Origin: Lachnospiraceae bacterium | GTDB taxonomy: Bacteria; Bacillota; Clostridia; Lachnospirales; Lachnospiraceae | Length of the DNA stretch: 64,000 nucleotides | Assembly (NCBI GenBank): GCA_029063085.1 | Contig: JAIDOW010000054.1 | Span: 30,100-94,099, forward strand | Direction of reading: 5' to 3' | Shown here: positions 1-64,000 of the stretch, in pieces | How positions within the stretch are numbered: the stretch's first letter is position 1 | Layout: the number at the start of each line of letters is the position of its first letter | Notes under the pieces: model-generated | Told to the model about the DNA's origin: nothing | Seen by the model: the letters and a program-made list of their open reading frames with translations, nothing else | Database searches by the model: none | Made by a program: the position numbers and the translations under genes

Positions 1-1
1 T

Positions 2-412
2 GCTAAAACCTATAATACGGCACTTGCAAAGATGGGAGATTCTAATCCTGATTTCTTGGAAGCAGTCAATGATTTAAGAGCAAGTACATGCAGGGAACGG
101 AATGAGAAGTTGCCTGATGTGCCGGGGGTTTATTATCAGAGTGTGGGTTCTAAGTTAAATACAGCTGCCGGTGGGCGATTCCCCCTTAATTTCTCTTATC
201 AGCTGGTTAATTATTTTGACGGTCCCAATGACGGATTGGTAGGGCAGAATTCCTTCCGGTGGGGAGAACGGTTTCAATTTCTTACGGTAAAGGGAAAACG
301 AGGAATTTCCCATGGGGACATGATTGACTTAAACAGAGAAAATTTTGACGGATTTGATGTAAGGGAATTTTTTGTGCAATTGGTTGCGGATTTGAAGAAA
401 AGAGGATATTAG
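2..412 (+). CDS. C-terminal part of a lipase-like alpha/beta hydrolase; 5' end lies outside the window
   Basis: Frame is open from the window edge (AKTYNTALAKMGDSNP...) through ...FDGPNDGLVG...SHGDMIDLNREN...; lipase-like C-terminus by reading. Confidence 0.5.
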   Translation, partial: AKTYNTALAKMGDSNPDFLEAVNDLRASTCRERNEKLPDVPGVYYQSVGSKLNTAAGGRFPLNFSYQLVNYFDGPNDGLVGQNSFRWGERFQFLTVKGKRGISHGDMIDLNRENFDGFDVREFFVQLVADLKKRGY

Positions 413-617
413 GAACGATTGGAAAAATTGCCTGAAAATTTGTTGAAAATTTATGCCGGAATAATAGGGTAAATATATGCAAAAGATGGATTTATTATAT
501 TGTACCGAAAAAAAGACAAAATCAACTGTTTTTTTGTTAAAAATCACTTGAGAATTTATTAAAAAAATATATAATAAAATTAGACTGTATACAAAAAGAA
601 AATGGAGGAGCAAAGTA

Positions 618-1601
618 ATGTTTGGTTTTGGTCAGTTAATTGATATTTTGAAGAAGAATCCAAAGACAATCGTGTTAACGGAAGGTAATGATCCACGTAT
701 TCTGGAAGCTTCCTCAAGACTTTTGGCAAGTAATTTTTTACATCCGATTTTGATTGGGGATCCGGATGAGATTTATGATGTGGCAGAGGAGAGCGGATTT
801 AATATCAGGGGATCAGAGATTATTAATCCTGCAGCATTTGAGGATATGGATAAAATGGTTGAAGAGTTCTGCCGCCTTCGCAAGCATAAGGGGGTAACTC
901 CGGAACAGGCCAAAGAATATCTGTTACAGAATAATTATTTTGGAACCATGCTGGTAAAGATGGGATATGCTGATGCACTGTTAGGTGGTGCAACATATTC
1001 AACGGCAGATACGGTAAGACCGGCACTACAGCTTATTAAAACAAAGCCTGGTAATACATTGGTATCTTCCTGTTTTATTTTAGTAAGACCATTGGCAACT
1101 GGTGGTAATGAGGTATTGGCAATGGGGGATTGTGGAATTATTATTCGTCCCAACGAGGATGAACTGGTGGAGATTGCAGAAGAGATTATCCGCTGTGCAA
1201 AGATTTTCGGTGTAGATCCGAAGGTTGCATTTTTGAGTTATTCTACAGACGGTTCCGGTCATGGTGAGGATGTGGATAAGATGCGAAATGCAGCAAGGAA
1301 AACAAAAGAGCGTAATCCGGATATTCCGATTGCAGGAGAAATGCAGTTTGATGCAGCAGTTTCCCCATCTGTCTCTAAGAAAAAATGTCCGGATTCTGAG
1401 GTTGCTGGTCACGCAAACACCTTTATTTTCCCGGATATCAATGCGGGTAATATCGGGTATAAGATTGCACAGAGAATGGGTAATTTTGAAGCATATGGAC
1501 CGATTTTGCTGGGATTGAATTCCCCGATTAATGATTTGTCGAGAGGCTGTACTGCTACAGAAGTATATTCCATGGCGATTATTACTGCGGCACTTTCATA
1601 A
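618..1601 (+). CDS. pta: Phosphate acetyltransferase
   Basis: MFGFGQLIDILKKNPKTIVLTEGNDPRILEAS...LLGGATYSTADTVRPALQLIKT...; RBS ggagg upstream. Confidence 0.93.
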   Translation: MFGFGQLIDILKKNPKTIVLTEGNDPRILEASSRLLASNFLHPILIGDPDEIYDVAEESGFNIRGSEIINPAAFEDMDKMVEEFCRLRKHKGVTPEQAKEYLLQNNYFGTMLVKMGYADALLGGATYSTADTVRPALQLIKTKPGNTLVSSCFILVRPLATGGNEVLAMGDCGIIIRPNEDELVEIAEEIIRCAKIFGVDPKVAFLSYSTDGSGHGEDVDKMRNAARKTKERNPDIPIAGEMQFDAAVSPSVSKKKCPDSEVAGHANTFIFPDINAGNIGYKIAQRMGNFEAYGPILLGLNSPINDLSRGCTATEVYSMAIITAALS

Positions 1602-1661
1602 GTAATATGGATTGGCAGGCTGCCTTCTATTGCATAATGTTATAAAGAATGAAACAATGGG

Positions 1662-1704
1662 AATCCCTGCGAGGATGCAGATTGCAGAATCGCAGGGATT
1701 TTAA
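1662..1704. terminator. Rho-independent, probably bidirectional terminator between convergent pta and DtxR-family gene
   Basis: AATCCCTGCGA ... TCGCAGGGATT 11-bp stem followed by tttaat. Confidence 0.8.
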
Positions 1705-1710
1705 TCTGTA

Positions 1711-2094
1711 TTACTTTTGACAATTTGGAATATGATTTTTAATAGCTTCAAAGCTTTCCTTGCTGATTACGTGCTCCATCCGGCAGGCATCTTCGGAAGC
1801 GATTTTTTCATCAACTCCCAGACTGATCAGCCAGGAAGTGAAAAGTTCGTGGCGTTCATATATCATATCCGCTATTTCTTTGCCTGACTCCGTTAAAGTA
1901 ATATAGCCGGCTTCCGAAACGGTTATATATTTTTTTTCACGCAGATTCTTCATGGCAATACTGACACTGGATTTCTTAAATCCCAGCTCTGTTGCAATAT
2001 CTACAGACCGGACCACGGGTAAGGTTTTACTAAGGATTAATATGGTTTCTAAATAATTTTCCGCAGATTCATTTATATTCATGGTAACCTCCAA
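1711..2094 (-). CDS. DtxR/MntR-family metal-dependent transcriptional regulator
   Basis: NESAENYLETILILSKTLPVVRSVDIATELGFKKSSVSIAMKNLREKKYI...; short form, next to the feo operon. Confidence 0.88.
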   Translation of the reverse strand: MEVTMNINESAENYLETILILSKTLPVVRSVDIATELGFKKSSVSIAMKNLREKKYITVSEAGYITLTESGKEIADMIYERHELFTSWLISLGVDEKIASEDACRMEHVISKESFEAIKNHIPNCQK

Positions 2095-2191
2095 TTTTTA
2101 GTCATAATCGTAATAAAATTTCCAGATATTTATTTTGATTGTAACATAAATGAGAAAAAATTCAATGAAATAAAAATTTATCAATAAGTTA

Positions 2192-2220
2192 TTGACAACT
2201 AATAGAAATTAGAATAAACT
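2192..2220 (+). promoter_or_regulatory. Candidate promoter for feo operon with an overlapping inverted repeat
   Basis: TTGACA 2192-2197, 17-nt spacer, TAAACT 2215-2220; CTAAT-agaa-ATTAG inverted repeat at 2199-2212 in the spacer. Confidence 0.5.
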
Positions 2221-2265
2221 AACATATAAGAAAAGGGTTGTGCATATTTAAAAAATCATATCATT

Positions 2266-2493
2266 ATGGAAGGAGATGGTTATATGCCGCTTACGATGGT
2301 AAAAGAAGGAGAAGCTAATGTGATTAAGAAGGTGGGAGGAAAGGAAGAAACCAGAAAATTTCTGGAGAACCTTGGTTTTGTATCAGGAGGAACTGTTACA
2401 GTGATTTCCATGTTAAATGGCAATGTGATTGTAAATGTAAAGGATTCCAGAGTTGCGATTGGCAGGGATATGGCAAACCATATTATTGTGTAA
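2266..2493 (+). CDS. feoA: FeoA-family ferrous iron transport protein A (first copy); start may be 2284
   Basis: MPLTMVKEGEANVIKKVGGKEETRKFLENLGFVSGGTVTVIS... Confidence 0.85.
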   Translation: MEGDGYMPLTMVKEGEANVIKKVGGKEETRKFLENLGFVSGGTVTVISMLNGNVIVNVKDSRVAIGRDMANHIIV

Positions 2494-2519
2494 TAAAAAA
2501 CATCAGTTAAAGGAGAATT

Positions 2520-2744
2520 GTGATGAAAACATTAAAAGAAGTGCCCTGTGGGCAGAATGTTACGGTGAAAAAACTGACCGGTGATGGACCAGTAAAAAGA
2601 AGGATTATGGACATGGGGATTACAAAAGGTGTCGATATTTATGTCAGAAAGGTCGCTCCGTTAGGGGATCCTGTGGAAGTAACAGTAAGAGGATATGAAT
2701 TGTCCCTTCGGAAAGCGGATGCACAAATGATTGAGGTGGAATAA
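2520..2744 (+). CDS. feoA: FeoA-family ferrous iron transport protein A (second copy)
   Basis: MKTLKEVPCGQNVTVKKLTGDGPVKRRIMDMGITKGVDIYVRKVAPLGDPVEVTVRGYELSLRKADAQMIEV. Confidence 0.88.
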   Translation: MMKTLKEVPCGQNVTVKKLTGDGPVKRRIMDMGITKGVDIYVRKVAPLGDPVEVTVRGYELSLRKADAQMIEVE

Positions 2745-2871
2745 GAGATAAAATTTTACCCATTGGTTAGTTATGGCTAATCAAAGATAGAAGATACAAA
2801 CAAAAGAGTTTAGAGAAACAGGAAGTTGTTTCACTAAAAATGAAGAAAGGATAAAAGAAGGGAGAATAGAA

Positions 2872-5253
2872 ATGTCAGTAAAAATAGCATTAGCAGGTAA
2901 TCCAAACTGCGGGAAGACAACATTATTTAATGCATTGACCGGTTCCAATCAGTTTGTTGGAAACTGGCCGGGTGTTACGGTAGAAAAAAAGGAGGGTAAA
3001 TTAAAGGGGCATAAGGATGTTACGATTATGGATCTTCCGGGGATTTATTCGTTATCACCATATACTTTAGAGGAGGTAGTTGCCCGTAATTATCTGATCT
3101 CTGAAAGACCGGATGCGATTATTAATATTGTTGATGGGACTAATATCGAAAGAAACCTTTATTTGTCCACGCAGATTATGGAATTGGGAATACCGGTTGT
3201 GATGGCAGTCAATATGATGGATATACTGGAAAAAAACGGTGACAGAATCTATATTGACAAATTAAGTGAAAAATTGGGATGTGAAGTGATCGAAATTTCA
3301 GCTTTGAAAGGAAGTGGAATTGAAAAACTGGCAGAAAAGGCAGTAGAACTTGCAAGAAAAAGCAATGTTTCATTGCCGGTGCATGAATTTGCTCCTGAGG
3401 TGGAAACGATCATTCAGGCTGTGGAAGAGAAAATAGACGGAGTTCCAGAAATGCAGAAACGCTTTTTTGCGATCAAACTGCTGGAAAAGGATGATAAGAT
3501 TTTAAGTCAGATGAAGAATGCTCCGAATGTGTCGCTTGAAATTAATAAGTTAGAAGATGCAATGGATGATGATACGGAAAGTATCATTACAAATGAGAGG
3601 TATGTCTACATTTCTTCTATTATTGGGGAGTGTGTAAAGAAAGCACAGGGGGAAAAGTTAACGGGCTCCGACAGGATTGATAAGATTGTAACAAATAGAT
3701 GGCTTGCCCTGCCCATTTTTGCAATCGTTATGTTTCTGGTTTATTATGTTTCCGTTACCACTGTGGGCGGATGGGCTACGGATTGGGCCAATGATGGTGT
3801 GTTTGGTGACGGATGGCATTTGTTTGGGATAGGCACATCTGCTTATGAGGAAGATGCGGCAACATATAGTCGTGCAGATCAGATTATGGCAGCCTTCGAA
3901 GAAGGAACTGTGACAGTTGATATCGTAAATGAGGAAGATGAAGTAATTGAGAAAGTTCAGATATCGGACAGTGTTGTAGAAGAAGCAAGGAATGTGGTAG
4001 AGACAGGAGAACCGGATACCTCCGAATATGGTGTGTGGGTTCCGGGAATACCGGTGTTGGTGGAAAAAGGTCTTGATGCCATGAACTGTGCAGACGGTTT
4101 GAAGAGCTTGATTTTGGACGGTATCGTAGCTGGTGTGGGTGCTGTTTTAGGCTTTGTGCCACAGATGCTGGTGTTGTTTATTTTTCTTGCATTTTTGGAA
4201 GCGTGTGGTTATATGGCCAGAGTTGCATTTATCATGGACCGTATTTTCCGTAAATTTGGTCTTTCCGGAAAATCTTTTATTCCGATGCTGATAGGAAGCG
4301 GCTGTGGGGTTCCCGGAATCATGGCTTCCCGTACCATTGAAAATGACAGGGATCGTAAGATGACTATTATGACGACTACTTTTGTTCCTTGTGGAGCCAA
4401 ATTACCAATTATTGCATTGGTTGCCGGTGCATTTTTTGATAATTCGGGCTGGGTTTCATGGAGTTCGTATTTTGTAGGGATTGCAGCAATTATCTGTTCC
4501 GGTATTATTTTAAAGAAGACAAAGATGTTTGCAGGAGATCCGGCACCGTTTGTTATGGAGCTTCCGGCATATCATATGCCGACGGTTGGAAATGTTTTGA
4601 GAAGTATGTGGGAACGCGGCTGGTCCTTTATTAAGAAGGCGGGAACGATCATCCTGCTCTCTACTATTGTTCTATGGTTTTTACAGGGATTTACATGGGA
4701 TGGAGGTTTGACAATGCTGGAAGCGGAAGAGCTTGACCGGAGTTTCCTTGCTTCTATCGGAAATGTGATTGCACCACTTTTTGTACCTCTTGGATTTGGT
4801 GACTGGAAAATGGCAGTTGCTACTGTGACAGGACTTATTGCAAAAGAAAATGTTGTGGCAACCTTTGGTGTCTTATTTGGGTATGCCGAAGTTGCCGAGG
4901 ATGGTGCAGAAATATGGGGACAGCTTGCCGGAGCGATCACACCAGTTGCAGCTTATGCATTTTTGGTATTTAATCTTCTTTGTGCACCATGTTTTGCAGC
5001 AATGGGAGCCATAAAGAGGGAAATGAATAATGTGAAATGGTTCTGGTTTGCTATTGGATATCAGACTATACTTGCCTATATTGTTGCTCTTTGTATTTTT
5101 CAGATTGGAACATGGATTGTGGAAGGGATTTTTGGTGCAGGAACAATAATTGCAATTTTATTTGTGCTGGGATTCATTTATCTGTTATTTAGACCTTATA
5201 GAGAAAGTAAGACACTAAACGTAGATATGAAAAGAGTTGTCGGTACCAAATAG
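2872..5253 (+). CDS. feoB: Ferrous iron transport protein B
   Basis: GTPase G1 GNPNCGKTTLFNALTG, DLPGIYSLSPYT; C-terminal Nucleoside_recog-type membrane domain. Confidence 0.96.
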   Translation: MSVKIALAGNPNCGKTTLFNALTGSNQFVGNWPGVTVEKKEGKLKGHKDVTIMDLPGIYSLSPYTLEEVVARNYLISERPDAIINIVDGTNIERNLYLSTQIMELGIPVVMAVNMMDILEKNGDRIYIDKLSEKLGCEVIEISALKGSGIEKLAEKAVELARKSNVSLPVHEFAPEVETIIQAVEEKIDGVPEMQKRFFAIKLLEKDDKILSQMKNAPNVSLEINKLEDAMDDDTESIITNERYVYISSIIGECVKKAQGEKLTGSDRIDKIVTNRWLALPIFAIVMFLVYYVSVTTVGGWATDWANDGVFGDGWHLFGIGTSAYEEDAATYSRADQIMAAFEEGTVTVDIVNEEDEVIEKVQISDSVVEEARNVVETGEPDTSEYGVWVPGIPVLVEKGLDAMNCADGLKSLILDGIVAGVGAVLGFVPQMLVLFIFLAFLEACGYMARVAFIMDRIFRKFGLSGKSFIPMLIGSGCGVPGIMASRTIENDRDRKMTIMTTTFVPCGAKLPIIALVAGAFFDNSGWVSWSSYFVGIAAIICSGIILKKTKMFAGDPAPFVMELPAYHMPTVGNVLRSMWERGWSFIKKAGTIILLSTIVLWFLQGFTWDGGLTMLEAEELDRSFLASIGNVIAPLFVPLGFGDWKMAVATVTGLIAKENVVATFGVLFGYAEVAEDGAEIWGQLAGAITPVAAYAFLVFNLLCAPCFAAMGAIKREMNNVKWFWFAIGYQTILAYIVALCIFQIGTWIVEGIFGAGTIIAILFVLGFIYLLFRPYRESKTLNVDMKRVVGTK

Positions 5254-5330
5254 GGAAGGTACCTGCAAGCCAGAGATTAATTTGTGAGATGACGAGCCGG
5301 GGGTGGCTGCAAATATAGGAGGTGCGAAAA

Positions 5331-5465
5331 ATGGGAACAGTTTTAGTGGGAGCAGTTTTAGCTGGAATAGTTGCTTTAAGTATCCGCAGTATGGTTCTTG
5401 ATAAGAAAAAGGGAAAATCATTACAATGTGGTGGTGATTGTTCAAAGTGCAGGGGTTGTCATTAA
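5331..5465 (+). CDS. FeoB-associated Cys-rich small membrane protein (44 aa; not in the supplied ORF track)
   Basis: atgggaacag...cattaa translates to MGTVLVGAVLAGIVALSIRSMVLDKKKGKSLQCGGDCSKCRGCH; RBS aggaggtg 5' of ATG; directly after feoB. Confidence 0.85.
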   Translation: MGTVLVGAVLAGIVALSIRSMVLDKKKGKSLQCGGDCSKCRGCH

Positions 5466-5651
5466 ATCTGATTGAATCAGACAGTTCCTGTAAATGTGCA
5501 ATTAAAAAACATGTTTTTGCCTTTGGAAAAACATATTCGTAAGCATTGACTAATATTCAATATGGGATATAATAGATACTAATGTACTGACACATTGATA
5601 ATCATGCAAACTACTTATTTTGCATGTGGAACAGCACAAAAAGGAGGAAAT

Positions 5652-5900
5652 ATGATTAGTATATTTAGTTTACTCATAAGTTTAGTAGTCGGTGCCATAT
5701 CGGGATGGATTGCCGGTCAGATCATGCATATGGAAGGCAGCTGGCTGAAAAATATGATTTTAGGAATTGTCGGAGGCGCAGTAGGAGGTTTTATACTTAG
5801 AATTATTGGCATATCCGGACATGGTTTTATAGGGAATATCATTGTTTCCGTGATTGGTGCATGCATTCTGATAGCAGTTGCAAGGGCAGTCGCAAAGTAA
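5652..5900 (+). CDS. GlsB/YeaQ/YmgE-family stress response membrane protein
   Basis: MISIFSLLISLVVGAISGWIAGQIMHMEGSWLKNMILGIVGGAVGGFIL...; RBS aaggagg before 5652 favours this start over 5595. Confidence 0.85.
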   Translation: MISIFSLLISLVVGAISGWIAGQIMHMEGSWLKNMILGIVGGAVGGFILRIIGISGHGFIGNIIVSVIGACILIAVARAVAK

Positions 5901-6020
5901 AATGTTTTTTTGCAGGCAGGGATAATATGACTGTCATTGTATGGGATGCTCCTGTATAGGGATTGACCATGGATGAATTGTGGAAAAACAGAATATTCTG
6001 GATAAAAAGGGACAGCATAT

Positions 6021-6057
6021 AAGAAGTGGAAGAGAATATTTCCACTTCTTATTTTTT
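6021..6057 (+). terminator. Rho-independent terminator
   Basis: AAGAAGTGGAA-gagaatat-TTCCACTTCTT then atttttttat. Confidence 0.8.
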
Positions 6058-6150
6058 TATATCATAGAAAACTGCACCGCATTTCCTATGATATAAAAAA
6101 CAGTTATGCATACTCATGCGAGAAGATAATATCACTGCGTGACCGCACTC
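6054..6150. repeat. Dispersed hairpin repeat, copy A (copy B at 22880-22977)
   Basis: ATCATAGAAAACTGCACCGCATTTCCTATGATATAAAAAACAGTTATGCATACTCATGCGAGAAGATAATATCACTGCGTGACCGCACTCG; roughly 87% identical to copy B by eye. Confidence 0.8.
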
Positions 6151-6198
6151 GGCGCAGCAAATAAAGGAAAGTCTTGGAAATGTCTCAACGAATAATGA

Positions 6199-7524
<1,326 letters not shown>

Positions 7525-7540
7525 CAGAAAAATTATATTG

Positions 7541-7771
7541 TTAAGAAAAAACGTATAGCAGGATGAATATAACAGCTAATATCAGCAGCAAAATAAAATG
7601 CTGTCCGAGTACAATGCTGGCAATCCAGGCAAGGATTAGTAATATGATCAAAACCAGCATGATAAAACGGAATATAATAAGCATTTTATTTTGCTTGGTT
7701 GATAAAGCTATAAAATATATGATGATCATAATGGCAGCAAGTGCGATGATTGTTATAAGTAAAATATTCAT
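7541..7771 (-). CDS. Small hydrophobic membrane protein, unknown function
   Basis: 76 aa, highly hydrophobic; aagaggtg RBS before ATG on minus strand; convergent to eno. Confidence 0.5.
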   Translation of the reverse strand: MNILLITIIALAAIMIIIYFIALSTKQNKMLIIFRFIMLVLIILLILAWIASIVLGQHFILLLILAVIFILLYVFS

Positions 7772-8073
7772 GTGGTCACCTCTTGATTTTGAACGGATTT
7801 GGAATTGTATATATACATCATGTAAATTGTAATATGGCGGCTGTGAAGATTCAAACTTTGTTAGAATATATGTAATTATTTCTATATTTGGTTAATCTTA
7901 CTAAATTATCTTATAGTATATCACAAAACGTTTGTTCGCACTAGTCCTTAGTTTTTATATATGCATATAAAATTCTTATAGAAGTCGACAGAATTTAACA
8001 AATTTGTTTTAAAACATATTATTTTATATGGGAACTGCAATTACTTAGGGCATCAGGAAAGAGGAGATGGAAA

Positions 8074-8685
8074 ATGCCGGTACAAGAAATTATAAAACTG
8101 GGGGATATCACAGATGAGGAAAAGAGACTGTCGTTACTGCTAGCCATTCATTGTGCCCCGGTTTTATCTGGAATTAAGGCTGCTAATATGGTTACAGTGA
8201 CGCAAAATGAATACATTGGTATAAAATATATCCTTCAGGGAACAGATATTTCCTGCCGCTTTCTAAAAACAGGAAAGGACAGGGGAATCTTATATCTTTA
8301 TCGGGAAAAGGAACTTGTAAGCTATCTGCATTTAAAAGAAATAGAGATATTTTTAGAGGAATATGGTTATCTTTCAAATGATCTTGATGTAATGCTTGGA
8401 CATCTGGAAAAGAGAATGGATTCTTATTGCAAAGGAGAAATATTATTTCCGCATGAAATAGGAGTTTTTTTGGAATATCCGCTGACCGATGTTACAGGTT
8501 TTTTAGAAAATAAGGGGAAAGATTTTATCTATTCGGGTTATTGGAAGGTTTATCATGATGCTCCAAAGGCTGTCAGAAAATTTACGCAGTATGATACTGT
8601 AAGATATCGGATGGTCAGGGCAGTTGCTTCCGGTTGGAATATACAGGAGATTATGGAAATCTCTGCTTCCTGGCGAAACTTGTAA
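8074..8685 (+). CDS. DUF3793-like protein
   Basis: LLLAIHCAPVLSGIKAANMVTV...HEIGVFLEYPLTDVTGFLENKGKDFIYSGYWKVYHD. Confidence 0.8.
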   Translation: MPVQEIIKLGDITDEEKRLSLLLAIHCAPVLSGIKAANMVTVTQNEYIGIKYILQGTDISCRFLKTGKDRGILYLYREKELVSYLHLKEIEIFLEEYGYLSNDLDVMLGHLEKRMDSYCKGEILFPHEIGVFLEYPLTDVTGFLENKGKDFIYSGYWKVYHDAPKAVRKFTQYDTVRYRMVRAVASGWNIQEIMEISASWRNL

Positions 8686-8740
8686 AGTCCAGATAGAAAT
8701 GATATACTTTGATCTGATAATGATAAAAGGAGCATGGACT

Positions 8741-9331
8741 ATGGACGAAATTTATACCAGAAGAAGTATTAGAAAATATAAACAAGAGCCGGTTTCGGAG
8801 AATATTTTAGAACAGATCCTGGATGCGGGAAGAGTGGCGCCTTCCGGGAAAAATAAGCAGCCATGGAGATTTCTTGTATATGGGGGAGAGAGAAAAGCAC
8901 AATTGCTGGCGGTCATGCAAAAAGGACTGGAACGCGAACAAAAAAAAGAGGCAAGGCTTCCGGCATCAGGATATGGTCTTCCGGACGCTTTTCATACACT
9001 TCAGATTATGAAAAAGGCACCGGTCATTATTATGGTGGTGAATCCTTACGGAAAAAACCCTTTTAGCAATATTACAGCGGATGAGCGGTTTACGGAAATT
9101 ATTGATGCTCTGTCTGTTGGAGCATCCATTCAAAATATGCTTTTAAAAGCACAGGCATTAGGTCTTGGAACATTATGGGTAGGCAATACGTGTTTTGCAT
9201 ATGCAGAGCTTATGGAGTATATGGAGATAGAAGGACAGCTGATGGGAGCGGTTGTTCTTGGTTACGCAGATGAGGAACCGGTTGCAAGACCCAGAAAAGA
9301 ACTTGCAGAGTTAGTGACATATTATTTGTGA
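8741..9331 (+). CDS. Nitroreductase family protein
   Basis: MDEIYTRRSIRKYKQEPVSENILEQILDAGRVAPSGKNKQPWRF...; aaaaggag RBS before 8741. Confidence 0.88.
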   Translation: MDEIYTRRSIRKYKQEPVSENILEQILDAGRVAPSGKNKQPWRFLVYGGERKAQLLAVMQKGLEREQKKEARLPASGYGLPDAFHTLQIMKKAPVIIMVVNPYGKNPFSNITADERFTEIIDALSVGASIQNMLLKAQALGLGTLWVGNTCFAYAELMEYMEIEGQLMGAVVLGYADEEPVARPRKELAELVTYYL

Positions 9332-9407
9332 TGATATTTTTAAGAAAATAGGGAGGTTCATTTTGCAAATGGGTGCACAAGGGAGAATGGGATGAAGGAG
9401 TCAGGAT

Positions 9408-9941
9408 ATGGAGTATAGCAGATTAAAAGATAATATGATAGAAGTAATAGAGGAGCAGCAGTTAAAACTAGGATATCTAAAGGAGACGGTAAGGTTATAT
9501 TATCCATTGTCCTCTTTGAACCGCTTTCTTGGTGTAAAAGAAGGGGTAGAGGAAATGCAGCAGCTTTTACAGGATTTTGTGATGGATGTAAAAGATTGCT
9601 TTGGGAAAGTTGTAGTTACAAATGAGGGGGAACGGTTTTGTATAGCCATACCGCCAAAAGGAGCGGAATATATTCATGATCATATGGATGCTGATGGCTT
9701 CCTTTGTGATTTGATCGCAACGGTAGCGAGACATGGAAGTACTTTGGAAGATGTGTTGGCACAGTTTTACAAACATTCAGGACATGTTCGGGTAGAAGAA
9801 ATAAGAAATGGAGAATTTGATTATCTGGTATATTTTGAAAACGGAGAGCCAGATAGTTATCGTTATTGTATTACAGTAGAGGCAGATCATATTATTTATC
9901 ACCGGTATACAAAAGAAGATTATGCTGAGTTCGAATTTTAA
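9408..9941 (+). CDS. DUF3877-like protein
   Basis: MEYSRLKDNMIEVIEEQQLKLGYLKETVRLYYPLSSLNRFLG... Confidence 0.65.
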   Translation: MEYSRLKDNMIEVIEEQQLKLGYLKETVRLYYPLSSLNRFLGVKEGVEEMQQLLQDFVMDVKDCFGKVVVTNEGERFCIAIPPKGAEYIHDHMDADGFLCDLIATVARHGSTLEDVLAQFYKHSGHVRVEEIRNGEFDYLVYFENGEPDSYRYCITVEADHIIYHRYTKEDYAEFEF

Positions 9942-10070
9942 CTGTTTCCTTCCAGAGATTGGGCAATGGTAATCATTTATGTCTCAAAATTCACTTAAAG
10001 ACTTGCATTCTGAAAAATATTTGATATAATAGAATATATGTTCGGAACTAATGTTTGGAGGCGGGCTGTT

Positions 10071-11591
10071 ATGGTGATTACGGAAGATTTATCAATAGAG
10101 GAAAAGCTTACAATTTTAACGGATGCAGCAAAGTATGATGTTGCCTGTACCTCCAGTGGCGTTGACCGTAAGGGAAAGGCGGGCGGAATGGGGAATACTG
10201 CAGCCTGCGGAATCTGTCACAGTTTTGCAGCTGATGGAAGATGTATTTCCCTGTTAAAGATTTTGTATACGAATGAATGTATTTATGATTGTAAGTACTG
10301 TATTAACCGGATATCCAATGATACACAAAGAACTTCTTTTACACCGGATGAGATATGTGAACTGACAATGCAGTTTTATCGCCGCAATTATATTGAGGGA
10401 TTATTTTTAAGTTCCGGTATTCGGAAGAATCCTACAAGCACAATGGAGGAGATTTATATTGCCCTGTACCGGCTTAGGGAGATTCATCATTTTAATGGTT
10501 ATATACATGTTAAAGCCATACCTGGGGCGGATTCTGGTATTATTGAGAGGATAGGTTATCTGGCAGACCGCATGAGCACTAACTTAGAACTTCCTACAGC
10601 GGCAGGATTACAGGAAATGGCACCTAATAAGACAAGGAAAATCATTTTAGCACCTATGAAGCAGATACAGCGTGGGATTGGGGAACGGAATAGAAGCGGT
10701 ATACATAGGATAGGTGCAGGAAGGAAGAATGATAGAGCGATTGGCAAAGAACCATTGACAGGTAACACAGGAACAGATAAGAAAGTGAGACAGGATGGAT
10801 GGGGATTGGAACCTTTGCCTTCTGCCAGAGAGAAGGAAAGGAAGGATATGCTACTGTATCATGGCAGTCAGGATCTGCTGATGGAGCAGGAGGATAACAG
10901 GCAGATTATCCTGCCCTCTTCTGATCATAAGAATTTTGTTCCCGCAGGGCAGAGTACGCAGATGATTGTAGGAGCGACACAAGAAAATGATTATCAGATT
11001 CTTACGGTGGCACAGGCGTTATATCATAAGTATGACATGAAAAGAGTGTTTTATTCTGCTTATGTGGCATTGAATGAAGACAGTAAGCTGCCGGCGTTGG
11101 GAACAAAGCCGCCATTGCTTAGGGAACACCGGTTATATCAGGCAGATTGGCTTTTGCGGTTCTATGGATTTACGGCGGAAGAACTGCTTACGGAGGATCG
11201 CCCCAATTTCAACGTTTATTTGGATCCTAAGTGTGAATGGGCCTTACGGCATCTTGAATATTTTCCGGTTGAGATTAACCAGGCGACTTATCAGATGCTG
11301 CTCAGGATTCCGGGGATTGGAGTGAAATCTGCAAGACGTATTATAATGGCAAGGAAAAGTGCCAGGCTGGATTTTGATAATCTGAAGAGAATCGGAGTGG
11401 TACTGAAACGGGCACATTATTTTATTACATGCAATGGGAAGATGATGTATCAGACGAAGATTGATGAAGATTATATTACGAGAAGGATATTGGAACTGGA
11501 CCGGAGAAAAAATTGGGAATTGGATTATAATGTAACGTTCCGGCAATTGTCACTGTTTGATGATATGGATGTAAGCGGAATTTTGACATAA
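10071..11591 (+). CDS. Putative DNA modification/repair radical SAM protein with C-terminal helix-hairpin-helix
   Basis: Radical SAM CIYDCKYC; TAACGICHSFAADGRCISLLKILYTNEC; HhH LLRIPGIGVKSARRIIMAR; start 10071 or 10038. Confidence 0.85.
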   Translation: MVITEDLSIEEKLTILTDAAKYDVACTSSGVDRKGKAGGMGNTAACGICHSFAADGRCISLLKILYTNECIYDCKYCINRISNDTQRTSFTPDEICELTMQFYRRNYIEGLFLSSGIRKNPTSTMEEIYIALYRLREIHHFNGYIHVKAIPGADSGIIERIGYLADRMSTNLELPTAAGLQEMAPNKTRKIILAPMKQIQRGIGERNRSGIHRIGAGRKNDRAIGKEPLTGNTGTDKKVRQDGWGLEPLPSAREKERKDMLLYHGSQDLLMEQEDNRQIILPSSDHKNFVPAGQSTQMIVGATQENDYQILTVAQALYHKYDMKRVFYSAYVALNEDSKLPALGTKPPLLREHRLYQADWLLRFYGFTAEELLTEDRPNFNVYLDPKCEWALRHLEYFPVEINQATYQMLLRIPGIGVKSARRIIMARKSARLDFDNLKRIGVVLKRAHYFITCNGKMMYQTKIDEDYITRRILELDRRKNWELDYNVTFRQLSLFDDMDVSGILT

Positions 11592-11610
11592 GAATGGGGA
11601 AAGGAAGCGT

Positions 11611-12372
11611 ATGGAGAATCAGGTAATCTATTTATGTGAAGATACTCCGGACGGGATATTTTCAGCGATATATGATGCATGGGCAGCCGGTATTCCGGAA
11701 GAGAGAATGTCGATACAAGTGGAGAGGCTTCATGCAATGCAGTTGTTTACGGATTATGTATATGTGCAGACGGATTTGGACAAGGCGGTTAAAGTAGCAC
11801 GTTCCATAAAAGGTAAGATCAGCAAAGAGGTCTATGATATGATATACTGTGCATCATTGTCTTTTGAGGAAGATAAAATTGACGCGATTTACCATTTTTT
11901 AAAATTAGGCTTTCGGTATGGCGGTCAAGTGATTCAGATGCATGGAGAGGACGCGGTGTGCAGAGTATTTGAATTAAAGAGAAATGTATGGAATGAAACC
12001 CATTCTTTTCGGGAATTTGTCAGATTTCATGATTCAAAGGAAGGAATTTTAATTTCAAGAATCCGTCCCAAGAATCAGGTGCTGCCAATGCTGGCACATC
12101 ACTTTTCAGACAGGTTTCCGGAAGAGAATTTTGTTATATTGGATGAGGTTCATGAGATGGGAGTATTTCATGAGAGAGGGAAACAATGGTATCTTGCACC
12201 GTTAGAAAGTACTGTTCTTGACAGGATATGGTCACATAAAGCCTCTGAGGAGTATGAAAAGTTATGGAAAGTGTTTTTTCGGACAATTGCTATAAAGGAA
12301 CGGGAGAATTACAGATGCCAGCGTAATTTGTGTGCACTGCGATACAGGGACTATATGTTGGAATTTCATTAA
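11611..12372 (+). CDS. TIGR03915-type putative DNA repair protein
   Basis: IYLCEDTPDGIFSAIYDAWAAG...LRYRDYMLEF; directly downstream of its usual radical SAM partner. Confidence 0.85.
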   Translation: MENQVIYLCEDTPDGIFSAIYDAWAAGIPEERMSIQVERLHAMQLFTDYVYVQTDLDKAVKVARSIKGKISKEVYDMIYCASLSFEEDKIDAIYHFLKLGFRYGGQVIQMHGEDAVCRVFELKRNVWNETHSFREFVRFHDSKEGILISRIRPKNQVLPMLAHHFSDRFPEENFVILDEVHEMGVFHERGKQWYLAPLESTVLDRIWSHKASEEYEKLWKVFFRTIAIKERENYRCQRNLCALRYRDYMLEFH

Positions 12373-12489
12373 CTTATGGAGAAGGCGGTATCTTACAGAA
12401 GATTAATCAGTCAGACTGTCATTTTGTATAATAGAATTGTGCAAATATACAACAAAACACTTTGTTTTTACAAAAAAAGGAAAATTTAA

Positions 12490-12618
12490 ATGAGAAACAG
12501 TGGTGTAAACGAAGAGATATTGTACAGGATTGACAAAGGCAAATGTGCAATGTGTACAAATAATGAGAAAAATGGCAGAAGTGCGGAAAAAATTGTTGAA
12601 CTTTACCAAAAGATATAG
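12490..12618 (+). CDS. Possible 42-aa small ORF with a CxxC motif
   Basis: MRNSGVNEEILYRIDKGKCAMCTNNEKNGRSAEKIVELYQKI; AAAGGAAAA upstream. Confidence 0.3.
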   Translation: MRNSGVNEEILYRIDKGKCAMCTNNEKNGRSAEKIVELYQKI

Positions 12619-12624
12619 TACAAT
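12596..12624 (+). promoter_or_regulatory. Candidate sigma-A promoter for 12679 ORF
   Basis: TTGAAC 12596-12601, 17-nt spacer, TACAAT 12619-12624. Confidence 0.5.
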
Positions 12625-12678
12625 GTGCATATGATGAATTAGGAAATGCTGACCGGAGTGAGAAAAGAGGGTGAGTAT

Positions 12679-12909
12679 ATGGGATTATTTGGAAAAAAGG
12701 AAGAGAAGAATTATATAGTGTTTGATCCATATACGGAAGAGGCAGTAGCTGCCTGTACCACAAAAGAGGTGAAACAGATTATTCAGGTTCAGCCTAAGGC
12801 AAAATTTGTGGAATGTACATCTTATGAGTTTTTTAAGTTTAAGGAACATAATGTACTTCCAGACAACATTTCCAGCAGACAGAAATTGGATGTGAAGGAT
12901 GTTAAGTAA
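12679..12909 (+). CDS. Conserved small cytosolic protein of unknown function
   Basis: MGLFGKKEEKNYIVFDPYTEEAVAACTTKEVKQIIQVQPKAKFVECTSYEFFKFKEHN; RBS agagggtg. Confidence 0.65.
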   Translation: MGLFGKKEEKNYIVFDPYTEEAVAACTTKEVKQIIQVQPKAKFVECTSYEFFKFKEHNVLPDNISSRQKLDVKDVK

Positions 12910-12948
12910 ATTTGGAAAATGTGTGTTACATAGATACTCTTCTTAAAT

Positions 12949-12990
12949 AGGGCAGGCGTGTCGCAATGCGGCATAGCCTGTCTTTTTTCT
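12949..12990 (+). terminator. Rho-independent terminator
   Basis: GGGCAGGC-gTGTCGCaatGCGGCAta-GCCTGTC followed by TTTTTTC. Confidence 0.85.
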
Positions 12991-13030
12991 TTTTCTGGAA
13001 AAGGCATATATGGTATGATATAATGAACGA

Positions 13031-13299
13031 AAAAGCGTGAACGCAGACTTCGAAAGAATATATCTGGGGCTTGCATCCGGATGTATTCTTAGAAGTCTAT
13101 GTGAGTGTAACGAACACCGATGCCTGAAACCTTGATGTATACGGGGGACTTAGTACATAACTTATTAAACCACTAGCCCTTTCACTTGCTGATTTTTCTG
13201 AGAGCACTATTTGCCAAGCCTCAGCGTAGCCACCCGCTGCGTCTGCATTTGTGAAGCAGCATTTTCGGAAAAATTTTCTACGCAAAAGAATCAGTTATT
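13031..13299. other. 269-bp structured non-coding segment flanked by 10-bp direct repeats TAATGAACGA
   Basis: taatgaacga at 13021-13030 and 13300-13309; contains a long hairpin at 13045-13098. Confidence 0.6.
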
Positions 13300-13388
13300 T
13301 AATGAACGATATAATAGTTTGAGGGTGTGCAAAGCAGAAACCGAAGGTTTGAGGTGAGAGGAATATCTATATTGAAGGAAAATGGAAG

Positions 13389-16019
13389 ATGAAACGATTG
13401 ACTGTTGGAATACTGGCCCATGTGGACGCAGGGAAAACTACATTATCGGAAAGTATGCTGTATGAAAGCGGGACTATTGAAAAACCGGGGCGCGTAGACA
13501 ATCAGAATGCTTTTTTGGACACAGAAGAATTAGAACGCGCAAGGGGAATTACAATTTTTTCTAAACAGGCAGTTATGGAGTGTGGGGATACGGTAATTAC
13601 ATTGTTGGATACACCGGGGCATGTAGATTTTTCGGCAGAAATGGAGCGTACTTTATGGGTTATGGATTATGCAGTTCTTGTAATCAGCGGGGCAGACGGT
13701 GTTCAGGGGCATACTGTGACGCTATGGAGGCTGCTGGAAAGATATCATATTCCGGTTTTTTTGTTTATTAATAAAATGGATCAGCCGGCGGCAGATAAAG
13801 ATAAATTGATACAGGATATACAAAAGCATTTCGGAGAGGGATGCATTGATTTTAGCAGCGAGGATTCCGAAGCGTTTCAGGAACAGATTGCTGTCTGTGA
13901 TGAAGCATTGCTGGAAAACTATCTTGAAAAAATGACTATTTCCAAAGAGGATATTTCACGTCTTCTTCATCAAAGGAAGATATATCCGTGTTATTTTGGT
14001 TCGGCATTAAAACTGGAGGGAACTGACATATTTATGCAGGGACTTTTACGATATATGGTGGAACCGGAATATAAAAAAGAATTTGGGGCAAGGGTTTTCA
14101 AGATTGCCAGAGACCGACAGGGCAGCCGTTTAACATATATGAAAATAACCGGAGGAAGCCTGAAAGTAAAAGACAGTATTTGCGGATATGGACGAAAAGG
14201 CTTACATCATATAGGTGGAGAAGAGGCAGCGGCAAAGTCATCTGCATATGACTGGGAAGAAAAAGTGAATCAGATTCGTATTTATTCAGGTGAGAAGTAT
14301 AAATCGGCAGAAGAAGCACTGCCAGGTATGGTATGTGCGGTAACAGGGCTGTCCCGGACCTATCCGGGAGAGGGACTTGGAGTGGAACCGCAGGCGGATA
14401 TCCCGATGTTAGAACCGGTTCTCACATATGCAGTAGAACTGCCGGAAGATATGGATGCAGCTAAGATGCTGCCGCTCTTGCGGGAATTGGAAGAAGAGGA
14501 ACCGGAGCTTCAGGTTTTATGGCAGGAAGAAACAGGAACGATACAGATAAAATTGATGGGGGAAGTACAGATTGAGGTCTTGAAAAAACGGATTTACGAC
14601 CGTTTTGGAGTTGTGGTGGGTTTTGGTGCCGGCAGTATTGTTTACAAAGAAACGATTGCAGATACTGTGGAAGGTGTGGGACATTTTGAGCCGTTAAGAC
14701 ATTATGCGGAAGTGCATCTTTTGCTGGAACCGGGAGAAGAAGGAAGCGGAATGCAGTTTTTGACGGATTGCAGTGAGGACATGCTGGATAGAAACTGGCA
14801 GAGGCTGATTCTGACACATTTGGAAGAAAAGGAACATATCGGAGTGCTTACCGGTTCCGTGCTTACGGATATGAGGATTACCGTGGTAGGAGGCAGAGCA
14901 CATACAAAACATACAGAAGGCGGGGATTTCAGGCAGGCAACCTACCGGGCAGTGCGTCAGGGACTAATGCAGGCGGGGAGTATTTTGCTGGAACCTTATT
15001 ATGAATTTTGTCTGGAAGTGCCAGTAGAAATGATTGGCAGGGCAATGACTGATATTGAGAATATGCGTGGAAGTTTTGAAGCACCGGTTTTGGAAGGGGA
15101 AACGGCAGTATTAAGAGGCAGTGCTCCGGTGGCCGCCATGCGGGATTATCAGATTACCATGAATTCCTATACTAAGGGCAGAGGGAATCTTTTGTGTTCG
15201 TTAAAAGGCTATGGTCCCTGCAGGAATTACAAGGAAGTGATAGAAAATATACAATATCATGCGGAACAGGATACGGAAAATCCGTCTTCTTCTGTATTTT
15301 GTGCTCATGGAGCGGGATTTATTGTGCCGTGGAATCAGGTAAAAGATTATATGCATGTGGAAAGCGGTTTTGGTAAGAACAGTGAATTATCGGCACTAGA
15401 AGAGCAGAAAGCAGATACATTGCAAGGATCTTTCGATTATTCTATTGATGAAGAGCAGATACAGGCAATCTTAAACCGTACGTTTCATGCCAACGAAAAA
15501 GCGTCCAAGCATATTTATAAAAAACGGGAAAAGATGCAGGCACCTGTATACAAAGGACAGGCGCCCCCCCAGTATAAGGAAAAATATCTGATTATTGATG
15601 GATATAATATTGTCCATGCGTGGTCTGATCTGAAATCCCTTATTGAAGATAACCTGGAAGGTGCCAGAATGAAACTTTTGGATATTCTTTGTAATTATCA
15701 GGCATATGTAAAATGCGAACTGATCGTAGTGTTCGATGCTTATAAAGTAAAAGGGAATCTGGGAGAAATGTTTGATTATCACAATATTCATGTTGTCTAT
15801 ACTAAGGAAGCGGAAACGGCAGATGCATATATAGAGAAACTCACCCATAAAATATCAAAAGATTATCATGTGACGGTTGCCACTTCGGATGGGCTGATTC
15901 AGCTGATCACCCGAGGGCAGAATTGTGTGGTGATGTCGGCGAGAGAATTAGAGGAGGAAGTGGAACGGGTTAATAATGAGCTCAGGGAATATATGGAACA
16001 TCAGGCCTTTAGGGACTGA
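13389..16019 (+). CDS. TetM/EF-G-like ribosomal translation GTPase fused to a C-terminal YacP/Rae1-type NYN domain
   Basis: N-term LTVGILAHVDAGKTTLSESMLYESG, DTPGHVDFSAEMERTL, NKMD; C-term YLIIDGYNIVHAWSDL...LIVVFDAYKV...EAETADAYIEKLTH...VTVATSDGLIQLI. Confidence 0.92.
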   Translation: MKRLTVGILAHVDAGKTTLSESMLYESGTIEKPGRVDNQNAFLDTEELERARGITIFSKQAVMECGDTVITLLDTPGHVDFSAEMERTLWVMDYAVLVISGADGVQGHTVTLWRLLERYHIPVFLFINKMDQPAADKDKLIQDIQKHFGEGCIDFSSEDSEAFQEQIAVCDEALLENYLEKMTISKEDISRLLHQRKIYPCYFGSALKLEGTDIFMQGLLRYMVEPEYKKEFGARVFKIARDRQGSRLTYMKITGGSLKVKDSICGYGRKGLHHIGGEEAAAKSSAYDWEEKVNQIRIYSGEKYKSAEEALPGMVCAVTGLSRTYPGEGLGVEPQADIPMLEPVLTYAVELPEDMDAAKMLPLLRELEEEEPELQVLWQEETGTIQIKLMGEVQIEVLKKRIYDRFGVVVGFGAGSIVYKETIADTVEGVGHFEPLRHYAEVHLLLEPGEEGSGMQFLTDCSEDMLDRNWQRLILTHLEEKEHIGVLTGSVLTDMRITVVGGRAHTKHTEGGDFRQATYRAVRQGLMQAGSILLEPYYEFCLEVPVEMIGRAMTDIENMRGSFEAPVLEGETAVLRGSAPVAAMRDYQITMNSYTKGRGNLLCSLKGYGPCRNYKEVIENIQYHAEQDTENPSSSVFCAHGAGFIVPWNQVKDYMHVESGFGKNSELSALEEQKADTLQGSFDYSIDEEQIQAILNRTFHANEKASKHIYKKREKMQAPVYKGQAPPQYKEKYLIIDGYNIVHAWSDLKSLIEDNLEGARMKLLDILCNYQAYVKCELIVVFDAYKVKGNLGEMFDYHNIHVVYTKEAETADAYIEKLTHKISKDYHVTVATSDGLIQLITRGQNCVVMSARELEEEVERVNNELREYMEHQAFRD

Positions 16020-16588
16020 TAAAGTTTTGCAATTGGAAGCCCCACTACATTATTGTAATCGCCTCTGATTTCTTTAACATGCACGGCAAATGTCCCCTGG
16101 ATACCGTAAGCACCGGCTTTATCTAAAGGATCGCCTGTGGCGATATATTTTTTTAGTTCATGGTCACTGATCGGATAAAAGGTAACATCGGTCCGTTCGT
16201 GCAACAACTGTGTCTGTTTTTCCCCATTTATCTTCCGGATAATGGCAATTCCGGTAAAGACCTGATGGGTGCGGTCGGACAGAAGCTTTAACATGTCAAA
16301 AGCTTCCTGATCATCAGCAGGTTTTCCAAGGATTTCCTTGTCATAATAGACAACGGTATCTGCACCGATGACCATATAATCTTTATCCTGATATTCTTTT
16401 TTTAAATGCAGATATACGTCATTGGCTTTCTGATATGCCAGATCTTCTGCAATTTTATCCGGCGGGGCCTCAGCTATGACTTCTTTTATATTAGAAGGTT
16501 TTACGGTAAAGGTAAACCCTGCTTGTTTTAATAATTCCACTCTGCGGGGGGAGGCAGAGGCAAGAATGATAGGAATATCTGTTTTCAT
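16001..16588 (-). CDS. maf: Maf-family nucleotide pyrophosphatase
   Basis: IILASASPRRVELLKQAGFTFTVKPSNI...VIGADTVVYYDKEILGKP...DPLDKAGAYGIQG. Confidence 0.93.
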   Translation of the reverse strand: MKTDIPIILASASPRRVELLKQAGFTFTVKPSNIKEVIAEAPPDKIAEDLAYQKANDVYLHLKKEYQDKDYMVIGADTVVYYDKEILGKPADDQEAFDMLKLLSDRTHQVFTGIAIIRKINGEKQTQLLHERTDVTFYPISDHELKKYIATGDPLDKAGAYGIQGTFAVHVKEIRGDYNNVVGLPIAKLYQSLKA

Positions 16589-17829
16589 TATAAAATACCT
16601 CCTTTTTGTACATCTTCATACGTGATTTCTTCATTACTGTAACGTGCCTTTTCATAAACTTCAGTGAGTTCGCTGATATCTTCATCATACACTTTAAGAA
16701 CCTTCTGTGCAATATCTTTTGGAGCATCATTTTTTTCGTAGACGGAATCTTTATAACTGTTAATTTTGATACGGTATGCATGCCTTATTTTGGCTGCATA
16801 GCCAGTGTCGAAATATTCTTTTAACTTTGATAATGCAGATGCATTATTTTTTTTCTTTTTTACGGTCTCCTTTTTTTGAATGCAAGGTACTATGATGTCG
16901 GAATCTGATGCATACCTTGTTAAAAGCAGGCTGATAAAGTATGAGATGATCCGGTATAGCAGGTATATGATAAAAATAATGACTGCAAGTTCAATTACAG
17001 TGGTCAGTATTTTTGCAAACAAAGAAGGTTCCGGTGGCAGTTTTTGTATTGCTTGTGAGAGTTCCTCTTTTTCTTTTGCGGTATCGTCAGTGCTGTTATC
17101 GGAGGAAAATAAAAGGCGTAATACCGCAGCAAGATACAGAATCAGCCGTATCACTGTCTGGAACAATTTTATAAGAAAATCACCGATAACATATAGAAGC
17201 TGGTCTAGTTCAAATATGCGTGCAAAAAATGCCAGCAGCAAAAATGCCAGCAGCAGGAATCCAAACAGAACTGAATTCGTTAACATAATTTTTTTGGTGG
17301 GCATTGTGGTAGTATGTTCGGATTGAGAAAAAAGGCAGCTGACTCCATATATGAAATACCTGATAAAATGGAGCATTAACAATAAGATCCCTATATAATA
17401 GACATAGTCTGCTAATTGCACCTGCTGAAATCCCAAGGCAGCAATATATAAGACTGCCACAAAGAAAAAAAGATACCAGGGAACTTCGGTATAAGGTTGA
17501 TCCGTGTTGTGAATCCAAATATGGATAGCATGTATATTTTCTAAAATGAGCATTATGATATAAAGTCCGGTATACCATTTGTTGGGGAAGGAAATCAGCA
17601 GTATGGGAACATAAAAGATGCCGTGCAGCAATATATATAATATTGGTTGATAGCAGTATCTCTGTATTATCAGATACCCCAGTAAAATAGCAGGTATGCC
17701 CAGCAGATACCTGGGATTTGTTATCTGTTTTTCATATATAGTGAGTACTGTGATAAATCCCAGCAGGTATACCAGGGTAACTGTTATCAGCCTGCTGATA
17801 TCTTTATATATGGTCAGATTATGCTTCAT
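16588..17829 (-). CDS. Multi-pass membrane protein (DUF4129-like position in MoxR-DUF58 operon)
   Basis: Multiple hydrophobic helices and a charged C-terminal region; overlaps neighbours at both ends. Confidence 0.55.
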   Translation of the reverse strand: MKHNLTIYKDISRLITVTLVYLLGFITVLTIYEKQITNPRYLLGIPAILLGYLIIQRYCYQPILYILLHGIFYVPILLISFPNKWYTGLYIIMLILENIHAIHIWIHNTDQPYTEVPWYLFFFVAVLYIAALGFQQVQLADYVYYIGILLLMLHFIRYFIYGVSCLFSQSEHTTTMPTKKIMLTNSVLFGFLLLAFLLLAFFARIFELDQLLYVIGDFLIKLFQTVIRLILYLAAVLRLLFSSDNSTDDTAKEKEELSQAIQKLPPEPSLFAKILTTVIELAVIIFIIYLLYRIISYFISLLLTRYASDSDIIVPCIQKKETVKKKKNNASALSKLKEYFDTGYAAKIRHAYRIKINSYKDSVYEKNDAPKDIAQKVLKVYDEDISELTEVYEKARYSNEEITYEDVQKGGIL

Positions 17830-19009
17830 CAGGGGTCACCTCCCAGAAATGTGTGTTTAAAAGAACAGCGTTTTTGGGGTTAATGTGCCGGTTTTTATCG
17901 GAAAAACCGGATTGGTTTACATAAAAATCAGCTTCCGAACAATGGGAAGAAAATTCGGGACAGATAAAGTACAGGGAATATCCCTGCTGCTGTTTTTCCA
18001 GACACTGTGATAAAAGGTTTACTTTTCGGTAGTTAGAAATTAAAAGATAAGAGGTACTTTTATCTTTTTCTTCAAAAATGGAATTTTCTCCTTCAAAAAA
18101 CGCAGATATGTCCGTAAACTCTTTTGCGAGGTCCAGCCTTGCAAGTCCCTGGAATAGTGCCTGCAAATGCTCGTTTCCGGCTCCTGTTTCCACTAAAAGA
18201 GGTTTCCCTGTTAAGACATCCGGGGCATTGGCAGCCAGCCGGATTGAAAATCCTTTTGCAATCATGCTGTTTATCAGTGTAGCAGCAGTGCAGATCATAT
18301 ATTCCCTTAAAATATCCATCCGCTGCATGGTATGGGTATCCAGATTCAAAAGCAGGGTGATGCTGGTGTTTTGAGAGTCAAAATAGGTATTTACTTTAAG
18401 GCTGCCGTTTTTGGCAGTCGCTTTCCAGTTGATGACTCGCATGCTGTCCTGATTGGAATAATCTCGTATTCCGCGAAATGATAAAGGGTCTTCATAAAAG
18501 TCTTTTGTCAGAATATCTCCGATAACGGAATTGGTAAGCAGCAATGATTGTCTGTTTTTAAGCAGCTTGGGATACACATAAAGGACAGCGTGGTTATCCC
18601 GGATACCGGCATAGGTTTTTTGCATAAACAAATCATTTACAACCAGATTAACCGAATCCAGTGTAAAATAGCCTCTCTGCGTTGGACAAAACTTTAATTT
18701 TCTGGTAATGCGCTGGTTACCTAAAACGGAAAAGGCATCATTTCTGTAATAGTAATCTGAAATGGCGGCATTTTCTTCCGTATCATACAAAAAGGTGCGG
18801 GAAGTTTTAAATTTTACATACAGAACAGGGAGGGGAAGTTTTTTCCTATTTGTAATCTGTTCTGTTAATTCCACAGTATCACCTATATGTACATGGGATC
18901 GACTGTATGAGATATCCACAGTCAGTCCGTCAGACCAGTGGTTCCGGTAATAATGGGACTGAAACAGATATAGGAATACTGCAATTGCAATTGCGATAAG
19001 ATATTGCAT
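17819..19009 (-). CDS. DUF58 domain-containing protein
   Basis: VHIGDTVELTEQITNRKKLPLPVLYV...DPLSFRGIRDYSNQDSMRVINWKATAKNGSLKVNTYF. Confidence 0.9.
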   Translation of the reverse strand: MQYLIAIAIAVFLYLFQSHYYRNHWSDGLTVDISYSRSHVHIGDTVELTEQITNRKKLPLPVLYVKFKTSRTFLYDTEENAAISDYYYRNDAFSVLGNQRITRKLKFCPTQRGYFTLDSVNLVVNDLFMQKTYAGIRDNHAVLYVYPKLLKNRQSLLLTNSVIGDILTKDFYEDPLSFRGIRDYSNQDSMRVINWKATAKNGSLKVNTYFDSQNTSITLLLNLDTHTMQRMDILREYMICTAATLINSMIAKGFSIRLAANAPDVLTGKPLLVETGAGNEHLQALFQGLARLDLAKEFTDISAFFEGENSIFEEKDKSTSYLLISNYRKVNLLSQCLEKQQQGYSLYFICPEFSSHCSEADFYVNQSGFSDKNRHINPKNAVLLNTHFWEVTPDEA

Positions 19010-19056
19010 GGTTTACTCCTTTAACTTTATGGGCAAAAAGCCAGGTGGTATGTCTG

Positions 19057-20022
19057 TTATAAGGTATTTGGCTTTTCAAAATTTTCTGTAGGAACAGGTA
19101 TGGAATCCAGTATCTGTTCTATAATGGAGACAGCAAATGCCTGGCTTCCCGAACCGGTAAAGGAAAGTAACCTGTGGCAGAGGCAGGGAATGGCAAGATA
19201 TTTGATATCTTCCGGAATAACATAAGAACGGCCGTTTAAATAGGAATATGCCTGGGCACACCGCATAAGACTTAAGGTTCCACGGGGATTTATGCCAAGA
19301 GCAACCTGTTCGTGGGTTCTGGTGGCATGGATAATCTGTATGATATATTTTTTGATATCCTCATGAATAAATACTTTTGCAGTCTCTGTCTGAAAAGCTT
19401 CAATATCGGAAAGTGTACATACCGGAGCAAGCTGTTCCATGGGATTATTCAGGATATAGCGGTTCATAATTTCAAGTTCTTCTTCAGCGGTTGGGAATCC
19501 CAGGGAGATTCTCATGGAAAAGCGATCTAACTGTGCTTCGGGCAGCGGGAATGTTCCGGCAGTTTCTATGGGGTTTTCGGTGGCGATCATAAAAAAAGGT
19601 TTGTGAAGTGTGCGGGTAGTTCCGTCGGTCGTCACCTGTCCTTCTGCCATCGCTTCTAAAAGACAGGATTGTGTTCTGGGAGTTGCACGGTTGATTTCAT
19701 CTGCCAGTAAAATATTTGTAAATACTGGACCGGCTATAAATTCAAATTCCTGATTTTTCTGATTATAGATATTGATACCTGTAACGTCAGATGGCAGCAG
19801 ATCGGGAGTGAACTGGACTCTTTTATAGATACCGGAAATGGAGGCTGCTAATGCTTTTGCCAGCATGGTTTTTCCAGTACCGGGCGTATCCTCCAGTAAA
19901 ATATGCCCATTTGCCAGCAGGGCAGTAAGCAAAAGACGGATTTCATTATCTTTTCCGATGATGATTTTTCCAATGTTTTTTTCTAAATCCTGTAACTTGT
20001 TAAAATCAGTATGCTGTTCCAT
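19057..20022 (-). CDS. MoxR-family AAA+ ATPase
   Basis: HILLEDTPGTGKTMLAKALA; LLADEINRATPRTQSCLLEAMAEGQVT; ATENPIETAGTFPLPEAQLDRF. Confidence 0.94.
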   Translation of the reverse strand: MEQHTDFNKLQDLEKNIGKIIIGKDNEIRLLLTALLANGHILLEDTPGTGKTMLAKALAASISGIYKRVQFTPDLLPSDVTGINIYNQKNQEFEFIAGPVFTNILLADEINRATPRTQSCLLEAMAEGQVTTDGTTRTLHKPFFMIATENPIETAGTFPLPEAQLDRFSMRISLGFPTAEEELEIMNRYILNNPMEQLAPVCTLSDIEAFQTETAKVFIHEDIKKYIIQIIHATRTHEQVALGINPRGTLSLMRCAQAYSYLNGRSYVIPEDIKYLAIPCLCHRLLSFTGSGSQAFAVSIIEQILDSIPVPTENFEKPNTL

Positions 20023-20229
20023 TTTTTTCTTCTCCTTTACCCCGGTTATCGTATTATTATCATAATATAATTTGTCAAATTACTCAACCGTTCCGGAATT
20101 ATTTTTCATAAGTTTGGCAGGATTTTTGGGTTCGGAGAAAAATTAAAGTTTGCAAGGAAACGCTAACAATGATACAATCTAACAATACTGATTATATAAG
20201 CTTAGAAACTGTAGTGTGAGGAGATAGCT

Positions 20230-21339
20230 ATGAATAAGAAAATAAGTGTGTTCGCTGTTATTTTTATTTTGGCAGGTCTGGCTACATATCTTTATTTAAG
20301 TGTTCCGTCAGTTCAGGAAAAAATTGCTTTTTATACGGAAGAGGATTTTAGGGAAGAAAATATATATTCTGATATTACCAGTCTTGCAGAGCGGTTAGAT
20401 GAAGAAATTTTAAAAGGTGCAGAATCCTTTACTGTTTACCTGAAAGATATTGATGTGAATGAGATTAACCAGATTAATGCAACTCTGAACGGAATATTTG
20501 GAAGTGGATCAACTTATCAGCAGGTTGGAATGGTAGGAAATTCTTATAAAAAGGTAACGATTACGATCAAACGGACTACCAATTATTATGCGTTTCAGGC
20601 ATATTTGAACCATACACCAATTCCGGATACTGAAAAAAAGGCACAAAAGCTATACGAAACGATAAGAAATATTCTGGATTCCCATATTACAGAAAATATG
20701 ACAGATTATGAAAAGGAACTGGTGCTGCATGATTATCTGGTAACACATTGTCAATACAGTAAAGATACACAGCAGAACTCGGAAAGCGATATATACAGAG
20801 CATATGGAGCCTTGGTAAATCAGGATGCAGTCTGTAACGGTTATGCGGAGGCATTGCAGCTTCTGTTCATGTGTGTCGGGATACGATCTGAGTTTGTGAT
20901 CGGTACGGCAGATGAGATTGATCATGCATGGAATCTGGTAGAATTGGATGGAAAATGGTATCATTTGGATGCTACGTGGGATGATCCGATGCCGGATCAG
21001 GGAGAAGATGCATTACATGCATATTTTAATGTATCGGATGACATTATAAAAGGAAGCCATGAATGGGAAAAGGAGAACTATCCAGTGGCGGATAGTATGG
21101 ATAACAATTATTATGTAAGGAATCATCTGTACTTTAGTGATTTTGATGAGTATAAGGAGCAGGCGTATGAGGCGATGATTTATCACGGCAATTACAGGTA
21201 TGAAGCGGTAATTGAAACTTATCAGGAAAATGAGGAGGATATGCAGTTCCTTTTTCAGGATAATTACCGTTATGACAGTGTGAATTGGCAGACGTTTGGA
21301 GAAGAAGGATATAATGTGCTGGTATTAAAAGCCGAATAG
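20230..21339 (+). CDS. Transglutaminase-like domain protein with N-terminal signal/TM
   Basis: AVCNGYAEALQLLFMCVGIRSEFVIGTADEIDHAWNLVELDGKWYHLDATWDDP. Confidence 0.85.
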   Translation: MNKKISVFAVIFILAGLATYLYLSVPSVQEKIAFYTEEDFREENIYSDITSLAERLDEEILKGAESFTVYLKDIDVNEINQINATLNGIFGSGSTYQQVGMVGNSYKKVTITIKRTTNYYAFQAYLNHTPIPDTEKKAQKLYETIRNILDSHITENMTDYEKELVLHDYLVTHCQYSKDTQQNSESDIYRAYGALVNQDAVCNGYAEALQLLFMCVGIRSEFVIGTADEIDHAWNLVELDGKWYHLDATWDDPMPDQGEDALHAYFNVSDDIIKGSHEWEKENYPVADSMDNNYYVRNHLYFSDFDEYKEQAYEAMIYHGNYRYEAVIETYQENEEDMQFLFQDNYRYDSVNWQTFGEEGYNVLVLKAE

Positions 21340-21363
21340 AAAGAATTGATTTAGGAGGAAATA

Positions 21364-21846
21364 ATGACGAAACAGGATTTTTTAGAGGAATTGAAAAATG
21401 CATTATCTGGAGAAGTTCCGGCAGAGGTGTTGATGGATTCTTACCGTTATTATGCTAATTACATTGAAGAGGAATTAAGGAATGGCAGGAGAGAAGAGGA
21501 GATATTGGAAGAACTTGGGAAACCGTCTTTGATTGCCAGATCCATTATTGCAGCACAGGCAGGAGAACGTGTTGCAGATGTAGAATATATGGAGGATGGA
21601 ACTACAAGAAAGGTAAGGAGAAGGGACACGGCCGGGAAGCAGGAAAAAACTACCCGGGTACACAGGGAGTTTGTTTTTGATTTTAATTCGTGGTATGCGA
21701 AGATATTATATATAGCGGTTATTGTTCTTGTACTTATGATCGTGCTTTCTTTATTAAAATTTGGTTTATGGATACTGGTTACTTTTGGGATTCCGATTTT
21801 GATTATTCTTGGAATTATTTATTTAGTGATGTATTTCCTGCGTTAA
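21364..21846 (+). CDS. DUF1700/HAAS-type membrane protein
   Basis: MTKQDFLEELKNALSGEVPAEVLMDSYRYYANYIEEELRNGRREEEILEELGKPSLIARSII then TM helices. Confidence 0.75.
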   Translation: MTKQDFLEELKNALSGEVPAEVLMDSYRYYANYIEEELRNGRREEEILEELGKPSLIARSIIAAQAGERVADVEYMEDGTTRKVRRRDTAGKQEKTTRVHREFVFDFNSWYAKILYIAVIVLVLMIVLSLLKFGLWILVTFGIPILIILGIIYLVMYFLR

Positions 21847-21864
21847 AATTTTTTAAAAAAGTTC

Positions 21865-21893
21865 TTGACAAACATATCTGTTTTTTATATACT
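21865..21893 (+). promoter_or_regulatory. Consensus sigma-A promoter for tRNA cluster
   Basis: TTGACA 21865-21870, 17-nt spacer, TATACT 21888-21893. Confidence 0.85.
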
Positions 21894-21916
21894 ATGATTC
21901 GTGTCAAGCACACAAT

Positions 21917-21989
21917 GGAATCTTAGCTCAGCTGGGAGAGCATCTGCCTTACAAGCAGAGGGTCACAGGTTCGAGCCCTGTAGGTTCCA
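21917..21989 (+). tRNA. tRNA-Val(TAC), copy 1
   Basis: Acceptor GGAATCT/AGGTTCC; anticodon loop CTTACAA; T-arm GGTTCGAGCC. Confidence 0.95.
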
Positions 21990-22013
21990 TTTTTTACAAT
22001 ATGCCGATAAGGC

Positions 22014-22104
22014 TGGCATTGAACACTTGGTGAAGCTTGCTGATCCTAGTGCAAAAGCCCACCTGAGACCTTAACGAGTAAAGCAAGTTTAGTTCGAATG
22101 GTGC
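22014..22104 (+). ncRNA. Candidate structured RNA of unknown identity inside the tRNA cluster
   Basis: CATTGAAC/GTTC-G-AATG lower stem, AAGCTTGCT/AGCAAGTTT upper stem, asymmetric internal loop, ~40-nt apical region. Confidence 0.35.
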
Positions 22105-22126
22105 AATTGATAAGTGAAGAAAATAT

Positions 22127-22199
22127 GCCGATATGGCTCAATTGGCAGAGCAGCTGATTTGTAATCAGCAGGTTGAGGGTTCGAGTCCCCCTATCGGCT
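22127..22199 (+). tRNA. tRNA-Thr(TGT)
   Basis: Acceptor GCCGATA/TATCGGC; anticodon loop TTTGTAA. Confidence 0.95.
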
Positions 22200-22202
22200 T
22201 AT

Positions 22203-22276
22203 GGACCATTAGCTCAGCTGGTTAGAGCAATCGGCTCATAACCGATCGGTCCCGGGTTCGAGTCCCTGATGGTCCA
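22203..22276 (+). tRNA. tRNA-Met(CAT), elongator-like
   Basis: Acceptor GGACCAT/ATGGTCC; anticodon loop CTCATAA; no GGG/CCC anticodon stem expected of an initiator. Confidence 0.9.
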
Positions 22277-22396
22277 TTATATAAAATGATAATTGTTTAT
22301 CAACAGCTCTTTTACAAATGGGTAAACTTGTGATATAATAGAAAAAGATTATTTACTTGTAACGGTGAGTTTCATTGTAATAAAATAAAAATATAT

Positions 22397-22470
22397 GGCC
22401 TGGTGGCTCAGTTGGTTAGAGCGCCGCCCTGTCACGGCGGAGGTCGTGGGTTCGAGTCCCATCCGGGTCG
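22397..22470 (+). tRNA. tRNA-Asp(GTC)
   Basis: Acceptor GGCCTGG/CCGGGTC; anticodon loop CTGTCAC. Confidence 0.95.
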
Positions 22471-22530
22471 TTTGTGAGTAATCATATACAAAAGAAGAGA
22501 CAAGTTCTCAATAAATATTGCTCCCAATAT

Positions 22531-22603
22531 GGAATCTTAGCTCAGCTGGGAGAGCATCTGCCTTACAAGCAGAGGGTCACAGGTTCGAGCCCTGTAGGTT
22601 CCA
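22531..22603 (+). tRNA. tRNA-Val(TAC), copy 2, identical to copy 1
   Basis: Same 73 nt as 21917-21989. Confidence 0.95.
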
Positions 22604-22638
22604 TTATTTATCGGTTTACATAGTGAATCGATAAGTAT

Positions 22639-22725
22639 GCCGGCGTGGCGGAACTGGCAGACGCACAGGACTTAAAATCCTGCGGGACTTATACTCCCGT
22701 ACCGGTTCGATTCCGGTCGCCGGCA
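22639..22725 (+). tRNA. tRNA-Leu(TAA)
   Basis: Acceptor GCCGGCG/CGCCGGC; anticodon loop CTTAAAA; long variable arm. Confidence 0.95.
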
Positions 22726-22767
22726 TTAAAGCCTGCTTTTTTTAGTAGGTTTTCTTTAACTTCATAT

Positions 22768-22841
22768 GTGTGTGTAGCTCAGCTGGATAGAGCACTTGGC
22801 TACGGACCAAGGTGTCGGGGGTTCGAATCCTCTCACGCACG
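22768..22841 (+). tRNA. tRNA-Arg(ACG)
   Basis: Acceptor GTGTGTG/CACGCAC; anticodon loop CTACGGA. Confidence 0.95.
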
Positions 22842-22879
22842 TACTCGTAAAACTCTTAAAATATATATTTTAAGGGTTT

Positions 22880-22977
22880 TATTTTTATATTATAGGAAAC
22901 TGCTTCGCATTTCCTATGATATAAAAAACAATTATGCACATTCGTGTGAGAGGATAATGTTACTGTGTGACCGCACT
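22880..22977. repeat. Dispersed hairpin repeat, copy B (copy A at 6054-6150)
   Basis: TATTATAGGAAACTGCTTCGCATTTCCTATGATATAAAAAACAATTATGCACATTCGTGTGAGAGGATAATGTTACTGTGTGACCGCACTCG. Confidence 0.8.
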
Positions 22978-23149
22978 CGCATGACAAAGCAGTCAAGGTC
23001 TGTGAGTTTTTATAGAATACCTCTATTTTAACTTGGAATTACTTATGCATAAGAAAGATTCATAAAGTATATTTTATGCCATTTATTATGTATAAATAGA
23101 TATATATTTGGTATAATCAAAAAAGAATATAGATAATAGGAGATTTTGT

Positions 23150-25606
23150 ATGGTGGAACAGTTTTTAAATATTTTGGATATAGTGGAAAAAATGACATTA
23201 GAAGAGAAAGCAGCATTAGTGAATGGTGCTACTTTTTTTGGAATGGCCCAGATAGAGAGACTGGGAATTCCCAGACTACAGTTATTAGATGGTGGAACGG
23301 GAATGAATTTTGAGCAGTTGTTTGGTGATTTTTATTCACAGCTGGAAAAGGACACAAACAGTACTAATGGAATGATGGGTTCCACTACATTGACAAAAGT
23401 GATAGAGAATTATTATACTCCGGATAAGTTGCAAGGTGAAGAGAAAGAAGTATATCAGTGGATTAAAACAAATTTAGAAGAGAGAGTGGGAAGTGACTAT
23501 GCTCCGGGCTGCTTTCCTTCAGGAATGCTGCTGGGAGCAACATTTAATAAGAAGATTGTTCATGCAATAGGGCAGGCTCTGGGGGCAGAGGCAAGGTTAT
23601 TTGGAGTAGATATTCTGTTGGGAAGTCCGAATGTAAATATCCATAGAGATCCTTTGAATGGACGTTTGTTTGAGGGATATTCAGAGGATCCCTGTCTGGT
23701 ATCACAGCTTGCTCCTGAATTAGTAAAAGGAGTACAGGAGTATAATGTAGCTGCTAATGTAAAACATTTTGCAGCCAATAATCAGGAAACCAATAGAGTA
23801 GGCATTAATGAAACAATATCGGAACGTGCTCTGCATGAAATTTATCTGCCGGGATTTAAGGCTTGTGTGAAAGAAGGGCAGGTTCAGACTGTTATGAGTG
23901 CTTATAATGGAATTAATGGTACGCCGTGTACAGAAAACTACTGGCTTTTGACAAAAGAGCTGAGAGAAAATTGGGGATTTGAAGGAAGTGTGATTTCTGA
24001 TTGGGGAGCAGTTTATCATCCGGTAGAAGCAATTCAGGCAGGAAATGACTTAGCTATGCCGGGACCTATTTCCGCTGAACCGATTATAGAGGCAGTTGGA
24101 GAGGGAAAACTGTCAGAGGAGGTATTGAATCAGGCAGTAGAACGTCTGCTTAGAACAATTCAATATTGCAGGCAGGATGTGCTGGGGCAAAAACAAGAAG
24201 TGAGAATAGGAGAGTGCACAGTACCCTTGACAAAAGCATCAGATGGAAAACAAGTATTTTTGACAGATGCTCTTTTAGAAGCGACAAGGAAGGCGGCATA
24301 TGAAGCTGCGGTGGAGGGAATTGTGCTCCTTAAAAATGAAAAGAGAGCATTTCCATTGAAAAAAGATGAAAAAATTCTTCTTCTGGGCAGCGGTTCAGAA
24401 AGGCTTCTGGAGTGTGGAACCGGAAGTGCCGGAATTCATACCAACCGAACCTCTGATCTTGTAGAAGAATTGCGTACTGTATTAGGTTCTGATAGTGTTA
24501 TAGTGCATTCAGATTGCAGTTTTATATCCGACGATGAGAATTATTTGGATAAAAACGGAGTAGGTCATATAATTTATATTGCAAAAGTAGGAGGCATGGA
24601 AGGAAATGATCGAAAAGATTTAGAACTGGAAAAGGAGGATTTGGAACAGCTTTTACAATTAAAATGCCTAAAAAAGCAGTATTCATTCCGGCTGACTCTT
24701 GTATTAAATGTTTGTGGTCCGATAGATTTTTCTGAAGTCTCAGATGCTTTAGATGCTGTTTTTGTATGCTTCCTGCCGGGAATGGAAGGGGGACATGCTT
24801 TGGCAGATTTGATGACAGGAAAACGGAATCCGTCCGGTAAGCTTCCGTTGACTTTTCCAAAGCATTATGAGGACACTCCGACGTTTCTCAATTTTCCGGG
24901 AGAGGGATATGAAGTGAATTATGGAGAGGGAATTTATGTTGGATATCGCTATTATGATAAGAAGAAAGTTTTGCCGGCATATCCATTTGGATTTGGACTT
25001 TCTTATACGACATTTGAATTAAAGGATTTTCAAATAGAAGAAGAATGTTTCACCGATAATCTGCATTTTTCAATAGGACTAAAAAATAAGGGGGCGCTAG
25101 CGGGTTCAGAGGTAATACAGATCTATATATCGGATGTATGTTCTACGCTTCCGAAACCAGTTAAAGAGTTAAAAGCTTTTGAAAAGATCTTTTTAGAACC
25201 AGGAGAAGAAAAAAAGATAGGATTTAAATTAACCAAAGAGCAATTTGCATCATACGATTCTGATTTTCATTGTTGGATTGCAGAAGAGGGCTATTATGAT
25301 ATTATTGCAGCTGTTTCTTCTGATCTGAAGACTGGTTATGCTGTGAAGAGGGTTTATCTTCAAAATCACACACCGTATTCATACGGAATGGATTCTACGA
25401 TTAAAGTACTTTATGAACATGACCAATTAAAGGAGCACCTTTATCAATTGTGGAAAGAAAAAAATTGGGACTGGCAGATCATAGAGAGCAATTATCAGTA
25501 TACACCAAATCGGAAATTATTAGATGTTTTACCGGAAAATTGTGGAGAAAATGATAAGAATATCCTGAATTTTATAGAATGTATTCAATGGGTGAAAAAG
25601 AAATAA
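23150..25606 (+). CDS. Glycoside hydrolase family 3 (beta-glucosidase-like)
   Basis: MTLEEKAALVNGATFFGMAQIERLGIPRLQLLDGGTGMN...; VISDWGAVYHPVEAIQAGNDLAMPG; C-terminal FnIII-like domain. Confidence 0.93.
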   Translation: MVEQFLNILDIVEKMTLEEKAALVNGATFFGMAQIERLGIPRLQLLDGGTGMNFEQLFGDFYSQLEKDTNSTNGMMGSTTLTKVIENYYTPDKLQGEEKEVYQWIKTNLEERVGSDYAPGCFPSGMLLGATFNKKIVHAIGQALGAEARLFGVDILLGSPNVNIHRDPLNGRLFEGYSEDPCLVSQLAPELVKGVQEYNVAANVKHFAANNQETNRVGINETISERALHEIYLPGFKACVKEGQVQTVMSAYNGINGTPCTENYWLLTKELRENWGFEGSVISDWGAVYHPVEAIQAGNDLAMPGPISAEPIIEAVGEGKLSEEVLNQAVERLLRTIQYCRQDVLGQKQEVRIGECTVPLTKASDGKQVFLTDALLEATRKAAYEAAVEGIVLLKNEKRAFPLKKDEKILLLGSGSERLLECGTGSAGIHTNRTSDLVEELRTVLGSDSVIVHSDCSFISDDENYLDKNGVGHIIYIAKVGGMEGNDRKDLELEKEDLEQLLQLKCLKKQYSFRLTLVLNVCGPIDFSEVSDALDAVFVCFLPGMEGGHALADLMTGKRNPSGKLPLTFPKHYEDTPTFLNFPGEGYEVNYGEGIYVGYRYYDKKKVLPAYPFGFGLSYTTFELKDFQIEEECFTDNLHFSIGLKNKGALAGSEVIQIYISDVCSTLPKPVKELKAFEKIFLEPGEEKKIGFKLTKEQFASYDSDFHCWIAEEGYYDIIAAVSSDLKTGYAVKRVYLQNHTPYSYGMDSTIKVLYEHDQLKEHLYQLWKEKNWDWQIIESNYQYTPNRKLLDVLPENCGENDKNILNFIECIQWVKKK

Positions 25607-25671
25607 GTATTCCCAAATAATGGATAGTATTGTATACTATTAAGGGAATGAAAGGTGTGGAGGCGAGTATT

Positions 25672-25923
25672 ATGTTAGAAAGAACGGTTGGTCCATGGGA
25701 TTATAGGATGTTGCCTAATAAAATGCTGGAATTGGTAAAAAATGTTGGGAATATGGAACAGGAAGGAACAGGATACTTTGTTGATAGTGAATCGGAAATG
25801 CTTACCATATTAGCGTATTTGAATTATGGAGAAACCACTAACACAACGGATTCTATGCGGGAACAGATCGATCAGGCAGTAAAAAAATTAGAAGCAAGAC
25901 GTTTAATGGCAAGAGATGAATAG
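25672..25923 (+). CDS. Small conserved protein of unknown function
   Basis: MLERTVGPWDYRMLPNKMLELVKNVGNMEQEGTGYFVDSESEMLTILAYLNYGETTNTTDSMREQIDQAVKKLEARRLM. Confidence 0.6.
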   Translation: MLERTVGPWDYRMLPNKMLELVKNVGNMEQEGTGYFVDSESEMLTILAYLNYGETTNTTDSMREQIDQAVKKLEARRLMARDE

Positions 25924-26017
25924 GAAGATGTAAAATGGCTGTTTCTTAAGAATTTATGAAGAAATAGCCATTTCTGTATGAATATGTTATGATAAATATA
26001 GTATGGGATAATCGGAG

Positions 26018-26797
26018 ATGTGCAGTTGTATGGAGGAAAAAGGAGTAAAAATACGGGGAATTGAAATTGGAAATGGGATGCCTAAAATATGTGTACCTAT
26101 TGTTGAAAAAAATAGAGAAAATATATTATTGCAGGCACAATTGGTTTCTAGAGAGTCCCCCGACATTGTCGAATTCAGGGCAGACTGGTATGAAGATATG
26201 GAGAACTGGGAGAAAATGGAAGGTCTGCTGATGGAATTGCGTCAGATTATAGGAAATATAGCATTATTATTTACCGTTCGGACTAAGCGTGAGGGAGGTA
26301 ATGCGGAAATTTCCAGTGGAGATTACAGATGTCTGTGTGAAAGAGTATGTAGGAGTGGTTACATAGATTTAATTGATGTAGAAGCTTATATGGAAGAGGA
26401 TTTGTTACGGCAAATTTGTAAAAATGCCCATGAAATTGGTGTATATGTGGTTGCCAGTAATCATGATTTTGATAAAACACCATCTGAAGAAGAGATTGTG
26501 GAGCGTTTATGTTTTATGGATCAAAATGGGGCAGATATTCCTAAGATAGCAGTTATGCCGCAAAGTGAGGGAGATGTTTTGACATTGCTTTGTGCAACGC
26601 AGAAGTATAAGACAACGGGAGGGATAAAGCCCGTGATTACTATGTCTATGAGCGGGAAAGGTGTAATTAGCCGGCTGGCAGGAGAGATATTTGGTTCAGC
26701 GGTTACATTTGCTTCTATAGGAAAGAGTTCAGCTCCGGGACAGATTCCTATTGATGAGGTGAGAAGAGTACTGGAAGTGATTCACATGTACTGTTAA
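26018..26797 (+). CDS. aroD: Type I 3-dehydroquinate dehydratase
   Basis: PDIVEFRADWYEDM...VVASNHDFDKTP...PKIAVMPQSEGDVLTLL...ITMSMSGKGVISRLAGEIFGSAVTFAS. Confidence 0.93.
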   Translation: MCSCMEEKGVKIRGIEIGNGMPKICVPIVEKNRENILLQAQLVSRESPDIVEFRADWYEDMENWEKMEGLLMELRQIIGNIALLFTVRTKREGGNAEISSGDYRCLCERVCRSGYIDLIDVEAYMEEDLLRQICKNAHEIGVYVVASNHDFDKTPSEEEIVERLCFMDQNGADIPKIAVMPQSEGDVLTLLCATQKYKTTGGIKPVITMSMSGKGVISRLAGEIFGSAVTFASIGKSSAPGQIPIDEVRRVLEVIHMYC

Positions 26798-26826
26798 TAT
26801 GGGAAGAGGAAACTAGGAGGTTCTGT

Positions 26827-28410
26827 ATGGAAAATGAGGATAAGATTCTTACAGGAAGGAACTTGAATGAGGCAAAAGACAAAGTCAGAGACGAAGAAGT
26901 GGCAAAGGTATTAAGAGATGCACAAGAGCAGCTTAATAAAAAGGTGCAGGAAAAGAATGTCAGGACCGCTGAAGAAAAGAAAGACACGTTAAGAGAATCT
27001 GCTGAGAAAATAAAGAAGGAGCGGGAGAAAGAGGCAAAGCTTGCAAAAGAAAGGGAAGCAAAGGCGAGAGAAGAGGAGAGGCTTGCAAAGGAAAAAGCAG
27101 CAAAAGAGAAGAAAGAAGCAGAGATGCGAGCTGCGAAAGAAAAAGAAGCGAAAGAGAGAGAAGAGGCAAGACTTGCAAAAGAAAGGGAAGCAAAGGCGAG
27201 AGAAGAGGAGAGGCTTGCAAAGGAAAAAGCAGCAAAAGAGAAGAAAGAAGCAGAGATGCGAGTTGCAAAAGAAAGAGCTGCAAAAAAGCCGAAAGTAAAA
27301 GACGTAAAGAGAACGGAAACAGGGGAAAAATTAGAAAAAAGAGAAGATACTAAGGAAAAATCACTGGATTTAGAAGATAATACATATGTAGATAATAGCT
27401 TAAAGCCAATAGAAGTTGTCAAAGACAAAATTACAATAGGTCATGTTATCGGTACGATATTAGAAGGAATCTGGACTATCGTTAAACTGGCAGTGGTAAT
27501 TAGCATTGTTACCGCAGTAGCAGGCTTCTTGCTTTCCAGAAATATGATGATTCGGGGAAGAAACGGAAATCGTCAATGTCTTGCAGGTATGACGGTTTCA
27601 GGGGCTGTCAGTACAAATAAATCTAATGAGGACAGAAAGGTTAAGGACTGGCTGACGAAGGTAAAGAGGGAAAAGCTTACACTGGAAGCAGATGATAAGA
27701 GTATTTTAGTAGCGAGGCAGGTTGTGACGGATGCAGCTAATAACAAATGGGTGGTAATTTTACATGGTTATAATGGTAATATGGAAGATATTTATGATAT
27801 AGCCATGCATTATGATGGAGAAGGATATAACATTCTGATGCCGGACTTACGGGGGAACGGTGAAAGTGAAGGCTCTTTTCTTGGTATGGGCTGGCTTGAC
27901 CGTTTAGATGTAATTAATTGGATGGATGTTATTTTAGAGACAAATCCTTCTGCGGAAATAGTAATCCATGGAATAGATATGGGAGCTGATACTGCACTTA
28001 TGCTTTCAGGAGAGCCAATTAAAAGCTCTGTCAAGGCGATTGTGGCAGAGGGAGCCTATAACAATGCGTGGGAAGTGACTAAAAAGGAATACAAGACAAG
28101 ATATGAAAAATGGCCGGTATTTCCATTTTTACATATGATAAACCCCGTTATGAAAGTCTGGGCGGGATACAGTCTGAAAGAAGCGGATGCTGTAAAGCAG
28201 GTGAAGAAAACTTCCGTGCCTATTTTGCTGATCCGTGGACAAAATGATACCTATGTGACAGAGGATATGGCAAAGGAACTGGATCAGGCGATTGCTTCCC
28301 CTCATGAGGTACTGACCATTACAACAGGAACACATGAGGATTGCAGATATGCAGAACCGGATACCTATTATAATAAGATTTTTGATTTTATCGGTGGTTA
28401 CATAAATTGA
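26827..28410 (+). CDS. Alpha/beta hydrolase with N-terminal Lys/Glu/Ala-rich coiled coil and one TM segment
   Basis: AKEREAKAREEERLAKEKAAKEKKEAE repeats; TM IVKLAVVISIVTAVAGFLL; HGYNGNMEDIYD, PDLRGNGESEG, GIDMGAD, GTHEDCRYAEP. Confidence 0.85.
   Translation: MENEDKILTGRNLNEAKDKVRDEEVAKVLRDAQEQLNKKVQEKNVRTAEEKKDTLRESAEKIKKEREKEAKLAKEREAKAREEERLAKEKAAKEKKEAEMRAAKEKEAKEREEARLAKEREAKAREEERLAKEKAAKEKKEAEMRVAKERAAKKPKVKDVKRTETGEKLEKREDTKEKSLDLEDNTYVDNSLKPIEVVKDKITIGHVIGTILEGIWTIVKLAVVISIVTAVAGFLLSRNMMIRGRNGNRQCLAGMTVSGAVSTNKSNEDRKVKDWLTKVKREKLTLEADDKSILVARQVVTDAANNKWVVILHGYNGNMEDIYDIAMHYDGEGYNILMPDLRGNGESEGSFLGMGWLDRLDVINWMDVILETNPSAEIVIHGIDMGADTALMLSGEPIKSSVKAIVAEGAYNNAWEVTKKEYKTRYEKWPVFPFLHMINPVMKVWAGYSLKEADAVKQVKKTSVPILLIRGQNDTYVTEDMAKELDQAIASPHEVLTITTGTHEDCRYAEPDTYYNKIFDFIGGYIN
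27040..27270. repeat. In-frame 132-bp-period tandem duplication inside the coiled-coil coding region
   Basis: cttgcaaaagaaagggaagcaaaggcgagagaagaggagaggcttgcaaaggaaaaagcag... begins at 27040 and again at 27172. Confidence 0.85.
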
Positions 28411-28452
28411 TGATAAGGTGATACTTAGTAATCATGAACGGAAGAGGAAAAA

Positions 28453-29667
28453 ATGAGCCAAAGAAAATATTATGATTTATCAAAGGAATTACAGGAAAGA
28501 ATTTTAGAGGATCGGAAAAAGGGATATCAGAATCCATACCGTACAAGGGATGAGGATGCAATTCGCAGAAAGCAGGACTGGGACCGGAATAAGCTGCTGA
28601 GACCGGCATATATCAGAGATTGTGAGAAAATTATGCATACGCCATATTATAACCGGTATGCGGATAAAACTCAGGTTTTTTCTTTTTATAAAAATGATGA
28701 TATTACAAGACGTGCATTACATGTTCAGCTGGTTTCGAGGATTGCCAGAAATATTGGCTTGTTACTGGGCTTAAATGTGGATTTGATCGAAGCGATTGCG
28801 CTTGGACATGATATTGGTCATACGCCGTTTGGTCATGCAGGAGAACGATATTTGAATGAGTGCCTGAAGGAACATACAGGAAAATATTTTAATCATAATG
28901 TTCATAGTGTCCGGGTTTTGGATGGGATTTTAAACCGGAATGTCAGTCTACAGACATTGGATGGAATTCTCTGCCATAATGGGGAGTTTGCCATGCAGGA
29001 ATACCGGCCGGCAGGAATGGGAGATTTCTCGGATTTTGAGAAAAAGTATAAGGAATGTTATGTAGACGAACAGGCAATTGGAAAGCTGGTGCCCTATACA
29101 TTAGAAGCATGTGTGGTTCGGATTTGCGATATGATTGCATATTTGGGGAAAGACAGACAGGATGCCAAACGGGCGAATCTGATTGAGGATGATAGTATTT
29201 TCGACGAACAGGCATTTGGGAAAAGCAATCCTGAGATTATTAATAATCTGATTGTAAATATTGTGGAGAACAGCTACGGAAGAGATTGTATCGTAATGGA
29301 TGATGAATATTACAGGGCGATTAAGGCAACAAAGAAAGAGAACTACCAGAAAATTTATTTTAATGAAGCAGTGGAAAAGACTTATAAAAACAGTATTCGC
29401 CCGATGTTTCATTTAATGTATGAAAGGCTTCTGAAGGATCTGCAATCAGGGGATCAAAATACGATTATTTATAAGCATCACATTCATTTTGTGAAAGAAA
29501 ATACAGCAACCTATGGAAATGAGGGTTATTTGGAGTTGACAGAGCCTGATCAGATTGTGGTGGATTTTATGGCCAGCATGACGGATGATTATTTTGTGGA
29601 TTTATTTACGTATCTGTTTCCAGATAGTAAACATGAGATTAAATATATCTCTTATTTTGAAGAGTGA
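28453..29667 (+). CDS. dGTPase-like HD-domain triphosphohydrolase
   Basis: NPYRTRDEDAIRRKQDWD...HVQLVSRIARNIGLLLGLNVDLIEAIALGHDIGHTPFGHAGERYLNE. Confidence 0.9.
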   Translation: MSQRKYYDLSKELQERILEDRKKGYQNPYRTRDEDAIRRKQDWDRNKLLRPAYIRDCEKIMHTPYYNRYADKTQVFSFYKNDDITRRALHVQLVSRIARNIGLLLGLNVDLIEAIALGHDIGHTPFGHAGERYLNECLKEHTGKYFNHNVHSVRVLDGILNRNVSLQTLDGILCHNGEFAMQEYRPAGMGDFSDFEKKYKECYVDEQAIGKLVPYTLEACVVRICDMIAYLGKDRQDAKRANLIEDDSIFDEQAFGKSNPEIINNLIVNIVENSYGRDCIVMDDEYYRAIKATKKENYQKIYFNEAVEKTYKNSIRPMFHLMYERLLKDLQSGDQNTIIYKHHIHFVKENTATYGNEGYLELTEPDQIVVDFMASMTDDYFVDLFTYLFPDSKHEIKYISYFEE

Positions 29668-29834
29668 TAAGGTAGTTTGCGTCGCAATGGCACGTGAGTA
29701 GATAGGCGGGTAAGCAGGCAATCAATTTGTGCAAATAACGAACTGAACGTGGGTGTTTGCATGTACATTTGGTGATTATCGCAACAAACAGAGTTTGCAA
29801 AGTAAAATTGGTTACAAGGGTGGAGGTGCAGGAG

Positions 29835-30380
29835 ATGAAATATATTCATCATTATAATTCACCTATCGGGGGAATTACTCTTGCAAGTGATGGAAAAGCA
29901 TTGATCGGATTATGGTTTGATGGGCAAAAATATTTTGGAACAACGCTTATAGGGGAATATCAGTTAAAGAATCTGCCGGTTTTTGAACAGGCAGATGAAT
30001 GGCTGGACATTTACTTTAGCGGAAAGGAACCTGATTTTATGCCATTATTATCTATGGAAACAACCCCTTTCCGTAAAGCTGTTTGGGAAATCATGCTTAA
30101 AATTCCCTTTGGTGAGACAATGACTTACAAGGAAATAGCCAATGAAATTGCAAAGCAAAGAGGGCAGGGGCATATGTCTGCCCAGGCAGTTGGAGGCGCA
30201 GTTGGTCATAATGCCATATCTTTGATGATACCATGCCACAGAGTGGTTGGAACGAAAGGGAATCTGACAGGATATGCAGGTGGTATCGATAAAAAGCTTT
30301 GGCTTCTTGAGATGGAGAAAGCGAATATGACAGCTTTTTTGTTCCCGCAAAAGGAACAGCATTATAGTAATTGGAAATAG
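29835..30380 (+). CDS. ogt: Methylated-DNA--protein-cysteine methyltransferase
   Basis: Active-site IPCHRVVG; FGETMTYKEIANEIA; start at 29835 after ggaggtgcagg. Confidence 0.93.
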   Translation: MKYIHHYNSPIGGITLASDGKALIGLWFDGQKYFGTTLIGEYQLKNLPVFEQADEWLDIYFSGKEPDFMPLLSMETTPFRKAVWEIMLKIPFGETMTYKEIANEIAKQRGQGHMSAQAVGGAVGHNAISLMIPCHRVVGTKGNLTGYAGGIDKKLWLLEMEKANMTAFLFPQKEQHYSNWK

Positions 30381-30424
30381 AACAGTTTAATAATATTTAT
30401 AATAATCAAAGAATGAGTGTATTT

Positions 30425-30790
30425 ATGAAATTAAAGAGACTGGATTATCATTTTAGTATTTGCAAAGTGAAAGATTTTTCAGAAATTGATTTAGAATCGG
30501 AATATTGTTTCATAGGGAAAACGGACGAAGAAAAATCTGTGGTATGTATTACCGAAAAATGTCCGGTTAATGTAATAGAACGAGAGGACGGATGGAATGC
30601 CTTTCGGATACAAGGAACTCTGGATTTTTCATTGATTGGTATTTTGTCAAAGATAGCTTTGCTGCTTGCAGAAAATGAAATAGGAATATTTGCAGTTTCA
30701 ACGTTTAATACCGATTATATACTGACAAAAAACGAGGACTATGAAAAAGCTTTGCAGGTGCTTTCTGAGGCAGGCTATCAAATCATATAA
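30425..30790 (+). CDS. ACT-domain-containing protein
   Basis: MKLKRLDYHFSICKVKDFSEIDLESEYCFIGKTDEEKSVVCI...GILSKIALLLAENEIGIFAVSTFNTDYILTKNEDYEKALQVL. Confidence 0.8.
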   Translation: MKLKRLDYHFSICKVKDFSEIDLESEYCFIGKTDEEKSVVCITEKCPVNVIEREDGWNAFRIQGTLDFSLIGILSKIALLLAENEIGIFAVSTFNTDYILTKNEDYEKALQVLSEAGYQII

Positions 30791-30793
30791 AGA

Positions 30794-31066
30794 AAATTCT
30801 TGTTTATCTTACGAAGGGGGACGCTTCCATGGCGGGTGAGGGCGGACGCAGGAATCTATGGATATAGGGTTCTACGAAAGACACGTTTGCACTCAATATT
30901 CCAACGTAACGGTACATAAGAGGCTATCCTGCAAGCAGGCTACCCTCTAAGTACCGACGTTTCCACAAGGTCTTTCTTAAGAACCCTATATCCATAGATT
31001 CCTGCTGGTCGGTGATACAATACAGGTGCCATGGAAGCTGTTACTTGGCAGAATGAACAAGAATTT
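30794..31066. repeat. ~270-bp palindromic/structured element, copy 1
   Basis: Termini AAATTCTTG/CAAGAATTT; 11-bp stem 30823-30833/31028-31038; perfect 26-bp stem 30848-30873/30980-31005; apical GGTAC...GTACC hairpin. Confidence 0.85.
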
Positions 31067-31218
31067 CTGCCCTGCGGGCGGCACAGCTGGTACTATTGTG
31101 ACCGGTTAGCTATTGGACTTTAAAATATTATTTATTACCATCCGGTAAGAAAAGCAATATTGGATACGAGACTACCTTCCACCCAGAACAAATATCCCCT
31201 ACCCCGCCGGAGGCAAAT

Positions 31219-31487
31219 AAATTCTTGTGTTGATTCTACCAGTAAACAGCTTTCAACATGAGTCTTTGAAGAGTCTAAGCTGTGGAGAAATACTTGCTGT
31301 TTCTCGGTAGGACTTTCGCACCCATCGGTACTTAACGATTGGATGTCGCAGACGTCCAAGAGTTTAGTACCGCTATGTGTGCGAAGGAGCGAAAGCGGGG
31401 ACGAACGAGAACAGCAAGTATTTCTCCACAGCGAACCCCACCAACCCCTCATGTTGAAAGCGTCCCTAGTAAGCCAAACAAGAATTT
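31219..31487. repeat. ~270-bp palindromic/structured element, copy 2
   Basis: Termini AAATTCTTG/CAAGAATTT; perfect 14-bp stem 31249-31262/31448-31461; perfect 22-bp stem 31279-31300/31411-31432; apical GGTAC...GTACC. Confidence 0.85.
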
Positions 31488-31556
31488 TCCAAAGTTGTTT
31501 CTTTTGGGGTCCTGTGATATGATAAAAAAGAGATTACTTAAGATTAGGAGAGAAGA

Positions 31557-32714
31557 ATGAATAAGAAAGAGATTAATGAAATAAAGAAACAGTTTACTCC
31601 GGAGAATTGTACGATTACAAGAATCTGTGGTTGTTATGTAGATGGAGATAAAAATAAGAAAACAGAACTGGCACAGACTTTTCTTACGTTAACGGAAGAG
31701 GAAAATTTTAAATATTTTACGATATTTAAGTCAACATTATCCGGTACATTGGGAAAAAATCTGTTGAATATGGAGTTTCCGGCTGTACAGGAGCAGGATG
31801 GCGGAACACAGGAATTTTTAATGAAGCTTAAGAATTCAAAATTGGAAGAGAATGCATTAGTAGAGGAATTTTATAATAAAGTCATTGATACATATCAGTA
31901 TGGAGAGAATTATTATATCATTCTGGTATATGGAGTGTATGATGTGCCAGGGCAGACTTTAGATGGAATAGAAAATGATGATGCGTCTGATTATGTATAT
32001 GACTACCTGCTCTGCAGTATCTGTCCTGTGAAATTGACAGATGCCGGATTATGTTATAATGAAAAGACAAATCATATAGAGAGCCGTATCAGGGATTGGG
32101 TGGTATCTGCTCCGGTACATGGATTCTTATTTCCTGCATTTAATGACCGTATGACAGATATACACGGACTTTTATATTACACGAAAAATTCGGAGTTAAT
32201 GCAGGAGGATTTTATAGACCGGACATTGGGCTGTGGTGCCCCATTGTCTTTTAAGGCACAGCAGGAGACATTTCAGGACATTATTGAGAATACATTAGGG
32301 GAACAGTGTGATTTTGAAACAGTAAAAACAATACATGAGAATCTTAATGAATATGTGGAAGTGAGAAAGGATGCACCGGAACCACCGGAACTGGACAAGC
32401 TGGATATGAAAAAGCTTTTAGAGGACAGCGGAGTAAAAGCTGAGGCTATAGAGAGTTTTGAAACGGCTTTTGACAGTATTGTATGCAATGAGGAAAAACC
32501 AAAGTTTTCTGCTGCAACGGTTGCGAGCACCAGAAGCTTTGATATTAAGATGCCGGATGTAGTGATTAAGGTAAAACCTGAACGGACCGATTTGGTAGAA
32601 ACCAGATATATTGATGGCAGACAATATATTATGATTGAAGTGAATGACAGCGTGGAGGTAAATGGAATTAATGTACGCAATGTAAACATGGATACCGGGG
32701 AGATAATGGAGTAA
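31557..32714 (+). CDS. DUF4317 domain-containing protein
   Basis: MNKKEINEIKKQFTPENCTITRICGCYVDGDKNKKTELAQTFLTLTEEENFKYFTIFKSTLSGTLGKNLLNMEF. Confidence 0.88.
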   Translation: MNKKEINEIKKQFTPENCTITRICGCYVDGDKNKKTELAQTFLTLTEEENFKYFTIFKSTLSGTLGKNLLNMEFPAVQEQDGGTQEFLMKLKNSKLEENALVEEFYNKVIDTYQYGENYYIILVYGVYDVPGQTLDGIENDDASDYVYDYLLCSICPVKLTDAGLCYNEKTNHIESRIRDWVVSAPVHGFLFPAFNDRMTDIHGLLYYTKNSELMQEDFIDRTLGCGAPLSFKAQQETFQDIIENTLGEQCDFETVKTIHENLNEYVEVRKDAPEPPELDKLDMKKLLEDSGVKAEAIESFETAFDSIVCNEEKPKFSAATVASTRSFDIKMPDVVIKVKPERTDLVETRYIDGRQYIMIEVNDSVEVNGINVRNVNMDTGEIME

Positions 32715-32848
32715 GGATGTACGATAATGACAGGTAAGCTATGATCAGTTAAATACATAAATGGCGAAAAAATGACTGTTAAGAGACAGAGCAAAGGCAG
32801 AAAACGGTTTTCAGAACAGGAAAACAATATATAAGGAATGACAGGAAA

Positions 32849-33601
32849 ATGGAAGTAGAAGGTGGAAAAGAACATAATAGAATGGAAAATGTGGCAATGG
32901 ATGCATCTGTGCTTCCAGAAGAGGATTTTTTATCCCGTACCAGAAGCCTGATTGGGACAGAAGGAATCAATGCACTAAAAGGGGCAAAGATTCTGGTATT
33001 TGGAGTCGGAGGCGTCGGTGGACATACAATAGAGGCATTAGTCAGAAGCGGTGTAGGCAGGGTGGATATCTGCGATAAAGATGTAGTAAGTGAAAGCAAC
33101 TGTAACCGCCAGATTATTGCTGTCAGAGAATCAGTGGGGATGTCAAAGGTAGACGTTATGAAACAGCGCGCACTGTCCATCAATCCTGATATTATAATGA
33201 ATACGTTTCAGTGTTTTTATCTTCCGGAAACAGCAGGTGTTTTTGATTTTTCCGGGTATGATTATATTGTGGATGCCATTGACAATGTGACGGCGAAGAT
33301 CAGTCTGATTGAACAGGCAAAGGCAGCAGCGACAAAAGTTATTTCCTGTATGGGAACCGGAAATAAACTCCATCCGGAATTATTTAGGATTGCGGATATT
33401 GAGAAAACATCTGTGTGCCCGCTGGCGAAGGTTATGCGGAAAGAACTGAAAAAACGGGGAATTCATAATGTGAAGGTATTATACTCTGAGGAAGAACCGG
33501 TAGTAAAGCAGAGAATTCCGGCAAGTATTGCATTTGTTCCGACAGTAGCCGGTCTGATGATTGCCGGAGAAGTGATTCGGGATATAATCGGACAAAACTA
33601 G
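32849..33601 (+). CDS. tcdA: tRNA threonylcarbamoyladenosine dehydratase (ThiF/E1-like)
   Basis: RTRSLIGTEGINALKGAKILVFGVGGVGGHTIEALVRSGVGRVDICDKDVVSESNCNRQI. Confidence 0.9.
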   Translation: MEVEGGKEHNRMENVAMDASVLPEEDFLSRTRSLIGTEGINALKGAKILVFGVGGVGGHTIEALVRSGVGRVDICDKDVVSESNCNRQIIAVRESVGMSKVDVMKQRALSINPDIIMNTFQCFYLPETAGVFDFSGYDYIVDAIDNVTAKISLIEQAKAAATKVISCMGTGNKLHPELFRIADIEKTSVCPLAKVMRKELKKRGIHNVKVLYSEEEPVVKQRIPASIAFVPTVAGLMIAGEVIRDIIGQN

Positions 33602-33691
33602 ACTGCCAGGATATATGATTATGATTTTGTGATGAATATAGAAATTATAATAGTTAGATAGAATATGAAATGATTGAAAGAGGTAATAGAT

Positions 33692-35071
33692 ATGTATAAA
33701 CAGGTATCAAAGCTAATCGTTTACAGGGATTTGGGTGAAGATAGTATTTTAAAGCAGCTAGCAGGCATTTTTGAAGATTTTGACTGGTATAAGGATAATG
33801 TTCTTGGCAGTTCATCTGCATTTAGTGCATCAAAGCTGGAGGAAATGAAGGATAAGAAGCATATCAGCAGGGAAAGCCTGATTACCCGTATTTATGGTGA
33901 AATCAAGAGATTGTTGGATTTGGCGACTGATTATGGGTTTGATGATAATTTATGGCATAATTATCTGACTTTTGTGATGATGACCAATGAAAACTCATTT
34001 ACCCTTACCAGTGAAAAGGTTGGGGCAAATGAGGGCAGTGTTAATCATTTTGCAAAGAATGATTTTAAGATTTTTAAGGCATTATTTGATTATAATTTTT
34101 ATGAGATTGAAAAGGAGCTGGGGATTGACTGTTTTTCTACCATATCCAGCTATAAAGCAATTGGAAAAAAAGAGCGAATGTATAATTATAATGTTTCCTC
34201 CAAAGTTCGTGCTTTGTCAAAAAGATTGGAAAAATGTGAGGATGAAGAAGGCTTTTTTCAGGAAGTGACAAAATTTTATGCAGATTACGGAGTGGGGATG
34301 TTTGGTCTTAATAAGGCGTTTCGTATTCGTAATGTGGGGGAGCGGGTACATATTTACCCAATTAATAATACAGAAAATGTTGTTTTAAATGATTTGGTGG
34401 GATATGAGATTCAAAAAAAGAAGCTGATTGATAATACAGAAGCTTTTGTGGAGGGAAAACCCGCTAATAACTGTCTGCTGTTTGGTGATTCCGGTACAGG
34501 AAAGTCTACCTGCATTAAAGCAATTATTAACGAGTATTATGACAGGGGACTCCGTATGATTGAAATTTACAAACACCAGTTCAAAGATTTATCTACAGTG
34601 ATTTCTATGGTGAAAAACAGAAACTACAAATTTGTTATATATATGGATGATTTATCCTTTGAGGAATTTGAGATTGAATATAAGTTTTTAAAGGCAGTCA
34701 TAGAAGGCGGAGTGGAGACGAAGCCGGATAATGTATTGATTTATGCGACCTCTAACAGAAGGCATCTGATTAAGGAAACATGGAATGACAGAAATGATTT
34801 GGAACATGGGGACGGTGGGGAATTGCACCGGTCGGATACCATGCAGGAGAAGCTTTCCTTGGTAAACCGTTTTGGTGTTACCATTAACTTTTCCAGGCCG
34901 AACCAGAAAGAATATTTCCATATTGTTACCGAACTGGCAAAGAAGGAACCGGCAATCACTTTGTCAGAGGAAGAATTATGTGCAGAAGCTAATAAATGGG
35001 AGCTTTCCCACGGTGGTATTTCCGGGCGTACAGCACAGCAGTTTATTAATTATCTGGCCGGAAAGGTGTGA
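33692..35071 (+). CDS. DUF815-type AAA ATPase
   Basis: [41 protein letters not shown]...[29 protein letters not shown]. Confidence 0.88.
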
Positions 35072-35118
35072 ATCCTGTTTGAATCTGGAGAGTATAAGTC
35101 TGATGAAGGGGAGAAGGT

Positions 35119-37056
35119 ATGAAAATTATTCTGGCAGCATTAAATGCAAAATATGTACACTCTAATCTGGCTGTGTACAATCTGGAAGCCTATACAAAGC
35201 AGCAGTTTTATCAGGATTCTTTTTGGGGAAAACAGCAAAATGGGGATGATATGGTATTTTCAGATACCAAAGGACTGCCGGAGATTGTAGTTAGGGAGTA
35301 TACTATCAATCATAATCTGGATATGATTTTGCAGTCCATTTATCAGGAAAAGGCAGCGGTGGCTGCTTTTTCCTGTTATATTTGGAATATTCACGAGATT
35401 TTAACCATTGCAAAAGAACTTCATAAAGTTTTACCAGATATTCACATCTGGCTGGGAGGGCCGGAGGTGAGTTATGACAGCCTGAAGCTGTTGGAAGCAA
35501 ATACCTTTGTGGAAGGGATTATGCAGGGTGAGGGGGAAGCCGCTTTTTATGATTTGGTAAAGGTATGGCATATGATGGATAATAAGCATAATTATTATTC
35601 GGAAAATGTGACAGATGCTGCGGGTCAGCAGGGGGATGGAATATCAATAGATTTATACCGTAATGTGTCCGGCATTGTCTATCGTGACGGGTATAACCGG
35701 CTTCATCAAAACCATGTGCGAAAGCAGATGTTATTAGATGAAATTCCATTTATTTATTATGATTTGTCCCGTTTTCAAAATAAAATATTATATTATGAAA
35801 CCAGCAGAGGATGTCCGTTTTCCTGTAGTTATTGCCTATCTTCTATTGACAGGCAGGTAAGGTTCCGTAGTATGGAACTGGTAAAAAAAGAGCTTCAGTT
35901 TTTTCTGGATAACGGGGTCCCTCAGGTGAAGCTGATTGACAGGACCTTTAATTGTAACAAAGAGCATTCTCTTGCCATCTGGCGTTATATTCTGGAGCAT
36001 GATAATGGAGTGACAAATTTTCACTTTGAGGTGGCGGCAGATTTAATTGGAGAAGAAGAGCTTGCAATATTCAGGCAGATGCGTCCGGGACTGATTCAGT
36101 TAGAGATTGGTTTACAGTCTACTAATGATCAGACAATATGGGAAATCAGGCGGGTAATGAATATAGATAAGTTAAAGAAGACGATGTTGGCAATCAGGGG
36201 ATTTGGCAATATCCACCAGCATCTGGACTTGATTGCCGGGCTTCCATATGAAGATTTTATCACATTTAAAGAATCATTTAACAGAGCCTATGAAATGAAA
36301 CCGAATCAGTTGCAGCTGGGATTTCTCAAAGTGCTGAAAGGCTCTTACATGGAAGAGCAGACAGAGCAATATGAATTAAAACATCAGGACTTTCAGCCTT
36401 ATGAAGTGTTAAGCACAAAGTGGATATCTTATGATGAAATTCTCGGTTTGAAAAAAGTGGAGGAAATGGTGGAGGTTTATTACAACAGTGATCAGTTCGA
36501 ACATGTGCTTTCCTATTTGATACCATTTTTTGAATCGGCTTATGCATTTTATGAAGCATTGGGAAAGTATTATGAAGATAGGCAATTATATGGAATTGGT
36601 TTTAAGCGAGAGGCACGGTATGAAATATTAAGGGGTTTTTGTGAAGAATGGTTTTATAAATGTGATAAAAGCAGCATGGAGCAGAAACGATTTTCTTTTG
36701 ATATCTTGGATGATCTGTTAATTTATGATTACTATTTAAGGGAAAATGCCAAGAGTCGTCCTTCATGGGCAAAAACAGAGCCGATTGAAAAAGGAATATA
36801 TCAGACATTTTTCAAAAATGGAGGTACGGAAGAAATTTCCCTGCATCGGGAAGGATATGATTCGAAAGTGGCGGCAAGAGCCATGCATATTGAATCGGTG
36901 TCGTTTGAGACAGTAAAGTGGCTGTCACGGAATGGAGAGAATATTTCGAAACAACAGGTAAAGGAAAATAATGGAAAAATGTATTGCCTATTTGATTATG
37001 GGAATCGGAATCCTTTGTCAAAAGACGCAAAAGTGATCGTATTGTCCCATCTTTGA
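35119..37056 (+). CDS. B12-binding-domain radical SAM protein (DUF4080 type)
   Basis: MKIILAALNAKYVHSNLAVYNLEAYT...TSRGCPFSCSYCLSSIDRQVRFRSMELVKKELQFF. Confidence 0.9.
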   Translation: MKIILAALNAKYVHSNLAVYNLEAYTKQQFYQDSFWGKQQNGDDMVFSDTKGLPEIVVREYTINHNLDMILQSIYQEKAAVAAFSCYIWNIHEILTIAKELHKVLPDIHIWLGGPEVSYDSLKLLEANTFVEGIMQGEGEAAFYDLVKVWHMMDNKHNYYSENVTDAAGQQGDGISIDLYRNVSGIVYRDGYNRLHQNHVRKQMLLDEIPFIYYDLSRFQNKILYYETSRGCPFSCSYCLSSIDRQVRFRSMELVKKELQFFLDNGVPQVKLIDRTFNCNKEHSLAIWRYILEHDNGVTNFHFEVAADLIGEEELAIFRQMRPGLIQLEIGLQSTNDQTIWEIRRVMNIDKLKKTMLAIRGFGNIHQHLDLIAGLPYEDFITFKESFNRAYEMKPNQLQLGFLKVLKGSYMEEQTEQYELKHQDFQPYEVLSTKWISYDEILGLKKVEEMVEVYYNSDQFEHVLSYLIPFFESAYAFYEALGKYYEDRQLYGIGFKREARYEILRGFCEEWFYKCDKSSMEQKRFSFDILDDLLIYDYYLRENAKSRPSWAKTEPIEKGIYQTFFKNGGTEEISLHREGYDSKVAARAMHIESVSFETVKWLSRNGENISKQQVKENNGKMYCLFDYGNRNPLSKDAKVIVLSHL

Positions 37057-37089
37057 AAAATAAAAGGGAAGGAGTGTGGCCATACAAAG

Positions 37090-37440
37090 ATGATGAAAAC
37101 AAGAGAAGAAGTAATCAAATTTTGCAGCATTTTTTCGGATGTCATAGAGGATTACCCTTTTCATGATGCTAACTGGACGTTAATGCGCCATAGGAAAAAT
37201 AAAAAAACTTTTGTCTGTATTTATGAACGGCAGGGGAATATCTGGCTGAATGTAAAGTGTGATACTGAGTGGCGGGATTTCTGGCGGGATGCATTTGATG
37301 CGGTGATACCCGCATATCATATGAACAAGGAGCACTGGAATTCTATTATTCTCAATGGAACTGTGCCGGATGAGGATGTAAAACGGATGATAGAGGAAAG
37401 TTATGAACTTACAAAACCAAGACAAAAAAGAAGGAATTGA
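37090..37440 (+). CDS. MmcQ/YjbR-family protein
   Basis: DVIEDYPFHDANWTLMRHRKNKKTFVCIYERQGNIWLNVKCD...AYHMNKEHWNSIIL. Confidence 0.85.
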   Translation: MMKTREEVIKFCSIFSDVIEDYPFHDANWTLMRHRKNKKTFVCIYERQGNIWLNVKCDTEWRDFWRDAFDAVIPAYHMNKEHWNSIILNGTVPDEDVKRMIEESYELTKPRQKRRN

Positions 37441-37753
37441 ATACGGGGAAATGTCACGAGCTGGAGTGGAGCGGAAAGTAAAGGCTGGTAGGTGGCGTTA
37501 TTTTGTTATATTTCTGCTGCTGTTGATTATTGAGGTGCTGATTGCACTATATGTTTTCTTTTTTGCAGCGGGAGTAGAAGGTTTGCAGTATTTTAATCTG
37601 GTAAGAGTTTTGGGGCTGGAAGAAAATGTGTTTTTACGGGTGCTGATCGGTTCTGTATTTGATTGGAAGGATATTTTGTGTTACGCAGCTGGGTGTGTGG
37701 TGCTTGAAGGGTATGAGAGGATAAAAAAGACGAATGCAACGTATAATTACTGA
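37403..37753 (+). CDS. Small membrane protein, DUF2809-like (start could be 37451)
   Basis: RWRYFVIFLLLLIIEVLIALYVFFFAAG...GSVFDWKDILCYAAGCVVLEGYERIKK. Confidence 0.45.
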   Translation: MNLQNQDKKEGIEYGEMSRAGVERKVKAGRWRYFVIFLLLLIIEVLIALYVFFFAAGVEGLQYFNLVRVLGLEENVFLRVLIGSVFDWKDILCYAAGCVVLEGYERIKKTNATYNY

Positions 37754-37836
37754 ATTATATTTTGAAATATAGTTGAAAAAATAGTTGCACAATCACCAAA
37801 TAAATATAAGTTGGAAGGGGAAAAGGATACCCGAGA

Positions 37837-38526
37837 ATGACTAAAATAAAGTATGATAAAAAAGATAAAAGCTTATATATGAAAATGGCAGTGATTTTTT
37901 CGGTGTTGGCAGTCGTGGATTGGTGCATTTTTCTGAATGGTGAAGATATCCTGTGGTATTTTCCAGCTGAGGTGGAAGTAGTATTCATATGTGCCATCTG
38001 GCCGCTGGGTATGCTGACTGCTGGTTTATGGGTGGGATACATGGATGCAGTACTTTATTTGAAAAGGTTGTGGAAATACGGATATGAAGTACCAGTAGAT
38101 AAGCGGAATTTTAATAAGGATTTAGAACAGCTTCCCAGAACGGAAAATGTGGTGAGGAATGGGCAGATTAAGAACTATGACAGTATCATGCTGTCAGTAC
38201 TAACGGGTATTATTGTGATTGCCCTGCTTATTTATGATATCTGCTTTTTGTATCGGTATTCTGGTGTTGGGAAAGATATCCTGTTTTTTGAAGGGATGCT
38301 GGTTTTTGGTACATGTATATGGCTGTTTCTGGGGATTTTTTTCGCAAGGCAGATATCTGACCAGAGATATAAATGTGATGTGGAGATTGACAGCAGCCGG
38401 AAAAATAGAAGAAATCTGATAGACGGACTTGTGGAAATAGTCTTACTGCTTATATTTACTTTTCTGGCTATCAGAGCGATCAATGACACTGTACAGTATA
38501 TGATAAAAGCGAGAGCAGGACATTGA
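37837..38526 (+). CDS. Multi-pass membrane protein, unknown function
   Basis: Four or more hydrophobic segments in a 229-aa ORF. Confidence 0.6.
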   Translation: MTKIKYDKKDKSLYMKMAVIFSVLAVVDWCIFLNGEDILWYFPAEVEVVFICAIWPLGMLTAGLWVGYMDAVLYLKRLWKYGYEVPVDKRNFNKDLEQLPRTENVVRNGQIKNYDSIMLSVLTGIIVIALLIYDICFLYRYSGVGKDILFFEGMLVFGTCIWLFLGIFFARQISDQRYKCDVEIDSSRKNRRNLIDGLVEIVLLLIFTFLAIRAINDTVQYMIKARAGH

Positions 38527-38655
38527 TATGTGAGGGATTATGCCAATAAGAAATAAGGTGGAACGGGATGTAGCTGCTATTTGTAATATTGTCCGCAGTT
38601 TTTGCGGTACTTACGTTTATATTAGCTAAGGATTGTAAAATGGAAGGATGGTAAT

Positions 38656-39141
38656 GTGGGAATGGTTATTAGAAAATACAAATCACAGGATTGCGAACAA
38701 TTGGCGAAACTGTTCCATGATACCGTTCATTTTGTTAATGCAAAGGATTATACGAAGGAGCAGTTAAATGTATGGGCAACCGGATATGTGGATTTAGAGG
38801 CATGGGATAAATCATTTTTATCTCATTTTACGGTAGTTGCAGTTGAAGAGAATCAGATTATCGGTTTTGGTGACATAGCTATGGATGGATATTTAGATCG
38901 GTTATATGTTCATAAAGACTATCAGGGCAGAGGAACGGCATCGGTTATTTGCGATAAATTAGAACAGGTAGTTGGGAAGGAGAATATTACTACGCATGCA
39001 TCTATTACGGCAAAACCTTTTTTTGAAAAGAGGGGGTATAAAGTAGTCAGGGAACAGAGGGTAGAAAGAAATGGTGTTTTCCTGACGAATTATGTGATGG
39101 AGAAGATAGTGGAGGTAGGAAATGAAAAAGCAACAAAATGA
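38656..39141 (+). CDS. GNAT-family N-acetyltransferase
   Basis: VIRKYKSQDCEQLAKLFHDTVH...GYLDRLYVHKDYQGRGTASVICDKLEQ. Confidence 0.9.
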   Translation: MGMVIRKYKSQDCEQLAKLFHDTVHFVNAKDYTKEQLNVWATGYVDLEAWDKSFLSHFTVVAVEENQIIGFGDIAMDGYLDRLYVHKDYQGRGTASVICDKLEQVVGKENITTHASITAKPFFEKRGYKVVREQRVERNGVFLTNYVMEKIVEVGNEKATK

Positions 39142-39679
39142 TATAGAACTGGGAAAATTTATCAGCCTGATTTTACGGCATAAGCCGGAGGTCATTGGAA
39201 TCACGTTAGATGAAAATGGATGGGCAGATACACAAGAATTACTCTCTGGCATCAATGCTTCGGGACGTTATATTGACTTGACCGTTTTAGAGCGGATTGT
39301 CAGGGAAAATAATAAGAAGCGATATTCTTTTAATGAGGATAAAACAAAAATCAGGGCAAATCAGGGACATTCGGTTCATGTGGATGTAGAAATGAAAGAG
39401 ATGATGCCACCGGATGAATTGTATCACGGAACGGCTGAACGCTTTTTGAAAAGTATCAGAGAAAAAGGGATTTTAAAGATGAACCGGCAGTATGTACATT
39501 TATCAACAGATGTAGAAAGTGCGAAAGTAGTTGGAAAGCGTCATGGAAAGCCAGTTGTACTGGTAATTGATACAAAGAAAATGGTGGAAGACGGATACCA
39601 TTTTTGGCTGTCGGATAATGGTGTGTGGCAGTCGGAGGAAATTAAGTGGGAGTATGTGAAGGCAACATTGGCAGGGTGA
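39122..39679 (+). CDS. kptA: RNA 2'-phosphotransferase (Tpt1/KptA family)
   Basis: GKFISLILRHKPEVIGITLDENGWADTQELL...RYSFNEDKTKIRANQGHSV...LYHGTAERFLKSIREKGIL...YVHLSTD. Confidence 0.93.
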   Translation: MKKQQNDIELGKFISLILRHKPEVIGITLDENGWADTQELLSGINASGRYIDLTVLERIVRENNKKRYSFNEDKTKIRANQGHSVHVDVEMKEMMPPDELYHGTAERFLKSIREKGILKMNRQYVHLSTDVESAKVVGKRHGKPVVLVIDTKKMVEDGYHFWLSDNGVWQSEEIKWEYVKATLAG

Positions 39680-39712
39680 ATATATAGGGAACAGCGTGAT
39701 AAAATTTGGTAA

Positions 39713-39841
39713 GAAAGAATCTTTGCAGCAGAAAAAGAGGTGTTTCTATGGGATGTAGGTCATTTTGGCGGGGATGAACAGTTTAACCTTGGCTTGGAGC
39801 AAATAGTTGATGATGCCAGACTATTAGATACTGGTGAATAA
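39713..39841 (+). pseudogene. Possible truncated reading-frame remnant
   Basis: Open frame without ATG: ERIFAAEKEVFLWDVGHFGGDEQFNLGLEQIVDDARLLDTGE*. Confidence 0.3.
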
Positions 39842-39873
39842 AGTGCCTATTTAAAATGGTATTTTTTCGAATA

Positions 39874-40509
39874 TTATTTTCTCGATGGGCAGATCTCAGC
39901 CAGCGTACATTCCTCACATTTTGGTTTTCGTGCAATGCATACGGTTCTGCCGTGCTGGATAATCTGGATATTATATAAAATCCATTGCTCTTTTGGCAGA
40001 ATCTTCATCAATTCTTTTTCAATCGTGACAGGGTCTTCGCTGTCCGTAAGCCCCAGCTTGTTTGAAATCCGCTTTACATGGGTGTCCACAACGATGCTTG
40101 GCTCGTGGAAAATATTACCGCGGATGACGTTCGCAGTTTTTCTGCCTACACCGTCAAGGGCAGTCAGCTGATCGATATCAGAGGGAACTTCCCCATTATA
40201 AAGTTCTAATAGCTTCTTGGAACAGGCAATGATATTTTTTGCTTTATTCTTATAAAATCCTGTAGAGTATATATCTTTTTCCAATTCTGCTAAATCTGCA
40301 TTGGCAAAGCGTTCTACCGTTGGATATTTTGTAAATAAATCTTTTGTTACGATATTTACTCTGGCGTCGGTACACTGGGCACTTAACATAGTGGCAATCA
40401 GTAGCTGGAATGGTGTTTCATAGTTTAGGTAACATTTATATTTGGTTCCATAAGTTTCATTTAATAGTGTAATGAGACGGTTGACGTCTGCTTTTTTCTT
40501 ACGTGGCAT
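39874..40509 (-). CDS. nth: Endonuclease III
   Basis: MPRKKKADVNRLITLLNETYGTKYKCYLNYETPFQLLIATMLSAQCTD...LDGVGRKTANVIRGN...VVDTHVKRISNKLGL; FeS Cys motif at C-term; start 40509 favoured over 40893. Confidence 0.94.
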   Translation of the reverse strand: MPRKKKADVNRLITLLNETYGTKYKCYLNYETPFQLLIATMLSAQCTDARVNIVTKDLFTKYPTVERFANADLAELEKDIYSTGFYKNKAKNIIACSKKLLELYNGEVPSDIDQLTALDGVGRKTANVIRGNIFHEPSIVVDTHVKRISNKLGLTDSEDPVTIEKELMKILPKEQWILYNIQIIQHGRTVCIARKPKCEECTLAEICPSRK

Positions 40510-41067
40510 AGTAAGCCTCCTTGTTTGGTTTTTATAATAATCATGGTACTGGTCTGCATGGCTGTTCTTCATGTGTTCGGCTGATTGGCCTGTAAAAGTA
40601 ACTATTGTTCTGTTCGTTGATAGAGTTCTGATGGAACTGTTTTCGGTTTTATTAATAAAAGTCTTACCAACCCCAAGTTTACGACCAAATTTTCTAATGT
40701 TAAACCTAAGGATTTTTTTAATATTTTCACACGTTCGTTCACCTGTTTTAAGCCTCCTTGTTACGAAAATATCACAATGTGAAATCTTAGTCAAGAAAGT
40801 AGCTGTAAGGAACAAAAAGAAAACTTCATAAGATATATCAGGATCCCCGCTTAGATAATTTTCCTCTATATTGCAGACAGTGCCATAAAACAAGTATTAT
40901 TAAGATATAATTTTGTTGTATAATTCATTTTACTAGTGACATATTAGTGACAATGGCAGCGGGAAACTATTGAAAAATAAGCAATATTTACTCTTCTGTC
41001 ATTTAAGGATTTTTTAATAATTTACCACCTATACTATCAACAGAAACGAAAGGGAAAGGAGCAGAGT

Positions 41068-43461
41068 ATGAATCTGAAGATATTAAAAAAAGATTTAAAA
41101 CGCAAAAAGTCCATGAATCTGATTCTGTTGATTTTTATTTTTTTGGCGACCACCTTTATTGCAGGAAGCCTGAATAATCTGTTGGTTGTGATGAACGGAA
41201 CGGATTATTTTATGAAAGAATCCGGAATTTCGGACTTTATTTTTGTTACAATGGGGGGAAGTAAAGATGATTTATCCGAAGATGATAAAAAAGCGGAAGC
41301 ATTTTTAAAGGAATCGGACAGCGTGGAGAGTTATACAGTTGATGACATGCTCTATCTGTCAAAAAATCAGTTTAGTAAAGGGAAAAATGGGAAATTTGAG
41401 TTGGACAACACGGCAATGTTAAGCAGTTTTCATATTGCGCAGCAGAAATTTTTTGATACGGGCAATCACCAGATTACCGATATGGAGGACGGAACGATCT
41501 ATCTAAAGCGGCACACCATGCAGAGCAATGGTTTAAAGCCCGGAGATATGATATATATTCATACGGATAACGGATATCGGAAGAAGTTTGAGATTAAGGG
41601 CTTCTTTAAGGATGCCTTTATGGGATCGGACATGATGGGAGCAGAGCGTTACATCATAAGTGAGGCAGATTTTCGGGAAATGCTTTTAAAAAGCGGTCTG
41701 CCATATGGAAGGAATTATTCGGTGCTCTGGGACAATCAGGAAGCGTTTGAACAGGAGTATAATGATGTGGGCTTAAATGTGATGTTTGGAGGCAATCAGG
41801 CTTTAATCAAGACCACTTACATAATGGATATGATTGTAGCGGCAGTTTTGCTGGTAGTCAGCCTCTGTCTGGTGATCATTTCTGTCATTATGCTTCGGTT
41901 TATTATTATATTCACGATAAATGAGGACTACAAAGAAATCGGAATTATGAAAGCGATTGGGATGAAGGACATGGCAATCCGGAAGCTTTATCTATCAAAG
42001 TATTTTGTGATTGCCCTTTGCGGAAGCCTGTTTGGTTTTGCCGCCAGTATCCCATTTAGCAGGACACTGCTTATGCAGGTGACAGAGAATATTGTGATAG
42101 AAAATAAGGGGCAGGGAGTATGGCTGCAGGGGATGGTCAGCATCATGATTGTCGGCGTTGTGGTGACGTTTGGTTACTTTTCTACAGGAAAAATAAAGAA
42201 ACTGACACCAATGGATGCCATCCGCAGTGGAAACAATGGGGAGCGTTTTGGGAAAAAAGGACTGCTTAGGCTGTCCGGTTCTAAATGGAAACCAACTACA
42301 TTTCTGGCAGGAAATGATGTGTTTTGTGAGCTAAAGAAATATCTGGTTTTGTTGGTTACCAGTGCAGTTGGAGTGTGGCTTGTGGTTATGCCTGTCAATA
42401 CGATCAATACGCTTTGTTCTGAAAGTATAATTGCATGGTTTGGGGCAACGGACTGTGATTTTTGTATCAATGAGGAGGATAGGTTGTCAGAGCTGATTTT
42501 ATCCGGGGATAAGGATCAGTATTATACCTATATGAATGAGGTAAAAGACAGTCTGGAACAGGAAGGTATTGAGGTTTCCAAGGTCATGCAGGAGGCGGCG
42601 TTCCGCTTTAAGGTACGGAATGGAGAAAAGAGCTATAATTCTTTTTCTCTTCAGGGATTAGGTACGGATATCCACCAGTATTTTTATGATGAGGGAGAGC
42701 CTCCGGTATACGAAAATGAGATTGCAATTACGCATATTGTTGCGGAAAAAATTGATGCCCATATCGGGGACACGGTTTATATCACTATGGGGGAGGAAGA
42801 AAAACCCTATGTGATTACGGCGGTTTACCAGTCCATGAATAATATGGGAGAGGGAATCCGTTTTCCAGAGAAGACAGACATTGATTATTCGAGGGCAGCG
42901 GGCAGCTTTGGCATACAGGTAGTGTTAAAGGAAAGACCAGATAAAAAGCAGCTTTCAGAGATTATGAATAAGACAAAAAAGATTATGCCAGGTGCACGGG
43001 TGCAAACAGTAGTTGAATTTATTGACAGTATGATTGGAGGAATATCCGATCAGCTTAGGTCTTTAAAGTCACTGATTCTGGCAGTGGTTATCGTCATCAA
43101 TATTCTGGTTGTGGTGCTGATGCAGAAAATGTTTTTAATCAGAGAACAAGGGGAGATGGGTATGCTAAAAGCAATCGGTTTTTCTGACAGCAAACTGATC
43201 AGCTGGCAGACAAAGCGGATTATGCTAGTGCTGTTTGCCGGAATTTTGCTGGGAACCGTGACCGGAACGCCGTTTTCCCAGATTACTTCGGGACAGGTAT
43301 TTAAAATAATGGGAGCAAGTAAAATCGAATTTGAAATCAACATCCCGGAAGTGTACATTTTCTATCCGGTTATATTATTTATGGCGATTGTTGCAGCCTG
43401 CATAATTACGATGCAGAAGGTAAGAAAAATTTCCCCACAGGAAATGAATAATATAGAATAG
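41068..43461 (+). CDS. FtsX-like ABC transporter permease
   Basis: Two FtsX-type domains with YKEIGIMKAIGMKD and GEMGMLKAIGFSD motifs. Confidence 0.9.
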   Translation: MNLKILKKDLKRKKSMNLILLIFIFLATTFIAGSLNNLLVVMNGTDYFMKESGISDFIFVTMGGSKDDLSEDDKKAEAFLKESDSVESYTVDDMLYLSKNQFSKGKNGKFELDNTAMLSSFHIAQQKFFDTGNHQITDMEDGTIYLKRHTMQSNGLKPGDMIYIHTDNGYRKKFEIKGFFKDAFMGSDMMGAERYIISEADFREMLLKSGLPYGRNYSVLWDNQEAFEQEYNDVGLNVMFGGNQALIKTTYIMDMIVAAVLLVVSLCLVIISVIMLRFIIIFTINEDYKEIGIMKAIGMKDMAIRKLYLSKYFVIALCGSLFGFAASIPFSRTLLMQVTENIVIENKGQGVWLQGMVSIMIVGVVVTFGYFSTGKIKKLTPMDAIRSGNNGERFGKKGLLRLSGSKWKPTTFLAGNDVFCELKKYLVLLVTSAVGVWLVVMPVNTINTLCSESIIAWFGATDCDFCINEEDRLSELILSGDKDQYYTYMNEVKDSLEQEGIEVSKVMQEAAFRFKVRNGEKSYNSFSLQGLGTDIHQYFYDEGEPPVYENEIAITHIVAEKIDAHIGDTVYITMGEEEKPYVITAVYQSMNNMGEGIRFPEKTDIDYSRAAGSFGIQVVLKERPDKKQLSEIMNKTKKIMPGARVQTVVEFIDSMIGGISDQLRSLKSLILAVVIVINILVVVLMQKMFLIREQGEMGMLKAIGFSDSKLISWQTKRIMLVLFAGILLGTVTGTPFSQITSGQVFKIMGASKIEFEINIPEVYIFYPVILFMAIVAACIITMQKVRKISPQEMNNIE

Positions 43462-43501
43462 ACAGTATTGGAACCAGTAATTGATAAAAGGAGAATAAAT
43501 T

Positions 43502-44278
43502 ATGGCAGAAGCATTAAAAATAACGGATTTATGTAAAACGTATATCACGAATAAAAGGCAGAACAATGTATTAAAAAACGTCAGTTTTTCCATTGGAAAG
43601 GGAGAAATGACAGCAGTTATGGGTCCTTCCGGTTCCGGTAAATCCACGTTACTTTACAGTGTATCCGGTATGGATCGTCCTACAGCAGGTGAGGTGGTAC
43701 TGGCTGGTAAGAATATTACGGAGTTGAGTGAGAAGGAGCTCGCTGCAGTCAGACTGAATGATATGGGCTTTATTTTCCAGCAGATGCATATGTTAAAGAA
43801 TCTGTCGGTAATGGATAATATTCTGCTTCCGGCATATCAGTCGGATAAGGGAGACCGCACCAGACAGGAGATTGATGCATACTGCAAGGAATTGATGCGA
43901 AAATTAGAGATCAGTGAAATTGCGGATAACGATATTACAGAGGTTTCCGGTGGTCAGCTTCAGCGGGCATGCATCTGCCGGAGCTTAATGAACCGGCCGG
44001 AGGTAATTTTTGCAGATGAGCCCACAGGTGCATTGAACCGCAGTTCTTCTGAGGAAGTGATGAATATTTTGAATAAACTGAATGCAGAGGGGACGACGAT
44101 ACTGCTGGTGACCCATGATATGAAGGTTGCTGCAAAATGTAGTAGAATTTTATATATTGTTGATGGTAATATAAAGGGGGAGCTGAAGCTGGGAATTCTT
44201 GGAGAAGCATCAGAACAGGCAAATCTGAGGGACCGGGAACGGAAGGTGAATAACTGGCTTAACGAAATGGGATGGTAA
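43502..44278 (+). CDS. ABC transporter ATP-binding protein
   Basis: Walker A GPSGSGKSTLLYSVSG; VSGGQLQRACICRSLMNRPEVIFADEPTGALN. Confidence 0.95.
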   Translation: MAEALKITDLCKTYITNKRQNNVLKNVSFSIGKGEMTAVMGPSGSGKSTLLYSVSGMDRPTAGEVVLAGKNITELSEKELAAVRLNDMGFIFQQMHMLKNLSVMDNILLPAYQSDKGDRTRQEIDAYCKELMRKLEISEIADNDITEVSGGQLQRACICRSLMNRPEVIFADEPTGALNRSSSEEVMNILNKLNAEGTTILLVTHDMKVAAKCSRILYIVDGNIKGELKLGILGEASEQANLRDRERKVNNWLNEMGW

Positions 44279-44443
44279 AATCCCATTTCATTAAATCGCA
44301 TTCTTAAGTTCCAACTGGCAAAGCAGCAGCACTTGTTCGAGTATTTGGAGGAAGCCACGAGGTTGTTGACCTGTCGATATTGTGCAACCAGTGTGACGAT
44401 TTGCCATTATCTGGCGATTATATTTGTAGCATGGAGGGAAGTT

Positions 44444-45106
44444 ATGGCAGACATTATCATAGTGGAGGATAACGAGGAAATTGGGGGCCTGCTGGCAGAT
44501 TTTCTGGAAGCAGAAGGATATGACACCTATCTTGCCCTGTCTGGTGAGGAAGCTTTGGAGGTTTATGCAGAAGAAACTGCAAAGCTTATCATTCTGGATA
44601 TTATGCTGCCGGGGATAGACGGTTTTGCAGTGTGTAGTAAGATCAGGGAACATGCCAATATTCCTATTATCATCGTAAGTGCAAAAGAGGGAAAAGAAGA
44701 TAAGCTAAATGGTCTTTTTCTGGGGGCAGATGATTATATCGAAAAACCATATGACATTGATATTTTGCTGGCAAAGGTAAAGGGTATTTTCAAGAGGAGA
44801 TACTCAACGGAAGAAATAATAGAAGGAAACATCCGTCTGGATAAAGTGGGGCGGCATTTATATGTAGATGGAACAGAAGTGGCTGTAACGGTAAAGGAAC
44901 TGGATTTGATGATTTATCTGATGGAAAACAAGGGTAAGGTGCTGACCAAAGATGAACTGTTTCACAAAATCTGGGGATTTGACAGTGACAGTGAGCCGCA
45001 GACGTTAACGGTGCATATTAAATGGCTGCGGGAAAAATTAGAGGAGGATCCGAAAAAGCCCCGGCATATACAGACTGTGTGGGGTGTGGGGTATCGCTTT
45101 GACTAA
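44444..45106 (+). CDS. OmpR-family response regulator
   Basis: MADIIIVEDNEEIGGLLADFLEAEGYD...LIILDIMLPGIDGFAVCSKIR; winged-helix C-terminus; RBS before 44444. Confidence 0.93.
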   Translation: MADIIIVEDNEEIGGLLADFLEAEGYDTYLALSGEEALEVYAEETAKLIILDIMLPGIDGFAVCSKIREHANIPIIIVSAKEGKEDKLNGLFLGADDYIEKPYDIDILLAKVKGIFKRRYSTEEIIEGNIRLDKVGRHLYVDGTEVAVTVKELDLMIYLMENKGKVLTKDELFHKIWGFDSDSEPQTLTVHIKWLREKLEEDPKKPRHIQTVWGVGYRFD

Positions 45107-45210
45107 CCTGATGGTAATAAGCAATACTATTTAACAATGTGTTGTATATTGGTGTATTGACATATAGTTGTTAATAATTTGGCACCGGTTGTAAAAGATA
45201 GGAATAGAAT

Positions 45211-46521
45211 ATGAAGCAAGTGAACAGACTCATTTTTCTGGTTGTTTTTGTTTTTTTATTGCTGATGTGTGCAGTCAATATTTATCTTACACAGAAAAGC
45301 TTTCAGAATGCAGACAGTCAGTACAGAGTATCCATTAATAGAATAGAGAAGGCTGTTATAGCGTTTGAGAAGGAAAAAAAGCGGGCACCGGTCAATCTGG
45401 AGGAACTGATACAGTATACAGGTATGGGAGAGTATTCACAGGTGACGGGCTTGTATAGTATTGCACCTGCTGACCATACAAAGCAGGATGTGGACGATTT
45501 TTTACGGGAAGAAATGTCAGATTATGCAATGTTTGCGACGGGAGAATATTATTACAAAATAACCTATCGTTCAGATAAACAGATAAAGGGGCAGATGCTC
45601 CTGCTGGTAAACACGATGGGTTTTGTCATGTTGGCAGTGGTTTTGATATTTTTGTTTTATATCAAACAAAAGATTCTCATGCCTTTTTACTGTCTTTCGG
45701 AGGTTCCTTATGAGCTGTCAAAAGGGAATCTGACAATTCCCCTTAAAGAAAATAAAAACAGGTTTTTTGGCAGATTCGTATGGGGGCTGGATTTGCTCAG
45801 GGAAAATCTGGAGGAGCAAAAGGCAAGGGAACTGGAACTGCAACGGGAAAAGAAAGTTCTTTTATTATCATTATCCCATGACATTAAAACACCTCTTAGT
45901 GCAATCAAGCTGTATGCCAGGGCATTAAGTAAAAATCTTTATCATGAGGAGTGCAAAAAATTAGAGGTTGCATGCAATATCAATGATAAAGTAGATGAAA
46001 TAGAGGGTTACATTTCAGAAATCGTAAAAGCTTCCAATGAGGATTTTCTTCATTTTGAAGTGACAAATGGGGAAGTTTATATAAAGGAAGTGCTAGAACA
46101 AATCAGGGAGTATTATGAAGATAAAATGGTATTAAACCAGATAGAATTCAGCATGGGAGATTACAGGAACTGTCTGGTATACGGTGATAAAGACCGACTC
46201 ATAGAGGTTTTACAAAATATTATCGAAAATGCGATCAAATATGGTGACGGGAAGAAAATCTGGCTGGAGATGGAGCGGGAGGATGAAGAATATAAAATTT
46301 GGATTTGTAATACGGGTTGCAAACTTCCGAATAAGGAGCTGCCGCATATTTTTGACAGTTTTTTTAGGGGAAGCAATGTAGAAAAAAGGCCGGGAAGCGG
46401 TCTTGGACTTTATATCTGTCGGCAGCTTATGCATTTGATGGAAGGGGAGATTACCTCAGCGATTGTTCCTGAGGAAAATGACCATATAATGAGCATTTGT
46501 GTGGTAGTGCATTTAATTTAA
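45211..46521 (+). CDS. Sensor histidine kinase
   Basis: LLSLSHDIKTPLSAIKLYARAL; NIIENAIKYGDG; GSGLGLYICRQLMHLM. Confidence 0.93.
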   Translation: MKQVNRLIFLVVFVFLLLMCAVNIYLTQKSFQNADSQYRVSINRIEKAVIAFEKEKKRAPVNLEELIQYTGMGEYSQVTGLYSIAPADHTKQDVDDFLREEMSDYAMFATGEYYYKITYRSDKQIKGQMLLLVNTMGFVMLAVVLIFLFYIKQKILMPFYCLSEVPYELSKGNLTIPLKENKNRFFGRFVWGLDLLRENLEEQKARELELQREKKVLLLSLSHDIKTPLSAIKLYARALSKNLYHEECKKLEVACNINDKVDEIEGYISEIVKASNEDFLHFEVTNGEVYIKEVLEQIREYYEDKMVLNQIEFSMGDYRNCLVYGDKDRLIEVLQNIIENAIKYGDGKKIWLEMEREDEEYKIWICNTGCKLPNKELPHIFDSFFRGSNVEKRPGSGLGLYICRQLMHLMEGEITSAIVPEENDHIMSICVVVHLI

Positions 46522-46649
46522 TAAAAAATAGAATTCATCATTTTATATCGTTTCCCTCATGATTACAAGTGCAGAGAAGGGCAAAGAGGGAAAGAAAAAA
46601 CTATAATAACAGATAAAAAAACCGAAAAAAATACTACTGCAATAATGTC

Positions 46650-46922
46650 CTATTTTTCATCGAGGATTCTCTCAACTATTTCCAGTTGCTCTGTTTCCTG
46701 CTGCACTTGATATTCCGTAACAGTCAGGTCATGATTTTTTCCTTTCTGCTGCTCCCGCACAAGTACACCGTAATGAATAAGCATTTCTATACTTTCTGTT
46801 TGCCTTAGACGGTTTTGCAGGATGTTCTCCAGTGCCTTAGGTGTGAATACAGAGCGTTTAGAAGCCTGCGTTTCCAGCCTTCGCTTAGAGCCCCTGCCTA
46901 CGGGAACAACCACCACATGCAT
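46650..46922 (-). pseudogene. Truncated plasmid mobilization/recombination (Pre/Mob-like) relaxase remnant
   Basis: MHVVVVPVGRGSKRRLETQASKRSVFTPKALENILQNRLRQTESIEMLIHYGVLV...; resembles the HMHxxxVP region onward of Mob proteins, N-terminus absent. Confidence 0.5.
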
Positions 46923-46965
46923 TGCGGGCTTGCCTCATCGAAATGGACAAATCTTTTTGGAGTCA

Positions 46966-47021
46966 TTGACAAATTCCACGGCTTGCTGTATTATATAACG
47001 GTGATATATAACAGTGTTATA
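46966..47021 (+). promoter_or_regulatory. Sigma-A promoter plus candidate TetR operator
   Basis: TTGACA 46966-46971, 17-nt spacer, TATTAT 46989-46994; perfect palindrome TATAACA-G-TGTTATA at 47007-47021. Confidence 0.75.
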
Positions 47022-47036
47022 AATGGAGATAACCCA

Positions 47037-47660
47037 ATGAGTGAAGCAGAACAGACAACATTAAACTTAATTCTTTCGGCTGCCATGCAGGAATTTCTTG
47101 ACAAGGGCTTCAAATCTGCTTCCTTGCGGAATATTGTCAAAATGGCAGGTGTGACAACAGGTGCGTTCTATGGTTACTATGACAGTAAGGAAGATTTATT
47201 TGAAGCACTGGTAGGTGAACAGTACGACTATTTTATGGACTGCTTTTGCAAGGCACAACGCAAGTTCGCAGAAATTCCGCCAGAGGAACAACCAAACAAT
47301 CTTAGCAATATTTCCGGTGAGTGTATGTATGAAATGCTTTTATATGCCTATAAACATTTGAATGAATTTAAGCTCATTCTTTGCCATTCAGAGGGAACAC
47401 GTTTTTCAAAACTGATTGATGCAATGGTAGAGATAGAAACAAAAGGAACACATGATTATTTAGCGGTTCTTAAAAAGATAGGCAGACCGGCTCCACCCAT
47501 TGATGAACGGTTAGAGCATATATTGATTACGGGAATGTTTAACACATATTTTGAGTTGATTATACATGAAATGCCACTTGAAGAAGCAAAGCATTATCTA
47601 ACAGAAATGAGAGCTTTTTATACTGCCGGCTGGTTGAAAATTATGGGGCAGTCAAATTGA
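47037..47660 (+). CDS. TetR-family transcriptional regulator
   Basis: LILSAAMQEFLDKGFKSASLRNIVKMAGVTTGAFYGYYDSKEDLFEALV. Confidence 0.92.
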   Translation: MSEAEQTTLNLILSAAMQEFLDKGFKSASLRNIVKMAGVTTGAFYGYYDSKEDLFEALVGEQYDYFMDCFCKAQRKFAEIPPEEQPNNLSNISGECMYEMLLYAYKHLNEFKLILCHSEGTRFSKLIDAMVEIETKGTHDYLAVLKKIGRPAPPIDERLEHILITGMFNTYFELIIHEMPLEEAKHYLTEMRAFYTAGWLKIMGQSN

Positions 47661-47945
47661 CTTTTGCGGCAGTTGCCAAATAGCTATGCTTGCATAGATA
47701 TTTGGTTCAATGCTTGTAGAAATAAAAACGGAAGACTTGTCGGGGGAATCTGCCAGTAATTTATGTTGCTTGAACATTAGTAGTTCAAGCAGATATGATA
47801 ATGGAAAGCATGTGCTTTCCATTATATTTGACATGTAGGTTAGTTGAAACTAACAAAAAGAAGGATGAACTAACTGAGAAGGGGATATCCGAGGGCGGCT
47901 ATTTTGTCCTCATATCATAAAAATTTTTCAAGGAGGTTTTTTTCA

Positions 47946-49799
47946 ATGAAAAAACAGTCTAATTTATCAAGATTGATGACCTATGCCGGTGGGCATAGGA
48001 TATTAACCTATCTTTCTTGGATACTGTCTGTGATGAGTGCGCTGTTGGCTCTTGTGCCTTTTTGGTATATATGGCGTATCATTCACGACATACTGGAAGT
48101 TTCACCGGACTTTGCACAGGCTGGGGATGTCACACGCTATGGCTGGTCCGCTGTACTATTTGCGGTTATATCTATTGTTGTATATATAGCCGCTTTAATG
48201 TGTTCGCATATAAGTGCGTTCCGGGTTGCTGCTAATATCCGAAAAGAGCTTATGCGGCATATTACTGCGTTACCGCTTGGAGTAACAGAAAAGTATGGAA
48301 GCGGGAAATTGCGGAGAATAGTTAATAATTCCAGTACCGCCACGGAAACGTACCTTGCACACAGGCTGCCTGATAAAGCAGGTGCAATTGCCACACCCAT
48401 AGGACTGCTCTTTTTACTGCTTGCGTTTGATTGGCGGTTAGGGCTTTTAAGCCTTGTTCCCGTCTGCCTCGGTTTTCTCATTATGATGAAAATGACTGGA
48501 AAAGATATGGAACAGAGGATGGAACAATACCAAAATGCACTTTCCGATATGTCAAATGAAGCAGTTGAATATGTAAGGGGCATTCCTGTAGTAAAGACTT
48601 TCGGGCAGACAATTTTTTCTTTTAAGCGTTTCAAAGATGCGATTGACAATTACGAAAAATGGGTAATCGCATATACAAAAGGATTGCGTTTGCCTATGAT
48701 GCTCTATACGACGGCAATCAATGGTGTATTTGCGTTTTTGATTGCGGGAGGTCTTATCTTTACAAGAGGTGGTGTGACAAATGAATTGCTGCTAAATCTT
48801 ATCTTCTATATTGTGATTACACCCGTTATCGGTACAACACTCACAAAAATCATGTTTATGAGTGAGGACTCAATGATCGTAGGAGACGCAATTAACAGGA
48901 TTGATGAAGTGCTGAACGAAAAGCAATTATCTGAAAGCAAGGTGAATAATGTACCGAATGACAATGGGGTTACATTAGAACATGTTAGTTACAGCTACAA
49001 GGGAAGTTCGACAGGGCAGAAAGGCGGTCTGGCCCATGACGGTGAGAAAAACGCGCTCAATGATGTGTCATTGAGAGTTAAGCCAGGACAGGTGGTAGCA
49101 TTAGTAGGTGCATCTGGCGGCGGTAAAACGACCCTTGCAAATATCGTTGCTAGATTTTTTGATCCCGGGGAGGGGCGCATACTGATAGGAAATATTGACA
49201 TACGCGATATTCCGAAAGAAACATTGATGAATAAGGTATCTTTTGTATTTCAGAACAGCCACCTTATCAAAGCGTCTATATTGGAAAATGTGCGTATGGC
49301 AAAACCAGCCGCAACACGTGAAGAAATCGTCCATGCTCTGGAAGCTGCACAGTGCCTGGATATTATTGAAAAATTACCGAATGGCATAGATACGGTTATT
49401 GGAACAAAAGGCGTATATCTGTCTGGTGGTGAACAGCAGCGAATTGCGATTGCCCGTGCGATTTTGAAAAATGCACCTATCCTGATTCTTGATGAGGCCA
49501 CGGCATTTGCTGATCCCGATAATGAGGTACGCGTTGGGCAGGCTTTATCTGCTCTTTCTAAAGGGGACCCACAGAGCAATTGCTCTAGAAAAACGGTTAT
49601 TATGATTGCACACAGATTATCGTCAATCACAGATGCAGATTGCATTTATGTACTGCAAGACGGTGAGATTGTCGAAAGTGGCACTCATAGTCAACTGCTA
49701 GAGAAAAACGGAACATTTACACGTATGTGGAAAAATTATTCTGAAGCGGCAGAATGGAAAATCTTTAATGAGAATAAGGGATTGGAGGTTAAAGCATGA
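47946..49799 (+). CDS. ABC exporter half-transporter (permease + ATPase)
   Basis: GASGGGKTTLANIVARFFDPGEG; LSGGEQQRIAIARAILKNAPILILDEATAF; RBS caaggagg. Confidence 0.93.
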   Translation: MKKQSNLSRLMTYAGGHRILTYLSWILSVMSALLALVPFWYIWRIIHDILEVSPDFAQAGDVTRYGWSAVLFAVISIVVYIAALMCSHISAFRVAANIRKELMRHITALPLGVTEKYGSGKLRRIVNNSSTATETYLAHRLPDKAGAIATPIGLLFLLLAFDWRLGLLSLVPVCLGFLIMMKMTGKDMEQRMEQYQNALSDMSNEAVEYVRGIPVVKTFGQTIFSFKRFKDAIDNYEKWVIAYTKGLRLPMMLYTTAINGVFAFLIAGGLIFTRGGVTNELLLNLIFYIVITPVIGTTLTKIMFMSEDSMIVGDAINRIDEVLNEKQLSESKVNNVPNDNGVTLEHVSYSYKGSSTGQKGGLAHDGEKNALNDVSLRVKPGQVVALVGASGGGKTTLANIVARFFDPGEGRILIGNIDIRDIPKETLMNKVSFVFQNSHLIKASILENVRMAKPAATREEIVHALEAAQCLDIIEKLPNGIDTVIGTKGVYLSGGEQQRIAIARAILKNAPILILDEATAFADPDNEVRVGQALSALSKGDPQSNCSRKTVIMIAHRLSSITDADCIYVLQDGEIVESGTHSQLLEKNGTFTRMWKNYSEAAEWKIFNENKGLEVKA

Positions 49800-51526
49800 T
49801 TAAGACATTGCAAAGACGCTTTGCGTTATCAAGACAAGGGGCTGTTGATTTGATAAAAGGTTGTATTGCTTGTGCTCTTCAGGATATATCCTTTATGTTT
49901 CCTGTCGGGCTTCTGTATTACTTTGTGATTGATACAATGAATGGAGGTGTAAATGGAAATCGCGTTGTTTTCTATGTAACTGCAGCTTTGGTTTGCTTAT
50001 GCCTGATATTTATTGCAACTTGGTTTCAATATAACGCTACTTATTTAGCTACTTATGTGGAAAGCGGGGTAAGGCGTATTTCTTTAGCGGAAACTTTACG
50101 TAAAATCCCATTGTCTTTTTTTGGTAAAAAAGACCTTGCCGATTTGACAAATTCTATCATGGGAGATTGTGCAACACTTGAAACAGCATTTTCCCATTAT
50201 GTACCCGCTTTGGCAGGTTCCCTTATTTCAACAACACTGATTGCAATCTGCCTTTTTGCTTATGACTGGCGTATGGCTCTTGCAGCAGTTTGGGTTTTGC
50301 CAATTGCGTTTACAATCACGTTCTTTTCAGCCCGTATACAGGAATATTTCAACCATAAATCTGTAACGGCAAATGTTGCACTTGAAAGCGGTGTGCAGGA
50401 GTGTATCGAATGTTTACAGGATTTAAAGGCGAATAATGCAGAAGAAAGCTATTTGAAAGGACTTGATAAAAAAATAGATTATGTGGAAAAAAGGCATATT
50501 ATTACAGAATTTGGAACAGCCTTGTTTGTTGTTTCATCAACACTGATATTAAAGTTCGGGATTGCTACAGTTGCGCTTGTAGGTTCTACCCTGCTCATTC
50601 GTGGAGAGATTACTATTCCCTTGTTTTTTATGTTTTTGCTTGTTGCTTCCAGGCTGTATGCTCCGCTTGAGGGAGCATTACAAAATCTTGCTGCGGTGAT
50701 TTCCACCAAAACAAACATAAACCGTATGAATGAAATTTTTGATCAGCCCATTCAGACAGGCAGCAACAGGGTCACGAATAAAGGCTATGATATTGTGTTT
50801 GACCATGTAGGTTTTGCCTACAACACTGGAGAAACCGTATTGAAAGATGTGTCCTTTACGGCAAAACAAGGGGAAGTTACCGCCTTAGTCGGACCGTCTG
50901 GCGGTGGCAAAACTACGGTATCGCGTCTTGCTGCGAGGTTTTGGGATATAAGCAGGGGCAAAATCACTGTCGGAGGTATGGACATATCGAAGATAGAGCC
51001 GGAAACATTATTATCACTGTACTCTATTGTGTTTCAAGATGTAACGCTGTTTAACAATACAATCATGGAGAATATCAGAATAGGCCGAAAGGATGCTACG
51101 GATGAAGAAGTGATTGAAGCAGCAAGGTTAGCAAATTGTGAGGAATTTGCAGCAAAGCTTCCGGATGGTTATAACAGTATGATTGGTGAAAATGGTTGTG
51201 AACTTTCAGGTGGTGAAAGGCAGCGTATTTCTATCGCCCGGGCATTCCTCAAAAATGCACCTATTATTTTACTGGATGAAGCAACGGCAAGCCTTGATGT
51301 GGAAAATGAAACATTGATACAGTCCGCTTTGTCAAGGCTGATAAAGGATAAGACTGTACTTGTTATCGCTCACCGTATGCGAACCGTAAGCGGTGCAGAT
51401 AAAGTTGTTGTACTTTCTGACGGTACGGTTGCAGAGCAGGGGGAACCGGGGGAACTGATGAGTACAGGCAAGATTTACCCGCACATGGTAAAGCTGCAAA
51501 TGATTAGTGAGGAATGGGGTATTTAG
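49796..51526 (+). CDS. ABC exporter half-transporter (permease + ATPase), probable partner of preceding gene
   Basis: GPSGGGKTTVSRLAARFWDISRG; LSGGERQRISIARAFLKNAPIILLDEATASLD; overlaps upstream stop. Confidence 0.93.
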   Translation: MIKTLQRRFALSRQGAVDLIKGCIACALQDISFMFPVGLLYYFVIDTMNGGVNGNRVVFYVTAALVCLCLIFIATWFQYNATYLATYVESGVRRISLAETLRKIPLSFFGKKDLADLTNSIMGDCATLETAFSHYVPALAGSLISTTLIAICLFAYDWRMALAAVWVLPIAFTITFFSARIQEYFNHKSVTANVALESGVQECIECLQDLKANNAEESYLKGLDKKIDYVEKRHIITEFGTALFVVSSTLILKFGIATVALVGSTLLIRGEITIPLFFMFLLVASRLYAPLEGALQNLAAVISTKTNINRMNEIFDQPIQTGSNRVTNKGYDIVFDHVGFAYNTGETVLKDVSFTAKQGEVTALVGPSGGGKTTVSRLAARFWDISRGKITVGGMDISKIEPETLLSLYSIVFQDVTLFNNTIMENIRIGRKDATDEEVIEAARLANCEEFAAKLPDGYNSMIGENGCELSGGERQRISIARAFLKNAPIILLDEATASLDVENETLIQSALSRLIKDKTVLVIAHRMRTVSGADKVVVLSDGTVAEQGEPGELMSTGKIYPHMVKLQMISEEWGI

Positions 51527-51652
51527 CATAATGCGGCTTAAGGATTGAGAGTCTGGAGAATCAGAAAAAGAATATTGGAAGAAAAATGGTTGGCTGGGCA
51601 AGAAACGATCTTGGAAATAATATAATGTAGATAGGTTGTATTCAATAATTGT

Positions 51653-51699
51653 AACAGTAGGATTTCGGGTGGTTTTATTCGGATTCTACTGTTATTTTT
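51653..51699 (+). terminator. Rho-independent terminator after ABC operon
   Basis: AACAGTAG...CTACTGTT stem extended by wobble pairs, then ATTTTTG. Confidence 0.75.
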
Positions 51700-51716
51700 G
51701 TTGACAGATGATATAT

Positions 51717-51746
51717 AACATGTTACCTTTTGAAAGGTAACATGTT
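51717..51746. promoter_or_regulatory. Candidate MarR operator
   Basis: AACATGTTACCTTT-TG-AAAGGTAACATGTT, 14-bp perfect arms, 18 nt upstream of MarR start. Confidence 0.75.
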
Positions 51747-51763
51747 ACATACTGGAGGGTTTT

Positions 51764-52234
51764 ATGAATATAAAAGATGTAATAAATAATGAAAATGTAG
51801 ATTTTTCAGGAATTGAATTGTCATACTTTTTGCTAGGATTATTGAGTGCTTTTGATAATCGTTTTCAAGCTATGGCAGATAAGACTATGGGAGAAATCAG
51901 TTGGAAGCAATTTTTTGCTATTATCTGCATTAATCTTTGCAAGGAGAATCCTACCATTAAAGAACTTGCGGAAATATTAGGCAGCTCTCATCAAAATGTG
52001 AAGCAGATTCTTCTGAAACTTGAGAAAAAAGGCTTTGTGAACATTTATGCTGATGCAGAAGACAGAAGAAAACAGCGAATTGAGCTGACTGACTATTGCA
52101 GGGACTTCTGTGAAAAAAATGATGAAATGAGCACGAAAATTATGACAAAGATGTTTGAAGGTATCTCCCCGGAACAATTGCAGTTGACTATTCACACCAT
52201 CATACAGATTGATAACAATTTAAAAGAAATATAA
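51764..52234 (+). CDS. MarR-family transcriptional regulator
   Basis: NLCKENPTIKELAEILGSSHQNVKQILLKLEKKGFVNIYADAEDRRKQRIELTDYC. Confidence 0.9.
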   Translation: MNIKDVINNENVDFSGIELSYFLLGLLSAFDNRFQAMADKTMGEISWKQFFAIICINLCKENPTIKELAEILGSSHQNVKQILLKLEKKGFVNIYADAEDRRKQRIELTDYCRDFCEKNDEMSTKIMTKMFEGISPEQLQLTIHTIIQIDNNLKEI

Positions 52235-52246
52235 GGAGTACTTTTT

Positions 52247-52777
52247 ATGAATAAAGGAATTATTTTATATCAGTCAAAATATGGTGCGACTAAGAAGTAT
52301 GCACATTGGTTACAGATAGAAACTGGATTTGATTGGTCAGAGACTAAATCCGCAAGCCTGCAACAACTTTGTGAATATGATACCATAATCCTTGGTGGTG
52401 GAGTATATGCATCTGGGATTGCAGGATTGTCCTTCTTAAAGAAAAATATTCATAATTTGGAAGATAAAAAAATACTTGTATTTTGTGTAGGAGCATCACC
52501 GTATGATGAGAGTGCCATTGCCCAGATTAGGAAGCTGCATTTTAAGGATGGACTAAGTGAAGTTCCATTAGTATACTGTCGAGGAGCATGGGACGAGGAT
52601 GCAATGACATTTAAGGATAGAACTTTATGTAAGATGCTGCAGAAGGTTGTGGCAAAAAAAGATCCTGCTGAATATGAGGTTTGGGAAAAAGCTTTAATGT
52701 GTGCTGTGGGTCAAAAGTGTGACTGGACAGACAAAAAGTATTTGGAACCAGTCATGGAGTATCTGCAAAAGGAATAA
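52247..52777 (+). CDS. Flavodoxin-domain protein
   Basis: GIILYQSKYGATKKYAHWLQIETG...YDTIILGGGVYASGIAGLSFLKKN. Confidence 0.85.
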   Translation: MNKGIILYQSKYGATKKYAHWLQIETGFDWSETKSASLQQLCEYDTIILGGGVYASGIAGLSFLKKNIHNLEDKKILVFCVGASPYDESAIAQIRKLHFKDGLSEVPLVYCRGAWDEDAMTFKDRTLCKMLQKVVAKKDPAEYEVWEKALMCAVGQKCDWTDKKYLEPVMEYLQKE

Positions 52778-52795
52778 TACATGAAAATCTGTTAT

Positions 52796-54142
52796 TTATG
52801 CGTAATGGTACTTTTTCCTGTTCTGATTAAGAAGAATCAATGATACGATCATTGTAAGCAATTCCGCTATCGGTACTGCAAGCCACACACCTGTTACACC
52901 TAAAAGATTAGGCAACGTAAGCAACAGCACTGTGATCAATCCGAAGGTCCGCAGGAATGACAAGATTGCTGAAAGCTTCCCATTTGATAATGCTGTAAAT
53001 GTGGCAGAAGTAAAAATATTCAGTCCGCAGAATAGAAAACTAAAGGGGAAAATTAAAAATCCATTTCTTGCTATTTCATAAACGGGTGTCCCTCTTTCTG
53101 AAAAAATATGAACTAATGGAGAGCCCAAAATAAAGGCTATCGCAAAAACAGAGACAGAAACAAAGATAATGAACTGCATACAAATAGAAAATACGTTCTT
53201 TAGCTGTTTTCTGTCCCGTTTCCCATAGTTATAGCTGATGACAGGAGCTACCCCCATAGAAAAACCTATGTAAAGGGTGCTCAATAAAAACTGCGTATAA
53301 ATAATGATTGTGATTGCTGCAACTCCATTCTCACCAAGCAGTTTCATCATAATTTGGTTAAAAAGAAATGTTGTAACTGCTGTTGCTGCTTGACTTACCA
53401 TTTCCGAAAAACCATTCGTACAGCTTTTGACCAATACGGAAATGTCTATGACGGGCTTTCTAAAATGCAAGCTGCTTTTCTTTGAGGAAAAGAATAGTAC
53501 ACCTATTACCGCCGGTATCATATAGCCGATACCTGTACCAAATGCAGCACCTTTAATTCCCATTTGCAATGGCACCATAAAAATATAGTCTAACAAGGTA
53601 TTTGCAATTCCTGCACTTACACCAAGCACCATACCAATTCCGGGACGCCCCGCTGTTATGACTAAATTTTGAAAAAGCACTTGCAATATGCTTGCAGGTG
53701 TGAATAACAGCAGAATAAAAAGGTATTCTTTGCAGTATGGAAATAGAATACTGCTCGCCCCAAGTCCCCAGATAATCCTGTCAACAAAAAACATTCCAAA
53801 GATTGCAATCAATGTGCCTGATAGAATTCCCACGCCGATAATCAGCGTAAAAACCTGTGCTGCCCGCGTATGTTCCCCCGCCCCCATTTTGCGGGCGACG
53901 ATTGCGCTTCCGCCTGTTGCAAGCATGGTTCCAAGACCTACAATCAGATTGACAACAGGGCAGACGATATTCAATGCTGAAAGTGCATTGGTATCTACAA
54001 AGCGAGCTACAAAAATACTGTCCACAACTGTATACAGGCCCATGAATATCATCATTAAAATTGTTGGAAATGCAAATTTCAACAACGATTTTATCGTAAA
54101 GTTTTGTGATAAGGGATTTTCTGCCTGCTGACTATCATTCAT
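52796..54142 (-). CDS. MATE-family efflux transporter
   Basis: FAFPTILMMIFMGLYTVVDSIFVARFVDTNALSALNIVCPVVNLIVGLGTMLATGGSAIVARKMGAGE. Confidence 0.93.
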   Translation of the reverse strand: MNDSQQAENPLSQNFTIKSLLKFAFPTILMMIFMGLYTVVDSIFVARFVDTNALSALNIVCPVVNLIVGLGTMLATGGSAIVARKMGAGEHTRAAQVFTLIIGVGILSGTLIAIFGMFFVDRIIWGLGASSILFPYCKEYLFILLLFTPASILQVLFQNLVITAGRPGIGMVLGVSAGIANTLLDYIFMVPLQMGIKGAAFGTGIGYMIPAVIGVLFFSSKKSSLHFRKPVIDISVLVKSCTNGFSEMVSQAATAVTTFLFNQIMMKLLGENGVAAITIIIYTQFLLSTLYIGFSMGVAPVISYNYGKRDRKQLKNVFSICMQFIIFVSVSVFAIAFILGSPLVHIFSERGTPVYEIARNGFLIFPFSFLFCGLNIFTSATFTALSNGKLSAILSFLRTFGLITVLLLTLPNLLGVTGVWLAVPIAELLTMIVSLILLNQNRKKYHYA

Positions 54143-54166
54143 TTTTTTGCCCTCCTATTTTTCATT

Positions 54167-55027
54167 CTAAAATGCGTGATTACAGGGATTGCACAGTGAT
54201 TCCTGCAATATAAAACGCTGTGTCGGATAACCGAACTCAACCAACAGTTCCTCTTCAGCAAAACCAAGACTTCCCCACATTTCACGATAACCAGTATCTG
54301 CTTTATCCCCCGCCCTAAAAGTTGTGACGCTGATCTGTGCAGAACGTGCAAGTTCATACAATACCTTTTCACAAAATGCTTTTGCTATCCCCCTTTTTCG
54401 ATATTGCGGGTGTACTCCAAAGAAATCAATACTTCCGGTTATTTCATTAAATGCCATAATCCCTATTGCAGTTTCAGCGTCTTTCAAAATTAATGCCTGT
54501 TTATTTTTGATGTATTCCTGCAACTGTTCAAGGTATTGGTTCTCGTCCAAATACGGGAAACCGTCAATGACAAGATGGACCAGTTCTATCCATTTGGGTA
54601 TATCTTCTTTTGTTGCAAAAACAATTTTATCCTGCCAATTCTTCTCCTTCAAACTTGTAGGGTTCTCGTTCAAAACATATCTTAGCTGCAATGGATAAAA
54701 TTCTTCTTCCTCCCTGTATTGGTTGGGGGATTTTTTATACATGGCTTTGAAAATATCCGAAAAGGATTGTTGACTTTCATATCCGGCAGAGAGTGCAATT
54801 TCCAAGATTGGTTTGTCAGAAAGAACAAGCAGCTTTGCAGCTTCGGTCAACTGACGACGCTGTACGTAAGTTTGGATTGTCAAACCTACTGAACCTGTGA
54901 ACATTCGGTGCAAATGATATTTTGAATAATGTACAGCTTTTGCAATTGTTTCTAAGTCCAGTTTTTCATGCAGGTGGCTTTCGATATAGTCGATTGCCGC
55001 CATTACATTTTTGATATTTCCTAGCAT
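54167..55027 (-). CDS. AraC-type HTH regulator fused to a C-terminal GNAT acetyltransferase domain
   Basis: N-term AIDYIESHLHEKLDLETIAKAVHYSKYHLHRMFTGSVG...; C-term GSIDFFGVHPQYRKRGIAKAFCEKVLYELA. Confidence 0.88.
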   Translation of the reverse strand: MLGNIKNVMAAIDYIESHLHEKLDLETIAKAVHYSKYHLHRMFTGSVGLTIQTYVQRRQLTEAAKLLVLSDKPILEIALSAGYESQQSFSDIFKAMYKKSPNQYREEEEFYPLQLRYVLNENPTSLKEKNWQDKIVFATKEDIPKWIELVHLVIDGFPYLDENQYLEQLQEYIKNKQALILKDAETAIGIMAFNEITGSIDFFGVHPQYRKRGIAKAFCEKVLYELARSAQISVTTFRAGDKADTGYREMWGSLGFAEEELLVEFGYPTQRFILQESLCNPCNHAF

Positions 55028-55216
55028 TGCCCTTCCTCCTTTCTCTATATATTATAACAGGATATTTTATTTTTCTTTTCATATATCTTGCGGTTTTAAT
55101 GGCAATTTTTTTCTGACACGTAGATCATTAGGGCACATAAAAAGGAAAAGACGGTACAGCCCTTATATTGGGATATACCGCCTTACTATAGAAAATCTTT
55201 CCTATGACTAAAAATA

Positions 55217-55302
55217 AATTCTTGTGTTGATTTTACCAGAAACAGCTTTCAACATGAGCCTTGAAAAGTGTAAGCTGTGGGAAAATACTTTGCTGTTTCT
55301 CA
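55217..55302. repeat. Half copy of the AAATTCTTGT element (left arm only)
   Basis: AAATTCTTGTGTTGATTTTACCAGAAACAGCTTTCAACATGAG...AAGCTGTGGGAAAATACTTTGCTGTTTCTC matches left arm of copy 2. Confidence 0.85.
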
Positions 55303-57516
55303 ATTAAAGTACACAAGGGCGATTGGGTTCTCGGAACCGATTTTGTAGCTGGAGATGGATTTGTTGGTTGCAAGGTAGAAATAATCTCCTATATACAGTC
55401 CTCTTACAGCATCAGATTCATACTCTGAGCCGTCATTTACTTCATACGAGGCGGTTTGAATAAATCCATCTTTCGCGTCATAGGTGTAGGTTGCATAATA
55501 ATAACCGTATTGATAATCCTTTGTTTTTGATCCGTAATACAGGAATCCAAAGATATTCTTTTCAGGATCGATCATAATGGCTTTATGGTTGTAAAGAGCA
55601 TAGCTAAAATCGGAGTTTTCTATGATATATTTATCTTTTTCCTTCACATCGGAAGGATTGCTGATATCAAACATGGAAAGCTTAAGTCCTAAAAATTCCT
55701 GAGTATTGGGATCCGTTTCTTGACCGATACCAAGCAGCATATCTTTGCTATAAAAATGCAGATAATTTGAAAATCCGGGGATTTTTAATGCACCCAGAAT
55801 TTTTGGCTCTGCCGGGTCTGATAAATCTACCGAAAAGAGCGGATCGGTATTCCTGTAGGTGACAAAATATCCGATATCGCCCATAAATCTTGCTGAATAA
55901 ATTTGTTCTCCTGGGGCAAGACCGGTCAGTTTTCCGGTTAATTCCATTTTTTCATCCAGAATGTATAGTGCATTTACATCCTCAACTATCGGATTATTTG
56001 CGGTATTATCGGATGCTATATCAATATTACTGCGAAGCAGGGAAATGTTGTTCGCCGGTATTGTGGCAACAATTCTCAAATGTCCATTATATTCACTAAG
56101 AGCAAAAGAGTCATACAGATATCCGGTAACAACAGCACTGTTTCCTACTGTAAGTTTGCCTTTTTCATACCCAAGCTTCATAATTTCCGTTTTTGTTATG
56201 TCTGAATAAATGGTGGCATAAAAGTAAATGGAAGAATCACTGACATAAGAGGAACCGCCTGCGGTTGGAATCGCTTTGGTGTCTGTAAAATCTTCAGGAT
56301 TCTTTAAATTTAAACTGGTTACCACATAAGTTGTCTGCATGACTACATCTTTTGGATAATAGATGTTACGGCATGCAATAGTTTCTCCGTTGATTGATGG
56401 AATATATTTTTCATATTCTTTCTTGTCAGCCAGAGAAGTATCGGAAAAATTGCTGATGGTATAAAGATATCCGTTACTGATGCGGGAACTTTCATACCAG
56501 CCTGATTGGGTCAGTGTCTTAATTTTTTGGGGTTTTGATTTGTCTTTTAGGTCATATATTACAATTACGCTGTCATTTTTAGCAGGAACTGCGGTATAGT
56601 TGCTTTTTGAATACATCAGTATCAGTTTGTCGTTATAAAGATAAAACTCATGGAACTGGATATGGTCATCATTGTCTTTTTTCGTTATAATATCGTCTAA
56701 ATCAAATGAGGTAACGGCACTGAGATTCCCATTTTCAGCTTTTGTGATGGTAAGACGATAGGTAGTGTATCCTGTAGCATTATCGAAACCGGATATGACT
56801 TTATAAATGTAGGTTCCGTCTGTTTTAATGATATCGCCTTCATCAACATTTTTTTCCTGCGTATTAGTGGCAGAATAATCTTTTTCTGATTTGGCACTAC
56901 TTGATTCTTTCATTTCCGCAGAATTAGTGATAGCACTGCGGTCATTAAATCCACCGCCAGATTGTTCTGAAAAATCACTGACAGATTCTGCTGCATCTTC
57001 TTCAATAGCCCCCGTTATATTATCATAAGTTGTAACATCGGAAATGCTGTCATAGTAAGCGTCATATGCGGATTTTAGTGTATCATAATAATCATCATAG
57101 CTGGAAGGGGACTGTAGGTTAGCCTGATAGGCAATCTCTTTTTCAGGGTCCTTGTTTCCTTTACTGTTTGAGGTATTATCATCGGTCTCAGAAGTGGTGG
57201 TATCTACAGAGTTAAAATCCTCATGCTGATCAGAACGCAGCCGGAAAATGCTAAAGCTGCTAACTAAGCATAGAATTACACAGGCAGCAGCGGTAAAACG
57301 GCGGATAAAGCGAGGGCTGGGAGCAGGTGCTTTTGAAATGCTATTGACTCCGGATGCTTTGCTGTGCTCTGTGTGATTTGTGGATTGTGATGTATGTTTA
57401 TTCCATTCTATATTTTCGTCCAGCATCTTTTTCATTGAATCAGGAGAAATGCTGTCCGGGATAGGTAAATCTTTAGTTTTTTCTTCAATGTTATGAATGA
57501 TATCCTGTTCTTTCAT
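55300..57516 (-). CDS. Membrane-anchored C-terminal beta-propeller domain protein
   Basis: Cytosolic N-term IPDSISPDSMKKMLDE, one TM (AAACVILCLVSSFSIFRL), then TNTQEKNVDEGDIIKTDGTYIYKV... Confidence 0.85.
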   Translation of the reverse strand: MKEQDIIHNIEEKTKDLPIPDSISPDSMKKMLDENIEWNKHTSQSTNHTEHSKASGVNSISKAPAPSPRFIRRFTAAACVILCLVSSFSIFRLRSDQHEDFNSVDTTTSETDDNTSNSKGNKDPEKEIAYQANLQSPSSYDDYYDTLKSAYDAYYDSISDVTTYDNITGAIEEDAAESVSDFSEQSGGGFNDRSAITNSAEMKESSSAKSEKDYSATNTQEKNVDEGDIIKTDGTYIYKVISGFDNATGYTTYRLTITKAENGNLSAVTSFDLDDIITKKDNDDHIQFHEFYLYNDKLILMYSKSNYTAVPAKNDSVIVIYDLKDKSKPQKIKTLTQSGWYESSRISNGYLYTISNFSDTSLADKKEYEKYIPSINGETIACRNIYYPKDVVMQTTYVVTSLNLKNPEDFTDTKAIPTAGGSSYVSDSSIYFYATIYSDITKTEIMKLGYEKGKLTVGNSAVVTGYLYDSFALSEYNGHLRIVATIPANNISLLRSNIDIASDNTANNPIVEDVNALYILDEKMELTGKLTGLAPGEQIYSARFMGDIGYFVTYRNTDPLFSVDLSDPAEPKILGALKIPGFSNYLHFYSKDMLLGIGQETDPNTQEFLGLKLSMFDISNPSDVKEKDKYIIENSDFSYALYNHKAIMIDPEKNIFGFLYYGSKTKDYQYGYYYATYTYDAKDGFIQTASYEVNDGSEYESDAVRGLYIGDYFYLATNKSISSYKIGSENPIALVYFN

Positions 57517-58046
57517 GCGAAATCCTCCTTTAAATAGTGTGACATTTTAGTAAAAGCACGGCTTTTGGCAGAGCGTATTGTACCCTCAGTACTTTTCAAA
57601 ATTTTTGCTGTTTCACGGCTGGTATAGCCGGCAAAGACCATAAGGGAAATTATCATTTTCTCAGTTTCGTTGAGGGCGGAAAAAGCCGCCTGAACATCTA
57701 ACATTGCTGCATAAGGGCAGTCTTCCTTTATAAGATTACTTTCAGTTATATCCTGTTTGATATGCTCCCTGTCTTTGATATATGCTGCCTGCTGGCGTTT
57801 ACATTTAATCGCCAGTATCCGAAAAATCCAGGATTTAAATTTGGAAGGCTGTTTTAGATTTTTAATACCGGTAAAAGCATCTAAAACTGTTTCACTGATG
57901 ACATCTTCCGCATCCTGTTCATTTCCAAGTATATAGTAGGCAAATCGGTACATATCCTTGTAATATAGTTCATATAATTTGCAAAATGAAGAGGAATCTC
58001 CATTTCTGGCGAGCAAGACATGAGCTTTGATTTCTTCATTATTCAA
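57513..58046 (-). CDS. RNA polymerase sigma-70 family (ECF) sigma factor
   Basis: LYELYYKDMYRFAYYILGNEQDAEDVISETVLDAFTGI...; region 4 SLMVFAGYTSRETAKILKSTEGTIRSAKSRAFTKM. Confidence 0.92.
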   Translation of the reverse strand: MNNEEIKAHVLLARNGDSSSFCKLYELYYKDMYRFAYYILGNEQDAEDVISETVLDAFTGIKNLKQPSKFKSWIFRILAIKCKRQQAAYIKDREHIKQDITESNLIKEDCPYAAMLDVQAAFSALNETEKMIISLMVFAGYTSRETAKILKSTEGTIRSAKSRAFTKMSHYLKEDFA

Positions 58047-58333
58047 TCGCTTTTCACCTCCGTTAGTTATATCTGGTGTTGATTCCTGCGGGCAATGAGC
58101 CGGATAGCTGTACTTGTAACAGATAATTGGCGACTGCCGCGAGGGTCACATGCCCCGTTGCTTGCAGCGGGGTTGTCGATTAAGAGTACTCACTTATTAG
58201 TGTAAAAAAATGATTCAGGTGTTGCATGAAATTTTACAAATTGTTCCCGGCCAATCTGAATATATGCAAAGGAAGCAAATTTATATATTCATGGAAAATT
58301 TGTGATATGGACTTCGTAAGAAAATATATAAGG

Positions 58334-58366
58334 AAACCCTGAAATCACGGTTCGGAATCAGGGTTT
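58334..58366 (-). terminator. Hairpin overlapping the 3' end of the 58345-58977 gene, probable terminator
   Basis: AAACCCTGA ... TCAGGGTTT stem spanning the stop codon. Confidence 0.5.
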
Positions 58367-58977
58367 TTCAGATTACTAAGTTTATTGAGGATTACTTTGC
58401 CGCTGATAGAGCTTTTGTCAGGAATCTTATCATATAACGCTGTGAAATGCTCGGTATCATTATGGTTCAGGTAGTATTGTCCCAGCAGATAATAGGTGCC
58501 TGAAATATCGGTTCCTATGGAAATGCAATATTCCAGTACGGCAACGGCCTTATCAGGGTATTCCTCGTAGATACATTCTGCCAGCAGCTGAAGGGTTCGG
58601 ATGTAACGGGAATAATTCTGGTCGTAAATGGAAAGCAGTTCAAGGTTGGCGGGACCATAAGCTTTTTTTAAATCCGTATTGGAGATTCCGATCAGATTTA
58701 ACATGCGTTTTTCGGCAAGGCTTAAAATTTCTTTTTTATATTCAGCAATCTGTAATTGCTTTTTTGCGTCATTTAAGGTAATATCAAAGGGAAAAGACTG
58801 GACGGGAACTTCAATATAAGGAAGATCTGAGATGTCTTTTTTACGGGTGCTGTTTGCCTCATCTTCATGGGCAAGATAGGAACTAACGGATTCCTTAAAA
58901 GTACTCTTGCTTTTTTTGATATTATGGCTCAGAACCCATAATAATATTAATATAATTGGAATAAGTACAATTCTCAT
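58345..58977 (-). CDS. Membrane-anchored protein of unknown function, possible helical-repeat C-terminus
   Basis: N-terminal TM MRIVLIPIILILLWVLSHNI; LLAECIYEEYPDKAVAVLEYCISIGTDISGTYYLLGQYYLN. Confidence 0.6.
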   Translation of the reverse strand: MRIVLIPIILILLWVLSHNIKKSKSTFKESVSSYLAHEDEANSTRKKDISDLPYIEVPVQSFPFDITLNDAKKQLQIAEYKKEILSLAEKRMLNLIGISNTDLKKAYGPANLELLSIYDQNYSRYIRTLQLLAECIYEEYPDKAVAVLEYCISIGTDISGTYYLLGQYYLNHNDTEHFTALYDKIPDKSSISGKVILNKLSNLKNPDSEP

Positions 58978-59008
58978 AGTATGATCCTTTCAGAAAAGAG
59001 GTGTAAGT

Positions 59009-59122
59009 ATGTTTAATTTCAGTAACAAAAAGAAACAGCGCATTATATCTTCAGTTATTGCTATTGTACTGGTATTAGCAATGGTAATAAGCTGTATTGT
59101 TACAACTGTTGGTGGTTTCTAG
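59009..59122 (+). CDS. 37-aa single-TM small protein (not in ORF track)
   Basis: MFNFSNKKKQRIISSVIAIVLVLAMVISCIVTTVGGF; agagg RBS; followed by a terminator. Confidence 0.65.
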   Translation: MFNFSNKKKQRIISSVIAIVLVLAMVISCIVTTVGGF

Positions 59123-59144
59123 TGTAATTGGAAAACAGCAGAAA

Positions 59145-59178
59145 GAAGTGTATATATCTTGATATACGCTTCTTTTTA
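59145..59178 (+). terminator. Rho-independent terminator
   Basis: GAAGTGTATAT-atcttg-ATATACGCTTC then tttttatt. Confidence 0.85.
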
Positions 59179-59614
59179 TTTGCGAGGAAGGCATAAGCCA
59201 AGCTGGAATGCCTGCATTCCGTTTGGTACCGTCTTCGGACGCGAGGAACTCGCAAAGTGTGTTTCTCATCGTTATTCATAGAATATACAGAATCAGCAGG
59301 AAAAAGTCAAATCATTACCAGGGGAATTAAATGAAAGGATGAAAAGGAGGATGAAGAAATAATGAACAGGTATTTTAAAGGATCTGCTAAGATTAAACAA
59401 CAGATTCAGGGAAAAGAAAAGGCCTGTAAAAGGGTGGGAGATGCTGGATAAGAATAAATAAAAGTTTTTATCATATTGCTGAATAGAGTCGGAAAAAATT
59501 CAAAATCTTAGTAAAATATGACAGAATTCGGATAAAGCCTTGAAAAGATATAGGTTTGTGTTAAAATAATTCATGTATAAAATTAAGGTTAGCTAAGAAT
59601 ATATAATTTGAGGA

Positions 59615-61153
59615 ATGATTGCTATGAAGAGACGAAATATTTTAAAGGTATTTTTATTTTTGTTATTAGCGGGAACAGTTTCCGCATCGGCTTATCATGT
59701 TGCTGCGGCCCAGTCAGATAAGGATAAGCAGACAATATATGCTGGGGTGTATTTGGATGGGGTATATGTAGGAGGCTTGACCAAGGAAGAGGCAATGGAA
59801 GAATATGACAAGTATATTGACGGAGTGGAGGATTTGAAGTTAACCTTTACTACAAAAGCGGGTTCCTATGCCACTACATTAGATGAGATTGGTGTTTCCG
59901 TATCTGTTGAGAATGCGGTGAATACGGCGTTTAATTATGGTCGTCAGGGTAATATATTAACCCGGTATAAAGAGATTAAGGCATTAGAAGAAGAGAATGT
60001 TGTATTGATTCCTGAAAAGGAGTTTGATGAAGAGAAATTAAGGGACAAGCTGGAGAATGAAACCGGTGATATTGTAACAGAGCCCAAGAATGCGTCCATT
60101 GCAAGACAGGATGGAGAATTTATTGTATATGCCGGCGAAGTTGGAACAACGATTAAGATTGATGAGACTATAAAAGAGGTAAAAGATATTTTTGCCAAGG
60201 AATGGGAGCAGAAGGATATTAAGCTTTCGGCAGTAGTGGAAGAGAAACAGCCCCAGTATACAACGGAAGATTTTAATAAAATAGAACATGTGCTGGGACA
60301 GGCAGTAACCGGCTATAATTCGGGACAGACTAACCGGTCTAAGAATCTGGCAACAGGCGCAAGCAAGATAAGCGGAACAGTGTTGATGCCAGGAGAGCAG
60401 TTTTCTATGTATAATACAGTATCACCATTTACGGAGGAGAATGGTTATGCGGATGCCGGGCAATATGTGAACGATGAACTGGTAGAAGGTATGGGTGGAG
60501 GAATCTGTCAGGTATCTACCACGTTATATAATGCAGTGTTGAAAGCGGAACTTCAGGTAGATGAGAGATATCCACATTCCCTTACTGTCAGTTATGTGGA
60601 TTTGTCTAAAGATGCTGCAATTGCCGGAGACTATATGGATTTTAAGTTTACAAATGACACAGAATATCCGATTTATATAGACGGATATGCAGGCGGAGGA
60701 TCTATTTCTTTTGCCATTTATGGTCATGATGACAGACCGGCTAATCGTACGATTTCATTTGAATCCAAGGTTATAGAGACAAAGGAGCCGGGCGAACCGG
60801 AAGAAATAGAAGATGATACGTTAGAAGAAGGAAAGACCGTGACAGAGCAGTCAGCACATACCGGTTATTATGCAGAACTTTGGAAGCATATTTATATTGA
60901 CGGAGAGTTGACGGATTCTGTTAAAGTAAATGGCAGCCAGTATAGGGCGACAGCGGCTAAGATTCGGGTAGGAACGAAGAAAGTGGAAAAGAAAGACGAC
61001 AAAAAGAAAGACGACAAAAAGAAAGATGATGATCCAGATAAAACACCAGCTACATCGGAAGAACCCACTACATCGGAAGAACCGACAGATACCCCGGACA
61101 CGCCTGAGGGTATTGCGATGCCGATAGGAGCAAGGAAAGAGGAAAAAGAATGA
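59615..61153 (+). CDS. VanW-family cell-wall protein
   Basis: AGVYLDGVYVGGLTKEEAMEEYDKYI...NRSKNLATGASKISGTVLMPGEQFSMYNTVSPFTEENGYADAGQYVNDELVEGMGGGICQVSTTLYNAVLKAEL. Confidence 0.93.
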   Translation: MIAMKRRNILKVFLFLLLAGTVSASAYHVAAAQSDKDKQTIYAGVYLDGVYVGGLTKEEAMEEYDKYIDGVEDLKLTFTTKAGSYATTLDEIGVSVSVENAVNTAFNYGRQGNILTRYKEIKALEEENVVLIPEKEFDEEKLRDKLENETGDIVTEPKNASIARQDGEFIVYAGEVGTTIKIDETIKEVKDIFAKEWEQKDIKLSAVVEEKQPQYTTEDFNKIEHVLGQAVTGYNSGQTNRSKNLATGASKISGTVLMPGEQFSMYNTVSPFTEENGYADAGQYVNDELVEGMGGGICQVSTTLYNAVLKAELQVDERYPHSLTVSYVDLSKDAAIAGDYMDFKFTNDTEYPIYIDGYAGGGSISFAIYGHDDRPANRTISFESKVIETKEPGEPEEIEDDTLEEGKTVTEQSAHTGYYAELWKHIYIDGELTDSVKVNGSQYRATAAKIRVGTKKVEKKDDKKKDDKKKDDDPDKTPATSEEPTTSEEPTDTPDTPEGIAMPIGARKEEKE

Positions 61154-62151
61154 GAACTGGTAAATTGCCAGAGCATACATTCAAGCGTTCTGTAATGAAT
61201 CCAATCCGATACCGTCTGCCGGATGTTTCATTTCGGGCAGCAGTAGGACATGATGGGGCAGTGTTTGGCGATATGGTAACTTCCATGGCCAGCACTGCCT
61301 TTTGTTATACAGGCAATGAATTATATGCTCTTGATAATGCACTTAACAATATAATAGCAGCTGGAGGAAATCCATATGGTGTATCGACAGCAATTTTGCT
61401 GCCGGAGCATAGTGAGGAAGCTGAGTTAAGAAGAATTACGGGAAATCTTGCAGGAAGGGCAGAAGAATATCAGATAGAGATTCTTGCAGGGCACACGGAA
61501 TTAGTTCCGTCTGTGGTATGTCCTACTATTACGGTTACGGCATATGGAAAGAAAGTATGGGAAAACAGGCATAAACAGGTGGTTGCCGGTATGGATATCG
61601 TTATGACAAAGTGGACAGGACTATATGGTGGAGCGATTCTTGCCAGGCTTAAGAAAGAGGAACTGATAACCAGGTATCCCGAAAGCTATATTGAAACAGC
61701 TGCCGGATATCTGACATATACCACGCTGATGCCTGAACTTAGGGCATTGGAGGCGGCAGTCGCGGAGAATCCTGATTGCATTTATGCTGCCCATGATGTA
61801 TCAAACGGAGGAGTATTTGGTGCTTTGTGGCAGATGTTGTCAGCCTGCAACTGTGGGGCAGAAGTTCCTGTAGAAGGAATACCAATGAAGCAGGAAATTA
61901 TTGAAATATGTGAATATTTTGACATTAATCCTTATATGATGAATGGACAGGGCAGCCTACTGTTGGTAACGGATAATGGAGATTATCTTGTAAGAATGAT
62001 GGAAAAAGCAGGTGTAAAAGCGAGTGTGATCGGGAAAACAACCAAGTCAAAAGAGCGTAAAATAATAATAGCAGGGGAAGAACGTTTTTTGGTGCCCCCA
62101 AAGGGTGATGCATTAAATGCTGTTTTTTATGGTCAGCCCCTGCCGGTGTGA
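61150..62151 (+). CDS. AIR synthase/HypE-like protein
   Basis: YALDNALNNIIAAGGNPYGVSTAILLPEHS...VVAGMDIVMTKWTGLYGGAILA...AAHDVSNGGVFGALWQML. Confidence 0.8.
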   Translation: MRTGKLPEHTFKRSVMNPIRYRLPDVSFRAAVGHDGAVFGDMVTSMASTAFCYTGNELYALDNALNNIIAAGGNPYGVSTAILLPEHSEEAELRRITGNLAGRAEEYQIEILAGHTELVPSVVCPTITVTAYGKKVWENRHKQVVAGMDIVMTKWTGLYGGAILARLKKEELITRYPESYIETAAGYLTYTTLMPELRALEAAVAENPDCIYAAHDVSNGGVFGALWQMLSACNCGAEVPVEGIPMKQEIIEICEYFDINPYMMNGQGSLLLVTDNGDYLVRMMEKAGVKASVIGKTTKSKERKIIIAGEERFLVPPKGDALNAVFYGQPLPV

Positions 62152-62275
62152 GGTTTGTGAATCAGATTGGTTACAAGCTGGTAGTGTCAAGCGGATTATG
62201 AAAAGCAAATAAGTGGGCAAGCAGGCAATCTATTTTGCAAAGCAACATTGGTTACAAGCAATAGGAGGTCTCGAT

Positions 62276-62767
62276 ATGGAGAATACAAGAATAAAGATAT
62301 TAAAATTATTAGAGAATAATTCTAAAATGAGTACTAAGGATATGGCTGTTATACTTGGAGAAGAGGAGTCGGTTATTAAGAATATTATCAGTGATATGGA
62401 ACAGGAACAAATTATCTGTGGATATAATACTGTTATTAATTGGGATAAGACAGATGATGAGAGAGTAACGGCACTAATTGAGGTAAAAGTGGTTCCCCAG
62501 CGTGGAGAGGGATTTGACCGTATTGCAGAGAGGATTTACAATTATGAGGAGGTAACCTCTCTTTATCTGATGTCGGGCGGTTTTGATATGACAGTGTTTA
62601 TCGAGGGAAAGACAATGAAAGAAGTAGCACAGTTTGTTTCTCGAAAGCTGGCTCCCATGGATGGGATTCTCAGCACTTCGACACATTTTGTTCTTAAGAA
62701 ATATAAGGAGACAGGTACAAAACTCGAACAGCGTAAAAAAGACGAGAGGTTGGTGGTTACCGCATGA
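62276..62767 (+). CDS. Lrp/AsnC-family transcriptional regulator
   Basis: MENTRIKILKLLENNSKMSTKDMAVILGEEESVIKNIISDMEQEQIICGYNTVINWDK; start 62276 after aggaggt. Confidence 0.88.
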   Translation: MENTRIKILKLLENNSKMSTKDMAVILGEEESVIKNIISDMEQEQIICGYNTVINWDKTDDERVTALIEVKVVPQRGEGFDRIAERIYNYEEVTSLYLMSGGFDMTVFIEGKTMKEVAQFVSRKLAPMDGILSTSTHFVLKKYKETGTKLEQRKKDERLVVTA

Positions 62768-63927
62768 GAAATCCATTATCTGATAAAGTGATTAAAATGA
62801 AACCATCAGGAATCCGTAAATTTTTTGATATTGTAAGTGAAATGCCAGATGCAATCTCCCTCGGTGTAGGAGAGCCGGATTTTGATACTCCGTGGAGTGT
62901 CAGGGAAGAGGGAATCTATTCTCTTGAAAAGGGGCGTACTTTTTATACTTCCAATGCAGGCCTGTTAGAACTCCGGGAGGCGATATGTGAGTATACAGAC
63001 AGACGTTTTCATATCGCATATAATCCCAAAAGTGAAGTATTGCTTACAGTTGGCGGCAGTGAGGGGATTGATGTGGCATTACGTGCAATGTTAAATCCGG
63101 GAGATGAAGTCATTATTCCAGAACCCTGTTTTGTTTCCTATGTCCCATGTGTGGAATTGGCAGACGGTATTCCTGTTATCATTTCTTTGAAAAATGAGAA
63201 TCGGTTTCGTCTGACAAAAGAAGAATTGGAGAATGCCATTACCGATAAAACGAAAGTATTAATGTTGTCCTATCCGAACAATCCGACAGGTGCAGTTATG
63301 GAACGTGAAGATTTAGAGGCAATTGCCGAAGTTGTAATTAAACATGATATTTATGTGATTTCCGACGAAATCTATGCTGAACTTACATATAATAGTGGAC
63401 ATGTCAGTATTGCATCTCTTCCGGGCATGAGAGACAGAACTATTGTAATTAATGGATTTTCCAAAGCCTTTGCAATGACAGGCTGGCGGCTTGGATATGC
63501 ATTAGGACCGGCAATGATTATGGAACAGATGACCAAAATTCACCAGTTTGCAATTATGTGTGCACCAACTACAAGCCAGTATGCAGCTATTGCGGCACTT
63601 CGTGAGTGTGATAAAGATGTGGAGCGTATGAGGGAATCTTATGATCAGAGAAGAAGATATCTGCTGAATGAATTTAAGGAAATGGGACTATCCTGTTTTG
63701 AACCGTACGGAGCATTTTATATATTTCCATGTATTAAGGAGTTTGGCATGACTTCGGAGGAATTTGCCACAAAACTCTTAAATGCTAAGAAGGTAGCAGT
63801 GGTTCCGGGCAGTGCTTTTGGAGAATGCGGGGAAGGATTTTTACGCATTTCTTATGCATACTCCCTGGAAGAATTAAAGGTTGCGATTGGGCGTCTCAAA
63901 TCCTTCATAGAGGAGATTAGGGGATAA
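62764..63927 (+). CDS. PLP-dependent class I/II aminotransferase
   Basis: AISLGVGEPDFDTPWSVREEGIYSLEKGRTFYTSNAGLLELREAI...LMLSYPNNPTGAVM...VINGFSKAFAMTGWRLGYA; overlaps Lrp stop. Confidence 0.95.
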   Translation: MRNPLSDKVIKMKPSGIRKFFDIVSEMPDAISLGVGEPDFDTPWSVREEGIYSLEKGRTFYTSNAGLLELREAICEYTDRRFHIAYNPKSEVLLTVGGSEGIDVALRAMLNPGDEVIIPEPCFVSYVPCVELADGIPVIISLKNENRFRLTKEELENAITDKTKVLMLSYPNNPTGAVMEREDLEAIAEVVIKHDIYVISDEIYAELTYNSGHVSIASLPGMRDRTIVINGFSKAFAMTGWRLGYALGPAMIMEQMTKIHQFAIMCAPTTSQYAAIAALRECDKDVERMRESYDQRRRYLLNEFKEMGLSCFEPYGAFYIFPCIKEFGMTSEEFATKLLNAKKVAVVPGSAFGECGEGFLRISYAYSLEELKVAIGRLKSFIEEIRG

Positions 63928-64000
63928 ATTCTTGTTTGGCTTACTAGGGACGCTTTCAACATGAGGGGTTGGTGGAGTCCGCTGTGAAGATATCATAGGA
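63926..64000. repeat. AAATTCTTGT element, copy cut by window end (inverted relative to copy 2)
   Basis: AAATTCTTGTTTGGCTTACTAGGGACGCTTTCAACATGAGGGGTTGGTGG equals the reverse complement of the right arm of copy 2. Confidence 0.85.

Follow-up and report, generated by a model that had tools for sequence, protein, structure and literature searches.

A candidate family of strand-specific structured intergenic elements dispersed in Lachnospiraceae genomes

REP/BIME/REPIN sequences (RAYT, Y1 HUH transposase) are palindromes scattered between genes, frequently as inverted pairs, that occur in many copies per genome and are mobilised in trans; MITEs are small and non-coding, have inverted ends and are amplified as units; integron attC sites are folded hairpins with free stem sequence, conserved extrahelical bases and one functional strand; and uncharacterised Rfam-type bacterial ncRNAs are intergenic, strongly covarying and without known function. 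The element described here, found in a 64,000-nt stretch of Lachnospiraceae DNA (the whole stretch analysed, hereafter the window), shares these traits with each of the four, unit amplification being seen in the window's genome and mobilisation in trans being presumed. Unlike REP/BIME/REPIN sequences, it has ~270 nt per hairpin, a three-way junction, a GNRA loop and a stem whose sequence is free and covarying, and 7 of 12 genomes rich in the element lack Y1_Tnp. Unlike MITEs, it is conserved at the apex and not at the ends, which vary between copies and species; it lacks a clear target-site duplication and shows RNA-type covariation. Unlike attC sites, it has a much longer stem and is conserved at the apex, and no cassette arrays or integrase adjoin the elements among the 119 matches listed. 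Unlike the Rfam-type ncRNAs, it has many dispersed copies per genome and a hypervariable long stem, and it is absent from Rfam 15. It partly resembles REPINs, MITEs and attC sites, and a defining feature of each was either missing or could not be shown. As in the original prediction, which matched the element to no named family, no Rfam family was found to account for it: in the window and at 17 related loci no Rfam 15 family scored above its gathering threshold, and the only matches, of plant microRNA type and other hairpin types, were far below threshold and spurious. Searches of openly accessible literature turned up no description of the element. It appears to represent a previously uncatalogued, large new structured-element family of Lachnospiraceae.

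The locus had been described as two adjacent copies of a self-complementary element. Both palindromes are present, but they lie in opposite orientation and together make up a single ~694-bp repeat, of which each is one inverted half, and are not separate copies (Table 1). The common termini reported for them, AAATTCTTGT, occur at both halves (30794 and 31219 on the + strand; 31057-31066 and 31478-31487 on the - strand), and the pairings named for them lie where they had been placed, the 26-bp, 23-bp and 14-bp arms (the last at 31249-31262/31448-31461 in the right half) all being 100% complementary. Almost end-to-end folding is likewise borne out, with folding energies of -121.2 and -122.4 kcal/mol for the two halves, z scores of about -11 (left) and -12.6 (right) within an overall range of -11 to -12.7, and 0 of 200 shuffles folding as well. 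The model CM R1 matches the window at 30850-31000 (-; 98.1 bits) and 31282-31432 (+; 84.3 bits), and its only further signal there is a weak antisense echo of the right-hairpin match. One compensated pair distinguishes the window's two cores, CGT/ACG on the left corresponding to CAT/ATG on the right. Because the window's long stems are different, exchangeable cassettes, the pair by itself gives no stepwise compensation, and the argument from two copies is weaker than it had appeared; the idea of compensated stems holds instead for the wider family, which shows covariation. Elsewhere in the window lies a cluster of seven tRNA genes (21917-22841, +).

Table 1. Positions of the unit, its parts and further copies in the window
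Feature	Position	Strand	Remarks
Complete ~694-bp unit	30794..31487	.	Two hairpins (left and right) with a spacer between them; whole unit repeated in the genome
Outer ends of the ~694-bp unit			AAATTCTTGTTTA / ..AAACAAGAATTT
Left hairpin element (type A)	30794..31066	-	Core on - strand; fold z=-11 to -12.6; CM R1 match
P1 long-stem arms, left hairpin	30848..30873 / 30980..31005	.	26-bp perfect inverted repeat
P3 mini-hairpin GU-GCAA-AC (GNRA loop), left element	30885..30892	-	Alignment
P2 apical core CGTCGGTACTTAG...CTTATGTACCGTTACG, left element	30905..30959	-	
Spacer (~152 bp) between the two divergent hairpins	31067..31218	.	Conserved in all aligned unit copies
Right hairpin element (type C)	31219..31487	+	Core on + strand; fold z=-12.6; CM R1 match
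P1 long-stem arms, right hairpin	31279..31301 / 31410..31432	.	23-bp perfect inverted repeat
P2 apical core, right element	31323..31377	+	
P3 mini-hairpin GC-GAAA-GC (GNRA loop), right element	31389..31396	+	
Truncated copy, spacer end and 5' part of right hairpin	55212..55301	+	Match G000:C62:85311-85400
Copy cut by contig end (outer end of unit)	63926..64000	.	Match G000:C62:94025-94092

The 3.3-Mb draft genome of the window (G000) contains 42 exact occurrences of the outer-end motif AAATTCTTGTTTA; together with one-mismatch forms, these indicate some 25 or more units. End-to-end alignment of nine units, all complete or nearly so, shows that they have outer ends, spacer and outer arms in common. 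The hairpin cassettes that they carry fall into types A and B on the left and C and D on the right, all four combinations of which occur, and we infer that unit copies swap hairpins by recombination. The lengths of the two arms change together (for example, from G5/C5 to G6/C6). At the ends of the nine units we found no target-site duplication beyond one or two matching bases, save one in an A-run; a search of the window's genus with joined flanks gave no clean case of a site lacking the window's unit; and a search with the end motif found no autonomous transposon having the same ends in this draft genome, in which many contig breaks lie at copies. Many unit matches reach contig ends, indicating that element copies break assembly; as a practical warning, contig breaks in the draft genome often coincide with element copies. 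The terminal inverted repeats are common to the copies in the window's genome and differ in other genomes, even among copies in G290, a member of Lachnospiraceae. One deletion derivative (L029 1-250; G000:C97) has the spacer of the right-hairpin side fused directly to the apex of the left hairpin, and another palindromic repeat, GTTGCCACCCAACCC..GGGTTTTT..GGTGGCAAC, lies in or beside element copies at L011 (G000:C80 ~79900-80300) and L054 (~1440-1500).

Used as query against further genomes of the family, the whole unit in most cases matched over no more than ~35-60 nt around its apex, and these apex matches sit on long stems that are unrelated in sequence yet complementary. A search of GTDB genomes with the apex pattern yielded at least 119 loci, mostly labelled Lachnospiraceae, and the structure was derived from an alignment of 89 diverse members and a scan for covarying columns. 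The fold comprises P1, an internal loop, P1b and a three-way junction with P2 and P3, around a core of ~80 nt. P1 is a long stem, free in sequence and always complementary. P2 has a variable, covarying lower part, followed by the helix CGUCGGUAC (CGUCGGUACUUA) / GUACCG[YU]ACG, with a conserved 2-nt YU bulge (CT 85, TT 36). P3 is a 2-bp hairpin whose four-base loop is GNRA in 116 of 119 cases (126 elements, many genera), the second base being A, C or G (78, 22 and 19) and the third A or G (65 and 54), never a pyrimidine. A second core type in G290 has CCCAC/GTGGG in place of the nearly invariant GGTAC/GTACC, indicating that the conserved helix covaries too; the near-invariance of GGTAC/GTACC is partly a matter of ascertainment, the set having been selected by pattern. 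At L108 (1897-2055) the hairpin AGCGCAATTTATTGCGCTTACGCAAGCG is inserted in P3, which therefore tolerates extension.

Two alignments show covariation throughout this fold. The first (A1), a MAFFT alignment of 89 sequences made without fitting to the structure, has a covariation score of 0.363, as compared to 0.154 +- 0.006 in shuffles; 72.5% of cells are paired, as compared to 35-43% with partners slid; and double changes are seen at 41 of the 47 pairs. In the second (A2), which comprises 126 model-aligned matches and, being fitted to the model, gives upper estimates, the corresponding values are 0.590, 86.4% (31-41% in slid controls) and 44 of 47, with five or six pair types at nearly all P1 pairs. 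In both alignments 100% of P3 cells pair, and 17 of them in A1 are double-substituted. Among P1 mismatches with three Watson-Crick pairs on each side, the only informative ones, G.U exceeds A.C on the GNRA strand (41 vs 19; p=0.006), which indicates that one strand folds; counted without this helix context, the numbers are 230 vs 302. We conclude that, as judged from the alignments, the fold is strand-specific and is maintained by purifying selection in numerous copies from many genera, and the earlier suggestion that pairing is under selection is supported by very strong covariation among many copies. Of the findings named beforehand as contrary to that suggestion, an Rfam match and a many-copy alignment lacking covariation were both sought, and neither was obtained.

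The coupled changes in P1 arm length are a sign of template switching between arms, and homogenisation of arms can imitate part of the P1 covariation. These changes, together with amplification of the whole unit, fit an ordinary MITE or foldback element, in which inverted repeats would serve a DDE transposase and complementarity would arise by template switching with no structural selection. Template switching accelerates the covariation pattern but cannot alone produce it, and it explains neither the conservation of the GNRA loop, nor the strand-specific G.U bias, nor the conserved YU bulge of P2. In addition, no clear target-site duplication is seen, orthologous loci show stronger conservation of the core than of its flanks (see below), and the sequences at the base vary between copies and genomes while the core is kept, the reverse of a MITE. 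We regard this explanation as already disfavoured and very improbable.

The history of individual copies was accessible at orthologous loci. Another genus provided two species for comparison: of 11 G620 loci fetched, 10 have orthologues in G207 that share both flanks. Core identity is 96.2%, with 0.1% gaps; the next 60 bp are 90.3% identical, with 13.1% gaps, and the wider flanks 93.2% identical. The exception is the pair L322/L340, in which core identity is 77% and six pairs are compensated, the GNRA hairpin being intact and P3 having changed from GUGAGAAC to ACGAAAGU with its loop retained. Orthologous loci with conserved cores imply that copies are kept in place for long times, which argues against frequent movement in that genus. 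At the G290:C9 locus, by comparison, the sister species G683 has an intergenic gap of ~25 nt that contains neither arm nor core. Because both arms are missing from the empty site, the arms belong to the element, and an origin of the arms by inverted duplication of a host target is rejected at this one locus. We conclude that, on the evidence of these genome comparisons, copies have been amplified and dispersed and have been gained or lost at some loci. Of the two alternatives in the original prediction, structured RNA and palindromic mobile element, both appear partly right, since RNA-grade structure (GNRA loop, G.U bias) occurs on an element that has been dispersed and amplified and that shows presence/absence differences. 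A very abundant REP-like palindrome, GTGCAATTTGGGGACAGTCCCCAAATTGCAC, occurs in G290 and G683 (e.g. G290:C9:52370-52410), and G290 has a Y1 transposase gene.

The empty site also fits the main rival, according to which folded single-stranded DNA is the functional form. It would be a strand-specific substrate for recombination or transposition in the manner of integron attC sites or REP/IS200 hairpins, with pairing maintained for a DNA enzyme that has to recognise the strand when folded. Whole-unit amplification with near-palindromic ends and the neutrality of the elements to gene orientation are in keeping with such a substrate. The strand bias does not discriminate, since G.T over A.C in single-stranded DNA would fit as well as G.U over A.C in RNA; the P3 loop, however, is GNRA and not merely GNNA, and its always-purine third base, an RNA-type rule, appears to favour RNA. 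The conserved part of the element is the apex, unlike in attC, whose conserved boxes lie at the base of the hairpin. The Y1 HUH transposase (PF01797) was rejected as general mobiliser: 7 of 12 genomes rich in the element lack it, the complete genome G391 with 17 copies being one of the seven. The only Y1 transposase match in the window's genome (G000:C41:11852-12214) contains two in-frame stop codons. Neither promoter enrichment upstream nor a terminator T-tract downstream was found in 129 elements, so independent transcription is unsupported and a role as folded single-stranded DNA stays the main rival. We consider such a role somewhat unlikely.

The elements are intergenic in 82 of 88 cases, as judged by open reading frames, and often lie no more than tens of bases from gene ends. 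The arrangement of neighbouring genes is unbiased (p=0.40, 88 elements), and orientation to the flanking genes shows no preference (24 sense-sense vs 30 antisense-antisense). Close pairs are always divergent, none being convergent (fourteen pairs in one set, five in G391); one tandem array, L278 (G110:C59:124700-126300), has four co-directional elements with a ~164-bp period. Position near gene ends, conservation of each copy in place and long perfect stems, which are typical RNase III substrates, would suit a cis-acting mRNA element for processing, stability, insulation or termination, active in any read-through transcript that extends across it. Such an element is hard to reconcile with the unbiased gene arrangement, the lack of a T-tract and the lack of a sense or antisense preference in spite of a strand-specific core, and we judge it quite improbable. 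A cis-regulatory leader or terminator was rejected on the same grounds of orientation and T-tract. A linked protein partner was rejected as well: apart from common ABC transporters, no gene recurs near the 119 matches listed, which leaves no candidate partner. Also rejected was the use of the stems as guides against phages or the cell's own genes: the 22-nt type A stem is confined to element arms in G000, where the one site outside them has three mismatches, and two stems had no viral match, a third matching once, by chance, within a reading frame of a phage.

We favour, with a probability of about one half, the reading that the unit is a divergent pair of intergenic elements of one kind that would specify a conserved, strand-specific structured RNA and that may have been mobile formerly or intermittently. 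The apical core would then be the part recognised by a trans-acting partner, either protein or RNA, and P1 would be a sequence-indifferent support or clamp. The elements might spread as small non-autonomous mobile elements, SINE-like or MITE-like, with the mobilising enzyme supplied in trans. A more specific proposal, which we think unlikely, is a bacterial analogue of SINEs, in which a trans-acting Lachnospiraceae enzyme would recognise the three-way-junction/GNRA core of an ncRNA and would copy or insert the hairpin between genes as RNA or single-stranded DNA, the long stem being any sequence that pairs.

The distribution of the element centres on one family. CM R1 matches occur in 165 of 397 Lachnospiraceae genomes and 146 of 334 genera, and among 246 genomes drawn from the class Clostridia just two non-Lachnospiraceae had a match, which in each was single and weak. 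The number of copies in complete genomes is 5-17. Carriage by phages or plasmids was rejected, there being no plasmid match, no exact match in viral contigs and, from phages, no more than four weak matches, all to faecal phage records that lack annotation. About 40% of the species sampled from this family, which is dominant in gut and rumen, carry an RNA-grade covarying element that is absent from Rfam 15 and that poses the question whether bacteria have SINE-like RNA elements. The covariance model, the three-way-junction architecture, the ortholog sets with compensatory changes and the empty site make expression, partner and mobility directly testable. The element was also seen on MAG contigs labelled Gastranaerophilales or Bacteroides (L085, L108, L120, L151, L173, L181, L186, L194 and L198), which are probably mislabelled or misbinned.
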